DNA of 64,000 nt from Aotearoamyces nothofagi. Its lineage: Eukaryota > Ascomycota > Leotiomycetes > Leotiales > Tympanidaceae. This document shows, in pieces, positions 1-64,000 of this stretch (position 1 is the first letter of the stretch; every line of letters starts with the position of its first letter). The stretch covers positions 407,542 to 471,541 of the forward strand of contig JADDTR010000022.1 in the NCBI GenBank assembly GCA_015345905.1, given 5' to 3'. The notes below the pieces were generated by a model. It had not been told where the DNA came from. It saw nothing but the letters and a program-made list of their open reading frames with translations, and did not search any database. Made by a program: the position numbers and the translations under genes.

Positions 1-110
1 TCTTGCACTGCTGACAAAGCCTCCAATATTGTGTGTAAAGTAGTTACAGCGGTGGTATGTCTGTATGTGTTATGCGAAAGACCGGATGGTTGGAGCGGTA
101 TGTAGGGTGT

Positions 111-975
111 CTAGTCCAACCCGACATGTGGCAATCCGCTGTCTGAGCCCGGCCCAGCGCCGAATGAACCGACATGAAGGCTTGGGTCAGAAGCAATCAT
201 TTCTGCGAGGATATCAAGGACAGGCTACAGAGATAAGTGGTTAGCCTTGTCATAGTAGACAAGCTCATTTGGGTGAGCATACCTTCGGGACTGTCTTATC
301 ATAGATTGAAATGAGGTCTGACGGTTGAGGATAAACCTTGAGTGCTTTGTAGAAGCATAACGCTGCTTCAACATTGTCGGTTCCTATATTAGGTCTATCA
401 GCAAGTCCTCCAAAAAGGTCTCAGCGATCCGGATCGAAGATGACGCCTAGCAGGACGGCATCAAGAGGTAAAGATATATGAAACGTAGCATTGCATAAGG
501 AGTGACAAAACTGCTAATTCACAATCCCGAGTACAAGGGAGGCTCGTGGATTGACGAAAGTTGACCCGGTGGTACCGGGTGCCAGAACAAAGGGCTTGAA
601 TTGACATACCCTCTTGACTGAGTTGTTCTCCTCGGGCAACCTCATTCATGAAGTATGCCTCCTTCTCCTCAACATCAGTTGGAAACCCTTCTTCTTTCGC
701 TTCTTGGACAGCTGCCTTCAGAGCTTCCCTTTGTTTGCTTGTATGTGCTTCAGCCTCCTCTTTCGCCGCTCTTGCCTGTCTCCGCGATTCGCGCTTCAAT
801 TGCTTCCGGAAATTTGGGTCTGTTCTTCGCCGATGATCAAAATATACAGCATATGCTATTCGAAAGACTTATCAGTGGTGCCTCCAAAATGTTCGAGAGT
901 ATTAGGGGACGTACCAACCAGACCCGTTGCGATTGTACCCACCGTGGCGGCGACAATAGTGGAAGTTTGCACCAT
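111..975 (-). CDS. TOM20: Mitochondrial import receptor subunit Tom20
   Basis: Tom20 is an outer-membrane receptor that recognises mitochondrial presequences and passes precursors to the TOM channel. I read four exons on the minus strand: 915-975, 610-855, 283-383 and 111-224, all with GT..AG borders and consistent phase, giving 173 aa. The N-terminus ([20 protein letters not shown], then AYAVYF) is the single membrane anchor. It is followed by the basic FDHRRRTDP segment, a charged helical stretch ([17 protein letters not shown]), the conserved [20 protein letters not shown] motif and the TPR-like region ([17 protein letters not shown]). The length fits fungal Tom20 (about 170-190 aa). The second intron (384-609, 226 nt) is longer than most here. 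It is divergent from EXO84 across 377 bp. Identification is secure; exon borders are read by eye. Confidence 0.93.
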
Positions 976-1352
976 CCTCAATTATTCTATTCGGTAATTT
1001 GAGATATTTGGATTAGAACGAGTATGGCAGCTAAGTTTCGAGGTCGTCGTGGCACCTATTGATAAATAATTCATAAGAACAATGATCGATGATCCCAAGG
1101 CACGAGAACAATTTCCCGCGAACCTTACATTCAAGGCAAGGAGCTACGCAAGACAAAATAAAGGACAAGGGGTAAGCTCTTTAAGCGTGGAACACGTTCA
1201 GTAAAGGCCGCCGTACAGGAGGTGCTTTTAGTAGCTAGCACACTTTGTTCTAAGCTCCGGGTATATTCCATAGTCACGATTGGAATACAACACCCAAACA
1301 ACTCGTTCGGCATTTACTGTTCTCAGCCTGACCATCAGAAGCATTCATAAAT
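976..1352. promoter_or_regulatory. Shared TOM20/EXO84 divergent intergenic region
   Basis: This 377-bp interval lies between the start codons of two divergent genes and must hold both promoters and both 5' leaders. I see no further coding signal, no strong TATA box and no repeat in it. Confidence 0.5.
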
Positions 1353-3665
1353 ATGTCTGAGGAGAGGAGCAAGGGAATTTCCCTACGGACGAAACGGAAA
1401 GGACGTCCTCCAATAAGTGCGCCGAAACAAATATCAGGACCAATTCAGCAGACCGGCGACGTCCCCCGCAGTATAAGTGCAAAGGCAACCTCAGATATAC
1501 CGCAGCAACGGCCAGTAGCTGGTGGGAAGGTTAGTTATTTAAATCCCGAATTATTGTCCATCGTCATCATGTTTAGAAATTAATATATTCTTCCTCCAGA
1601 CTTCAGATCTCGTCAAGCGTCGATATTCGACTCGGTTTACAAACCTACCTTCGGATTTCGACGCGACTGCTATTCCAGTACCATCTGTGCCATCACTTCC
1701 AGGACAGTATGCTACAACAGGAATTCAAGGTCAAGGGAAATCGTCTGCAAGAGGGCCAGGATTGGCAGTCGATATCAACGCTCTTCGAGACCCCAGCCTA
1801 CGGCCAGAGCAATGTTAGTTTCTGGTTTCTTTAGGCAATTTGCGTGGCATCTTTACCTACTCTAAACTCTTTTCAATTATAGGATAAGTGCTTACTACTA
1901 TGAACAGATGTTGCTAGTATTCTAAGTGATGCCTCAGAGCAGGATATTATTGAGTACCAGCAGAACTTAAAAAAGATGCGCAATCGAACATCGACTGATT
2001 TGCAGCAAAACGTTTATCAAAATCGAACCCAATTCATCAAGATCAGTAAGGAGGCCGAGAAGCTGAAAGGAGAGATGAGGGCATTGCGGAATTTGATGTC
2101 GGAGCTTAAGAGTAATACTACTGCCCTGAGAGTTGCTTCGACCAATGCTAGTGTAGAGGCAACGGGATTCGACGAGACATTCTCACCAGCCTTAAGCAAA
2201 AGGGATAAGCGGAGTTCTGTAGCAGACCGTACTGCTCTGTGGAACTCGCAGCTCCAAGTATGTCAATTCTTGCCCTCGTCAATCCTAGATCCTCGAAAAC
2301 GGTTGATCTCAATAAGCTAATGATCCGTAGGCATTGTGGAAAAGCGTCGAGGGCTCACAGAAATTTTTACCTGCTGCGCCAGGTCGCCATGTAGTCCAGA
2401 ATGCAGGCCTTTGGGTTGAACTAGACAACGCGACTTGGAAGCCGCGAAGAGCCATGCAGATTATTTTACTCAATGATCACTTGCTTGTAGCGTCAAGGAA
2501 AAAGCGCAGAATGGAGGGAGTAAATGGAGCTGATTCCCGACAGGCACCTTCCAAACTTGTTGCCGATCGATGCTGGCCACTGATAGATATTGAAATGGTT
2601 GATCTAGCCGGAGCAAACGAGGCAACAAGCTCGCGGAATAAGGTTGCAGATGCTATCATGATTAGAGGAGTCGGGCAAGAATCATTTACCTATCGTACGG
2701 ACAAGTCAGATGGTAACGAGAAGGCCTCCCTACTTTTAAACTTCAGGAAGGCTGTTGAAGAACTGCGTAAAGGACTACGGTCAGAGATCGAGACCAGCAA
2801 CAAAGCCAAGGAGGCCATAAACTATTTTGCATCCCGCGACCCAGGCTTATTAAAGAAGGCCGATCTCCTAGAGACGTTGTCTGATATCAAGGATCGTCCC
2901 AACATGCTTATTGAAGTTGATGGCAAGCAGCAGAATCTTCGATGGGTCGAAAGTCAGGTCGATGAGCTTGACATTGATATTGCCCTTCAGCGCTTCGATG
3001 CTGCTGTCAACCGGGTTGAGAAGCTCAATTCGTTGACGAAGGGGCTGAGGAGCAATGCCGTAGCACAAGACTTCATCGGTTTCAAGGCCGAGGAAAGGGC
3101 AGGCAAGCTTGCAGGCCTGATCACGCGTGAGCTTGTCGATACTCATAACGATTTAAAGAAGACTAGAAGGAATGTCAGTTGGCTCGCTCGACTTGGATTT
3201 GAGGACCGCGCACGCGAGGCATATCTGGAAGCTCGTAGTCAAACAATACAGAAACGATCGAGGTGAGCTTTAAAATAGAAGATGATCTTATTTTATCGTA
3301 ATTAACAGTGGTACAGGCAATGCATATTCGAAGGCAACCTCCACCAGTACATCTGGGAGGTATCCTTTGTATACTTTACAATCATCAAGAATACTGTCTC
3401 TAACTTCCAGGCGTGCTTTCCACCACTAACGATGAGTGCTTGCGTAAAGTGGGCTAAAGAGCAGGTAGATGCCTTCAACATTATATTGGCCCGACAACTG
3501 AGCAGTGCTGAACGTGGTGGTCCGGTTTGGACCGAATGTATGAACCAGGCTAAGGAACACGCCAAGATGTTATCTGATGTTGGGTTAGACTTCAAGAATC
3601 TTATTGGTATTAATGTTCAGAGGCCTACATCCGAAGGGCAGGCAGTGGGACTTGGACTTTTATAG
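1353..3665 (+). CDS. EXO84: Exocyst complex component Exo84
   Basis: Exo84 is a subunit of the exocyst, which tethers secretory vesicles to the plasma membrane at sites of polarised growth. Five exons (1353-1529, 1600-1813, 1908-2257, 2331-3262, 3317-3665) join in phase to 673 aa. The order matches the family. A low-complexity N-terminus comes first. A coiled-coil Vps51/Exo84 segment follows at about residues 150-235 (IIEYQQNLKKMRNRTSTDLQ onward). A PH-like domain lies at about 265-400 (GLWVELDNATW, IILLNDHLLVASRKK). The helical C-terminal Exo84 repeat domain contains FDAAVNRVEKLNSL, FEGNLHQYIWEVSFVYFTII and MSACVKWAKEQVDAFN. The acceptor at 3316/3317 was chosen over one at 3308/3309 because only it keeps the conserved QCIFEGNLHQYIWE reading. 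The start is the first in-frame ATG. The length is normal. Confidence 0.93.
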
Positions 3666-4043
3666 ATAGCAATATCAAAATAGGAAAAAGGAAATTCCAT
3701 CAATTATTCAAAGTGAATAAGAACATCCTCAAATGATATCCTCAAACATTTTGTAGCGTCGCGATATCGTTTAAGCGAGCTTTGGAACCCACGCCTTTAA
3801 GCATGTCAAGCCAAAACATACTGCTAACAATCCAACTAAATCATCGCCGATAGCCCACTGAAGCTAATTGCTGAAGTAATACCTCCTCGGAGATACATTT
3901 AGACACTCATATTGGCCTCACGTGTCGATAAACTATCCTCAGGGTGTCACAGCGCGTCCGTGTCGTCACTTGAGCTTCGCCCTCCCTCCCTGGTCACTAC
4001 CAAGCTTCGATAGAAGCCAGTACACAGACGAAGAGGAGACAAG
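3666..4043. other. Intergenic, EXO84 3' end to PP2A start
   Basis: This 378-bp stretch holds the EXO84 3' untranslated region and the PP2A promoter. No further gene, repeat or RNA signature was seen. Confidence 0.4.
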
Positions 4044-5387
<1,344 letters not shown>

Positions 5388-5765
5388 TTTATAATCTCAT
5401 GACATGAGTAACCAGAACGGCAGCCTTGCTTACAAGACGTCATGTGAGGGATGAATTTGTATCCAAAACTGGTGCCTTTCTTTGGAGACTTTGCATGTTG
5501 CCTCCGGCCTATTGAAGGTTTATAGGCGCACGGAATGCATCAAGAGTTAATGTTCAGCACGTCCCAATGCTTCTAGAAATGCATTAGAATCATTTTGTGC
5601 AGCACGAAAGGTGTGGCTTATGCAACTGTGATGCTGATATGTATGTGCATTAATATATAACAATATGTCGTCTAGCAAGTCTATTTGCAGTGCCCTAGAA
5701 CTCCCAACAAGGTCGCTAATATCTAACAAGTATGCATGCATGCATCCACCCTTTTCCCAGGATCC
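5388..5765. other. Convergent 3' intergenic region
   Basis: This interval separates the 3' ends of the PP2A gene and the DUF3112 gene, so it should contain two facing 3' untranslated regions. It is AT-rich and shows no further gene. Confidence 0.4.
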
Positions 5766-7137
5766 TTATGCTGCGCGTACAACAGGAGTTGCATCAATCC
5801 CGCTGTCCAATTCCTCTTCCGCTCTCTTCTCCCACGCCGTAGAAGCACTCGCACTTAAATCCTCCACTGGGTTGTCATCCAAGAACTCGTCTTCGGTGGT
5901 AAACCTGCCCTCGGGCTTCAAGGCACCAGCAGCATAATCACCGGCAGCATTACTGCCGTTGGGAACGTGAAACCGGCGATCAACGCGCGCAATGATGTAC
6001 ATATAGATGACAATGATCTCGACGACAAAGTCGAAGCAGTAGAAGCAGGCCTTGCTGTGGTACCAGGCTGGGTCGGTGGCGAGCCGCGGCTTGTAGGCCG
6101 TCCCGGCACGAAAGGCGGCGCCGAGAGTGATGAGGAGACTGGAGGCGACGAGGATGCGCAGCTTGTTCCTGAAGCGTCCGCTGCCGAACTTCTCGACGCG
6201 GCGGCTGAGGCGGCGGGGGATGAGGGTGGAGAGGGTGATCATGATGACGGGGGCGAAGGCGGAGAAGGCGAAGTAGGTCGAGCCCACGAGCTGGATGTCG
6301 TGGTCGATGCGGTGGATGTTGGTGTCCAGAGTATATGACTGCTGGACGATCGAGGTGATCAGAGCAGCAAGCATGAGGACGATGGAGACGAGGTAGAGGA
6401 TGAAGACTGCATTCGTGAGCTTGTGCCAGCCGATTTTCGGATGCTGGGCGCGGAGGATGCGAAGGGTGAAGATGATGTTCACAAGGATTATGATGATGAC
6501 GCCGGCGTTGACGAAGATCTGGGCGGCGATGGCGACGCGGTTGTTGGAGGGGTGGCTGGCCCATACTATTCGCATGACCATGGTTACTATCCGAGCCATA
6601 CAGAAACCAAACAGAGCGCCTGATGCGAGGAATTTGTGGGATCGCCGCAGGTTCACTTGGAGGATGGTCATGTTGCAGACTGCTCCACCAAGATAGAGGG
6701 AGAGGAAGATGGCTGAGATAACATCATCGGGGACATGTTTGGGGAGACCGCCCATGGCGGCCATCGTGGACTGGTAGGGGGGGCCAGAGGATGACTAGAG
6801 AGTGGTTAGTGTGGTATTCATGAATTTGAAGTGATGATTCAGAGATATAAATGATGTGCCCATGGGAAATAGCATCTCATTATTGCTGCTATGTGTGAAG
6901 CCAGAGGAAGAGCCAAGCCATGGATAATCTTCGCAGTTCTCGAGATATGGCCCGAGATTTTGAATGGATGGTCGCATTAAAAATATGAGAAACCACAGCG
7001 CATGTAAGTGACATTGGTGTCTCCTTTGGCGCATGGACATACAATTTGGCTCTGCGCGTCGAAACTGGAAGAGATCCCCCCCGACGCAGTAAGAGAGTGA
7101 GAAAGGAGATAGTACATACCTCAGATGACGACACCAT
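5766..7137 (-). CDS. DUF3112 seven-helix membrane protein
   Basis: This is a fungal multi-span membrane protein of the DUF3112 type, sometimes loosely labelled GPCR-like; its function is not known. The main exon (5766-6794) has about seven hydrophobic segments between roughly residues 20 and 275 (for example ISAIFLSLYLGGAVC, FVNAGVIIIILVNIIF, VFILYLVSIVLMLAALI, VVEIIVIYMYIIA). Basic loops and a soluble acidic tail of about 60 residues follow. An ATG lies at 6764 in the main exon. The frame upstream of it is open and ends at an excellent acceptor (branch CTAAC, then CTCTAG), and a short exon at 7120-7137 (MVSSSE, donor GTATGT) joins in phase. I therefore prefer a 348-aa model with a 325-nt intron; the 332-aa version from 6764 remains possible. 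It is divergent from the FAR1-domain gene. Confidence 0.78.
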
Positions 7138-8250
7138 GGTGTTGGAAGAGTGTTATTTGCCAACAGTCGTCGAAGGTTGAGAAGGGGGAAAAAACAGACA
7201 GAACTTCCTCTAGCCGTGATATTGGCCCTTGTCATGGACTTTATTTTTTATCGCCGGTGTTTCTAGGGTTGGAGACAAGCTAAGGCGGTAGGCAAAGTAA
7301 ACAGTACCAGCACTAAGCAGCGTATTTGTCGCTGCGACGCTGCACAATATGAAGCCGCGCGTGGAGTAGTCGAGGACAGGGAGGGAAGTGATGTCTGGAG
7401 AAGACAGGATGTAACGGCAAGGTAGAGAGGTCTCAGGACGACGGTCGAGCGTCGAGCGTCGACGTTTTGGCCACAGGTCGGCAGGCGCTGCAGCTTTATA
7501 TACAAGCCTGCAGGCGGCAGGCATGGCTTCGCAGAGAGACGGCGGCAGACCGACGCCGCCTGTCTAGGCTGGGCTAGGACGGGATAGGAGAGGGAGAGGG
7601 AGTAGAGGTCGCCTAGCCCAGGCCCCAAGCAGCGGCGCAGAGGGTCTTGGAGTCGAGATGTCGAGATATCGAGGAGTGCGTGCGTCCCGTCAGCACGGCC
7701 GAGAGACCCTGCAGGGCCCCAAAACTCCCCAAACTCGCACGCGGGCCTGAAGGAAACGACGCCTGGGCGGGGCGCGACAGCTTAACTCCGGAGCCATTGC
7801 AGTCAGTCCAGAGCCACCGCACCGCGCCCGACTGTCCGAGCCGCGGAGTGTCCACGGGGTCCAAGCTCCACGGGCCCGAATCGCACGGATTTGCCAGTTC
7901 TGGCCCGGTTTTGCCAGGTTCTGTGCGTTCTCGGCATTCCGAGCAGAAGGCCCTGGCCTGACGCGGTGCAAGTGCGAGGCCGAGGCCGAGACGGAGGGAG
8001 GCATGGGACGGCCAGCACCAGCACCGCCGTCGTCATCGTGAAATTACAAATTTACAAAATCCCAAAATCACCATTAATGGGGCTCTGGGCGGTTCAGCAC
8101 AGCAGAGGCAGAAACAAGCTTTCCCGGCCCGCCACTGCAGTAAGTTGCGGTACATCGCCCTCAGTCATCGCCAAGGCTCGGTGGACAGATAACCACCGGC
8201 GTAGGCCTGGCCTGGCATGGCCTCACTGCCCCTATGGACGGGCCAGGCTG

Positions 8251-8290
8251 TCTACGCTGTCTACGCCGTCTGCGCGGTCTGCGCGGTCTG
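8251..8290. repeat. Degenerate short tandem repeat
   Basis: This stretch is made of near-copies of a 9-bp unit of the form GTCTACGCT/GTCTGCGCG, about four copies. It lies in the non-coding region upstream of the FAR1-domain gene. Confidence 0.7.
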
Positions 8291-8337
8291 CTCTGAAGCC
8301 CTGGGAGAAGGGATTTGCAGTGTTTCTACAGCGCGTC

Positions 8338-8386
8338 TTGCAGTGCTCTGCAGTGCTCTGCAGTGCTCTGCAGTGCTTTGCAGCGC
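8338..8386. repeat. 10-bp tandem repeat (GCAGTGCTCT unit)
   Basis: A 10-bp unit GCAGTGCTCT is repeated about four times, with the last copies diverged (TTGCAGCGCT). It sits about 250 bp upstream of the FAR1-domain gene start. Confidence 0.8.
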
Positions 8387-8407
8387 TGACAGCCAGCAGG
8401 TGTGGCA

Positions 8408-8445
8408 ATCGCTACTGACGATTCTGACGATTCGTCAGTAGCGAT
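8408..8445. repeat. Perfect inverted repeat (14-bp arms, 10-nt loop)
   Basis: The left arm ATCGCTACTGACGA (8408-8421) is the exact reverse complement of the right arm at 8432-8445, with a 10-nt spacer. It lies 183 bp before the FAR1-domain gene start, so it could be a binding site for a dimeric regulator or a hairpin in the 5' leader. Confidence 0.85.
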
Positions 8446-8627
8446 CCACTAATGCCGAGCTGTTAAAGCCGCAGCTTCGGGTGTGCGCCTTCGCTTGTTC
8501 TTGCGGGTGACCAGCGCCCGGCCACGACACACCCACACCCGCCCCTCGCCCATGCCAGCCCAGGTTGATATACACACCCCCATCCGGCATCAACCTTCGC
8601 TGAGCCTCCAGCGCCCGCCCGCCCGCC

Positions 8628-9890
8628 ATGTCTTTCGCTCTTCCTCCGGAGAGTGCAGGACTCTCCTTCTCCCAGCCAAACCCGGCCCAGAATGTGTATC
8701 CGTCGTCGTCGAGGCCGCACGCTGCTCAGCCCCACGCTGCCTCTCCATACTTCCAGTCCCGTCCGCCTCCGCACCCGCGAGACAGCAGTGCGCAGTCTGC
8801 GGACAGCTTGGCCACGTCCGTAGCAAGAGACAGTCCGTCGCCCTCGGCCCAATTGCAGGACCATAGCTACATCTACCAGCTGCAGCAAGCCTCGCAGCCT
8901 TCGGTCGTCTCCATACAGCCACGCCCCGAGCTGCAACACACCCGATCCTCAGATTCCACCCGCTATGCCTCCCATGGCCAATCCTCTATATCGACTTCGA
9001 ATGAAGGAGAATCCTCAACCCCCGAAGCACAACTCTCCTCCGAGGCCTTGGCCCAGCACATCATCGCCATGACCCCTCCTCCAGAGTCCGTATATCCAAC
9101 CTTCGAAGCCCTCCTGTCCGCTGCCAATGCCTGGGGTCTGGCGCGGGGCTATGCAATGGTCATTGGTCGCTCGAAGAAAAAGAACAAAGTCGGCCTCAAG
9201 AAAGTCCTCTTGACCTGCGACAAAGGCGGCACTTCTAAGCATACAATGCTCCCGCACGACTCACCGCTACGCAAGCGTGTCACAACGAGCAGAAAGACCG
9301 GCTGTCCGTTTGGGATCTATGCAATCGAGACTACGATGGAGTGGACGCTAAAATATCGCCCCGATCCAGCATGTTGCTTGCATAATCATGGGCCAAGCAA
9401 AGGCGCTATTGATCACCCGGCAGCCAGGAAGCTCGACGCAAGTGCTGTGGCTGCTGTTAAAGCGCTGAGAGATGCGGGTGTTAGTGCTCAGGAAACGCTG
9501 AAACAGATCCAAGCTGCGCAGCCAGGAGCGAAACTGATTGCGAGGGACGTTTACAATGCCAGAGCTGCACTGCGAAGGGAGCCAGGCCGGGGGAACCTGG
9601 ACCCGGCAGTCGTGCCCGACGCAGGACTGACGACCATCTACAAGCGAGCTTCCATGTCGGCAGAGGAGCGCTTCCGGGACGATTGCCGCATGGAAGTGTC
9701 CAAGACCAAGGAGGAGTTTGAGAAATATAAGAATGAGGCAGCAGAGGAGATCGAGGCCCTCAAGAATCGGATAAAGGAGAAGGACAAAATGATTGAGAAG
9801 TTCGAGATGTTTATTGACATCTGCAATGGCAGGGTTATGGTGCAGAGAGAACGGCTCGCGGATGATGCTACGGCGCCTAGCGGTGCATGA
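8628..9890 (+). CDS. FAR1-type zinc-finger DNA-binding domain protein
   Basis: This single-exon gene encodes 420 aa. The first 150 residues are low-complexity Ser/Pro/Gln. Residues about 154-254 look like a FAR1/WRKY-GCM1 zinc finger, with candidate ligands in LLTCDKGG, TGCPFGIYA and CCLHNHGP (C..C..H-x-H). A helical linker follows (AVKALRDAGVSAQETLKQIQ, RDVYNARAALRRE), which in my knowledge of the family resembles the segment before the catalytic domain of Mutator-like (MULE) transposases. The last 90 residues form a charged coiled coil (EEFEKYKNEAAEEIEALKNR). No DDE transposase domain is present. The most likely role is a sequence-specific regulator derived from a MULE-type protein. It starts at the first ATG and is convergent with TYW1. 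Confidence 0.8.
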   Translation: MSFALPPESAGLSFSQPNPAQNVYPSSSRPHAAQPHAASPYFQSRPPPHPRDSSAQSADSLATSVARDSPSPSAQLQDHSYIYQLQQASQPSVVSIQPRPELQHTRSSDSTRYASHGQSSISTSNEGESSTPEAQLSSEALAQHIIAMTPPPESVYPTFEALLSAANAWGLARGYAMVIGRSKKKNKVGLKKVLLTCDKGGTSKHTMLPHDSPLRKRVTTSRKTGCPFGIYAIETTMEWTLKYRPDPACCLHNHGPSKGAIDHPAARKLDASAVAAVKALRDAGVSAQETLKQIQAAQPGAKLIARDVYNARAALRREPGRGNLDPAVVPDAGLTTIYKRASMSAEERFRDDCRMEVSKTKEEFEKYKNEAAEEIEALKNRIKEKDKMIEKFEMFIDICNGRVMVQRERLADDATAPSGA

Positions 9891-10150
9891 GGTCCTAAAT
9901 GCCATATATGATGGCTTGCTTATTGATGTTTATTAGCGCATAGCGAGTGCGCAAATAATCCGGCTGGGGATTTCCATCTGCTAGCGACTGGCGTACGGAT
10001 TATGTATTTCCTGAGATATTCGCTCAACTAATGGCGAGCTACAAGTAGTATACATTGCTGCTGTTGCTTCACGGACAACATGCTTGATGATATGAACACT
10101 GTTCATCATGTCGCATACCGTTTTCGTAACTCCATGTTACCCTGCCCAGT

Positions 10151-12502
10151 CTACAATGCCTCCACCGTCACATCTCGAGCAATCTCCTTGAACTTAGACG
10201 GCCCCGCCACCTTTGGCCTTCCCTTTCTATCCACCCTCTCATCTCTAGGATCAAACCCACCATTCCCCCAGGTCGCCCACTCGGGAGTTGCCTGGCCCAT
10301 GTAGTCCTCCGGCCTAAAAGGTTCACCGCTCTCCAGGCAGGCAAAGAACTTCTCGTAGTCGATCCTCGTGTGCCACTTTCCCTCCTTCTTGAACCTCTCA
10401 CTCGCAATCAGGATACAGCAACTATGCGCATGCTCAGCCGCAATACCGTACTTGAGACCTCTGCGCTCCAGCGCCGCGTTAATGGCGATTACGAAGGCAC
10501 AGATTTCTTCGTAGAAGGGGACGTTCTCCATGGTCAGCCCGGCACCGGCACTGGACGATGTTCCGCAATAGGTAACGCCTTTGATTTCAACGAAGCAGGG
10601 GAGGCCTTTCTCAATGAGATCAGCATAACCCTCGGCTTCGTCATCGATGTTGAAGCCTTTAACAAGCGTGAGGCGGAACACAGTGCGCTGTTCGAAGCGC
10701 TTTTCGCGCAAGATCTCGAGGCACCTCTGGAAGCGCTCCCAGAAATCGCGGTGGAGTGGCCTGTCGATCTTGCGAAGTGACTCGCGGTTAGAAGCATCGA
10801 TGCTGACATAAAGCTGGGTCACAGGCTGCAGAGCAGCGAGTTGATCGGGGTGCTGTGCATTGCAAACGAGGAATGATGATATGTGCTCCTTGTGGAGCAT
10901 AGCTGTAAACTCGTTGATGTGTGGGTAGAAAATAGGCTCGCCAACTAAACTGAGAGCGCAGTGACGGATACGCATTGCTTCAGCAAAACGTTCAGCGCGT
11001 ACGCCGGGAACGCCACGCATCATTTTGATCTTCTTGTAATGCCCTGCTTTGACACCGTTGAAGATCAGGTCAGGCGGATCAACGACCCAACGCCAGGTTG
11101 TACCAACAGGATTGGTGCCGTGGCGCCAGCAGAATACGCACTTGTTGGAGCAGGACAGCGAGGGTGTTGTCTCCATGCATTGATGGGAAGCAATGCCGTA
11201 AAACGAATATTTATAGCAGGATCCACGACCACGTAATGCAGATTTAGTCCATCGACAAATTTTCACTCCAGAATGGGAGCCCACGATTGTGTAGCCTTGT
11301 TTAGTTAAAGCTGTATAAGTAGGAGACGTCTTTGGCACCATTTCTTTGATAACGGGTGCGGGTGACCGAGCTTTCTTGCTGTATGTCGTAAAGTCTATAG
11401 CGAGAGGCCCTGTAGCGTCTGTCGTTTCGGTGTCTGCTTGCGTCGTCCGCATAATGCGGCCAAGGTCCTCCAAATCATCCATATTGGACTTTTTTTTCGG
11501 TTGTGGTCTTCTCTGTACTCCAGTCTCATCAGATAGTACCTCTCCGTCGTCCTCGTCCACATCTTCAACGTCGCTCTCCACCGCATCACCACTTCCAACC
11601 ACGCCTTCTCCAAGATTTCCATTTTGTGCCAAAGTTTCTAAAACATCCTTCACACCTTCTCTCCATTCCTGAAGGCGGTCGGTATAATCAGTCTTAGTAT
11701 CGCCCATACCCAATGGAAACGCTCTTTTCCGTCCGGTAAGCTTTGCCATCCACTTGTCCACTTCCCTTGCTTGTGAACAAAAGCCTTCAGCCTCTGTCGG
11801 CCAACCTTCTCGGTCTCCAAATCCAAATACAGAGTATCCTAGTAGTGATGATAGCGGGGCAGTGTCAACACGGAAGTCATTGTGTGTCTCCTGTAAATGT
11901 TCGATAAATATATCCATGACCGTATCAATGTTGTAAGAAGGAAGCAAAAGGAGATAGAAATATCTAATGTTTGCATCGCCCTCGCTGGGCTTGGGCGGGT
12001 GGAGGAAGTAGTCATCGTAATCGACGTATGATAGGTCATGGATTTGAGTTTCCAGAAACGAAAAGCTTGCAGAGTCTGGAATCTTCCTTATGGTCTCTGA
12101 AAGCTGAGTAGTAAAAGTTTGTGCGATTCTCTCAGTGCCACCACTAAGGGATGTAAAGAACACTAGGACTTGAAACTTTATATCTCCTTGTATAGCTGGT
12201 ATCTGCGGTTCTTTTAATCCTTTCTTAGAGTTCAGTTTACCAACAACTCGCTTTGGTCCAGTCGGCGTCTTCGCCAGGATGACTTGTTCAACCTTTTCAG
12301 CGGATCCAGTATGCGAGAGGCTCTGCTTTTCTGCCGACAATGCTGGCGAGGAAGGTGGTGGTGTATAGACAATCTTATCCCGACCTACTCGAAGATGCAA
12401 TATCGTCCTTACTGACAGCAATACCGCCAAAGTACAGAGAATGATCGGAATTCGATAGAGATGCCATACTGCAAGAATGTCTGTTGACGAATCAGTAAGC
12501 AC
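10151..12502 (-). CDS. TYW1: tRNA 4-demethylwyosine synthase Tyw1
   Basis: Tyw1 is a radical-SAM enzyme that condenses N1-methylguanosine-37 of tRNA-Phe with pyruvate to form the tricyclic base of wybutosine, using a fused flavodoxin as electron donor. The single exon encodes 783 aa. A hydrophobic segment at residues 12-30 (WHLYRIPIILCTLAVLL) suggests an ER anchor. The flavodoxin-like domain spans about 110-290 (FFTSLSGGTERIAQTF is the FMN loop, FGFGDREGWP follows). An acidic linker follows. The radical-SAM domain carries the cluster motif CSNKCVFC at about 449-456 and the conserved SLVGEPIFYP, SIDASN, FVEIKGVTYCG and EHAHSC segments. The length and order match fungal Tyw1. It begins at the first ATG. 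Confidence 0.95.
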   Translation of the reverse strand: MLTDSSTDILAVWHLYRIPIILCTLAVLLSVRTILHLRVGRDKIVYTPPPSSPALSAEKQSLSHTGSAEKVEQVILAKTPTGPKRVVGKLNSKKGLKEPQIPAIQGDIKFQVLVFFTSLSGGTERIAQTFTTQLSETIRKIPDSASFSFLETQIHDLSYVDYDDYFLHPPKPSEGDANIRYFYLLLLPSYNIDTVMDIFIEHLQETHNDFRVDTAPLSSLLGYSVFGFGDREGWPTEAEGFCSQAREVDKWMAKLTGRKRAFPLGMGDTKTDYTDRLQEWREGVKDVLETLAQNGNLGEGVVGSGDAVESDVEDVDEDDGEVLSDETGVQRRPQPKKKSNMDDLEDLGRIMRTTQADTETTDATGPLAIDFTTYSKKARSPAPVIKEMVPKTSPTYTALTKQGYTIVGSHSGVKICRWTKSALRGRGSCYKYSFYGIASHQCMETTPSLSCSNKCVFCWRHGTNPVGTTWRWVVDPPDLIFNGVKAGHYKKIKMMRGVPGVRAERFAEAMRIRHCALSLVGEPIFYPHINEFTAMLHKEHISSFLVCNAQHPDQLAALQPVTQLYVSIDASNRESLRKIDRPLHRDFWERFQRCLEILREKRFEQRTVFRLTLVKGFNIDDEAEGYADLIEKGLPCFVEIKGVTYCGTSSSAGAGLTMENVPFYEEICAFVIAINAALERRGLKYGIAAEHAHSCCILIASERFKKEGKWHTRIDYEKFFACLESGEPFRPEDYMGQATPEWATWGNGGFDPRDERVDRKGRPKVAGPSKFKEIARDVTVEAL

Positions 12503-13688
12503 AGCAGATTGGATGAATGGTAAAAATGAGAGTCAGGGTTGGCTTACAGTCGACACCCCAGAATGTAAGAGCGTCAACTCCGGACATATTGCAATTGCAG
12601 TTGCAGTGCTATATAGTACGGGTCGAGACGTGGATCTCTCTCTACACGAACACTGTCGTAAAAAGTCCCGGCGGGGCGCGGGGTGTTGGCAGAATAATCC
12701 CTAAAGCGCTAAATACGGCGGCTAAACCTCATGGAGTTAGGTAGCCTCCACCGCCAGACGCGCAGTTGACCTTACATGTTGCTCGCATATCACATCACCT
12801 TAAGTAACCAGCTTGTCTACTAATCAGCCTCCAAAAAGGCAGAGTTCCATAATCCAATGTAGCAAACCAAAGTACGTTACCTTTTTACTGAACTTTGTCT
12901 TTAAAACATAGAGTTTTCCCGTGTAGATAGATGTGTTTTCTTGAGTTGGTCAGAGCAGGAAAATGACACCAAACCACCCCAGACCATTGGAAGCATTATC
13001 CACAGTTTACTCTAGTCTACAGCATCGTGATATTGCTCTCTGTGTTCTTTACAGTGATAGTATAATATAGCAAGGCACTGCGTCATCAGCTTTGTAAAGA
13101 GTAAGTAATGAATAGACTGATTTGCTAGATTAAACCCTTTTTATAATTCATTTGAGGTATCGTATAAAAAAGTCTTCACTCGTTTGAATTGGATAACAAA
13201 GATGCAGAGTGCAGCTCTGAGCTGACTGTAATTCAATATATGTTTGTGACTTGTCACTTCTGGTTGTCGAATATATATATAATATTAATTAAGATTATAT
13301 GTGATTTAGTTTATCTCAAAGACCGAATGAGTCAATGTCACATTAATATTATACCTCAGCATTTTCGAGAAAGCAGTTATGGACAATCTGGCAGATACAG
13401 CAATAAGGCGAAATGTCAACAGCTATGTCTATTCTTTTTCTTATAATGTATTGTTCTCACTAGGCATACCGAATCAGTCACGTAAGGCTTTATCTCCATG
13501 GATCATCGCAGATACGCTTAATTTTTGTAATACAAATGCAATGCTTTCATTTTCGGTCGTACAAGCGCAATAAAACACAGCAAGTTGCTTAAGAGCAACG
13601 CTCGCTGGCACATCTAGCCAGCCATCTTCGAACACAATATGCAAGAACTATGCCATGATAGCTACTGATACAATAGTGTACACTGACT
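12503..13688. other. Intergenic, TYW1 upstream region
   Basis: About 1.2 kb lies between the TYW1 start and the 3' end of the GYF-domain gene. The left 250 bp is GC-rich and likely the TYW1 promoter. The rest is AT-rich with only short frames that lack splice signals or protein-like composition. I see no further gene. Confidence 0.4.
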
Positions 13689-16600
13689 TCATTTACGTCC
13701 CTTCTTCTTGTTAGGCACGACCTTGAAGCCAGCTGTAGGTTCTTCCTTTGGAGGACCCTTCTTCGCAACCTCACTCCATCCTCCGGCCCCAGCACCCTTG
13801 GGGTCGCTAGCAGTCGAGAAGCCCATGCTGGATGCAGGTTCCACGATGCCCTTCTCGGCCTGCCTCTTTCGACGGAGGAACTCCTCGGCGAAACGACGAC
13901 CATCCATGAGTTGGGAATTTGCATAAACACTGTCGGCAATAACACCAGCCTCCGGCGGAAACTCAGCTAGCATTTGGACAAATTCGTCGACTGCAATCTT
14001 GGTTAGCAATGCTTTGTGACTAGATTTAAAAACAGAGGAGGGGGGGGGGGGGGTGGGGGGGCTTTACCATTGATGTCAGAATGCAGACCCTTGGCTAGAG
14101 CATTTTTAGCCCATTTGGTAAATTCAAGATGGGCATTACTCGCACCGCTTTGTCCAGTCAATGCAGCACTAGTTGTCGTGACCCGCGCAGTTGTGGCAAG
14201 AGGCTTGGCAGCCTTAGGAGTGACAGCTGCGGATACTGACACAGTGCTAGCAGCGCGAACAGTTGGAACAGGGGTAGAAGCTGCAGAACCGGTAGGGATC
14301 TTAGCCTTTCCACTAGAACCGACCGTCGACCAACTACCACCTGTCGCAGGACCATTCGTAGATTTGCTAGCTAGCTCAGCGTATCGCTTTCCACCTGAAG
14401 GCTGTCCAGGTGATACTGTAGCTGTACCTGCGGTTGCAAGCTTCTGCTGCTTCCGAAGCTCCTCCTCTTTTTGAATATCGGCAAGCGTCTTCTTGCTAGC
14501 TGCTGAAGTAGTGGTAGGAGTCTGAGCCTTGACCGTTGTAGCTTTTGCCCAAGCAGAGGGTGTACTAGCTGGAACAGCTGGCGAGACACTACTGCCCCAG
14601 GTGGATGTGGTTGGCAGCCCAGGAGCGGCGGCGACGACTGGCTGGACGCGTAGCTCTTGTTCTAGCAGAGCACGGCGAGTAGCAGCTGCAGCCTCCTCAA
14701 CCTTGGCAGCCTTCTTCGCCTCAGACTCCTGAATCTCTTTCAAAGAAGGACCTTTGGGGGCCTCAATTGGTTCCTTGGCCCATGGAGCTACCGATGGAAC
14801 GGGTGCAGTGGTCTCTGGAGTTCCAGAGCGTGATCTGGAGCTAATATTCAGGGCTTCAGGTAGGGTAGAGCGGCCTCGCTGCGCCGTCGGAGCTGGCAAA
14901 GGAGTTGTGGACTGAGGTGGAGGGAAAGGCACGGGAAGGCCAACACTAACCTTGCCCCATGGTGACTCGGGCTGAGGGGCAGGAGTTTGCTTAGCAGAGG
15001 CAGCCTTTTGGACTTGCTGGGTTAGTGACAGAACCTCTGTTTCCTTATGCCCAGGCTTCTCTTCGGCCTGCGCCTCCCTGGCGCCTTGGAATGACTGTGC
15101 CTGTTGGCGTTGATGTGGTGGGCCAATGGGATCACCTGACGCCACTGCTGATTGCTGCAGCAAGCCTTGTTCTAGATCATGCTGAGCCCTCAATTGCTCA
15201 AATTCGCGAAGGCGTGCCTTGAATCCTTGAGGATCATTCTGACGAAGCTGTTCCATCCTTGCGGCATCACGTTGAGCATCTTGCGAGAACATCGGGGCAG
15301 CTTGCTGAGCCTGCGATGTTTGGGTGGTCGGTGCAGCGGCACTAAAAGCTTGTTGTCGTTCTTGAAGACTTAGTCGCGCCACCTCGTCTTCCCTGAAGTA
15401 TTCGGGCGGTGGTCCCATGGCTCCTGGGACGGGTGCTTGACGAGCATTGGCGTCAAAAAAGCTTGAGACGCCTTGCGGTCCCTGAGTAGGCATGCCGATA
15501 GGAGAAGTGACGCTACTGAAGCTAGGTTGGCTTTGCAAGCTGTGCGCGCTGGAGTGATGATGCAGCGCAACGGGAAGCGCTCCCTGCATTTGCATCTGCT
15601 TCATGTTAACCTGTTGATGGGTAAGAAATTCTCTCTGGCGAGCCATAAGATACTGCTCTTCTTGCTTTCGTCTCTCGAGATTGTTCTGCTGCTCTGCAGT
15701 TAATGTTGTACCGAAGCTTGGGAAAGCGCCTGCAAAAGGAGGTTGAACGGAGCCTGGTTGCGGTACAGCAGCGCCAGATGTAGATGCAGACGGAGCAAAC
15801 GGAGCCCCAGGCTGCGTTGCAGCAGGACCATGTGGTACACCAATCTGTGGTACTAGGAAAGGTTCACGAGAATTGCCAATGCGGCGAATAAGCTGTCCTA
15901 GAGGCTCAAACTCGGCATCCTCCACCTTTTTGACAGATAAATCTGCGGTAAAAAAAGATGCCTTATACCAGTCGTGCATCTCGAGACCCGACCAAGGACC
16001 CTGCGTTTGGCCTTGAGGGTCAAGGTATACCCATCTCATACGATCTGGCATGACCATTGTACGCTGTTGTGTTTGTGGCAATTGGTTAGAGGCCGAGTCT
16101 GAAGAACCCTGAGATTGCTGATGGCTTTGTCCAGGACCAAGGGCTTGCGAATACAATTGTGGAGCTTGAGACGTTGAATTGCCTGGTGCCTGCGTGGTAT
16201 CAGCTGATGAGAACGGTCCTTGACCTCTCGACTCTGATTGCGGAAATAAATCTTCAAAGACTCCTCTTCCTGCTCGCATTGGACTATCGGTATCTCTGGA
16301 TGGTGCGAATGCATTTCTACCTATAGTACCAAATGCGTTATTTTGTTTTTGGTCGCCGCTCTCACCTAATATATCATTCTCGCCAGTGCCATGCATTTGT
16401 GCTTGCATGGCAGCGGGGAAGAGCGAGCCAAGCTTACTACCGCGACCGATGGTGTTGGGACCAGACATGCTGCCAGAGGAAGCCGGCCCAAATGCGCCAC
16501 CAAGACCACTTAGGTTGGGAGATTGCAAGTCGCCCATGGGGCCAAAGATAGAGTTTCCGAAAGCGCCTTGGAAACCAGATCTCTCACGGTCTGGTGTACC

Positions 16601-18578
16601 TGTCGGGTTTGCACTCGTTGGCCAGCCACTCAATCCACCCAGTCCGCCAAGGCTAGAGAGACCACCGAGAGCTGGGAAACCTTTTGTAGCGCCGACACTG
16701 GATGTTTGACTGCGATCACTACCATCAAATTGGCCGCTTACGAACCCTCTTGGCAATGTGCCATGATTATTATGTCCATGTTCCGGGATGCCACCAAGAC
16801 CCAGGTTGCGTAGGTTATGTGTTGCTTCACTGCCGTTGCTTCCATCATCTGCATCATCCCTGTGGTTACGCTCGTCGGGTGGACTTGCGTAAGGATTGGT
16901 CTCGGTTGGGCTGAAAGCTTCATGGACGCCACCGTGCTGGCCTTGAGGTGTCTGATTAATTCCTTGTCGCTGTAACGAATCTCGGAAGCTAGATAGATCA
17001 GACATCCCGAAATCGCTAGATATCTGACGAGTAGGAGTGTCCAGACCAGGAGCTCGACGTTGCTGCTGTAAGGGTGGACTATCATCCTGACCACCTCCAA
17101 GAGCTGCGCTTCCGCCTTGGACTGGTTCATCACCAAAAGGATCTGCGTCAGGACGTGGCTGAGATCTCCATGTCCTTGCATAATCCGCAGGTTTCGAGAT
17201 TTCTTCAGAGCTATCCTTCTGCATGAGATGCGCAAGACGACTTTCGCCTCTGTTGCTTCCAAATCCGGGTCTCTTCTCGCCAGGAGTGTCTGGCTGTCCC
17301 GAGCTTCCAGGTATTGCTGTGAAGCTTCCAAAATTTCCCATTGGCGAGAGATTTGCGCTCGGGGTAGCATTTCCCCATGGTGAAGGAGGTCCATTTCCAA
17401 GGCCACTGCCGCCAGTATTACTGCGCATCAAGCCTCCGAAGGGTAAGGCCGACTTTGAAGGCCCATTGCCAATGGAACCATCATCAACCCGATCATCTGT
17501 AGCATCGTTCGGCTTTCGGCTGAAGAATGGAGATGGCTCGTCACGACTGAATCTTCCACCAACTCCAGGTGAAGCCAACGACCCATATGGGATAGCCTCG
17601 CTGGTCTCTCTACGGCGAATTCCAGGCCGTGAAGAGGTAGGAGAAGTTAGACCGAAGCCCGTGACTCCCCCCTGAGCGTGCGAAACAGACGTCTTCCTTC
17701 CGTTGGCTGTAGAGCTAGTGACACTTTGATCCTTGATCTGGTTCTGAGGAGGAGGCTTTAGAGGAGAATTAACATCACCAGCAAATATCTATAAAATATT
17801 AGCAACGCAAGAGGGTAGAAGGCGCGGAGGCACTCACTGTTTTCTCCAGAGATGACATCTCCTCTAGGCCAATAGGCTGGACCTGGCCGCTCTGGTCCCA
17901 ACAAATTTCCGGTCCATGATTGTGGTCTCTTGAATCCGAACTTTTGCCCCAGCCACGTCCACGTGTGCCGTTTTGGTGTGCGGGATCCCAGTTGTTCACA
18001 AACAGTCTTGCTACATCGCTATTCAATTCATCCAAAGCCTGCTGCGCTTTGTAAATATCTAGTAGTTTGCTCTTTGAATATCGAAGCTCCATATTCGATT
18101 CAGGCCCTGGATGCCCATACTGTTGCGACTGTGCAAACGCTGATTCCGCTGTAGATATGGGATTTGGTTGATCAACTGTGGCAGACTGTTGCACAGCTGT
18201 ACCGTGAGGTGTGGTTGACGAGCGGCGAAGTGTTAAAGTACCATTCGAAGACCTAGTATCCTTTCTCGACCTGAGGGAAAAGTTAGCAAGTGGCTGGTCC
18301 GCTCGTCAAGTTACGGAGACTGCCTCAAGCCGCACAGCACGTGCTGTACAACGTCCTCTGAACCAGCAGCTACAACGCAAGACAGTAGCAAAGACCCAAT
18401 ATGATCCCAGAAGGTGGCCATGGTATGGCACGAGTGGATTGTGCAGGTTCGTAACAAGGGTCACAACGTACCAATCCCCGCTTCCTCGCGGTTCACCTCT
18501 CCCACTTCCTCTGCTGTCACGATTTGAGGACTGCCCTGCCGCGGCAGATGCAAAGCTCGATGGCATATGTGAAGGCAT
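13689..18578 (-). CDS. GYF-domain protein (GIGYF/Smy2/Syh1 type)
   Basis: Four exons (18472-18578, 17838-18270, 14068-17788, 13689-13990) join in phase to about 1520 aa. The GYF domain lies at roughly residues 762-825 (MRWVYLDPQGQTQGPW, MHDWYKASFF, LGQLIRRIGN). It is the module that binds proline-rich PPG-Phi ligands. The rest is Gln/Pro/Ser-rich with a coiled-coil-prone stretch (LERRKQEEQYLMARQREFL). A conserved C-terminal helical block follows (LEFTKWAKNAL, VDEFVQMLAEFP), and a basic tail ends KKKGRK. Proteins of this type (yeast Smy2/Syh1, human GIGYF2) act in mRNA quality control and translational repression. The N-terminal region contains a conserved YSKSKLLDIYKAQ motif, known from GIGYF proteins as the 4EHP/eIF4E-binding type (YxxxxLLD). 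The last intron (13991-14067) starts with a G/C homopolymer. Confidence 0.9.
14040..14061. repeat. Poly-G/poly-C tract inside a GYF-gene intron
   Basis: A run of twelve or more G with a single T interruption lies in the last intron of the GYF-domain gene, a few bases after the donor site when read on the minus strand. If the intron is retained, the frame reads a run of prolines. Confidence 0.85.
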
Positions 18579-20749
18579 TATAAAAGGTTCGTAGATTCCA
18601 CGGCTTATTTGGTAGAGCTGGAAATGCTGTGTTCGTTTCGACTAGGTCGCGAAGATCGAAGGACGCGAGAAAACTGCAGTTAAAAAGCTCAAAGAGGGCT
18701 GAAAGTCTTCAAAGGCTATGATAGATACGATTATAAACAAGAACCGCGTGGTATTGCGGAGTTCGGATTTGTTGCTTGAGAGATATGGGGGTCTTGGATA
18801 CTTGTCAAAAGTGTCGACGCTTTTCTCGAGAAATTGAAGAACGAGATGTGTAGACTGACGAGCACGCTAACTTCGCGCGAACTTTAGAACTCAAGCATTC
18901 AGGAACGCGAAAAGGTACCACCGTACCCACTATCCCTGAACTCATGAACTCTCACCATTTCCCTTGCAACCGGATATTTAGCATTGACCACTTCAGCATG
19001 GGTAGGAAATATAAAGTTGATTGTGCCCTAAAACATCACACATCTCGATATAAGATAGCTGCTGGTAAGTAAGACATGGTACGGAAGTACTGTACATGAT
19101 GCAGTCCTGTGCGCTTCATACAGCTCCAGAACACAAACTGGAGCTCTTGTAACACCTCAAAGCATGCCTTCATCCCGTCTCGATCATGTGGACTCCCTGT
19201 TCTCTACTCGCAGCGGTTCGCTCGTGACTTCAGCATTTCAGCCCGCCCGCTACGTTGCGGAGCAATCCAGCTCGGGATAGATGATTTCATAATGTCATTA
19301 AGATTCGAGTAGTTCATCAGCAGAAACCTTTCTAATGTTGTACGGTGTTCGGTGCGGGGACGATGGGCATCTGCATGCTACTGATTCGCCATTAAAGATG
19401 CCAGGAGAAGTGCGGAGTTTGCTTGCGGGTCTCTCTCTCCTATGCTGCCACGTCACGCCGCATCTCCATGATCCGTCACGTTTTATTATCTTTATCTAGA
19501 TACCGAGTCTCAGTATTACCCAGTCACCCTTTTCAGCCTCATAATAGGCACTTTCAAGTACTTGGGTTTTCTATTTTGTACTTCGTTGGCTAGAGACATA
19601 TTGGCTATCGGCCATGGATTCCCAAAGCCTTCATTGATTGTGATGGCTAGCACTGTTCTCCAGGTTACTGGCAGATATGTTTGATTGCAGTGGAAGGTCA
19701 AAAGCAGCAAAAAGAACATCCCAAGAAGACCGAAGGCAAAACCTGGCTCTATATTTGAGGTATCCCCCAAGTTACCTGCAACTTGGTATATTTTTAGACA
19801 TTTCTGGTAGATGTATATGTTAATATCGGTACAACCCACAATGATATCTTAAAGGCCAAATGCAGTATTTAATTATTGCTCTACATGTGTGGGCATAACC
19901 GGCGGAAGCACAAGGCCATCTCATCTGTATGCGAGGAAATCGCTTCCCTGGTAATATAAAGACATCTCAATTCAAAGGTCTCTGCGGACTGGGCTGTGGC
20001 TGAAGTCATCGCGTTTGTCCCCTCCTTCTGCGGAATGACACATAGGCTATAACGGGATTCGGACCTGTAGCTATCTAGAATCCACCGATGAAAGCCGGGT
20101 GCCAAGCATGCTGGGAGGTTAGGGCATGATAACGAAAGTTACCGCCAAGGGTGCAATGATGCTTTGTTAGATCCTAGCTACAATGCATCGCCGTATGGGC
20201 ATATGATATATTAGTACCGTACAGTCCAGAGGAGTATAGCATAGTATAGATATGCACGGCCGAACTTCACAGCACAAATGAATGCTATGCGTCGGGGCAC
20301 AAAGGCGCAGAAGCCCACCTGCTGTAAATCTAGTAGGCGCCGCTTCAGGCCAGATATGTATGTACAGTACATCTTCATTTGGGCCATGCCATGACTAGCG
20401 AGCGAAAGCCCCATCGCCGATGCCATGCCTGCAAGAGAGCTTCGAGTTAGCAATACAGCCATGATACGATACGGTACTGTAAATGTAAAGTCGGCCCTTG
20501 CAGAAGGTCCCAGAGGAGCAGTAATAGCCAGTAATGCATCGAGGCCAGGATTGGCTCGACGATACTCGTAGGACCTGTGCAGCACTGTGAGCGCCGTGGG
20601 CACGAGTGCCAATGCCCGTCCGCACCAGGCACACGAGGGCAGGTACTGTGCGCCAAACGACCAGCGCAGCCCTACAGCGCATGCGAGGGCCCCGAGCTTC
20701 CGTGCCCCCGTTGCTGGGAACGCGGACGGGAGATCTCCAGCCTTGCCCG

Positions 20750-20772
20750 CCGTGGCCGTGGCCGTGGCCGTG
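20750..20772. repeat. CGTGGC microsatellite
   Basis: The 6-bp unit CGTGGC is repeated about four times in GC-rich intergenic DNA. Confidence 0.8.
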
Positions 20773-20997
20773 GAGACGCAGTAAAATTGCGGCGTACGAG
20801 TACTCCCGTGCATACCCACGATACCATACCCGTCCGAGGGTCCTGTGCGAGTAGTGCACAGCATGCAGCTCGACTCGCTGCGCAATGTCGTCAGCTACCC
20901 GCTTCCGCAACGTCGAACATGCCACGCCTTGTCCGAGGCTGCAAATGCTCCAGCCACGCGGGCGGGGCCATGGCCGCGACTCCACGACGACGCTGAA

Positions 20998-21033
20998 AAT
21001 ATGGAATATGGAATATGAAATATGGAATATGGA
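20998..21033. repeat. ATATGGA tandem repeat
   Basis: The 7-bp unit AATATGG is repeated about five times with one variant copy (AATATGA). It lies in the non-coding region upstream of the glycine-zipper gene. Confidence 0.85.
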
Positions 21034-21065
21034 ACGCAGGGAATTCTAGCCGTCGTCCATCAACC

Positions 21066-21117
21066 GACCGAGGCTGTGCAGCTGTGCGGCTGTGCAGCTG
21101 GGCGGCTGTGCGGCGTG
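21066..21117. repeat. GCTGTGCG/GCTGTGCA tandem repeat
   Basis: Six near-copies of an 8-bp unit GCTGTGCR form a GC-rich tandem repeat in the intergenic region. Confidence 0.75.
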
Positions 21118-21503
21118 CAGGGCAGGCTGTGGCATCCAGCGCTGCCGGAGGGTCATCTGGCCGGCACGGCATGCTGGCCCAGCACCCCGCCGTGCAGGCT
21201 AACCAACAATGCCATGGTGACCTCGTGTGCGCCTCAAGAGGTGTGGCCATTGTGCATTTTGATTGACTCACGACCCCAGGACGCAGATGGCGATGATGCC
21301 GTAAGCCGAGGCCGCCTCAGCCTCCTGCGTTGGTGGATGCAAGGTATTTAATTATCCAGCACCCCGTTGCCGTCTTCTCTTCTGCCTCTTCAAACCATTC
21401 ATCACTGACAACCCATCAGCATCGTCAGTACCTATCCATCATTGAGGTATTAGGCAAAACAACACTCGACCACTTATCAGCAAAGCCAACGTTTCGAATC
21501 GAC

Positions 21504-22271
21504 ATGTCGAATAGAGATTTCTTCGCGGGTGGCCAACCCAACTACAACGCCCCTCCACCACATCAACAACCATACGGTGGACCTCCATACGGTGGACCTC
21601 CACACGGCGGACCTCCACATGGCGCACCTCCACATGGCGCACCTCCGTATGGCGCACCTCCATCTCCATACCCTCCTGGAGCAATGCAACCGTACCCACC
21701 GCAGCACCAACCACAACAAGGCGGCTACTATCCTCCTCAGCAACCTAACCAGTATGCCCCAGCACCGCACTACGGCGATGGCCCGCCTCCCTCGCATTCG
21801 CCCGCTCCGCAATATGCCGACAACAGAGGCGCACCATACCCTAATTCCTACAACGGCTCTCAGAATAACGTTGACGGTGCTGTAGGCCCAGACGGCGAGC
21901 GTGGCCTCGGCGCAACGTTGATCGGAGGTTCGGGGGGTGCATACCTTGGGCACAAAGCAGGCGGCGGATTTCTAGGAACAGTCATCGGCACTGTAGCCGG
22001 GGCGATCGGTGCGAATGCTTTAGAACATAAGCATAAGCAGCACAAGGAAGAGAAGAGATATCAGCACGAGCAGCAGGGCTACTTGGCACCTGCACCCGGA
22101 CCCGGGCCGGGACCTGGCTATGGAGGATACGGCGGGGGATACGGAAGTGACCACGGAAGCGGACATCACCACCATCACCACCATGGGCACCACAGCAGAG
22201 ACGGAAGCCGAGATGGTAGTCGGGGAAGAAGTCACAGCCGGGAACGAAGCCACAGCCGGGACAGGTTCTAG
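21504..22271 (+). CDS. Pro/Gly/His-rich glycine-zipper protein
   Basis: The single-exon frame encodes 255 aa from the ATG at 21504; the open frame reaches further upstream but that part reads as leader. The first half is a Pro/Gly/Tyr/Gln-rich tail with a 6-residue tandem repeat (PPxGGP/PPxGAP, about eight copies). At about residues 133-175 lies a glycine zipper (GATLIGGSGGAYLGHKAGGG, then FLGTVIGTVAGAIGANAL), which forms a membrane-inserting or packed helical hairpin in the glycine zipper 2TM family. A basic His/Lys-rich helix follows, then a Gly/Tyr stretch, a run of seven His, and an RDGSRDGSR/SHSRERSHSRDR tail resembling SR repeats. Function is unknown; similar low-complexity glycine-zipper proteins are common in filamentous ascomycetes. 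Confidence 0.85.
   Translation: MSNRDFFAGGQPNYNAPPPHQQPYGGPPYGGPPHGGPPHGAPPHGAPPYGAPPSPYPPGAMQPYPPQHQPQQGGYYPPQQPNQYAPAPHYGDGPPPSHSPAPQYADNRGAPYPNSYNGSQNNVDGAVGPDGERGLGATLIGGSGGAYLGHKAGGGFLGTVIGTVAGAIGANALEHKHKQHKEEKRYQHEQQGYLAPAPGPGPGPGYGGYGGGYGSDHGSGHHHHHHHGHHSRDGSRDGSRGRSHSRERSHSRDRF
21575..21665 (+). repeat. 18-bp in-frame tandem repeat
   Basis: About five copies of an 18-bp unit of the form GGTGGACCTCCATACGGT encode the repeated GGPPYG/GAPPHG peptide in the glycine-zipper protein. Later copies differ at a few bases, so the array is not freshly expanded. Confidence 0.85.
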
Positions 22272-22638
22272 GCTAATCTTTTGCTCGGATTTATGCTACT
22301 GCTCGGCGTTGGGATACTCTGGCTATGATCATGCTCCTGGGACGGGTGTTCCGACATGAATTATGTTATTCCCATAATGATTTTTCTATATCGATGAGCT
22401 TGATAACTAGAGAAGAGATTCTAGTCAAAGCATGCAAGGCTTTCAAATGTAAAACCAATTTTTTTCTACAGATTGTCCCTAGTCGTACGTGACGAAATAA
22501 ATACTGTTCATATATCAACATAAGAAAGAGGCTTGTGGGTTGATTTATGGCTTAGCACCGGAGCTAGGTATGATAGCTATTGTATATATGCTTTTCATAC
22601 AATGCCTTACTATTAGCACCTACGGTGATCTATGTGGT
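22272..22638. other. Convergent 3' intergenic region
   Basis: The interval lies between the 3' ends of the glycine-zipper gene and the TRIP4-like gene. It is AT-rich and shows no further gene. Confidence 0.4.
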
Positions 22639-24204
22639 CTAACCAAATGCACGTTCTTCCACGCCCAGTCTTCTATTCTGAGCGTTGCCATCTTCCCCGC
22701 CGTAAACGCCACCATCCAGGATCACCTCCTCGTTGTCGTCATAATCATCCTGAACCCTCCTCCAAGTACTTGTCCTTCTCTCGGCCCCCTCAGCATCCTT
22801 TTGCTTCCCCTTGCCGGCGTGGTACACTGGCTTAATAAGTCCGCCTAGAAGAGGATTTCGACTGAACGTCCCTCTCCCTTTGCCATCATTCCCACTCGTT
22901 TCTGACAGAGGCTCCTCTACGGGCTCGGCCTCTTCAGCATCATCTTGGTGCTGTGGTCTCTCTACAGTTCCCATCCTCCTAACAACCTTTCCGCCAACTA
23001 GATCAATACTAACAACAGCCCTACGCTTCTCATACTCGGGCCTTGCATTCCATTCCTGTTCCCGTAGCACCTTTTGTTGCTTTTTCAACTGCCTCGCACG
23101 CTCTGCAGGACTACTCCAAATAGCTGTTCCTGCATCCGGAGTCTCAAAGTCTGCTGCCTCATCTCTCACAGTAGTCCTCTTTGCATTCTGCGCCTGGAAA
23201 CCAAGTAACCGATCTCTGTGCTCCTTTGCCTTTATCTCAGCAGCGGTCATCCCCTGCTCGCTAGGCGTAGGGCCTCCAGCTCGAGGGTTGGAAAACGGCG
23301 CCGGCACTCGGGAGATGTCTGCTCTACGATGCGATGAGGCGTCAAGAGCCATCCTTTCCCTGCCTCGTTCATCCTTCAGTTCGCGTATCATGCCATCGAT
23401 CTCAGATGATGTGAGTAGCGGCGTGCCGCAAAATGTACATGGCCCGAGTCCTTCTTTAACGCAAATGACCTTCCCACAGTTGAGACAATTTGGTGCAGCT
23501 GCTAGTAACGGGTGCCTTGTTGCTATACAATTACATCTGCGTTTGTCATTATCTTGTAGTGTAGGATTGGTTGAGATTTCGAGAGAGCGAATTGCAGACT
23601 CGAGCTCAGTAAGCGTACTTGATGCGCCCTGCATAGAGAGCCCCCCTGTGATATTGACCTTGGTTTTGGGGGCAGGTGAGGCAGTTCGGGAACTTGGTAG
23701 ACTTTTAGATGTGGCCTTTGGTTTGAGATCAGAGATTAGGTGGCCTGCGGCAGAGGGAGGTGGCCGTGGTGCCCTAGGTGTAGGAGCTTGGATAGTATTT
23801 GACTGAGTATTCAGAGCAAAATTGTTGACGAGGTTTTTTGGTTTTGATATGTAGTCATCATTCGACTTCGTGTAAGCTGTTCCTTGCGCTGCGTATGCCG
23901 TATCTTGCACTTGGCGAGGTGCGGGCGTGTGGAGCGGATGCTTCTTCTTTTTCGGTGCGCGAGTCGATTTGGGCACTTCGGATGAGGACGGCTGAGAGGG
24001 CTGTGATAGGATTGAAGATGATCTAGGCTCCTGTCGTCGAGAGTTAAAGGAGGATATAAACTCGATTGACTGCGGTGACTCGCCGAGCAGGTCGTTGAAG
24101 TGATCCGCCGCATCTTGCTTGGATAAAGTCGCAGCGTAGTCGAGAAACTGTTGTAGGTCTTCCTCGGGCAGTGGGAGCAGACGAGACAGCTGGAAAAGAG
24201 ACAT
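22639..24204 (-). CDS. TRIP4/ASC-1-type zinc-finger protein (Rqt4-like)
   Basis: The single exon encodes 521 aa. A C2HC5-type zinc finger lies at about residues 221-263 (RCNCIATRHPLL, NCLNCGKVICVKEGLGPCTFC). It is the signature of activating signal cointegrator 1 (TRIP4). In yeast the related Rqt4 is part of the ribosome-quality-control trigger complex, which splits stalled ribosomes together with the Slh1/ASCC3 helicase. The N-terminal 45 residues (LPLPEEDLQQFLDYAATLSK, DAADHFNDLLGES) match the family's N-terminal helical region. The region after the finger is charged (AEIKAKEHRDRLLGFQAQNA, then AERARQLKKQQKVLREQEWN). The ASCH domain of animal TRIP4 is not seen, as in fungal members. It is divergent from the PLP-enzyme gene. 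Confidence 0.88.
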   Translation of the reverse strand: MSLFQLSRLLPLPEEDLQQFLDYAATLSKQDAADHFNDLLGESPQSIEFISSFNSRRQEPRSSSILSQPSQPSSSEVPKSTRAPKKKKHPLHTPAPRQVQDTAYAAQGTAYTKSNDDYISKPKNLVNNFALNTQSNTIQAPTPRAPRPPPSAAGHLISDLKPKATSKSLPSSRTASPAPKTKVNITGGLSMQGASSTLTELESAIRSLEISTNPTLQDNDKRRCNCIATRHPLLAAAPNCLNCGKVICVKEGLGPCTFCGTPLLTSSEIDGMIRELKDERGRERMALDASSHRRADISRVPAPFSNPRAGGPTPSEQGMTAAEIKAKEHRDRLLGFQAQNAKRTTVRDEAADFETPDAGTAIWSSPAERARQLKKQQKVLREQEWNARPEYEKRRAVVSIDLVGGKVVRRMGTVERPQHQDDAEEAEPVEEPLSETSGNDGKGRGTFSRNPLLGGLIKPVYHAGKGKQKDAEGAERRTSTWRRVQDDYDDNEEVILDGGVYGGEDGNAQNRRLGVEERAFG

Positions 24205-24671
24205 TGTTATTGCTATTATTGCTGTTCTTGTTCTAGGCCGGTCTGCTTGGATCTTGGATATTGCTGCTGTGGTCGTTCACTGATTTTATCGAGCTCATGC
24301 TCGGCTCGAGGCTTATCGGCGCCATCAAGGAATCCTTGTCGTTTATCGCCGCCTATCTATCGGATGCAAACCCCGACCGGGTAAGTGCCTTGCGCCTTGC
24401 GAATGTCAAGCCTGATAAGTTAGTATGAAATTTCACTTATGTCGAGATCCACTCTACTCTGACTGTTCAATTGATGATTTGAGTCACAACTGGAATAGTA
24501 GGGACTCATGATACCTTTGGTAAAGGATTAATTACATATACCTATCGATTGGCTGTCATTGGAGCTTCTAATTTTCACCTGTGCTTCAATTGATATTCAT
24601 GTTTGTATCTGGCTCTCAATCCTCGAGTTAAGACGTTCTACCAACCCAAGCCCAACGAAAACCACAATATT
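24205..24671. other. Divergent promoter region
   Basis: The 467-bp interval holds the promoters of the TRIP4-like gene and the class-V PLP enzyme. I see no further gene. Confidence 0.4.
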
Positions 24672-26093
24672 ATGGGAGACATATCCGAACTCTCTCTAAA
24701 TGAGAAGAAGACCAAGTATGAGCCAACCCCGTTCGGCAAAGAAATGCTAAAGCACTTCTTGTTTGACCCGGCATACAAGAACATGAACCATGTAAGATAA
24801 CTCTCACTCTGTTTCCTCTCATATGCTCATATTGTTTTCTAGGGTTCGTTTGGTACCCATCCTCGTGCTATCAGAGATAAAGCCACCCAATTGCGGGAGG
24901 AAGTCGAGGCTCGACCAGATCAGTTTGTCAGGTACAAGTATCCCGAGTTACTCGATGAGTCACGAGAAGCTGTATCCAAGATCCTCAATGTACCCGCTAC
25001 CACCGTAGTATTCGTTCCGAATGCGACGACCGGCGTAAATACGGTACTCCGTAACATAGCCTGGAATGCCGACGGCAAGGACGAGATTCTATACTTCAAC
25101 ATCATCTTCGGTGCCTGTGGCATGTCCGTCAAATATATCTGCGAATATAATAATGACCGCGTCAATGGCCGGTGTATCCAGCTTACATATCCACTCGAAG
25201 ATGACGCTTTTATTACTCAATTCAAAGAAGCCATAGAGAACTCTCGAACTTCCGGAAGCCGTCCTAGGCTAGCCATCTTCGACATTGTTGCTTCAATACC
25301 AGGTGTTCGTTTTCCATTTGAAGCCTTGACGGCAATCTGCCACCAGGAAAATATTCTCAGTCTGATAGATGGCGCCCATGCAATCGGCCACGTAAATCTC
25401 GATCTCTCGGCTCTCAATCCGGATTTCTTCGTCAGCAATTGCCATAAGTGGCTCTTCACTCCTCGCGGTTGTGCCGTTTTCTACGTGCCCATAAAGAACC
25501 AAGCCATGATACGCAGCACGCTTCCAACCGGGGAACGCTTTCAGCCTTGTCCAGGTACGGAGTCAGGAGTGTCCAATCCTCCGCCATCAAATGCGAAGAG
25601 CAAATTCATAGAGAACTTTGAGTTTGTTGGCACAATAGATAATACTCCCTACCTCTGTGTTAAAGAGGCTATAAAATGGCGTGAAGAAGTGTGTGGTGGC
25701 GAAGAGAAAATACGTACTTATTCGAGCAATCTTGCAAAGGAAGGGGGGAAGAAAGTGGCTGCCATCCTTGGAACAGAGATTCTGGAGAACAAAACGCAGA
25801 CGCTTACAGACTGCTGCCTGATCAATATCCTACTGCCTCTAGCTATCGGAGAGACTGCCATAGACGACATGAATATGGTGAAACCTGGCTATGGCGTGGA
25901 AGCTACAAAGTGGATGACACAGACACTGATGGAAGAGTATAAAACGTTTCTTCCAATATTCTATTTTCAAGACGCTTGGTGGGTTAGACTCAGCGGACAA
26001 GTCTATCTAGATATGGAGGATTTTGAATGGACAGGCAGGGCCTTGAAAGAAATTTGTGAAAGGGTTGGGAAAAGCGAATATTTAACTGTTTAG
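24672..26093 (+). CDS. Class-V PLP-dependent lyase/transferase (LolT/Egt2-like)
   Basis: Two exons (24672-24791, 24843-26093) give 456 aa of the class-V aminotransferase fold, the group often labelled isopenicillin N epimerase-like or cysteine desulfurase-like. The intron falls inside NMNH|GSFGT, a conserved substrate-pocket motif. Other landmarks are VPNATTGVNTVLRN, the cofactor aspartate in SLIDGAHAIGHV, the likely Schiff-base lysine in NCHKWLFTPRG (about residue 242) and WWVRLSGQVYLDMEDFEW near the end. Relatives known to me are LolT of loline biosynthesis and Egt2, the hercynylcysteine sulfoxide lyase of ergothioneine synthesis. The sequence does not decide between them, and no other ergothioneine or loline gene is near. 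The start is the first ATG in the frame. Confidence 0.85.
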
Positions 26094-26356
26094 AAAATCT
26101 TTGACGTCAAGCTTTGTATGGATAGTGATCTAATAGATAGCACTTGCGGAGATATAACGTATATTTAGATAGGTAGCAGAAACAGCCCGTTGAAATGTAC
26201 CTCATTCAGTTTTTTATTTAAAGCTTTTGATATTTTACTCGGACATCTTCACAAGCTTGTGGATATCTTATATGCGCCCTACGAACTCCATCAATGCTCG
26301 GTCACTGTATCCTTCGATCCCTGCCACATCACTGATAGTAATGTAGCTATTCTTTG

Positions 26357-28433
26357 CTATGCGTCCTTCCAAATCTTCAGCCTGATTTCATGCAGTGGAC
26401 TAGACAAGATCGCCGATATGCTTCCAAGATGCTTTATCCTTTGTGTGCCAGGTGTCATAGGTGGTTCTGGTGTCGCATGGTCACTGTCAGGGGGCGTAGG
26501 AAGTTGTAGTTGATCCCAATGTTTAGCAATAACAGTAGGACTCGACTTCCCCTTTGCATCGATTCTATAACGAGGGAGGTTTGGGGAGATCGCCGCGAGA
26601 GGGGTTTTCGACTTCAATTTCCTTTTTGATACCGGTGCCGATGGTGATTTCGTGACTCCTCCAGAGAGTTTTCGAAGGCTACTCATAATCTCGAATACAA
26701 CGTGAGCGGCATTATCCTTGTTGTCACGTATAGCGTTCGGGCGCGGTTGCCGTTTTCGTTTCTTCGACGAATCGTCCATGGTCGGTGTCTTTAGCTTCAG
26801 CTCTTTATCGCCAGTGGGTTCTTTAATCTCTTGAGTTCGTCCAGACAATTGACCAAGCCGGGTCATTATTTTCAATGTTAGGTACGCGCCATTCGTTACA
26901 TCCGGCCTTGTTGCAGCAGGATTCTTCGCGGTTACCTTTGCCTTCTCTTCTTTAGTATTTCCGTCAATCGGCGGTGAACCTTGTGGTAGCCATATATCAC
27001 TTCTTCTTTCCTTGAGATCTTGGACCCAAGCATCGCAATCCCACTGCACCCAATAATCTATCACGTCTCCCCATATGCTCTCCGGCGGCTTTGTCTGATT
27101 TACAAAAATGACCTTTCCCCCTCTTCCATGTACTGCCTTCGCAAACTCCCTTACCATGACCTTTAGTCCATGCACTCGAAGGCTCGTTCCTAGTATTAGC
27201 ATGATATCGGGGTTTAGCGAAAGGTCGTGCGTTATGAGTGGGCCTACTAGATGAGCGTTGGGGTGCTCCTCTCCGTATAACACGATATCAGGCCGAAGCT
27301 TGCCTACTGCGAGGCTTCGCCTTCCTCTTCCTTCACGGGTTGCAGAATTGGCTGCGCACCACGGGCATTCGGGTGCTTCACCTGCGAGGGTGGCTTCGTG
27401 TCGGTCTTCTTCGTCCCAATTGCATAGCCGCGAGCAAAGTCCGCATCTGAGTGAGTCCAGGCTTCCGTGCAAATGAACAACTTCGACTCCTGAGTCGTGA
27501 GCGTCTCCTCCGGAGATGGCGCTCGGTCTTGGCGCTTTTTGGACCTTTTGACTAAAGCGCGTCCTGTTGCCTGGACCCCTTTCCAGTTCCGTACATAGGC
27601 CTTCGCGTGCTTCAAGCATGTCGATATTTTGAGTATAGTTGCGGACAAGACGCCCTCCATCTCGCAACGCCTTTATAAACTTATGAGATTCAGTGGTAGT
27701 CTTCACGTCGTTGACGATTTTCTGTCTCAGGCTTGATATGAACGTATAGAAAATCGAGGTTGTTAGGGCGTCTGTCCAGATGATCGAATCAAAGAGGTCT
27801 TTACCCTTGAGATTGGGAAGACTTGTACGTGACGAAGAACTGGAGGCTTGGGATGAAAATGGCTCGTCGATGTCTGGTGAGGTGGTTCTGAGCGCATTCG
27901 AAGATTGGGTTCTACGGAGGAGTCGATTTTCTGAAATGTGCTGCTTAGTCGCCGAAGACGTGGTGGAAACACTGAAACAGCGTTTTAGCTGCTGCTGATT
28001 AACACCAGGAATCGCGTCAGAATTTGTATCCTCCAGGCCTAAATGAAAGGCTTGAGACGAACGAAGCCGACGTGGCGGTTCAGTAACCGATTTATCGTCA
28101 GCTCCTGCGGCCATGGAAGATGAGCGATTAAGCTTCCGTCGTTTTACAGGACGATCATCTATATCCGAGTCTGCTGTAGACTTATCTCTCGCTGCTACCG
28201 CATCATATTGCGCTTGTATAAGTGCGTAAAGCCCATTTTCTGACCGAAAGTCCTATTATTGGTCAGTTATAGGGATGGTTTTCTTTATTCCTTTGATCTA
28301 GACTTACAGGTATACCACAATTGGTCGATATTCCTGCACCTGTTATAACCACGACCTTTTTCGACTTCGCAAGGAAGTCTGCAATCTCTTGCAACTGCGT
28401 GCCGCAGCCCGATGTTACATTTAATGTCGGCAT
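26357..28433 (-). CDS. HST4: Hst3/Hst4-type sirtuin (NAD-dependent deacetylase)
   Basis: Two exons (28308-28433, 26357-28252; intron 55 nt) give 673 aa. The sirtuin core is clear: KKVVVITGAGISTNCGIP|DFRS (NAD-binding, residues 24-46), RNYTQNIDMLE, catalytic His in VVHLHGSLDSLRC, two zinc Cys pairs (CGLCSRLC, CPWC), LRPDIVLYGE, and LGTSLRVHG and FVNQTKPP near the NAD pocket. A Ser-rich insert of about 130 residues lies between DFRSENGLY and FDSIIWTDAL, and a long basic C-terminal tail follows the core. This is characteristic of the fungal Hst3/Hst4 group, which removes acetyl from histone H3 Lys56 after S phase and affects genome stability and secondary metabolism. The start is the first ATG in the exon; upstream in-frame codons lack ATG. 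Confidence 0.92.
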
Positions 28434-29991
28434 TGTAGCACTGCTTTCGTATGCTCCTTCTTTAGACACTCATAACCCGACCCTACACTAGCATATGACC
28501 AAAAAGAACCTGTTTATACTGACAGGTGGGAATAGATCCACTTTATCGTCACTACAAACTTCTCAATCAACCTCTGGTCGGTGTCCCCAGCGCCGAACTG
28601 CTAAATGATCCGGTACAACGCGTTAGATGAGGCCTGACTTTTTCAGTCCATATCCCCAAAGCTGCAGGTCCAACAATCACTTCTGACAGCTTATAACAGT
28701 TCAGAACCAAGAGCTTCCTTAAGATATGTGGCTCGAGCCTAGTACCCAAGGCTTTCTTTGTTCCAGCGCGGAATTCCAGGACGCGGAAACTGTGAAGTAC
28801 CGCCTCAACCTCTGTAATCTGCCTCAGTTCGACTTATTCGGTGAATAATAATATACGCGTATGAACTACAACTGATTCTTAAACAAACAGCACGCGTCGA
28901 AATGCTGTATTGTTTGGTATATCGTTTAAAGTCGGTGAGCTCTATATCTCATGTTGAGAGCTTGTTTGACGCTTAGATTCTAGTGGAGTGTAAAGGATAC
29001 AAGATACAAGAATATAGACTGACGGACGGAACCCGGTTTGTCTTTGAGACTCTTGAATAGATTGGAGCTTTGCTGTAGGGTTGCTTCGTTGTGAGGTATG
29101 CTGACGGCTTATCGACGCGCCGCGACGGCAAACAGCAGCTAATTAAAGCTGCGTTCCTAATTATATATATAAGGTAGTGAAGGGGACAATCTCCTCTGCT
29201 CCGCTTGCAGAGAAAACATGCAATTCAAGTGTCGCTGAGAATTGTTGAATTGTAGGACAATGCTGTTAAGGTCGAAGTTGTCTGATACCGCGCCTTTAGC
29301 CTTGCTGGATCAATCTAGGAATAAACATGGGCCGATTGGATAAGTGGCTGGGCGCTCGCTACGAACCGAAGATCTCGTAGCCTCATGACAAGGCTGAGGA
29401 TCGTGCACGGAGGAAACCGCATCGCCAAAGTTGGCCAAAGGGACATCTATCTATCTATAATATACTGTCGCATTTGTTAATCACCTAGCCGAATTTAAGC
29501 GATTGGTTATAAAAGTGCTAGTCACGGGATGCAAAACACCCTTATTCCCCTTATTCCCTCCCTGACCTCGCTTCGACGCAGGGCCGCCCTCTTGGATTTT
29601 AGCGTAGCGGCCGTTACCTCGTCTGGCATATTAAATTGCACTGCGTGTCATTGGCAAGCTGATTGTAAGAGTTTGATTATATGAGGAAGGCAGTCTGCCT
29701 CAAAGAATGTTTGCCAAAAGCAACGAGTTCTGCCATTTCCTACTAGGAATAGGAGTACTATGATTCCCCCATTAGACCAGTTTGCTTGGCCTTTAGGGAC
29801 GGTGGGAAAATATGCCACGACCTATCGTACAGCAATTAAGACTCCCATGGCGCCAAACCTTTCAGAAACGATATAAAAGCCATGATGAGGATCAACCAAG
29901 ATTTGATTATTCATCTACCTGGGCCTAAATAGAATCTCCAATTTATTCCCGAGAGCTGAGGAATAGCCAGATATCAGATCCCATTCGAGAT
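28434..29991. other. Divergent intergenic region with an in-frame upstream segment
   Basis: About 1.56 kb lies between the sirtuin start and the gene at 29992. Most is ordinary AT-rich DNA. The segment 29812-29925 reads as a protein-like N-terminus (MPRPIVQQLRLPWRQTFQKR, then YKSHDEDQPRFDY) in the same frame as the next gene but is separated from it by one TAA. It may be a lost or mis-spliced first exon, described as a finding. Confidence 0.4.
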
Positions 29992-30636
29992 ATGACTCGC
30001 CATAAAGGCTGGAATAAACAATTTGTCTGGCCCAGAGATGGGCACAAAGGAAGAGAGCAGCGGGGTTGGTTCGGTGGGCTAAAATCTATCTTGATGAATA
30101 CTGGGCCGGACATCTTCATTCAAAAGAAGCATAGTACAACACCTATCAAACCTGGTGTCTGGGGAAGCCGGTATCTATACCAACCTCGTACCTCTTAGGC
30201 CCTACTAATACTCAACGAACAGGGACGTCTTCTATCACCCAGAAGCACAAGATTTCGAAAGTCTACCCAGTCACAAACGCTTCTGGAATGCTGATAGCGC
30301 TTTCGAAAGGTACGACCCTTACACCCGAAAGTACAAGCCATGGGAAACAGACCAGAACTGGTGCGGAGCTTATTCAGACTATCCTGTCTACGCTGCCAGC
30401 GAACAACAAAGGATCTTGCGCAATCGAGACAAAAGGTCACGTACGCGGGACTGTGGAGTATACGGGCAGCCAAAGGTACTTGCACTTCTCAACTTTCTGC
30501 AGATAAATCATATGCTAAACGATCGTAGAGGTTCATACCTCAGTACAACTACTTTTGGCAAAATGCTCACCGATCTGGTGAGGATATGCAACATTGCAGA
30601 GATCCTCGGATGGTGGATAGGAACCCGTATTTGTAG
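29992..30636 (+). CDS. Unidentified Trp/Tyr-rich protein, three exons
   Basis: I do not recognise the family. Three exons join in phase: 29992-30170, 30223-30475 and 30529-30636, giving 179 aa. Both introns are of normal size (52 and 53 nt) and have branch sites (TACTAAT and TGCTAAAC) just before AACAG and CGTAG acceptors. Splicing yields a continuous polar protein with many aromatics: WNKQFVWPRDGHKGREQRG, then GVWGSR|DVFYHPEAQDFE, YDPYTRKYKPWETDQNWCG and QPK|RFIPQYNYFWQNAHR, ending RNPYL. There is no signal peptide, membrane helix or known motif. The open frame continues upstream of the ATG to 29929, and a further protein-like stretch lies beyond one TAA, so the true 5' end may be different. 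The gene could also be a decaying copy. Confidence 0.6.
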
Positions 30637-31232
30637 TTCAGCCATGGTTTGCAGGGTGTCAGCGCTGCTATCGATCAATAACATGTTGGATATTAGAGTC
30701 AAGGAGCCAAAGTTACGTGTAGCGTGCTAAGTATTGCGATTAATACGAGAAAAATGGAATTGGTAGTGATGAATGTCCAGACATTTGGCCATTATACGAG
30801 ACTCGGGCACTCTACTGAAACATCGTCGCTTCTATGCATAGTGGGAGCACCGCCATGTGCATGAAGGGCAATGTAAAGACAAGTATAGGGTGAGAAATGC
30901 CAAAAGTGAAAAAGTGAAAAAGATGTATGTAGATTTAATCAAAAGGTCTATAAATGTTAAACTTTTTAGAGATCGTTAGTTGATCCTACATTATTTATCT
31001 TCTTTTGATAACGAACCCCTTCATGAGCAGGGATTGTTGGCGTCACGATCGTCCTGTTGTTTACTTACAGGTCGCGTCGCACATCTCCGCCCGTATCCTG
31101 GATTATGTTCTCTTTTCTCAAACTGTGGTCAAGTACCTTAATATACTGTCCTGACGCTCCATAATCCCAATTGTAATTCGTTCAACAGTAGTGTCTCAGA
31201 GACCTGCAGCTCCCGCTCTTTCGGACTTCGCC
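30637..31232. other. Intergenic region
   Basis: About 600 bp between the gene ending at 30636 and the DUF7726-type gene. It presumably holds the latter's promoter. No other feature was seen. Confidence 0.4.
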
Positions 31233-32175
31233 ATGGGCCCACCACAAGAACCACAAAGAAGACAGCCACTAGGTCTGATCATGAGCAATATCGCCGCGAA
31301 TATGTCTCTAAGTCCGACTATTCAAGTTAACCCTTCTAAACCAGTGAGTCCTTCAACAATGCGCCGACTTAATAACTAAGACATTCCAGGAAAAGAAGAC
31401 TAGTGCCAAACGCACACACGAGGATATTACCTCTGATGCCAATCCCAATGATATCGACGATGATGACCCACGCCTTGAATATATCACAGAGAACTGTGAT
31501 CAAGTTCGCCGGAAAATCAATACCTTCATCAACAACGGTGGCATGAAGGTCACCGAGTTCCAAAAAAGCATTGGTACCAATAGCCGCAGCTACTCTGCCT
31601 TCATGAAGCAGAATGGTCCCTACAACGGGTCTTGTAGCAATGTTTTCTCGGCGGCTTTCGTATTTTTTAAGAAACGCGAACTCGCCGGCGTTGCAATGCC
31701 AAGAAAGAAGGCAAGGAAAGCCAGAGAGGACGAGACTCAGGGCCTCTCTTCTGTCCATCTAGATGGCGAAGAAACCGACGCTGTCCCAATCTTCGATACA
31801 TGTGATGATGTCCGTCGCAAGATTGCGGCCTATCTTCGCAAAGATAGTGTAACGCAGGCCGGGTTCTTGCGGGAGGCATCGAAAAGCTTTGCTAGTCCAC
31901 GTAAACTCTCAGCCGCGCAACTGCAAGCATTCCAGGGCAAGGCAGGCCCTAATGCTGGCAATACAAGTGGCGTGTATTATGGTGCTTATGTGCTATTTGA
32001 GAAAATGCGCATCAAGGCTGGCAAGGCGAAGAGTAAGAAGAGAGAAGAAATGGAAAAGCTGTGGGCTCGCCATGGAGGGATGGATAAGGATACACTACAC
32101 AACTCGTATTTTTGCTCTGGAGACTCGAGACCATACGAGGACCAGTACGGGATGGTGCATTTTACTAGGAAGTAG
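31233..32175 (+). CDS. DUF7726-type fungal protein with two repeat units
   Basis: Two exons (31233-31343, 31390-32175) give 298 aa. Two related units are visible. One is at about residues 74-130 (CDQVRRKINTFINNGGMKVT, EFQKSIGTNSRSYSAFMKQ, VFSAAFVFFKKRE). The other is at about 175-245 (CDDVRRKIAAYLRKDSVTQA, FLREASKSFASPRKL, VYYGAYVLFEKMR). This pattern matches what I recall as DUF7726, a domain of filamentous fungi resembling a small helical DNA-binding fold; the family name is from memory. Between the units lies a basic linker (MPRKKARKAREDE) that may be a nuclear localisation signal. The C-terminus has basic KAKSKKREEMEK and ends YGMVHFTRK. The start is the first in-frame ATG after a stop. 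It is convergent with the aspartate aminotransferase gene. Confidence 0.82.
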
Positions 32176-32711
32176 GACTCGATCTTGTTGGATTTGATAC
32201 TGTAAGATACGCAATTGACAATGTGTAAGACTAGTCAGGATCTGGATATTTGGTGCCAGTACTCTTGTGCGTGGCACTCTAGTGTTACGGTAATAACTGC
32301 ATATGAGCCAATGTCCCCCGTTAAAGTTCGAGCCTTCTACCATCTTACCAACTTACCCTAGTTCACTAAAGTTTGCAATGATAGCCGTGGTCTAGAAACT
32401 GTTAATTTGAGGAGCACAGGAACCTTAATGGTGATACTGAGAAATAAGAGTTTAGTGTTGTAAATAAACAAACTTTTGTCATTGGCGTATGAAATAGGTC
32501 GACAATGGTTGTCCGTCGTCTTCTCACTACATAATATAAACATCCGCTAAGACAGGTAGAATTCGAGAGGCGGTAATTTTCCTGTCCCTAGATTATGACC
32601 AAGCTGAATTATCGACCGAAATCTAGCACGTACGAAGCTACGTCTGGCCCAATAATACAATCTGATTCCTTCTTAATAATGTTTCTCTAGGCTATCTTCA
32701 TATCAAAAATC
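32176..32711. other. Convergent 3' intergenic region
   Basis: The interval between the 3' ends of the DUF7726-type gene and the aspartate aminotransferase gene is AT-rich and without further gene signals. Confidence 0.4.
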
Positions 32712-34009
32712 CTATGACTCTCTCACGACCTTGTCCACGGCCTTAGCGAAATATTCGACATTTCCAGTATTCAAACCTGCCATGCTTATCCGTCCATTCT
32801 TCGTCATGTATATGTGTGCCACTTCTCTCAGTTTTAACACCTGCTTTTCGTCAAGACCCGTGAAGGAGAACATGCCAATCTGGTCCGTGATATGATTCCA
32901 GGTCCCTGGTGTCTTTAGCTTCTCTAGGTGTGATCTCAGTGCCTTTCGCATGTCGATTATCCTTCCCGACATTAGGCGCAAATTTTCCTCCCACTCTGAA
33001 AATAGCTTCTCATCGTTCAATACCACAGATACAATACGTGCGCCATAAGCTGGGGGATTTGAGATCTCAGAGCGTTGTAGGATAGCCAATTGTGAGGCGA
33101 TTCTCTTGATGGTTGCACTAGCATCAGTGCTAGGAGAGGTCACGAAGTGAAAGGCACCCGCTCGCTCTCCATACAAGCCAAAGTTCTTAGCAAATGACTG
33201 TGCGACACACAGCTCGAAGCCCTGCTCGACGAAATGCTGAACGGCCCAGGCATCTTGTGCAAGATTTCCGGACGCGAAGCCTTGGTAAGCGCAGTCAAAG
33301 AAGGGAAACAGCTTTTTATTTTTCATTATGACTGCGATCTCCTTCCATTGCTCCTTTGTGGGGTCGACGCCTGTAGGGTTGTGGGCACATGCGTGGAGTA
33401 GGATGATAGAGTGTTCTGGAGCGTCTTTAAGCGCCTTGGTCATGCCATCGAAGTCGAGACCCTTAGTTTGCTTCGAGAAATAGGGATATGTCGATAGCGG
33501 GAGGGCAACGTTAGAAAATATTTGGTTATGGTTTGCCCATGTCGGGTTCGAGACGTAGATTGTAGAGTTTTGGTAGAACTTCTTAAGGAAGAGAGCACCG
33601 AGATGGACTGCACCAGTACCGGAGATAGTCTGGAAGGAGCATACACGCTTTTCGGAAATTGCTGGACTGTTTCCACCTAAAATAAGCTTGCAGGCCGCAC
33701 TTGTAAATTCGGGAAGACCAGCGATGGGAAGGTATTCATGGTTAAGTGTAGGGTCGTTTCGTAGGACTTCATCTGCCTGGCAAATTGTCAGATTTGGAGC
33801 GATAGCCATAAATTATTACGCCAGCTTACCTTCTTAACAACTGGCAGAACCCAAGGTTTGGCATTGTCGTCTCGATATGCTCCGATTCCTAGATCTACTT
33901 TCTTGTTGAATGTATCAGCCCGATATGCTGCCATCAGCCCGAAGAGTGGATCCTCAGGAGCCTGCGGCACCGTATCGGCAGGGAAACTGGTTGCTACGGA
34001 TTGAGACAT
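32712..34009 (-). CDS. AAT: Aspartate aminotransferase
   Basis: The enzyme interconverts aspartate/2-oxoglutarate and oxaloacetate/glutamate with PLP. Two exons (33830-34009, 32712-33776) give 414 aa, the usual length for the cytosolic form. Conserved parts include FNKKVDLGIGAYRDD, NHEYLPIAGLPEF, SGTGAVHLGA, HACAHNPTGVDPT, the cofactor Asp/Tyr in FFDCAYQGFASG, the Schiff-base Lys in SFAKNFGLYGERAG (about residue 253) and GRISMAGLN with the carboxylate-binding Arg. I chose the ATG at 34009 because it gives the N-terminus typical of the soluble enzyme (MSQSVATSFPADTVPQAPED). The frame is open to another ATG at 34090, which would add 27 residues rich in Ser/Thr. The bases just before 34009 (ATATTACAG) look like an acceptor, so a leader intron is possible. 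Confidence 0.93.
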
Positions 34010-34676
34010 GTGTCCTGTAATATTCTGAAGTCTGGATTGAGGTTTTGAAGTAGAAGAAGGTAAAGAACCTGTTTCCGATTTGGAAGTCATCTTGAATGCG
34101 AGGTGTATCACTCGCTAAATAGAGTATTTTGTGGGGTGCCTTGGATGCGTTCTCATCAGCCTGTGGAGTACTCCAAATTCCGCCTTATCGTACGATGCGA
34201 CGGAGCAAAGGGGGTCTGAATGAGCCAATAACACAGGAAGTGGTTCCCGGTGAGTTTCGGGGCAGCGGCATTACTTATAAGGTGCAGCATAGAACAACTA
34301 CCACCCCTAGAAGGATGCGGAGAGACTAGGAATACAGGTGGTCATTGTCTGGAGAACCGAGGCAGATCGGGATCGTTGGCTGTCCGAAGTAAGGTGGCTT
34401 GGTGTAGCTTTCGGGAGTATGGCGCGAAACTCGTCGCAACGAGCACGAGGCATTTAGATATGCTTATACTACGGACGGTAGTTCCTCGTTGCATGTGCGC
34501 CATCTCATATTCCTCGCTGGCACGCACATGGGTTTCACTCTTCTACAGGAAAACATGAACATGGGTATTCGGATGACGCCCAGCGAAGTACGCTCTAGAT
34601 TTACATGTGATTTACAACAGGAACCAGATCTGATAAGGAAGGCTTGTGATTCCCGCTTTCCTGCACTTCCCCTTTT
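34010..34676. other. Intergenic region, AAT promoter side
   Basis: About 670 bp between the AAT start and the UFE1 3' end. It includes the possible in-frame AAT extension to 34090. No other gene or repeat was seen. Confidence 0.4.
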
Positions 34677-35865
34677 TCATATCAACAGATCCCACACTAC
34701 TAGAAAAAGACTCAGGCTGCAAGATGCATAGAAGACGTACTTCGCAGTACTCTTGCGCTCAGATGCTCTTTTTAATTCCTTATTGCCACCACCGACATTC
34801 TCGGTCGTATAAAAGGAATCAGCCACAAGTTGATCAATGTGTGCTGATTGTGTCGCCAGATTGTTTACCAACTGTGTTTGAAGCTCTGAGATCTCCACTA
34901 AAGACTTCTCGGCAGTTCTGTGTGGTAATTAGTACTTGTATTTCTCTTTCATAGAAAAGACACGCAACCTACTTTACTTGATCCAAAGTAGCCTCGTAGT
35001 GTTTCATCATATCTTGATTCTCCTTCTCAAACAACTGCAATTGCTCTGGTGTTAAATCATCTACAATATTCTGCGCATGCTGCTCCTGATCCAATGCTGC
35101 CGTACTGCCTTTGAAGTTCGGGGGTGGCAGAGGAGTATCAGCGAATCCTGCGAGGTCCGGCAGGGGTTGTCCACGGGATTTGTAAAGCACACTTTTGTTC
35201 TTTTCTATCTCACGCAGGATTCTCGTCTCCATCATTGATGCCTGGAAGCTACCGCATTCCTGTAGCTTCTGCCGAAGATACCACAGAACACTCTCCCTGT
35301 GCATGCTAATTGCGTTTGCTTTAGCCTCAGCCAGACCCTGTTCGTATGACTTTGTATTCCCTTCACCTCCTGCCGCCCAGGCACTGAGGGCACCAAGCCC
35401 TGTCCTGGAATATTTTTTGCGACTAAGTGATGTCTCTGTATTTTGTCGTAGCTGCTCAGCATCTGCAAGATTGCGTATGCCAGCGTTGAGCTCTCGCAGA
35501 AGTTGCTTTGTCTCCGCATCTATCTCGTCTCTCTGCCGATCTGTTAAATACCGCCATTGCTTCTCTTCTAGTCTAACGTTTTTTTGGGATTCTGTACGGG
35601 TAGGTTGTAGACGCCTCGGTGGCTGCGAGGTCGAAAGATAGGACTGCCGGATTCCTCGAAGGTAGGCATTTAGGGAGGCGATATGCGAATTCTGAGCATG
35701 TTGTCAGTAGAAACTCTAGGCTCCTAGTGAGCTCTGCTGGCATACTATCCTATACGCCTCTTTCAAGAACTCATCGATATTTTGTAGTGACAGTGAGGGA
35801 TTGGCGGTAGGGCGTGCATCATGTCGTTGTAGGACCTCATTAAGTATGGGAGTAAGATCTGTCAT
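34677..35865 (-). CDS. UFE1: ER t-SNARE Ufe1/syntaxin-18
   Basis: Ufe1 is the Qa-SNARE of the endoplasmic reticulum that receives retrograde Golgi-derived vesicles and works with Sec20, Use1 and the Dsl1 complex. Three exons (35746-35865, 34973-35691, 34677-34917) give 359 aa. The N-terminus (MTDLTPILNEVL, then IDEFLKEAYRI|NSHIASLNAYLR) is the syntaxin-18 N-terminal domain. The SNARE helix runs at about residues 280-330 (EISELQTQLVNNLATQSAHI, then DQLVADSFYTTENVGGGNKE). A C-terminal membrane anchor follows (YVFYASCSLSLFLVVWDLL). The intron between DQV and TAEKS uses the donor GTAGGT and branch TACTAAT; it resolves an apparent stop. The gene is divergent from the MFS transporter. Confidence 0.93.
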
Positions 35866-36645
35866 GTTCTCGCCACACCCATGTATCGGGCTTTCAATCA
35901 AAGCAGAAGACAGCTATATGGATTTCAAATCGCATACGTTGCTGCGCAGAGAGTCTTTAGAGCTCCAAAAGATTCAAGCTCGCAGTGTCGGGTACCGGTT
36001 GGCCTAAAATTGGACAGCGTGGCTTGGCCGGGAGCTTCCGTCGCATACTTTACAGCAAGATCGGTGCGAGATTAAGATAAGGCAGAACTGGCACGGTAAG
36101 GCAATGCTCTTGGCATTCCTCGCCCCTGCACCGTCAAGGTGCGGCCGCATTGAAAAAAACCCCGATCACATGACTCTGTGTGTGAGTTTGCATCTATCAC
36201 CTCTTAAATGACAGTGTCTTCCTGGAGTTTCATCATGCTCTCCATTTATTAGCTTTCGACTGGAGATTCGATGCTGCGTCTCTTGTTATGCAGGGACTCC
36301 CATACGCAGTACATCATTTGCATCCGGTTAGGACGGGATCGTCGGCACACAGCCTAGTCAGTCCCCATAAGTATCTAACGTTATCTGCAAAAAAAGGCAC
36401 AGCGGAATTCCGCTTGCGCAGTTACGTACGCGCTGTACGTAGATGCGAAAGAAGAGGAACCACGGTGCCCGGAAATAAGCGTTATCAAATAAAACCGGCA
36501 CTAGAAATGTAAGAGCATTTTACCATCCATATAAGCATTCTACTGCCCCATGAGTAAGTAACGCTCTTCTGCCTCTTAGATCTATTTCTTCCAACTCTTG
36601 TCCTACCGACCACCTCTAGATGCCTGGTGGTTTGCTCCTCCCAAC
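35866..36645. other. Divergent promoter region UFE1/MFS
   Basis: About 780 bp between divergent starts. The frame of the transporter is open upstream to 36598 without an ATG, so that part is taken as leader. No additional gene was seen. Confidence 0.4.
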
Positions 36646-38421
36646 ATGGATCGAATAGAGAGTAGTGAGGATGGAAATAATCCCAAAGGAAAGGCGAAGA
36701 GCTTTCAAGGTGCTGTTGAGCTAACACACCTGGAACCTGCCATCCTTCCCACGTCAAAACCAATCTCGTCAACAACCTCGGTATTGGATGACTTGTCGCC
36801 GGAAGAGCAGCAGGAGGCGGAAGCTGATGCTAGAGATCTCGAGCAGCTTGCAGTGGTCCAAAGTGGCCCCGCTTATTCAATATTCAGCAGGTGGCAAAAA
36901 CGATATATTGTTTTCATGGTAACCTATGCTGCGTTCTTATCACCGGCCTCTGCGAATATATATTTCCCAGCTCTGAATTCGCTAGCCTCTGATCTGGGAG
37001 TATCGACCACACTCATTAACTTGACTGTCACTTCTTATATGATCTTCCAGGGTCTTGCGCCAACGATATTTGGAGATTTGGGAGACATGCTTGGGAGGAG
37101 ACCTGCATATACGATAGCTTTCATCATATATTTAGGAGCAAATACTGGCTTGGCTCTTCAAAATAGCTACGCTGCACTTTTCCTACTCCGATGCTTACAG
37201 AGTACTGGTAGTAGTGGAGCTATCGCTTTAGGTATGGGTGTGGTTGCGGACATTTCGACAAGTGCGGAGAGAGGATCGTATATCGGAATCGTGGGGGCAG
37301 GAACTATGCTGGGACCCTCAATAGCACCTGTGATTGGCGGACTACTGGCTGAATATCTTGGGTGGAGGTCAATCTTCTGGTTCCTCGACATAATCTCAGG
37401 GTTGTTTCTTATATTATACGTTCTTTCTGTTTCTGAAACTGGCCGCAATGTCGTAGGGGATGGCTCTATCCCGCCTCAAGGATGGAACATGACATTGTTC
37501 GACTGGTTACGATTGCGTAAGGAACTCCAGTCAGAAAACACACTTTCACGGACTGCAACTGCTGAGGGCCGCCGACTCGCCCAAGCCGAGCTCGCAAAGC
37601 GTCGCATTTTACGTTGGCCAAATCCACTCAAGACCATATATATCGTCATGGAGAAGGATGTCGCTTGCATTCTGGTCTATAATGCCCTGATATATACGGC
37701 CTTCTATTGCGTAATTTCTAGCATCCCAAGCTTGTTCAAAGAAATATACGGATATAACGACCTGCAAATAGGCATCTGTTACATTCCCTTTGGTGTTGGC
37801 TGTGCCGCAGCAGCCTGGCTGAATGGAAAGCTACTCGATTACAATTACAAACGCGTAGCCAAGCTAATTGGCTTCACCATCGACCGCAAACACGGCGATG
37901 ATCTAAGATATTTCCCTATCGAGCGCGCTCGTATTGAGATTATGTGGCCGATGATATCTGTTGGAATTGCGTGCATCCTCTGCTATGGCTGGGTTCTGGA
38001 AAAGAATGCAAATCTTGCAGCGCCTTTAGTATTGCAGTTTTGTATTGGCTTTTTCGTTAATGGTGCTTTCAACCTCCTTGGTACCTTATTGGTGGATCTA
38101 TACCCCCAGAGTCCAGCAACTGCAACTGCGGCAAATAACTTGGTGCGGTGTTTTCTGGGTGCAGGTGGTACCGGTATCATTGATATCATGATCAGGGCTA
38201 TGGGGAGAGGATGGTGCTTTACGTTCATTGCACTAGTTTGTGTTTTAGCTATGCCTTTAATATTGGTTGACTTGAAGTGGGGTCCTGGCTGGCGTGAGGA
38301 AAGGAGAGTGAGGACAGATAAGAAAGCTGAGGAAGAGAAAAGGAGATGGGAAGAGATGTCAAGCACTGGAGTTACAGAGACTGATGCTTCACCATTGGAT
38401 GAACAAAAGACCGAAACTTGA
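36646..38421 (+). CDS. MFS drug:H+ antiporter, DHA1 family (Qdr-like)
   Basis: The single exon encodes 591 aa with twelve predicted membrane helices. A polar N-terminus of about 85 residues precedes them, and a central cytosolic loop separates helices 6 and 7 (GWNMTLFDWLRLRKELQSEN onward). MFS motif A is present after helix 2 (GDLGDMLGRRPAY, about residue 142). Motif C of drug:H+ antiporters is in helix 5 (GAGTMLGPSIAPVIGG, about 217-232). The first helix region (YAAFLSPASANIYFPAL) and the loop placement resemble the Qdr/Dtr1 group of DHA1 carriers, which export organic compounds, weak acids or polyamines. The substrate cannot be told from sequence. The start is the first ATG in frame; an upstream TTG-initiated extension is unlikely. 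Confidence 0.9.
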   Translation: MDRIESSEDGNNPKGKAKSFQGAVELTHLEPAILPTSKPISSTTSVLDDLSPEEQQEAEADARDLEQLAVVQSGPAYSIFSRWQKRYIVFMVTYAAFLSPASANIYFPALNSLASDLGVSTTLINLTVTSYMIFQGLAPTIFGDLGDMLGRRPAYTIAFIIYLGANTGLALQNSYAALFLLRCLQSTGSSGAIALGMGVVADISTSAERGSYIGIVGAGTMLGPSIAPVIGGLLAEYLGWRSIFWFLDIISGLFLILYVLSVSETGRNVVGDGSIPPQGWNMTLFDWLRLRKELQSENTLSRTATAEGRRLAQAELAKRRILRWPNPLKTIYIVMEKDVACILVYNALIYTAFYCVISSIPSLFKEIYGYNDLQIGICYIPFGVGCAAAAWLNGKLLDYNYKRVAKLIGFTIDRKHGDDLRYFPIERARIEIMWPMISVGIACILCYGWVLEKNANLAAPLVLQFCIGFFVNGAFNLLGTLLVDLYPQSPATATAANNLVRCFLGAGGTGIIDIMIRAMGRGWCFTFIALVCVLAMPLILVDLKWGPGWREERRVRTDKKAEEEKRRWEEMSSTGVTETDASPLDEQKTET

Positions 38422-38734
38422 GCATGAGAACATGAGAAACATATTCGTGCATTGATGGCGTTGGAAAGGTCATACCCTGCACAAGCCTGGCGTTTATAAT
38501 TATAGCATTACTGCCAGGTATCCTTATGTACGGAGATTAATATCTTCACAACTTGCCAATTTAAAGTTAAAATTAAAAATCGACTGATAGACTCGCGGTA
38601 CTTTGAGATGAATTCGCGTCATCGTATTCCTCCGTCCGGAAGGTTACAAATCCTCAAACTCGCTTACGCTAGCAGGGCAAATAAAATATTTCAAAAATTA
38701 ACATCACGAATTAAACTTCGACAACAGTATCACG
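38422..38734. other. Intergenic, promoter of the TTC27 homolog
   Basis: This 313-bp AT-rich interval separates two genes on the plus strand. No further feature was seen. Confidence 0.4.
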
Positions 38735-41659
38735 ATGTCTGAAATCTCTGATGTCTTCGGCGACCGGACTATCGATGAGATATTGAATGATATTAGCGTG
38801 CTGAAACACAATGCCGGACTCACGGACGTCGTGGATAAGTACCTGAAGGGAGACTATCAAACTCTCCTTCACGGGACCCATGGCCAGGCTTTTTTCAATG
38901 TCTTTTTAGAGCGGCTAAAAGGTTCCAAGAACTCGAAAATACCATGGCATCTAGAGGAGAGTGGTGATCTTGATAGCCCCAGCGCGTTGATTATCGGTTT
39001 AGCCGCCTTCAATGCATTCTTGCAAGCTAACGTCACGGGACCTCCACTGTCTCCTCAATCTCTGGTTTTCCACCGCGACTCTGACTCCAATCATGTCGCG
39101 TCAATGAGAGAGCTATGTCTTGCCAGCTTGAGCGCTGAAGGGCTGTCGGTTTATCAACATATCCCTCATGTAGAGCTTTTCTGTCTTGCTCGCGCCATAT
39201 TCACTGAATATTTCCCAATAATTTGGAAGGAAAAGACTCTGGATTCGAAGTGGATGCGCATCCGTATCAATGCTTATCATCAACGTCTCCTATCATCTGG
39301 AGCATCAAATGCCCGGTTGAGCGACTCTGCTGTAGAATTACAAACTCAAATTGAAGCAGATATTATGTCTTTAGAGGCTGAGATCCTAAGCCAGAAGTCA
39401 TCGTACCTTACGGAAGCCAAGGTTCAGTTTCTTCTTGAGAAGGCCCAGATTTACATCATGCAAGGCCTAGATCTGAAAGCGCGAGAGAATGTCCAGGCTG
39501 CAAAGACAGTTTCAGAGTTCAGCTTTGCTTTATCCGGTGCTCTAGGTAAACGAACCAAGTTCCAACAGAAAGATATATCTCAGCTGGTTGTCTTTGCAAA
39601 GAGCAAAGAAAGTACAGATATAATATCGCCCAGAGAAAAGGACACTGTGAAGTCTGGCTCGTTAGACGAGGTATCCTTGAGAGGCAAGACTAGTTCGAAT
39701 GGCCCAACAGCGCTGGAACTCAATGATGACACTTTACTAGAGTCTATTGAATTTTCAAAGCCTTTAGATGGTAAAATCGACGTTTCAGCCCTCCCGGAGG
39801 AGCTGGCTCATCTTCAACCTGACGAGCAGCCACAACTAAAACCTCTGGACCAAATCATCCTTCTCACGGAGGCAACACTGAAAGACACTCTGTCACCGCT
39901 GGATAAACTCAATAGTGAGGAAATTCTACCGTTTGCTGTTCGTGTTCTCAGGGACAAGCCTACAAATTGGCAAATATACACTCAAGCCCTCTTGGTTAGA
40001 AGCAGAATTGAAGCACATCGGTCGAGAACCCAAGAGCGGAGTGTGCTCCAACTTCAAGCGATAGTGGATCAGATTATAGCTGATACGCAAGAAGAGACAC
40101 CAGCTGATGGAGGCAATGGTATTCCTCTGATTCAAGTCACCCAGTTCTTACCGAGAGCAAAAGCATCAGAATCAGCACCTATCATGGAACGTTTAAAGTA
40201 TATATACCAGCTAAATACGCCCACCCGGTGGGAAATTGAGACTGAGCTAGCTTATGCATGGAGTAATGCAGGTAGCTTTGTCAGTGCTCTCGAGATCTTC
40301 AAGCGTCTTAGGCATTGGGCTGAAGTAGCTCTTTGCTATCATTCTGTTGGTCAAGAGGACAAAGCTCGGCAAGTTGTGCGGCGCCAGTTGTATTCCTCTT
40401 CAAAGGGCTGTCAGATGGATAAATACGACATTGATGCAGAAGAGGTCATTACGGAGCAATGGGATGGTGATATCCGATCACCACCACCTCCACATGCGCC
40501 GCGTTTGTGGTGCATCCTCGGTGATCTTGAACAAGATCCATCATGCTGGCAACGAGCGTGGGATATTTCCAATAAGCGATTTGCCCGTGCGCAGCGAACG
40601 CTCGGCGAGTACTACACACGCCAGGGCGATCTAGCTAGTGCAAGAGAAGCTTATATTAAAGCCACTGTCGTAAACCGTCAAAATAGCGAGACATGGAGCC
40701 GTCTAGGCGATATTGACCTAAAAGCTGGGAACTGGGACGGTGCGGTTATTGCGTTCCAACAGAGTATAATGATTGAAGATGATAATGCGAAAACTTACAG
40801 TAATCTCGGGTCAGCCCTGCTGTCAAAACATGATGAGATTACTAAGCTGCAAAAAGTCGGTGCTGCTATATCTGATAGACCTGCGGAACAGTTGGAAGTG
40901 GATGATGATGAAGAGTATGAGCCACAAGCAAAGTCTCAAGTGGATGTTCAATTGAATCCAAAGGACATTTTGAGGCAAGCACTGATAGCTTACAAGCGTG
41001 GCGCCTCTATTGCCCACGATAACTGGCAGATCTGGGACAATGTAATTACGATAGCCGGACGCATGACTCCACCATCCTTTCCCGAGATCTTGATGGGCAT
41101 TCGTGCCATCATACGTATTCGTGGAACAACAGTCGGAGAACAGTCAGTTGATGTCGATATCCTCAGAGCTCTAGTAGGAGAAGTCATTTCACGAGAACGA
41201 CCCGAGAATTCAGCTTCATTTGGAGAAGTGTACCTCCCACCTCGAGGTAGTCTCGCTCGAGCAGTTATTGAGATGGTAGATGCTGAGATTGTGCCACTTA
41301 TCACCCAGCGAGCAGAGTTGTGGGCGCTCGTAGAGAAACTAAAGCTTTACCGCTGTGATTACTCAGGCGCTCTAGCCTGCGCAGAAAAGAGATGGCGAAT
41401 TGCAACGGCAGGAAAAGTGTGGCTAGAGGATGTTGAGCAGTGGAAGCTGGCTACTGATGCTACAGATGGGCTTGTTAGTGCATTGGAAAACTATGGGCCA
41501 CAAGAAAAGTTGGATGGCAGTGGCGAAGTGGAAAAGGGATGGAAAATGAAGGCAAGGACAGCAGTAAGGGGCATTATGGGCAAGGCTAAAAATGTTTGGG
41601 ATGATACTGCTGAGTTTGAACTGCTGAAGCAAAGACTGGAGGAACTCAAGAAAGCATGA
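38735..41659 (+). CDS. EMW1: TTC27/Emw1-like tetratricopeptide repeat protein
   Basis: The single exon encodes 974 aa. The N-terminal 500 residues are helical and match the TTC27 family (VDKYLKGDYQTLLHG, LFCLARAIFTEYFP, VQFLLEKAQIYIMQGLDLKA, NWQIYTQALLVRSRIEAHRS). TPR units lie at about residues 612-700 (RTLGEYYTRQGDLASAREAY, TWSRLGDIDLKAGNWDGAVI, NAKTYSNLGSALLSKHDE). An acidic insert (LEVDDDEEYEPQ) interrupts the repeats, and further TPR-like helices follow. Yeast Emw1 is essential and has been linked to cell-wall integrity; human TTC27 has been linked to assembly of large complexes. The molecular role is not settled. The length fits the family. It is convergent with the GNAT gene. Confidence 0.9.
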   Translation: MSEISDVFGDRTIDEILNDISVLKHNAGLTDVVDKYLKGDYQTLLHGTHGQAFFNVFLERLKGSKNSKIPWHLEESGDLDSPSALIIGLAAFNAFLQANVTGPPLSPQSLVFHRDSDSNHVASMRELCLASLSAEGLSVYQHIPHVELFCLARAIFTEYFPIIWKEKTLDSKWMRIRINAYHQRLLSSGASNARLSDSAVELQTQIEADIMSLEAEILSQKSSYLTEAKVQFLLEKAQIYIMQGLDLKARENVQAAKTVSEFSFALSGALGKRTKFQQKDISQLVVFAKSKESTDIISPREKDTVKSGSLDEVSLRGKTSSNGPTALELNDDTLLESIEFSKPLDGKIDVSALPEELAHLQPDEQPQLKPLDQIILLTEATLKDTLSPLDKLNSEEILPFAVRVLRDKPTNWQIYTQALLVRSRIEAHRSRTQERSVLQLQAIVDQIIADTQEETPADGGNGIPLIQVTQFLPRAKASESAPIMERLKYIYQLNTPTRWEIETELAYAWSNAGSFVSALEIFKRLRHWAEVALCYHSVGQEDKARQVVRRQLYSSSKGCQMDKYDIDAEEVITEQWDGDIRSPPPPHAPRLWCILGDLEQDPSCWQRAWDISNKRFARAQRTLGEYYTRQGDLASAREAYIKATVVNRQNSETWSRLGDIDLKAGNWDGAVIAFQQSIMIEDDNAKTYSNLGSALLSKHDEITKLQKVGAAISDRPAEQLEVDDDEEYEPQAKSQVDVQLNPKDILRQALIAYKRGASIAHDNWQIWDNVITIAGRMTPPSFPEILMGIRAIIRIRGTTVGEQSVDVDILRALVGEVISRERPENSASFGEVYLPPRGSLARAVIEMVDAEIVPLITQRAELWALVEKLKLYRCDYSGALACAEKRWRIATAGKVWLEDVEQWKLATDATDGLVSALENYGPQEKLDGSGEVEKGWKMKARTAVRGIMGKAKNVWDDTAEFELLKQRLEELKKA

Positions 41660-42239
41660 ATCATAGTAAGATGCAAATAAAATATTGTTCCGGCAAGTAG
41701 TATGTTAAAACCGTCTGATGGCAATGCAGACGGGCATCTATCTAAAAAGCTATGCCAATGTATAGTGAGGAAATTCTGGAATGACCATTGGATAGTCAAA
41801 GAGGATGTACTTCAAGCTTTAATTAACCCAGGAGTCGGCCGGACAAAATGGGAGGTACTAGCTATGGACATTTGGGAACTAGTACGCAGAATGAAGCATA
41901 TAGTTGTAAGGCCCCTAAAGTCGGACTACGGAAGTTTCTTATTTTTCTAAATGAGTTCTCTGCCAAGTTTACTGGTGCCTGTGAGAAGAAGCTTTATGCA
42001 TGGACACACTGCCTTCAGCGTGTACAGTTCGGCAATGGCTTTTACCAACGGTTCGTTGACTAGTAAATGTATATGTTGTTTGTACAATACTTTTGACGGT
42101 CTTTGAGGTCATTATAATTCTAAAGGACAAAGGCTAGGTTTCCATTGCAGTTCTATAATTTAGAAAGCTTTCTATCATATTGGCTGAAGGAAGACTGTAT
42201 CGGCTTATGGTCTAGAAGGTATCTAAACTATTTCTCCGA
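41660..42239. other. Convergent 3' intergenic region
   Basis: About 580 bp lies between the 3' ends of the TTC27-like gene and the GNAT gene. It has only short random frames. Confidence 0.4.
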
Positions 42240-43014
42240 TCAATATAGAACTTTGCGCTTCCTCCCCGCACGTTTAGCCGCAGGCCTCTCCATGAACAAG
42301 TATTTTACCCGTGGTCTCCTCGCCCATTTTGCGGGTGTGGGAATCGTGACCGTGTCATCTCCGAAAAATCCGTATCTTTCATAGAGGCGCTTGCCCTCGC
42401 TCGATGTTGCAGCCAAATATGCTTCTACACCTAACCTGTCGGCGATTTTTAGACCCCATTCTATGAGCATCGATCCTGCACCCCGCCCTCGATGTGAAGG
42501 TGCTGTGTAGAGATTCCCAAGGACTGTCCTGTCAATGAAACTGTTCTGTGCTATGCTGGAGAATATAGGAACACATACTGCAGCATCTCTTTCCCTTTGT
42601 TCTCTGCAGCCAGCGGTCCGTGAAAGCGTTGACAATGTGTGTGGCGTATTCGTTGTCATCTGGTTTTCGGTGAAAACGGATGGTACACCGTCTCATTTTA
42701 TCTCTTTGGCTCATAGCCTTCCTGTAAATATTCCATTCTGCTGCACTGATAATACGACCTATTATTGTCAGATAGTCCCTGATGGATGTAGCTATCTTCT
42801 CACCAGTCTCCGAATCCGTGACCTTCAAAATCTTCTCAGTCTTGTCCAAACGTAGCTGTTCTAGCATCCGCTCTGCAGCTTTCTTTCTGACCCTCTTTGT
42901 ATTGGCCCCGGGGAAGTCAATTTTATGGATGGGCTCTTTTCCTAGTGCTGCGAAGCGAATAGCTATAATCTCTTCCATGTCAGCATCTTGTGCTTCAGAG
43001 AGAATGAGAGTCAT
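42240..43014 (-). CDS. GNAT-family N-acetyltransferase
   Basis: Three exons (42804-43014, 42579-42740, 42240-42523) join in phase to 218 aa; splicing is needed because no single frame covers the domain. The N-terminus (ILSEAQDADMEEIIAIRFAA) is the usual GNAT start. The acetyl-CoA pyrophosphate loop is APSHRGRGAGSMLIEWG (about residues 132-148, R/Q-x-x-G-x-G/A type), followed by LGVEAYLAATSSEGKRLYER and YGFF, the typical last strand and helix. It resembles the fungal acetyltransferases with a VNAFTDRW-like helix. The substrate is unknown. Both introns have workable donors (GTGAGA, GTATGT); the acceptors, chosen from closely spaced AGs by frame, are the least certain part. The C-terminal tail is very basic (PAAKRAGRKRK). 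Confidence 0.8.
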
Positions 43015-43218
43015 TGGAGCGGCGTAGAGACAAGGACTTGTTTCGATGATAGTTTTTCATGAAAATAGCTTGCAAACGTATACAATTTATAGAATCATGC
43101 AATCTGCCTTCGCGATGAAAGAAAGGTGTTTACTGCTCTCGTGGAACTATACAGACTGTAACGGTCCAAGAGAAGTGGCTGGATGCTACCGGCTTGACCG
43201 ATTCACTGGATCAACGAC

Positions 43219-43282
43219 AATGCTAGTAAAAGATGCTACAATACCAAGAGAATGCTATTAAAAGATGCTACAATACCAAGAG
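43219..43282. repeat. 32-bp tandem duplication
   Basis: Two adjacent 32-bp copies (43219-43250 and 43251-43282) differ at one base. The unit begins AATGCTA and ends ACCAAGAG. A recent local duplication in non-coding DNA is the simplest reading. Confidence 0.9.
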
Positions 43283-43842
43283 ATCTAAAGTCATTTAGAT
43301 CTACATAGTTGTTTATGTTCATCTTATACTGTTTGGACTCTGTCAAAATAAACGTTGGCTATAAATGATTTTATGCAAACGATGGAGACAAAAAGAACTA
43401 CAAACAAAATAGATATAACCAGAAAAATCCCTATATGTAAATTTCTGAGTATTTGTTTGAGTTATGATATATCGCTGGTAGTGGTAGCAAGAATGTCAAA
43501 GCAAACTTCTAGGAGCTCATAGAGTATAAATTGAATGACGGATATCAGGCTGATGGACTCAGAATGGTATTTAAGGCGTAAGAGCTGAAGGTGCTGCTGC
43601 TGCGATGTAACCGTCGGCTTTACCTGGTAAACCTCGCCCTTCACTGATTGGCCCGGCGTCCAGCATTTATAGGCCTCTGAGGGCCTTTAGCCTCGCGCCC
43701 AATACAGGCTCGCCTAATTGATATCCGCTTAATTTCCTGGGCAAAAAATGGAAATAGAGTTGGAACTGCAGCGAAACACAGCGCAACACAACATTAAGCA
43801 AAAAGAAGATTAAGCGGATGGTAAAGTTCTAAGATCATGCTC

Positions 43843-43857
43843 AAAAAAAGCAAAAAA
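43843..43857 (-). terminator. Pol III terminator of the tRNA-Arg locus
   Basis: On the minus strand two T runs (T6 and T7) begin 14 nt after the tRNA 3' end. Such T runs end RNA polymerase III transcription, which supports the tRNA orientation and 3' end. Confidence 0.75.
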
Positions 43858-43870
43858 TTACGCACGATTG

Positions 43871-43998
43871 CGACCCTCAAGGGACTCGAACTAGGCCGAA
43901 TTAGTACAAGGGACGGCGAATTATTTTCCGGTCTGTAATAACGTACCCCTCAACCTCGGTCTTAGGAGGACCACGCGCTACCATTGCGCCAAAGGGCC
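43871..43998 (-). tRNA. tRNA-Arg (anticodon CCU), T-arm split by intron-like insert
   Basis: The two parts 43947-43998 (52 nt) and 43871-43890 (20 nt) form a complete 72-nt tRNA when joined. The acceptor stem is GGCCCTT with GAGGGTC (G1-C72, two G-U pairs). The D arm is GCGC-AATGGTA-GCGC. The anticodon arm is TGGTC-CTCCTAA-GACCG, giving anticodon CCU. The variable loop is AGGTT. The T arm is GAGGG-TTCGAGT-CCCTT with five pairs. A-box and B-box cores are present. The anticodon loop itself is not split, so this is not an ordinary 37/38 tRNA intron. Without removal of the insert the T stem cannot form. It may be a functional gene, a recently interrupted copy or a pseudogene. Confidence 0.8.
43891..43946 (-). 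other. 56-nt spliceosomal-type intron inside the tRNA T stem
   Basis: Read on the minus strand, the insert starts GTACGT, has TACTAAT with its branch A about 11 nt before the end, and ends CCTAG. These are the signals and the size of the protein-gene introns in this window. Its exact removal rebuilds the T stem of the tRNA. A 7-nt repeat GTCCCTT occurs both in the insert and in the tRNA just after it. A spliceosomal intron in a Pol III product would be exceptional, so activity is unproven. Confidence 0.65.
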
Positions 43999-45783
43999 AA
44001 GTAATACAATCTAAGATTAAAATGCTTATCTTGCCTTATACGAATTACAAGAATAAGCGAGGGTTTTACGCTTCACGACTGGATGGAAAGCTCTCTAACA
44101 TATACGATCAAAAGGCTCTTACTTATTATTAACACGCAGCTTTTATTTATTTATGGGGAATTATATTTTTTCAGAGTGTCATATGAACTTTGTCTACGAT
44201 CTTCTGTATAATATATCTTCAGTAGCGTACGCTAATTACAGCGAGTTTAGGAAAGATCATGTTGAAATGGGAATCATAAATTGGGCGATAGTGAAGCACC
44301 GGACATAGATGTAGAGGCATCAACTAGTATTTTATTCTAAGCGCGGGGAAAGACTACCGGGCCCACCCAAAAGCTATTTTCTTGCTATATCATGTCTTTG
44401 GAACGCCGAAAGTTAACCTAAATCCTCTGTCACCGCTCATCCTGGGGAATTTACGTCCGAGACACCGCGTCCTGTCCATGACCCTCCTCGACGACATAAC
44501 ATATGGTAAAGCGCAACGTTGCTACACACACGTAGATGCAATACAATGGCGACCCATGCGCCGTTATAGATAATAGTGGTCAGGCTGCTGTGGAGCTTGA
44601 TAGGAGTCTTTGCGGTTCTGATCACATGGAGTAGATCTCGGGTCTGCAAAGATACTCAGAACTGCTCATTGGCGGCCCTGTGGGGGAATCCCCGCACGAG
44701 TCAGTTGACGAATTCGTCTGAACCTTCAACTCAGCCAACCACAGCTTTGCAAGGGAAAGGTCGTGACAGACTCTCCAAATGCCCGGCCATTCTTTGTATA
44801 ATATCCAGAGTGATCGAGTTCTTCTCGGCACCGATTTACGCAGTATAGGCCTTACATGGACCGTGGACCGCCGTGAATTTCTGGCTGACGAAGGCATCAC
44901 CTGCGATTGGTGTCTGGCGGGATTGGACAGTTGCGATAATCTCCGTCCTCATGGAGGCCAGCTCCATTTCGTTTAAAGCCGACGAACCATATATACCCGG
45001 CCATACACGATCAGAAGGTGTCAAACCTTATCCTGAGGGTCCTTGGGACCGAGCATCTGAGACTGAAATCCGAGACCGAGAGTCTATGATCGGGCATGCA
45101 TGGCAGTGGGCCTGTACAGCGCCCCTAATCACGAGACCACCCCAGAGTGGCCTTCATTTGATATATTCAGCCGAAAAGGCGACCCTTCATACCATTCACT
45201 GGATATCACGAGAAGAATGATCGTGGTTAGAACTCCCCACCATCTTCCATTGACTACTCAAAGACTGTGTTAGAACATAGTAGAGGCATGTATATCCGGG
45301 ATTCAGCGACCAAAATGGCCCTTACGCCTATATTCTGTCCATATCTGTAATCCCGCTTGCACGGTTCACTGCCGTCTGATTTCCGCAGACTTAGTAATTT
45401 ACCCAATACTACGTTGCCGTTGGCTGTCTCAATATCAGAAATCCAGCAAGCTAGGCTGAGGTGAGCTAATTTTACCGGCATGTCATCCTTAGTTTCCTTT
45501 TGCGGGACAATTCCAGTCGAGTTATCCCATACTTATTCTACGGGCCACTTGATCTTTTGGATAGCAGGATGCAGCATGCTAGCTGGGTCTGGTGCAACTG
45601 TCTAGAGCTCATGATACAATATTAAAATGATATAAAGAGGGATGCAAATCACTTTGGTAAAGAATGTAGGTCTTGCTCGATCAGCACAACACTCCTTTGA
45701 TCCCTTTAAACGCATATATATCTTTATTCGGTCATATCGTGAATACTACTATCATGCTATCTCGTTATATCTCCATCATCAAT
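43999..45783. other. Intergenic, tRNA upstream to GH16 promoter
   Basis: About 1.8 kb without a supportable gene. Short frames around 44620-45220 on both strands lack ATG starts, splice logic or family signatures. A near-palindrome TGTGGGG-GAAT-CCCCGCA at 44680-44697 has two facing CreA-like cores (SYGGRG). Confidence 0.4.
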
Positions 45784-46837
45784 ATGCTGTCATCAAGCTC
45801 TGTACTACCCCTAGGACTTCTGACTATCCTTGGAACTGCAAATGCTCAGAACCTTCAGCAACATATAGCGAACAACGTTGACGCTACTTCGGCATACGCA
45901 CTCGTGGATAGCTACGACTCCAGCAATTTCTTCAGCAGCTTCAACTTTTTCACCGGAGCCGATCCTACCAACGGGTATGTGAACTACCTGTCAGGTACCG
46001 CTGCTGGAAATGCTGGGTTGACAAACACCAATAACGGCAAGATATATCTCGGCGTCGATTACACAACCGCAAACCCCAGCGCTGGACGTGCCTCCGTCCG
46101 GCTTTCCAGCAACAAGGCCTACACGCATGGCCTCTTCATTGCCGACATAGCACACATGCCAGGTAGCATCTGCGGCGTCTGGCCTGCATTCTGGCTATTT
46201 GGACCCAACTGGCCCGCCTCTGGAGAAATCGACATCGTGAGCCCTTTCTTCTCATTTCCACATTCCTTCAACATCCTGACCACATTTTCTCTAGATTGAA
46301 GGCGTGAATACTCAGTCCACCGACTCCATAACCCTCCACACTGCAGCCGGCTGTAGCATCAACAACGCCGGATCGCAAAGCGGCACTACCACTGTCAATA
46401 CGAATTGCAACGCAGGCAATGCTGGCACCGGCTGCGGCGTCGTCACCACCACTGCAAACGCCTACGGCAGTACATTCAATGCCAACGGAGGCGGCGTCTA
46501 TGCTATGCAGTGGGAGTCGTCTGGAATCTATGTCTGGTTCTTCCCGCGCGGATCTATCCCCTCCGACATCTCGTCCGGCAGCCCAGTGACAGGTAACTGG
46601 GGGCTCCCGGTTGTTGCGTTCAACGGCGGCAGCTCATGCAATATCGATTCGTTCTTTGCCAACAACAACATTGTCTTCGACACGACATTCTGTGGCGACT
46701 GGGCCGGAAGTGTGTGGGGAAGTGGCTCGTGCTCCAGCCTGGCTTCCTCTTGCACTAGCTATGTTGCAGGGAATCCCGGAGCATTTAAACAGGCCTATTG
46801 GTCGATCAACTCGGTGAAGGTTTATCATCTGGCTTGA
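45784..46837 (+). CDS. Secreted GH16 endo-beta-1,3(4)-glucanase-like protein
   Basis: Two exons (45784-46236, 46295-46837) give 331 aa. The N-terminus (MLSSSSVLPLGLLTILGTAN) is a signal peptide, cleaved near ANA-QN. An in-frame ATG 30 nt upstream (45754) is an alternative start. The mature protein is a GH16 jelly roll. The catalytic E-x-D-x-x-E motif is GEIDI|IEGVN, split exactly by the intron between the first and second catalytic glutamates (about residues 148 and 153). Other family marks are ICGVWPAFWLFGPNWP and AFNGGSSCNIDSFFANN. The best known relatives are laminarinase-type fungal enzymes (Lam16A). It probably hydrolyses or remodels beta-glucans in plant or fungal walls. Several Cys (CSINNAG, CNAG, CGVV, CGDW, CSSLASSC) suggest disulfides. 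It is convergent with HIS2. Confidence 0.93.
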
Positions 46838-47462
46838 GGGAAGAGAGACGAGTAGAGCGGAGATGGCCATGTCCTCGAATATGAAGTATAGATATAATGA
46901 TAGCCTCTACTACAGTGGAGATCTTCAAGCATTTTTTAGTTTAGGGTACGATATAGTTAGGATTGTAGCAGAGCATTTTCTCTAGATGGACTATTCATCT
47001 GCTATATTATATCTGTGACATCTCTATTATACATGTATGCCAACATCCACCACGTGACACCGCACCGTAGGCCTAGCCCAATATATCTTGCCTCGCCAGA
47101 AGAGTTCTTGGAATCCCCAGCTTCCAGCTTGAAATCAGAGGTTAGTTATAGTTATATATATTGGAAGAATAGAACGCCCCAGGCCCACAATCTACACCCC
47201 TTGCACTTGTGCTTAGGTACAACACAAGGCATATATGCCGTCTTATTCCTCTACATTATATACTGTACCGGCTTCTTCCTCTCCCTAGCGGGCCTTTGCG
47301 CTTACTCAGATCGCAGCCGAGACTTGCGCAGGTACTCGGATCTACACAGGGTCACAACATACCGAGTATGAAGTTTCGACATTTGACTAAGTATTCTATG
47401 ATTTCTGGGATGGATTGTAGCGGCCGAAAAAAGATCCTTTCAAGTACATTAGACTATATACA
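46838..47462. other. Convergent 3' intergenic region
   Basis: About 625 bp between the GH16 gene and HIS2, AT-rich, with no further gene supported. Confidence 0.4.
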
Positions 47463-48479
47463 TCACACTACCGGTTGCTCAACGACTATCAATCGGGATG
47501 ATGTCTCATCATCTGGAGCCGCAATTGCCGCCTCTAAGTAACATATGACAGGCACTCCAATGTCTTTCAAATATAGCAATGAACGCTCGAGGTTGAGTCC
47601 CACTTGATCAATGCCGTGACTATCATCTGACAGCGTAAATCTCCCACCCATCTCCAAGAATGCCTATACAACATTAGCCCGATGCTGAGAACGACAGCTC
47701 CAATACATACCTCACAGATACTTCGTCCTGGATACGGCTCCTTCAGTCCCTTCCTCAGCGCGCTAGAATTAACCTCCAACAAACCGCCTTGCTCAGTGAT
47801 GAGTTTGAGATTCCTCGTGACCCGGTCCCACACTCCATCTAGAGTCTTCAGATCCAGGTTCGGGTCATCGCTGAGGAGCCGGATGAGGTCAAAATGGCCG
47901 ACAACCGGCGGTTTGAGGGCCTTCAACAGCTCATACTGCGAATCAAAGTAATCCTCAAACAACCTCTCGTCAGTCCCACCAGCGACATCCCGCGCCGCCT
48001 GGTAGGTAGCCTTGTCGTAATCGATTGGGATTTCATGGACATGATGCACCGAGCCTACGAAGAACTGCACGTCCGGGTTGCCCAGGAGCTCCCTGATGAG
48101 CCCCGCATACGCAGGCCGGATCCACTCGCCCTCGAAGCCAACCAAGATCATAATCTGCTCCTTGTATTTCTCGCGCAGCCGCACCGCCTCCTTCACATAG
48201 AGCTCATGTCGTGGTCCCAACGACGCTATCGTGTCACCGGCCTCGACCTATCCGCTGCGCTGTCAGCAGGGCGGGCGCTGGGGAGCGGGCGGCGCAGCGT
48301 CACGTACAGCTACGTACCTCTTCCGGATAAAGATCCCTATCCGAGATCCGCGGCATGTGCTCTGTCAGCGCGAAGAGCCGCAGGTTGAGCGAGATGGCGC
48401 GCTGGATCACCTCTTCGAGCTGGTTTTTCGCGTGCCCTGGGCAGAACTGCCCAGAGTGGCTGTGCATTGAGAACAACAT
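47463..48479 (-). CDS. HIS2: Histidinol-phosphatase (PHP family)
   Basis: The enzyme removes phosphate from L-histidinol phosphate, the penultimate step of histidine synthesis. Three exons (48318-48479, 47711-48247, 47463-47663) give 299 aa. Metal ligands of the PHP fold are visible: MHSHSGQFCPGHA at the N-terminus, LRLFALTEHMPR, LVGFEGEWIRP, FFVGSVHHVHEIPIDYD, VVGHFDLIRLLSDD, LLEVNSSALRKG and FTLSDDSHGIDQVG. The intron borders fall between EE|VEAGD and CE|AFLEMGG and are in phase 0. The start is the first ATG, four codons before the first metal His. The length fits fungal His2. It lies at the edge of the long gene-poor region. Confidence 0.93.
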
Positions 48480-50529
48480 TGTGAGCGGACGTTTAGGGAT
48501 GCAGCTTGTTGGGGGGGGATTGTCGTTGTTAGTCAGTAGATTTAGTTTGAGATTGGAGCGATTGATTAGATTACGACGATATCGGATTAGTCACGCGCCT
48601 CTTCCCTCGTCTCCCCTTTCGGGCCTCATCACTTTCATGCACTTCCTTTCTTTATAGGGTTTCTAATAATGCCCTTAAAAACCCGTGAATGCTATGACCT
48701 TATGAAGTATCGTTGAAATTGGAGAGTCGGAGAGAAAAACAATTTAACCTAAATGTAAATAGAATGATTAATGACCACTATCTGACTATTTATACTTCAT
48801 CCTAAAATCAAATTTCTTCCATATCCTGAATTCTCAAATGATGAGTGCTTCATCGGTTTATTTTGACTGGTAAATTACTGACCCGAGAAGATTTACTTCA
48901 CGTTCGTTTGCGCCTTATACACATATATACTCTCCCTACCAACAAAGCTCCACGAGATCTTCGACATTATATGAAACCATTAGAATGCCTCTCTGTAGAT
49001 ATACCTAGCATTGCACCTTGCCCGATATATACCTTTTTGGCTGTATCATTATAATGCTATCCACTAGTTATATGCTTCAACTCTCTACACGACGATCCTC
49101 ACTGTCACGAAACAAAAGAGCCTAGCGGAATAGTGGTTGTAGGGGTAATAAGTTACATGTATACATTTCTATGCTTCCGAGTATATATCTCCGTATTGCC
49201 AAAGTACTGGTGGAATCACGGTGCAGCACCTATACTGCCTCCACCTCTGCGTAAATAGGAAGGATTCTCTATTAGGGACACTTCATGAATCAGTATTTGT
49301 ATATACTTTACCGCCTGCTATCTAGAGCTTTGCCAGCGAATCCTCAACGTAAAGTGCCTTAGTGAACCTATCTCGGTGCTACCAAGCAGCAGGACCTTTA
49401 CAAGACCAATCAAAACAACATGAATTACAGCAAGCTTACTAGGGACAATCCTCTGAAAGAGAGACGGAAGAATAGAGTAAGACTTACCATATGATAATGG
49501 TGTCTAAATTGAATACCAAACGGCCTTACATCTGATGCCAATACACAATGAGGAGACCACGCAGGTCCCGCCGCGTTCCTTGGTTACGAGATACCACCTT
49601 TGAATCTAGAATGAACAGGAATGTACACTATCGAATAGCATGACTGCCAGCAAAACAAAGTTGCATTAGCCACCTCGTCACACATCAGATGGAGCCTTAG
49701 CAGACCTGGGAAGATTCAGGACTCCTCTTCTTTCTTCTTCTTCTTAGGAGATTAGATCACAAGCGCCTTACCTCGCAACATGCCAACATCGCAGGAGCAA
49801 ACGGCTACCATGCACTAACATGGATGCAATGTATGCACTATCGGTATGCACGCCAGAGAAGCAGCCTTTCTGGAAGTCACGGGAGTGGACATTAGACTGG
49901 ACTTTTACGGAGATGGCTTTTTCTTTTCTTATTTTTTCCCCCTGGGGGTCTTCGCGTTGTCGGATAGCCCGAAACATCTCCTAGCCGCGATCCTCCATAC
50001 AGTGCCACCGGTGATCTGAGACTTATGACGGGCCTCGAGGCCTGTGGCCCGTATGTGTAACAAACACATCAAGGGCGAGAAGTGATAGTTCACTCGGTGC
50101 GGCGCTGCCGAGTTGAGCGGAGAGGACTAGAGTAAAGCTGAGATATGTGGGCTCACAACGGCATTCCCAGATGTAAGGAACTCGGCGGCAGCGTGCATCG
50201 CCCGAGAGTTGCAGACCATGGTACTGGAGCCGTGGAGAGCCGAAACAAACGACGTGGCTCCCAGCTCCCAGCCCCTAAGCAAGGTAGGTATGTAGATAGC
50301 TCGTAGCTTGCCGGAGGCAGCCGCCCATTCCTCACCCTCACCCTCTAGACGCGCATGGAGTAAGAAATGGAGCAGAAAATGATGTGTCAAACTGTTGTTG
50401 ATGACTCCCGTCGCGAGAGGGAGGGATAGAGAGAAGAGAGAGAGAGAACAGGCGAGGCAGCCTCACAAGTAGCTACCTTAGGTGCCTTACCGCGCCTTGT
50501 CTACACCAGCCAGGGAGCTACATGCGTAC

Positions 50530-50554
50530 CGTACCTTCCTTACCTTCCTTACCT
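50530..50554. repeat. CTTACCTTC short tandem repeat
   Basis: Three near-copies of the unit TACCTTCCT occur in tandem within the gene-free region. Confidence 0.7.
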
Positions 50555-50596
50555 AGCTGAGAAGTCGATAGCGATATCGATATCAGTACCGATGTC

Positions 50597-50626
50597 AATC
50601 AATATCAATATCAATATCAATATCAG
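50597..50626. repeat. AATATC microsatellite
   Basis: The unit AATATC is repeated four to five times, preceded by GATATCGATATC-type short palindromes. Confidence 0.85.
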
Positions 50627-50767
50627 TATAGGGCCAACAACGATAGTGCGCGCCGCGCCTATATCGCTTAGAAAGGAGATGATGGACACTGCATCAGGCC
50701 ATTCTGATTGTATGTAAGGGAGCTGTGTATATGTACTGTAAGAGGCTGAAATCCCAGGGAACCTCGA

Positions 50768-50818
50768 ACGGACGGCGGCGGGCGGCGGTAGGCGGGCGGC
50801 GGGCGAATGGGCGGCGGC
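50768..50818. repeat. GGCGGGC-rich low-complexity tract
   Basis: A 50-bp tract consists almost only of GGC and GGGC units with occasional A or T. Confidence 0.8.
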
Positions 50819-51240
50819 GTCACAGCGTAGGCTTGCGCGCCTTTCGGTTAGGTGCCGCCATTGCAGCCATACAGTAAAAACCTCGGAACATCATCAGCCG
50901 TGTGCCGTAGGGAAGCTGTGTGCGTGTATTGTACAGTGTCACGAGCGTAACGAGCGTAGAGTACATCGCACTTGTGTAAAAGAAGCCGGGCGATCGAGGT
51001 AGGCCCCGAGGGCAGGAGATGTATCCTCTCGATAAGGGTGCTCTATACAACTGCTGAGCCTTGGTCGAGATGATCAGCAACGCCTTATTGACAGACCGAC
51101 CTTATGCGCGGTTTTGATAGTGGTGGTGGTAGTGGCAAGTAAGTAGTGTTCTTAGTGAGTGGTAGTACAGTACATGCCTACCTTACCTACCTATACAGTA
51201 CTGTCCAGTGTACAAGGTACCCTACACACCTCCCTGAGGG

Positions 51241-51266
51241 ACCTAACTTAGGCACCTAAGTTAGGT
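51241..51266. repeat. Perfect inverted repeat (10-bp arms, 6-nt loop)
   Basis: ACCTAACTTA (51241-51250) and its exact reverse complement TAAGTTAGGT (51257-51266) flank GGCACC. It belongs to the group of TAC/TTAGG palindromes scattered through this region. Confidence 0.85.
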
Positions 51267-51783
51267 ACCTGACGGTACGGCAGACAGCCTGCCGTAGCGC
51301 CCGACAGCAGTCATCCAGCATACCAGACTTGCAAGCCGGCAGCCAGCCACACCAGCCTCAGAGCCCTTCTTGTGGGTTGGGCTCAACCTGATCGCCTGCG
51401 CAACTGCCCTCCTGAGACCAAACTCGGCCTTTGGGTGGCCTTGCTCCTGTGTCATCCATGGCACTCTTATCTTGGCTCGTCCCATCGCTGCCGTGCGGAG
51501 GTGCCACGAGAGATCTGGCATTCCAGATGGACCGACATGGCCACAACGTCCGCGCCGGAGACAGCGGAGCAGGATGCCCTGAGTACGGAATCGCCACGGC
51601 GGGCCACCGCCCATCGTGCCCCGTCCAAGGCGACAGAAAGCCTCGATGTTATATGGCAGGCATCAGCAGTAACAGCAGGAACGGGACGCCCTTTCTACTG
51701 TATGCTTTCCCATGCTTTTCCCGGTTGCCCATGCGCCCTCTCGAGATTGGCTCTGCCGTTCTGGAAGTACCCCCAGGACTACT

Positions 51784-51861
51784 TCCAGCACCACGTCCAG
51801 CACCACGCCCAGCACCACGCCCAGCACCACGCCCAGCACCACGCCCAGCACCACTTCCAGC
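51784..51861. repeat. 12-bp minisatellite (CCAGCACCACGC unit)
   Basis: Six to seven copies of the 12-bp unit CCAGCACCACGC, with C/T changes in the first and last copies, form the clearest minisatellite here. All frames through it are open, which creates several artefactual open frames on both strands. Confidence 0.92.
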
Positions 51862-52477
51862 ATTGCGTCCGGCAGATGGACCGAAATTGATGTAGGCTCC
51901 CATGCTCGCAATCTTGTGTCTCAGACGGAAACGATTGGCAGATCGCCGACCAGGTTAACTCGATTGAATGTTTCACGTGAGGAGGAAACGGTGGCCCGAG
52001 CGTTTGATTGGCATTGCTGACCCCTCCCTCCCGCCTCAGCTTCCCAAGTTTCACAGGAGGACGAGGACCTGGACAGTAGCTACCGTAAGTCCCGCAGGTC
52101 CCATCAGTACCTGCACGGCAAGGACCTGTACCGTCCAGTCCTGTTGCATGCAGAATACCTGTCTGACTCGGCCTGCGAGTTATATGTACTTGTACCTTGG
52201 AGTTTGCCTTTTACATGTCGAGAGTCAACGTAGCGAAGGACCGAAAACTTGCGTCTCATTACAGTACTTACTGCTGGTCCTTAGCTGGCGTACACTGCCT
52301 GCGCGGCGCGGCGGGGGCGAGGAGGCGGATAGGTCGAAACGTGCACAGCCACCCTCGCCAGGTGTGCTTGGATGCCTCTGCTCCAACCTCACTGGCCCGA
52401 GTTGAAGCGAGGGTCAGCTCGAAGGGCATCGAGGGTCGAAAGACCTCGTATAATCGGATCGCCGGGCGTGCGCGGGA

Positions 52478-52575
52478 GCTGTGTGCTGTGTGCTGTGTGC
52501 TGTGTGCTGTGTATGTGCTATGTATGTGCTATGTATGTACGGTACTGTACTGTGTATGTGCTATGTGCGCTATGA
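52478..52575. repeat. GTGTGCT and ATGTATGTGCT tandem repeats
   Basis: About five copies of the 7-bp unit GTGCTGT are followed by imperfect copies of a related 11-bp unit ATGTATGTGCT, forming about 100 bp of tandem repeat. Confidence 0.88.
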
Positions 52576-54592
52576 ATAGCCCACATGACGCGGCATAGCG
52601 TCGAGCAGAGTGACCGTAGGGAAGGAGGTGTACGGAGGGAAGGCGGTGACCGTGGCTGGTGACCCAAGAGAGGCGACGTCGTGAACTCGGCATGGGGCAC
52701 CTTCTTCTCGAGGCGCCCCTCAAGCACAGCCAGGGATCCGATTAAGCTTAGGATCGTTGTAGCATATGGAACATCCTTAGCACCTTAGGTACTGTACCGC
52801 GTCCGCACCTCATAACCTGCCTAGCTACTGTACAAGTACCTTGCCTGGCAGCGAGGTGTCTGGTCTGGCTACTCGTTTACAGGCCCTCCCAGACCAGCCG
52901 CCAACGGCCAACGGCCTATTTACGTTGTGATATGTGCTTAGGTCTGTGGAATTCAGATGGAGAAGTTGGAGGTTAGAAGTTTGGATAGGTATGCTTGTCC
53001 CTCCGCCTCCGGAAGCTCTTGTCCGAGCATGGATACCGAGAGAGAGCGCGGGCGAGGGGCGTGTCATGTGGCTGAGCCATCTGCGGTGTCAGCAGTCTCA
53101 AATCTCGCATCTGGCATCTCCCCCATTCTCCCCCTCCCCTCTCCCCCCTCTCTTCGTTGTGTGTATGCGTGCGTCTATGTCGGTGCAGCTGCTCCAATGG
53201 CTCTGGTCCCAGCATCACAGCAAATGGGTACCGCTGGCATGCCACACAGCCATATCCAATGCCCTGGCATCTGCCCTGGCGCCTGCGCCGCTATGCAGTA
53301 GCACCAGCTGTCACGACACAACAGCAAAACCCAGCGGCGATCAGTGAAGCTTTCATCGTGCGCGGCGGGCTTGCAGAGCCGTATTGGCCCTGAGCGTAGG
53401 CCCGTTACACCGCTCGACGGGCTGCTCAAGCACCGAGGGCACTGCAGTCACTGGAGTCACGTCGAGCACCAATTGCAGCCCATTGCTGTTCTTATTGACA
53501 TAGTGGCATCTGGCAGCATGTCTGTGGCGTAGAATCGTCTCTTTTGGGCAGTGCTAGCTGAGCTTGCCTGTGCTGATCATCCGCCCTCAGGTCGAATCCA
53601 GCGCCTCCTGGACATCGTCGCCATTGCAAATGCGGTGCAGACTCCAGGCCTCCCCTCCGTACGGGAGAAGTACAATGCTCACTATATGCCGCCTCATAGC
53701 ACTGTGGCCACTGACCAGTGGCCACTGGCCAGTGACTATTAACTACCTAGTGACCCCCCCTCCCCTCCTCTCTCCCTCTTACCCGACAGTCCAATGCCAT
53801 GCCAAAGACGCCAGACGCATGATGCATTTTACCAAATCCACAATAAGCCCACAAAGCCCACAAAGCCCAATCTCATTTTGATTGGCTAACTGGCAGGCTG
53901 GACCGTACTGTGTTTGCCGTAGTAGTATGCGCAGGGTTAAATGCCTATGGGCGGGAGCGGTATGGATCATGGGGATGCGCGGAGCTTTTGAAGCCATAGG
54001 CCGCGCTGGCCGAAAAGGCCGTTCATGCAAGGCCATGGATATGGACAGGGGAATGCCTCTATTTTTGAAATTTCGTCTCGTTAACGACAGCGCATTGGAG
54101 TCTTCTGGGCAAGAAGACGAGCAAATGCCCAAATTGGTCGGTCGAGAAGCTCCGTAGGGACCGTGGCTTGGGATTCAGTAAGAGGTTGGCTGCCACTAGC
54201 TGTCCGTGGCACTCGCTCGAGGGCTGAAGCAGGATCCGCGCCCGCCCGTAACAAGCTACAGCACAAGAGCGAATCGATCTATCAACTCCTTTTCATGATG
54301 TGTAGAGCGATGTAGTACGAGGTGCTCCGTAAACATGGCCCCTCTGGCGGTGGAACAGGTCGTGCAAGCGTACCTGAATAATGCAATAAATAATACGCCC
54401 GAATTTGGATCATCTCGACAAGCACCTGAAGCAAGCAGATACGGCCGTGCCGTAGGCCCTCAAACACGCCGCTCCCATTGCTCACCATACTGGCTATGAT
54501 GCCATGCTCCATTGCCTGCAGAGGGCCCGTCCCATCGTCGCCGTTCCGAGCCGTAAGGTGGTGGCTAGTCGTAGCTCCCGGGCTGCCTTGGC

Positions 54593-54626
54593 AGTACCTA
54601 CCTTAGGTACCTTAGGTGCTGTACCT
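54593..54626. repeat. TACCTTAGG palindromic repeat
   Basis: CTACCTTAGGTACCTTAGG is a direct repeat of CCTTAGGTA units that is itself palindromic around GGTACC. Similar sequences occur at 50473-50489 and 52781-52796. Confidence 0.75.
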
Positions 54627-55296
54627 CCCTGGCTGTCTCGTCCGGCACTGCTACGAGCGCTAAGATGCTCATCTCAGCGGCCGACCAGGCACCTAGACAT
54701 GCGCGTCAGTGTGGAAATACAAGCCTTCAGAATTACAACATAGCCCACATGTGTTGTGCTGTGCTGTGTTGTTTGCTATCGATGTACTTGTACAGAACAA
54801 TCGCACACATATCCATTCAAGCTCCACTGTAGTATCCATCACCCTGGCCTTTGGCAACTCCTGCCCACATGCTCTGTAGCTTCCAGAAAGAATCCTCGGT
54901 GTATATTGCTATTGTTAACCTGCCCAGTACCCACTGCCGATAGGAGAATCCTGCTCTGATGCCCGTGCTCTGTTACTCCTGTACCGGCCATATCCCAATC
55001 AAACTCGACGGTCGCTTCCCTTACTGTACAGCCTCGATACCTCCTCTCGTCGCGCCGGCCAGTACGTTTCTGGCCTACCCTACGTCGGATACATTTTACA
55101 ACCGGCCGTCTCCTCTGCTGCAGCTCAGTGGTCCGAGGAGAGTGTACGAGACGCCATCGGCACTAATAGATCACGGCCGCCTAGACGGCCTTAGGGGACC
55201 GCTACTCGTTATTTTTATTGTACTGTACGATAGCACTTTTGGGAGTCCAAAGCCGCCCCCGTGCATCCTTTTGCGAGCGCAGCCACTGCGAGTCAG

Positions 55297-55329
55297 AGCC
55301 TCTGCCTCTGCCTCTGCCTCTGCCTCTGC
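55297..55329. repeat. GCCTCT microsatellite
   Basis: The 6-bp unit GCCTCT is repeated five times. Confidence 0.92.
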
Positions 55330-56009
55330 ATTACTGCATTACGTGGCGAGCACCTGGTACCTTTCCAAGGAAAACAGGCATACCTCCAGGGCGCGCAGCT
55401 GCCACCTGCGACACACACCTCCTGTAGCAATCAATACACCAGGACGGCAGTCGAGCACCACCCCCAGATCCCCCAGCGCGGCCACGACAGGACTCCGGCG
55501 TATACACCGTACACGGGACCCACGAGGGCGAAAAGCGTGCGCAGGGAGCGAGCGAGCGAGGCATCACGAGATTAGCCCGCCCCGTCGAGCCCGACATTCA
55601 TTACCTGTCCCAAACAGGCACTGGAGGGTCGGATGATACCGAGGCGTTCGCTTCTCGTGACCCAATCCGAAGCAGCAGGCGGCTGTTGACGCAAACGAGG
55701 CCAAGGGAGCCAGACGACAGGAAACGGGCGCTGCGCTCGCGGCCTCAGCTGGAGCGGCTTCCAGACACTTTGGGGTAGGATCCCATCCACGATTCACCCG
55801 TCGAGGCCCTTCCGCACCTCACCCGCCTTTAGTGCGAGCGTGACTTCCGCACTACGCACTGCTAGGGAGGTACGCTGTGCGGAGCACCCGTAGCGCGCCT
55901 AGCCCAGGCTGCCAGTACGGCACGGTGGGTAGCGCACAGCGGAGGGTTACGGGAGTCGGGGCTTGGTACGGTGCCTAGGACGTGACCGTCGTGGTAAGGA
56001 GGAGGTGGC

Positions 56010-56040
56010 GGTGACGGCGACGGCGACGGCGACGGTGACT
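56010..56040. repeat. GACGGC microsatellite
   Basis: The unit GACGGC is repeated about three times exactly, with flanking degenerate GTGACGGCG copies. Confidence 0.85.
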
Positions 56041-56276
56041 GCTGCCGCACCTGCCTGCAACACCTGCTGTACAGTACAGTCAGTACTTGCCGTACCGCCT
56101 GCCCTGCCCACCTACCTGCTGGCCGGCCTGCCTCCCTGGCGAACGAGCAACTCCGCCAGCTAACTTGCCTGTAGGTGCTGTAGACACCCTAACTACCGCC
56201 CCTAGGGCCCTCCGCTACCCTACCTTTCCGCGTGCCGCGCCCAGTAAGTTGGTTCTGATCCCCACTCCGCCGTCCA

Positions 56277-56325
56277 GCGCCCAGCTCTCGGCGCTCAGCG
56301 TCCAGCGCCCAGCGCCCAGCGTCCA
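56277..56325. repeat. CCAGCGC degenerate tandem repeat
   Basis: Several near-copies of the 7-bp unit CCAGCGC, with GTCCAGC variants, form a short tandem tract. Confidence 0.75.
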
Positions 56326-57576
56326 CCCCCATTCACCAGGCTCTGCCATCACCAACCCAGCATGGCCCTCTCCTCCGTCCGCTGTACATCTTTTCCCATT
56401 CTCAAGCACCCTGTCCATCCTTACCCTCACATCCTTCATCCCTTGCGTTATCCCTGCAAATACCGTCTGTGCTCAGAAATGTCCTCCCACATCAGGATGC
56501 AGGCATCTCTGTTAAAACTAGCTAGCCTTGACCCTCCATCTTTCTTCTCGACCCACAACAACAATTTTTACGAGCATGACACTTTTCTATTTCTTCGCAC
56601 AGCGACATGTGGAATCCTGATTGCAATCTTCTGACGTGCTGCGAACAGGTTCATGCGCTCTGGGTGGTTGCATATTTTAAATCTCGGATCGGCACCTGGG
56701 ACTGAACAGCGCCTCGACATCAACAGCTTCAAACCGCCAGAGCTCTTTGTTCTTATCGTAAGTACCTACCCATGGAGCCAAGGCAGATGTGCGGCGAGCG
56801 CCTCCATCAGACTTGCCGTGTGGTGATAAAGCGTAACTCAGCTGATCAAGATTTCCTTAGGCCCATCTTATTATTATCATAGTCTGGAGTGCTTCACCTT
56901 CCCGAGACTCGACTCAGCTAGTAGACGGCAGCTTAACTCTTCTAGTTTGCACCGGATGCCATAGGCGCCAACCCACGGAAATAGGCGTTATTTCAAAGCC
57001 TCTGGCATAACGGCATATCATATATCCTAAGCACAATCGCGGATTTATTTAAACTCTCGCCTTCAGGGACCATCTTTATAGGATATTCCGTCTCTCTATC
57101 CATTGCCATACCAACATAACTTAATACATACACCATATTAAATCGATATCTCATTTGAATTTACGATATTACCACCTCCTGCGAAGAGAATATACGACTC
57201 TGTATGCAGCCAGCGTTATCGTCGAACACGCTGTGCTGTGCCAGCCTTGGACCTATAATTACTTGGAGAGCTTTCCTTAACCGTAGCTTCTATCTATCGA
57301 CTTCCTAATAACATCTATCAACCGTCAAAGTGGCACTCTCAACTTACAGGTCGTTCGAGGTTAGTTGGTCCGCTGAGTGTGCGAGCAAATAGCTGCACCT
57401 GCTCTCCGACACTGATCGATCAGCTTACAAAATTTACACAGCCGGAATACCACAGAAACAGGCCAGTAATACTAGACGAGGCATTCGAATCACCAGAAAC
57501 CGCTGCTTTGCGGTACGAGGAAGGCTACGAGGGAGGCCTTCTGGCTCGGCCGGATTCTCCTTCGGATTTCCTTCCC

Positions 57577-59848
57577 ATGTCTGCCTACGGGAAGCCCCCA
57601 TTATCACAACATCATGGTCAGTGCTTCAAAATGATTTCGACTGCACAGAGATAGTCCGAATTCATCTAAATAGTCGACCCTTCTTACTGATGTTTCATTG
57701 ATAGGACTTGATAATAGTCGGTCATTCTCGGAGCCCTCATTTACCTATTCTACTGCGCCACTATTTGTGTCGCAACCGCCTGTCACGCCAGCAATAGTAC
57801 CAGCATTTCAACAATCCTCCCAAATGACGCATATGCCGTATGGTGCTCAAGCTCGTACGCCCTACGATGACCAGTCTGGTCCTTACCTCAATGTCGGAAC
57901 ACCAACACCACAAGTTCAATCATTCCAGCCTACGCAAGGAGTAGAGGGAACGAAGCTCTGTATCTACATCTCGTCTCTGTATGAACTCATGACAACAAGT
58001 TTACCGACATGCTCTGTGATCTTTGGGTCTCGGAAATGTGCTGCCTCGTTAGCAAAGCTTAACCAGCAGGGCGGAGCATGCCAGTACGCAATCACAACTG
58101 ATGTGCCACCATTTGCAGTTACTGCATGGTCAAGTTCCAATGTACCAATATCCTTTCTCATGGAGAGTGGTGACGGTGAAATAATCTGCAAAGTTGATGT
58201 TGGCCGCTTTGGTTACGTCAGTGCAGAGTCTCGGGGTTCAAACAACGCAGCATACGAGATTTCAAGAAAAAGGAAAGTCTCATCAGATTCTGTAGAGCTG
58301 TTAAGAAGCCCGATAAAGCGCGTTTCCGGGAATCAGATCCGGTCGAAAGACGAGTTTTCTACATATGGTTATACGCCCGTCGACGGATCGAACTTTTCTC
58401 CCTATCTTCAATCGACGTCCTCATATAGCTTGATGCCACAATATGGCCGAGCGCAAGGGAACTACCAGAATCAGAATTCGGCTAGAAATATGTTTCCTTA
58501 TGCAGCTTCTTCGGCGTTATCCCCGCCAACAATCAAAGCACAGTCTTCTCCAGGTCCAACATGGAGCCCTTATTCAACGGTCAACTCGCACACCGACCGA
58601 AGCCCAGGGATTTCAGCAACTACAAGCCGACCTACATTATCTGCACTACCTTCACCTCTCACAGCCAATCCTCCTCTGATTCGAACGTCGACATTACAGC
58701 AGACTCCCAGCCCAGCCACGACGCCGGCAGGTGCCCAGCAATCTGGCCAGGCTTTTAACCCGTACGCATTATATATGCAGAAAGCAGTGTTAAAGATTCA
58801 GGGTGATCTCGATAGCATGGCCGATCATTGGTCAAATGAAGAATGGGTAGCAAAGAGGCGGATTGTACTCTTTAAACGGTCCCAAGCAAACAGCACAATC
58901 ACCACAACTTTCAAACCTGTTTCTCTCGACGAACGTCCCCACAACAGTGTTTGTATCAGTTGCATCTACTGGGAGGAGAAGAACGAATGCTTTGTTACCA
59001 GTGTAGATACAATTTACTTGTTGGAACAGCTTGTGGCAGCAAGATTCACGGTCGAAGAGAAGAATAGAATCAGAAGAAATCTGGAAGGCTTCCGACCGCT
59101 TACTGTGTCCAAGGCAAAGCCGGATAGCGAAGAGTTTTTCAAGGTGATCATGGCATTTCCTAATCCCAAACCTCGCAATATTGAGAAGGATGTCAAAGTC
59201 TTTCCTTGGAAAATCCTGAGTCATGCTTTGAAGAAGATCATTGGGAAATACGTGAGTACATCGTTTCTCGATTTGTTTCTCAACTACAGGACATTACTGA
59301 CAGCCATCTAGTCTGCGAGCCCATCCTCGACGCTTCCACCTGCACTGCTTACGCCAGTGAGTTCTACAGGCTATGCCACCGAGACTTCTTCAGTGGGATT
59401 TTCTCACACAAGCGGCGAGCTCAACAGTGTGATGTCTCCCCGCTCGATATCACGATCAATCTCCGGCACATCCACATCTGCTGCCTATAGCGCAGGCGGA
59501 TCTAGGGCGCTATCACCTCCTATCAAACATGATGTGGGCCAACAGGGTGGGCCTCCTGATCTCAGCATTTCAGTGCCCGGCTACGGCGCTCCCATGGGAG
59601 ATCATGCTCCTCCGTGGCAAGGGACACAGCATCACATGCCGCAGTCGCAGTATCAAAATATGGGTGGCCAGAGCACTCGACGCTCGTGGGATATCTCGGC
59701 ATATCTTGATACTAGTTCTACCAGTGCCATATCCGGCAACGGTTCGCAATCGTTGGGGTATAGCCGGGGAATAGCGGATACTTCCGGTGCAGAAGGCGAA
59801 CAGAAGATGCGCAGCACACAGTCCAGTCACCAGATACAGCCCTCATGA
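57577..59848 (+). CDS. medA: Developmental regulator Medusa (MedA)
   Basis: MedA-type proteins (Aspergillus MedA, Neurospora ACON-3, Fusarium Ren1) control conidiophore development and in some species adhesion and virulence. Three exons (57577-57616, 57705-59251, 59312-59848) give at least 707 aa. An Ig/TIG-like domain is seen in GTKLCIYISSLYELMTT and VDVGRFGYV. The conserved MedA core follows (WSNEEWVAKRRIVLFKRSQA, NSVCISCIYWEEKNECFVTS, FTVEEKNRIRRNLEGFRPLT, FPNPKPRNIEKDVKVFPWKI, LKKIIGKY|SASPSS). The C-terminus is Ser/Gly/Gln-rich. Before the ATG the frame stays open to 57259 and reads like protein from about 57430 (HRNRPVILDEAFESPETAAL). An upstream exon at 57204-57282 joined to 57350 would be in phase and would give about 809 aa, so the true start is open. 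Confidence 0.9.
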
Positions 59849-62800
59849 GTCAAGTGTTCGTGATCTTGTGTGGGCGCGGGGGGTGTGTCCTCTAGGCGAA
59901 TAGGCTGCCCAATCCAGGATTGTCGTGATTTACGGTGGTCATGCGCCAGTCACATTCGAGGATATGCACTAGCTTATTTGCTCCGCCAATCAACATCTCG
60001 CTCCTCATCCACACACCACAGCCACGCCTGCACATGCGCAACATCGCTACACTGCATTGTCGTGATGCCCAACCCATCGAGCACAATCATACACGGGAGG
60101 ATCTCCTCTTGGCTATGTACGAAGCCACCTTGTTTTATTTTCTTAGATTTCCATGTTTCTGCATTGGGCGGTGGACTAGCGAAGGAGTTTGCGGATGGGT
60201 AGAGCCCAGCGAATTGCATATGGCTGGAATCGTCTTTTCGCCCAGAGTAGAGAACATGTACACAGCCTGTACCATCATCATTGCGCGGTTTATTGTTTAG
60301 TCAGTCTGACATTTTTCATTTGTTTCGTTGGGAGGTGCCAATGTGCCACGAGCGAGTTGCATCTTGAGGAATTCGTCTTTTCTCCCTTTGTTTTTGACTT
60401 GGGAGGCCGGTGAGCCTGGCTAGCATTATACCATCATACACTATTTGGGCGGGCGAGATTACATCTATAGTATCATTATTTAAGCTTAATATTTAATCAA
60501 GGAAGATATCACAAGCTAGATGTTAAGGATAGAAGTTGGTGAATGATTACGCGTCTTTTGGTTCCGACAAGCTGAGGCCGGTCAGGTGCGTAGTGCACGG
60601 TGAGTGGATATTATATATATCGAGCAGGGCGGGTTGAACAAAGCAGGGCTTTTTCGTATTGGTCAGGGTGTGGGTGTATCCTTGGATACTTAGAGCATGC
60701 AAGTTGCAAATGAAGCATTCAGCAAAAGTAAGTTGTCCATCATGTAGATCGCGGCCTGCAGGACATGGATAAGCAAAGTCGGGACTCGGAGGGCCGGGAG
60801 CGAGTGAAGTTAACCTTTCCCGCCAAGGATTCCAACACGGGGAAACGGTGTAGGTAGCAGGGCCAGCGTTCCCATCTGACACGGACCAGCGAGCAGATGA
60901 CGAGCGTCTCGACCGCCACTGCCGCCTCCGCAGCTCTACCGCGCCGCTCCGCTCCAGCCGCAACCCCGAATCCGAGACAGGCGAGCAAGGCGCACAGGAA
61001 AAGGTGACTTGTTTTTCCCCCCCCCCCCGGTCTCCGTCCCCGGCGCGCAGAGGGACGACGAGATCCGGTCCTGGGATCCGAGGCGGCGGAGGTGACGCCG
61101 GCCGCTCGGATGGAGGTGTCGCCAGGCCTGCGGTGTGCCGGAGGGGAGCAGGAGCGCCTCTGGGCTGGGAGGTGTGGCGAGATGGGATGGGAAAGCCCTT
61201 CGCGGTGGGAAGCGGCAGGGGGGCGCCGTCACTGCTTATAACGAGCTGGGAGTCGGAACCATGTGGCCTGACCAGCTGGAAAGAAACCCGGCCAAGGGGC
61301 GAACACATCTGCTCTGATCTTGGACGGATCAACTTCTCTTCATCGGGCTCTAATATGTATCTGTGATTGCCCGAGCTGAATGTTATCTTGCAATTTTTCT
61401 TGCAGGAGAGAAGTAGATCAGACACCGTTAACGCCGCGAGCAATTTGAGCGGGACAGCTCCCGAGTACTTCTGGTGATGCCTGGGGCAATATGTGGTAAT
61501 GGCTCGCAGGCATTTGTCCGAAAGGTTTCATACTGTTATAGGGCGAGGACACTGTTGTAGGGTGAGGATGAAACTGCCAATTCTAACTCGTTCAAATTCC
61601 GATCGAGGCCAAGTTCCAAATTGAAGGCACGACTGTGAACGCCAAACATGTACTTGTTTTTGATAAGAAAGTACCACCAGGAAATAGCAGGATGATCTTC
61701 TGAAACTTTAACAAGAGATTTAGAAGAAGCAGTTCTGTCTCTGTACCGATTCAAGGAAATCCAATCAAAGTTGCTGTCGCGACACGACAGCTTCAATACC
61801 GTGCTTTATTGAAAGCTGCCAAGGCGTGCCTTCGATTTTGGACTTGGCCTGGGATAGAAACCACTGCGCAGATCCTACGGTAAGAGCTATGAGCAGGAGT
61901 TAGGATATGCGCTTCGGCATTCTCAGGCACTGATGGGCCGGTACGTTCAACTGCAAGATACTCTCTACATGGAGTCTGGCCGAGCGGCAAGGCCAAAACA
62001 ACTGACAGCTGGTGCAGGAGGTATAGCATGCAACTGGTTTCTGGCCTTTCCAGACGCGGCGTGCACCGATTCAGCAAACCAGACCTCCGTAACGTCGCGA
62101 TCCCCAGATCCGAAGTCGCCGTACCGATGGAATGTCTGATTTGTAGATGGGGCATGGTAGGCTAGCTGGGCAGCTACACCTGCTGAGCTATCGCAGGCAA
62201 CAGACGTAAGAAATTCACGCCGGAATGCATGGAGGGAGACTTGGACAGCTATTCCCGCGGTCCTTGCTGTGGCTGGCAAAAGATGGTTTGATACGGCGGC
62301 TGTTGAGGAATGATTGTAGTCAAGATCTTGCTTGTAGTCAAGACCTTGCTTGCCAACTAGACCGGCACAGAAGACAGGCTTATTTGCGATTGTAGGGTCT
62401 TGAGCTACTTCTGCCGTTGTACTGGCCTCTAGAGCCTTAAGAGTTATGATACCTGAGAATACCTAGCCCACGCTTAATAGCCACCACTGGCAAAAGCCAA
62501 GTAACATCGGCATGTAAATTTAAAGGGTCTTTTACTGGATACAATAAGATCTTTTCGAAAGCCGTAGCATATCATCTGGTCCTCTGTAGCAGACTGAGAG
62601 ATGAGATTTTCGGCACAAAGCAGCACTGCCATAAGAGTGACGAATTCCCGTTTCACCACAGCTCGGTGCTTGACAGTACAACGGCAGAGACATGAATCCG
62701 CCAGTTTATATGGCGTTATGTGGAGGAACGATCTGAACTTCCAAACAAAGATGTACAGGCTATGATAAGTAGATTGCAGCAAAATAGAGAGGTGGACATC

Positions 62801-63598
62801 GGTGCAAGCATATTGAATTGGGAGCCGAGAAAAGGTTCCTGAAATAGAAGTTCCCTCTAGAACCTGCTGTAAGAGATAGTCTGACAAGTGACTGTCGAGA
62901 TTTTGGATTCTGGAAAGATGTCTAGAAGAAAGAGAGAGCAGAGTCGAGCAGACGCTGAAGATAGGTCGGGAAAACTAGCGAAGTGGAAGATGTGAGTAGT
63001 GGTAGCGGTACAGACGAGTGGATGGGAAATAGTGGCTAGCCGTGGTGAGAAAAGAGAGGGCTGTTAGGCAGCAGTAAAAAAAGAAAGCTTAGAAGGGAAA
63101 GGGAAGAATATCCTTCAAAGTCTTCGCTTTTAAACAACTAATTGACCGCCGGATACATAAAATTCTGCCTCACTCACCGCTTGGGAAATGATATAATTGG
63201 TCGATTCTTTGGGGATACATGCGAGTATAGAGACAGAAGTGAGAATACAGATGGAAGTGATAATATGGGACTTGAGTTGGAGTTGGGAACACATCTCCAG
63301 CAATAAAACCAGCAGGGATGGTACAGGGAGACAGAAGTAACAAAGCTGATAATGATCTTTACCAAATTATTTACAGATTGAAACAGCAGCTACTATTAAG
63401 AATGTACCGCTAGGATAAGTCTTGGGAGTGCTCTGGTGACCCCCGAGTTATATATAGTCTTTGTAGACCCTCTATTGCTTCGGCGACTCTACTTATAGCC
63501 ACAAAAGCTAGAGTGTCTAGATAGACCTACATAAATAGTCTACAGAAGACTAATGATAATGCCTATGCTATATGCTCAATAATAACTATGCCACTTGA
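59849..63598. other. Gene-poor region downstream of medA
   Basis: About 3.75 kb without a supportable gene. The part 60700-61230 is GC-rich with a C homopolymer at 61015-61028, and its long minus-strand frame (60547-61443) begins at a non-ATG codon. On the minus strand, patches between 61536 and 62280 have protein-like composition but no complete frame, family signature or start, and may be remains of a lost gene. The rest is AT-rich. Confidence 0.4.
62314..62349. repeat. 18-bp tandem duplication
   Basis: Two adjacent 18-bp copies of TTGTAGTCAAGAYCTTGC differ at one base. Confidence 0.9.
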
Positions 63599-64000
63599 TC
63601 ATTCGATGTCATCATCGTCGTCGTGATGAAAATAGTGACTCCTCAACGCCGTTTCGCTCTTCCTAGCAGCTTTGCGCTTCGGAACAGCTCGCGGAGGAGG
63701 ATTTGTAGCTTTATTTGCGGGCATCGTTGATCGTCTCTTTGGCTTTGGGGGCACTACTTCTTCGGATTCTGACCCAGAGTCGAGTAAAGAGAGAGAAGAT
63801 TCTGTGTCGTCGTCATTGTTATTCTCTTCGTCCTCTGAAACTGGTCGCTTCCGCTTCCCTTTGCCCTTTGCAACCAATGATTTCTTCACCTGGCGAGCCT
63901 TTGTAGGAGCTGTGACCTTTTTAGCAGGTGTGGTAGCAGTCTTCATCTTTGACTGCACTTTGCTAGGCCCTGATCCTGATAGCATTGAAACAGGGGTTGC
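63599..64000 (-). CDS. 3' part of an unidentified charged protein gene (runs off the window)
   Basis: The minus-strand frame is open from the window end to the stop at 63599 (about 133 codons). I do not recognise it. It alternates basic and acidic low-complexity blocks: KKVTAPTKARQVKKS, KGKGKRKRPVSEDEENNNDD, SGSESEEVVPPKPKRRS and an acidic end HHDDDDDIE. Several stretches fit nuclear localisation signals, so a nuclear or chromatin-bound protein tail is likely. An ATG lies at 63985, but the frame continues beyond it without a stop (ATPVS before the M), so this is probably the last exon of a longer gene. Confidence 0.6.
   Translation of the reverse strand, partial: ATPVSMLSGSGPSKVQSKMKTATTPAKKVTAPTKARQVKKSLVAKGKGKRKRPVSEDEENNNDDDTESSLSLLDSGSESEEVVPPKPKRRSTMPANKATNPPPRAVPKRKAARKSETALRSHYFHHDDDDDIE

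What the first reader, a model, noticed from the sequence alone, without database searches (positions are those of the whole stretch)
43871..43998. tRNA-Arg(CCU) gene with a spliceosomal-type intron in its T arm
Seen: a 72-nt cloverleaf with all four arms forms only if a 56-nt insert is removed from the 5' side of the T stem. The insert starts GTACGT, has TACTAAT about 11 nt before the end, and ends CTAG, the same signals and size as the protein-gene introns in this window. T6/T7 terminators follow. Known: nuclear tRNA introns sit between positions 37 and 38 and are cut by the SEN endonuclease, not the spliceosome; U6 snRNA of some fungi is a precedent for a spliceosomal intron in a Pol III RNA. 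Inference: this is either a functional tRNA needing the spliceosome, an introner-like insertion that can be tolerated, or an interrupted pseudogene.
Basis: partly seen in the sequence, partly recalled or inferred. Interest (0 to 1): 0.82.

Follow-up and report, generated by a model that had tools for sequence, protein, structure and literature searches.

The report
Spliceosome-type intron inside a tRNA gene
A gene, probably fungal, for the transfer RNA that reads AGG codons is interrupted in its T arm by a short insert that looks like the introns of neighbouring protein genes, which suggests that this tRNA may need the mRNA-splicing machinery to be finished.

Summary
Removing window 43891-43946 (minus strand, 56 nt) leaves a 72-nt tRNA-Arg(CCU) with 21 of 21 stem pairs and 12 of 12 invariant residues checked. 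ARAGORN finds it only with the insert removed; Rfam finds it unspliced at 33.2 bits. The insert lies between positions 53 and 54, starts GTACGT, has branch site TACTAAT and ends CTAG. Its signal score (18.84) and length fall among 17 protein-gene introns of the window (leave-one-out 13.15-23.85; 47-85 nt); 0 of 127,090 other 56-mers score as high. Removing 216 intron-like stretches gave one tRNA, this one; 4,874 in 20 shuffled windows gave none. No strict BHB motif fits. The insert splits the Pol III B box, but its terminal AG keeps 10 of 11 positions, and the A-B gap is 88 bp, within the yeast range. Best reading: a Pol III tRNA gene spliced by the spliceosome, as fission-yeast U6 is. A recently dead copy is the main rival. 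No RNA, relative or host genome could be reached. Ten paper searches showed me no report of a spliceosomal intron in a nuclear tRNA.

The parts
43947..43998 (-). tRNA-Arg(CCU) exon 1, positions 1-53: acceptor 5' strand, D arm, anticodon arm, variable loop, 5' strand of the T stem
43891..43946 (-). 56-nt GT-AG insert between tRNA positions 53 and 54 (candidate spliceosomal intron)
43871..43890 (-). tRNA-Arg(CCU) exon 2, positions 54-73: T loop, 3' strand of the T stem, acceptor 3' strand, discriminator G
43964..43966 (-). anticodon CCT, in a normal 7-nt loop with no intron at 37/38
43941..43946 (-). 5' splice site GTACGT (the same hexamer as the PP2A intron at 5088-5139)
43900..43906 (-). branch site TACTAAT, branch A at 43901, 10 nt before the last G; the protein-gene intron 34918-34972 also has TACTAATT
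43891..43894 (-). 3' splice site CTAG
43981..43991 (-). A box TGGCGCAATGG, 11 of 11 to TRGYNNARNNG (consensus recalled)
43882..43892 (-). B box across the 3' splice site: AGTTCGAGTCC, 10 of 11 unspliced (11 of 11 in the spliced order; consensus GGTTCRANNCC recalled), 88 bp from the A box
43852..43857 (-). T6 run, 13 nt after the tRNA end; Pol III terminator candidate
43843..43849 (-). T7 run, 21 nt after the tRNA end; back-up terminator candidate

Best explanation
This is a nuclear tRNA-Arg(CCU) gene, most likely of a filamentous fungus, carrying an ordinary spliceosomal (GT-AG) intron between positions 53 and 54. Shown by sequence: a complete cloverleaf on removal of exactly GT...AG, and 5' site, branch site, 3' site, branch distance and length like those of the protein-gene introns of the same window. 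Inferred: Pol III transcribes the gene from its A box and from a B box nearly rebuilt at the 3' splice junction; the nuclear spliceosome removes the insert as a lariat; only then does the T arm form, so that U54/U55 modification, end trimming and aminoacylation can follow. The intron was probably gained by reverse splicing or a local insertion, and tolerated because its last G stands in for G53 of the B box.
For: The spliced form is an intact tRNA by ARAGORN, pairs and invariants; the unspliced form is not recognised by ARAGORN. The insert's signals score 18.84, inside the leave-one-out range 13.15-23.85 of 17 protein-gene introns; its length of 56 lies in their 47-85; its branch distance of 10 lies in the 10-12 of 12 of the 17. 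0 of 127,090 other 56-mers score as high. Intron removal over the window yields this tRNA alone, and none in 4,874 shuffled candidates. Of the two junction placements that rebuild the tRNA only one has GT-AG ends. No strict BHB. A-B box gap 88 bp with the insert, 32 without; B box 10 of 11 in the DNA; S. cerevisiae spacings run from 32 to 93 bp (PMC12409998, passages). Precedents: a spliced mRNA-type intron in Pol III U6 of fission yeast (PMC10484740, passages); a 57-bp lichen spliceosomal intron removed from Pol I rRNA by yeast (PMC8527467, passages).
Against: There is no RNA evidence of splicing or of a mature tRNA, no orthologue, and no knowledge of other CCU genes in the genome. Four of the 21 pairs are G-U; they could be ordinary or the first trace of C-to-T decay. 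The cloverleaf's energy is not better than that of shuffles (z -0.74), and the unspliced Rfam score is modest (33.2 against 29). A review regards D- and T-arm insertions in eukaryotic tRNA genes mostly as marks of pseudogenes (PMC4090602, section 5 read). The site is not the only one that would spare the B box: in the script any site one or more bases further 5' (down to the tested end) keeps 11 of 11.
Confidence: 0.68

Rival explanations
1. A recently dead tRNA copy: a spliceosomal-type intron or other DNA landed in one of several tRNA-Arg(CCU) genes, which is no longer used; another gene supplies the tRNA.
For: A review calls D- and T-arm insertions, mostly found in one of many synonymous genes, supposed pseudogenes (PMC4090602, section 5). 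4 of 21 pairs are G-U. No genome was available to count other CCU genes.
Against: The cloverleaf, checked invariant residues, A box, near-complete B box and T runs are intact. Three random substitutions leave pairs and invariants intact in 5.9% of trials, five in 0.95%, although C-to-T changes that give G-U pairs escape this test. The intron signals are intact as well.
Confidence: 0.19
2. A non-canonical tRNA intron cut by the tRNA-splicing endonuclease (SEN), as in Cyanidioschyzon merolae, whose tRNA-Ile(UAU) has an intron at the same 53/54 position; the GT-AG and branch signals are coincidence.
For: Same position as a C. merolae T-arm intron (PMC9602550, passages). A loose enumeration finds 4 helix placements. 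Nucleomorph tRNA introns are excised although many form no defined BHB (PMC3978253, passages; PMC4090602, section 5), so a missing BHB is not decisive.
Against: No strict bulge-helix-bulge. At least one loose placement occurs with 53.9% of 18,258 random 56-nt inserts. The spliceosomal signals are far beyond chance.
Confidence: 0.06
3. The intron belongs to a Pol II transcript of the minus strand, for example a long 5' leader of a gene at about 42.2-43.1 kb, and the tRNA is matured from that transcript or merely lies in it.
For: The nearest downstream open frame of 150 codons or more on the same strand (42535-43056) ends about 0.8 kb from the tRNA; it has no Pfam match, so it may not be a gene.
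Against: A and B boxes and T6/T7 runs point to Pol III. The splice restores the tRNA exactly. This variant would still be spliceosomal tRNA splicing.
Confidence: 0.05
4. Chance resemblance: neither a tRNA nor an intron.
For: The unspliced Rfam score is modest, 33.2 bits against a cut-off of 29; the cloverleaf energy is ordinary.
Against: 1 of 216 removals in the window against 0 of 4,874 in shuffles gives a tRNA; 21 of 21 pairs; 0 of 127,090 other 56-mers are as intron-like.
Confidence: 0.02

Closest known systems
mRNA-type introns in fungal U6 snRNA (Schizosaccharomyces pombe and others)
   Same: A spliceosomal intron in a small structured Pol III RNA of a fungus (PMC10484740, passages; PMC5832005, passages)
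   Different: U6 is itself part of the spliceosome and its intron is thought to come from reverse splicing near the catalytic nucleotides; here the host is a tRNA and the intron splits its internal promoter
Non-canonical tRNA introns of Cyanidioschyzon merolae and of nucleomorphs
   Same: An intron in the T arm, in C. merolae tRNA-Ile(UAU) at the same 53/54 position (PMC9602550, passages; PMC4090602, section 5)
   Different: BHB motifs seem critical for the C. merolae endonuclease; here there is no strict BHB and there are full spliceosomal signals
Spliceosomal introns in ascomycete rDNA and in fungal U3 snoRNA
   Same: Short spliceosomal introns in structural RNA genes of fungi (PMC8527467, passages; PMC5832005, passages)
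   Different: Those hosts are rRNA (Pol I) and U3, not tRNA
Canonical nuclear tRNA introns at 37/38
   Same: An intron in a nuclear tRNA gene
   Different: Different place; here the anticodon loop is uninterrupted and the insert carries splice and branch signals

Membership tests
Spliceosomal intron | GT-AG ends with the host's 5' splice-site consensus | tested here: met
   GTACGT...CTAG; score within the range of 17 window introns
Spliceosomal intron | Branch site of CTRAY type at the usual distance | tested here: met
   TACTAAT, A 10 nt before the end; window introns 10-16 nt in 16 of 17, 31 in one; CTRAY in 16 of 17
Spliceosomal intron | Removal restores a sound product | tested here: met
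   Intact tRNA-Arg(CCU), in sequence and predicted structure only
Spliceosomal intron | Excision as a lariat by the spliceosome | not testable with these tools
   Needs RNA
SEN/BHB-type tRNA intron | Bulge-helix-bulge at the exon-intron junctions | tested here: not met
   Strict 3-4-3 motif absent; loose variants no more than chance, at least one in 53.9% of random inserts
SEN/BHB-type tRNA intron | Position 37/38 (canonical eukaryotic class) | tested here: not met
   Position 53/54; anticodon loop of 7 nt
Functional nuclear tRNA gene | Cloverleaf, invariant residues, A and B boxes, T-run terminator | tested here: met
   B box 10 of 11 in the DNA
Functional nuclear tRNA gene | Expressed, processed and charged | not testable with these tools
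   No RNA data
Introner element | Several near-identical copies in the genome | tested here: inconclusive
   Two 16-nt pieces of the insert have no second match in the window; genome not held

The most novel reading that the evidence does not exclude
This is the organism's only tRNA-Arg(CCU), and its maturation depends wholly on the spliceosome. Decoding of AGG codons is then coupled to spliceosome activity, Pol III, the spliceosome and tRNA end processing act on one transcript, and nuclear tRNA genes are open to spliceosomal intron gain where the 3' splice site can stand in for promoter bases.
Probability: 0.35. Interest if true: 0.92.

Novelty: new variant of a known kind. Interest (0 to 1): 0.77.

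Why it matters
Nuclear tRNA introns are held to be the domain of the SEN endonuclease and a ligase. A spliceosomal intron in a tRNA would show that the spliceosome can take over an essential step of tRNA maturation and would extend the known spliced Pol III RNAs beyond U6. It would also show that tRNA finders can overlook such genes: ARAGORN missed this one with and without its intron option, while Rfam found it; tRNAscan-SE was not run. It makes intron gain in Pol III genes testable: the intron sits where its last base stands in for a base of the B box.

Tried and rejected
Origin of the insert by tandem duplication of the T arm: it shares the 8-mer GTCCCTTG with exon 2, but 208 of 5,000 dinucleotide shuffles and 750 of 12,742 window 56-mers score as well under the strict scheme, and 395 of 5,000 and 1,631 of 12,742 under the loose one. 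Not supported.

BHB motif for the splicing endonuclease: 4 loose placements, 0 strict; random inserts give at least one loose placement in 53.9% and one strict in 6.3% of 18,258 trials. Rejected as evidence for SEN; it does not exclude SEN.

A special fold of the precursor: the lowest-energy form pairs exon 1 with the insert's 3' end, but z = 0.24, 115 of 200 shuffles fold as well, so it carries no weight.

A site chosen to spare the B box: moving the insert in a script gives 11 of 11 at the eight tested sites further 5', 10 at the actual site, then 8, 7, 8, 9, 10, 9, 9, 10 going 3', and 11 at the five tested sites beyond. The actual site is compatible with the promoter but not uniquely so.

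Relatives: a protein scan of genome contigs with the neighbouring TPR gene confirmed none; tRNA patterns gave 0 in genome contigs and 0 in three scans of viral contigs. These collections hold prokaryotes and viruses, so the misses say nothing about fungi. The bacterial promoter/terminator scan is not informative for a eukaryote.

Intron set: 23 candidates were examined, 17 kept and 6 dropped because frame or homology support seemed weak or they overlapped each other (42524-42578, 48255-48317, 48255-48307, 12481-12547, 23411-23479, 57305-57347). The choice was mine, by eye; 42524-42578 and 23411-23479 do open a frame when spliced and could have been kept. The kept 4330-4394 and 5311-5364 had weak frame evidence and were kept because they fit the PP2A protein (for 5311-5364 from reading its flanks, not from a run).

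Papers: ten answered searches. Beyond the listings I saw passages of eleven papers and read one section of one of them. None that I saw reports a spliceosomal intron in a nuclear tRNA; the library lacks most subscription papers, among them the U6 survey asked for.

Full report
What is there. On the minus strand of the window, 43998 to 43871, lie the two parts of a tRNA gene, 52 and 20 nt, around a 56-nt insert at 43891-43946. With the insert removed ARAGORN reports tRNA-Arg with anticodon CCT, with made-up flanks and with the real ones; with the insert in place it reports nothing, with or without its intron option, and its scan of the whole window finds no tRNA. The Rfam tRNA model covers the whole interrupted gene at 33.2 bits, cut-off 29, and puts the extra bases in the T loop; it is the only gathering-level Rfam match in the 64 kb. 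The spliced RNA has the cloverleaf as its minimum-energy fold at -26.8 kcal/mol, while the unspliced RNA keeps the D and anticodon arms and folds otherwise in the T-arm region. That energy is not unusual for its composition (z = -0.74; 45 of 200 shuffles fold as well), so the evidence for a tRNA is the pattern: 21 of 21 stem pairs standard (four G-U), 12 of 12 invariant positions checked, A15 and U48, a 7-nt anticodon loop.

Where the insert sits. It lies between positions 53 and 54, at the border of T stem and T loop. Two placements give the same product, but only one has GT-AG ends.

Is it an intron of this genome's kind? The window is eukaryotic and probably from a filamentous ascomycete. 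Its genes include one whose exon at 4505-5092 matches PP2A catalytic subunits and whose spliced reading continues in frame over short introns, an aspartate aminotransferase of cytosolic type, Exo84, a flavodoxin/radical-SAM/wyosine protein, and DUF7082 and DUF7726 proteins. That the last two families are fungal, and the PP2A protein Pezizomycotina-like, is recalled and rests on no call; no tool named the organism. I took 17 of 23 candidate protein-gene introns (the six dropped are listed under Tried and rejected). They are 47-85 nt long, median 54, with GTRNGY starts in 17 of 17 and CTRAY branch sites in 16 of 17. A model built from them, without the tRNA insert, scores the insert 18.84; the 17 score 13.15-23.85 when each is left out in turn. 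The insert's branch A lies 10 nt from its end; 12 of the 17 lie at 10-12.

Chance. Of 127,090 other 56-mers on both strands 441 are GT-AG and none scores as high; of 21,791 GT..AG stretches of 45-90 nt 52 do, true introns and this insert included. I then removed each stretch of 45-90 nt with a GTRNGY start, a YTRAY motif near its end and AG at its end and ran ARAGORN across the junction: 216 removals in the window gave one tRNA, this one; 4,874 removals in 20 dinucleotide-shuffled windows gave none.

Promoter. The A box matches 11 of 11 positions of a recalled consensus. The B box is split by the insert, but the insert's last two bases, AG, stand before TTCGAGTCC, so the DNA still carries 10 of 11 B-box positions. 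This compatibility is not unique to the site: in a script, the eight tested sites further 5' keep 11 of 11, the next four 3' drop to 7-9, and further 3' it recovers to 9-11. The A-B gap is 88 bp with the insert and 32 without, the range in S. cerevisiae being 32-93 bp (PMC12409998, passages). T6 and T7 runs follow 13 and 21 nt after the tRNA. No exact GGTTCRANNCC exists in the window; shuffles give 0.84 on average.

Mechanism. I think the gene is transcribed by Pol III, the spliceosome removes the insert, and the T arm forms only then; U54/U55 modification and end trimming would follow. In C. merolae Pus4 does not act on a precursor with a T-arm intron (PMC9602550, passages), which fits such an order. 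Shown here are the sequence features; transcription, splicing and use are inferred. Precedents exist: fission-yeast U6, a Pol III RNA, is spliced from an mRNA-type intron (PMC10484740, passages), and yeast removes a 57-bp lichen spliceosomal intron from Pol I rRNA (PMC8527467, passages).

Rivals. The strongest is a dead copy: a review treats D- and T-arm insertions in eukaryotic tRNA genes mostly as marks of pseudogenes (PMC4090602, section 5), and I could not count other CCU genes. Against it stands the intactness of the parts; random substitution breaks pairs or invariants fast, 5.9% of trials surviving three changes, though C-to-T changes that yield G-U pairs would escape, and four G-U pairs exist. 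The SEN route is weaker: C. merolae has an intron at the same 53/54 position and nucleomorph tRNA introns are removed although many form no defined BHB (PMC3978253, passages), but here no strict BHB forms, the loose ones are as common in random inserts, and the spliceosomal signals would be left unexplained.

Novelty. [quoted passage not shown] a U2 case is cited elsewhere (reference list of PMC2586383). In ten searches I saw no report of a spliceosomal intron in a nuclear tRNA; the library is partial, so this is no proof of absence. I file it as a new variant of a known kind: spliceosomal introns in non-coding RNA genes, Pol III-made U6 included, now in a tRNA.

Noticed in passing
window about 4040-5390 (+): PP2A catalytic subunit gene with six short introns in my model; its intron at 5088-5139 starts GTACGT like the tRNA insert.
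   Followed up: yes
window 43907-43914 (-) and exon 2: The insert holds GTCCCTTG, identical to 8 nt of exon 2 (T-loop end, 3' T stem and the next base); not significant by shuffles.
   Followed up: yes
window 43871-43998 (-): The lowest-energy precursor fold pairs exon AGGUUGAG with insert UUCGGCCU and the 5' splice site with the start of the branch motif; not better than shuffles.
   Followed up: partly
window 43723-43738 and 43804-43819: 16-nt inverted repeat, 88% complementary, 65 nt apart, just downstream of the tRNA's T runs.
   Followed up: no
window 10154-12532 (-): Flavodoxin/radical-SAM/wyosine-forming protein; the name TYW1, a tRNA-modification enzyme, is recalled.
   Followed up: no
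window 57674-59308 (+) and 31348-32172 (+): Proteins with DUF7082 and DUF7726, families of unknown function.
   Followed up: no
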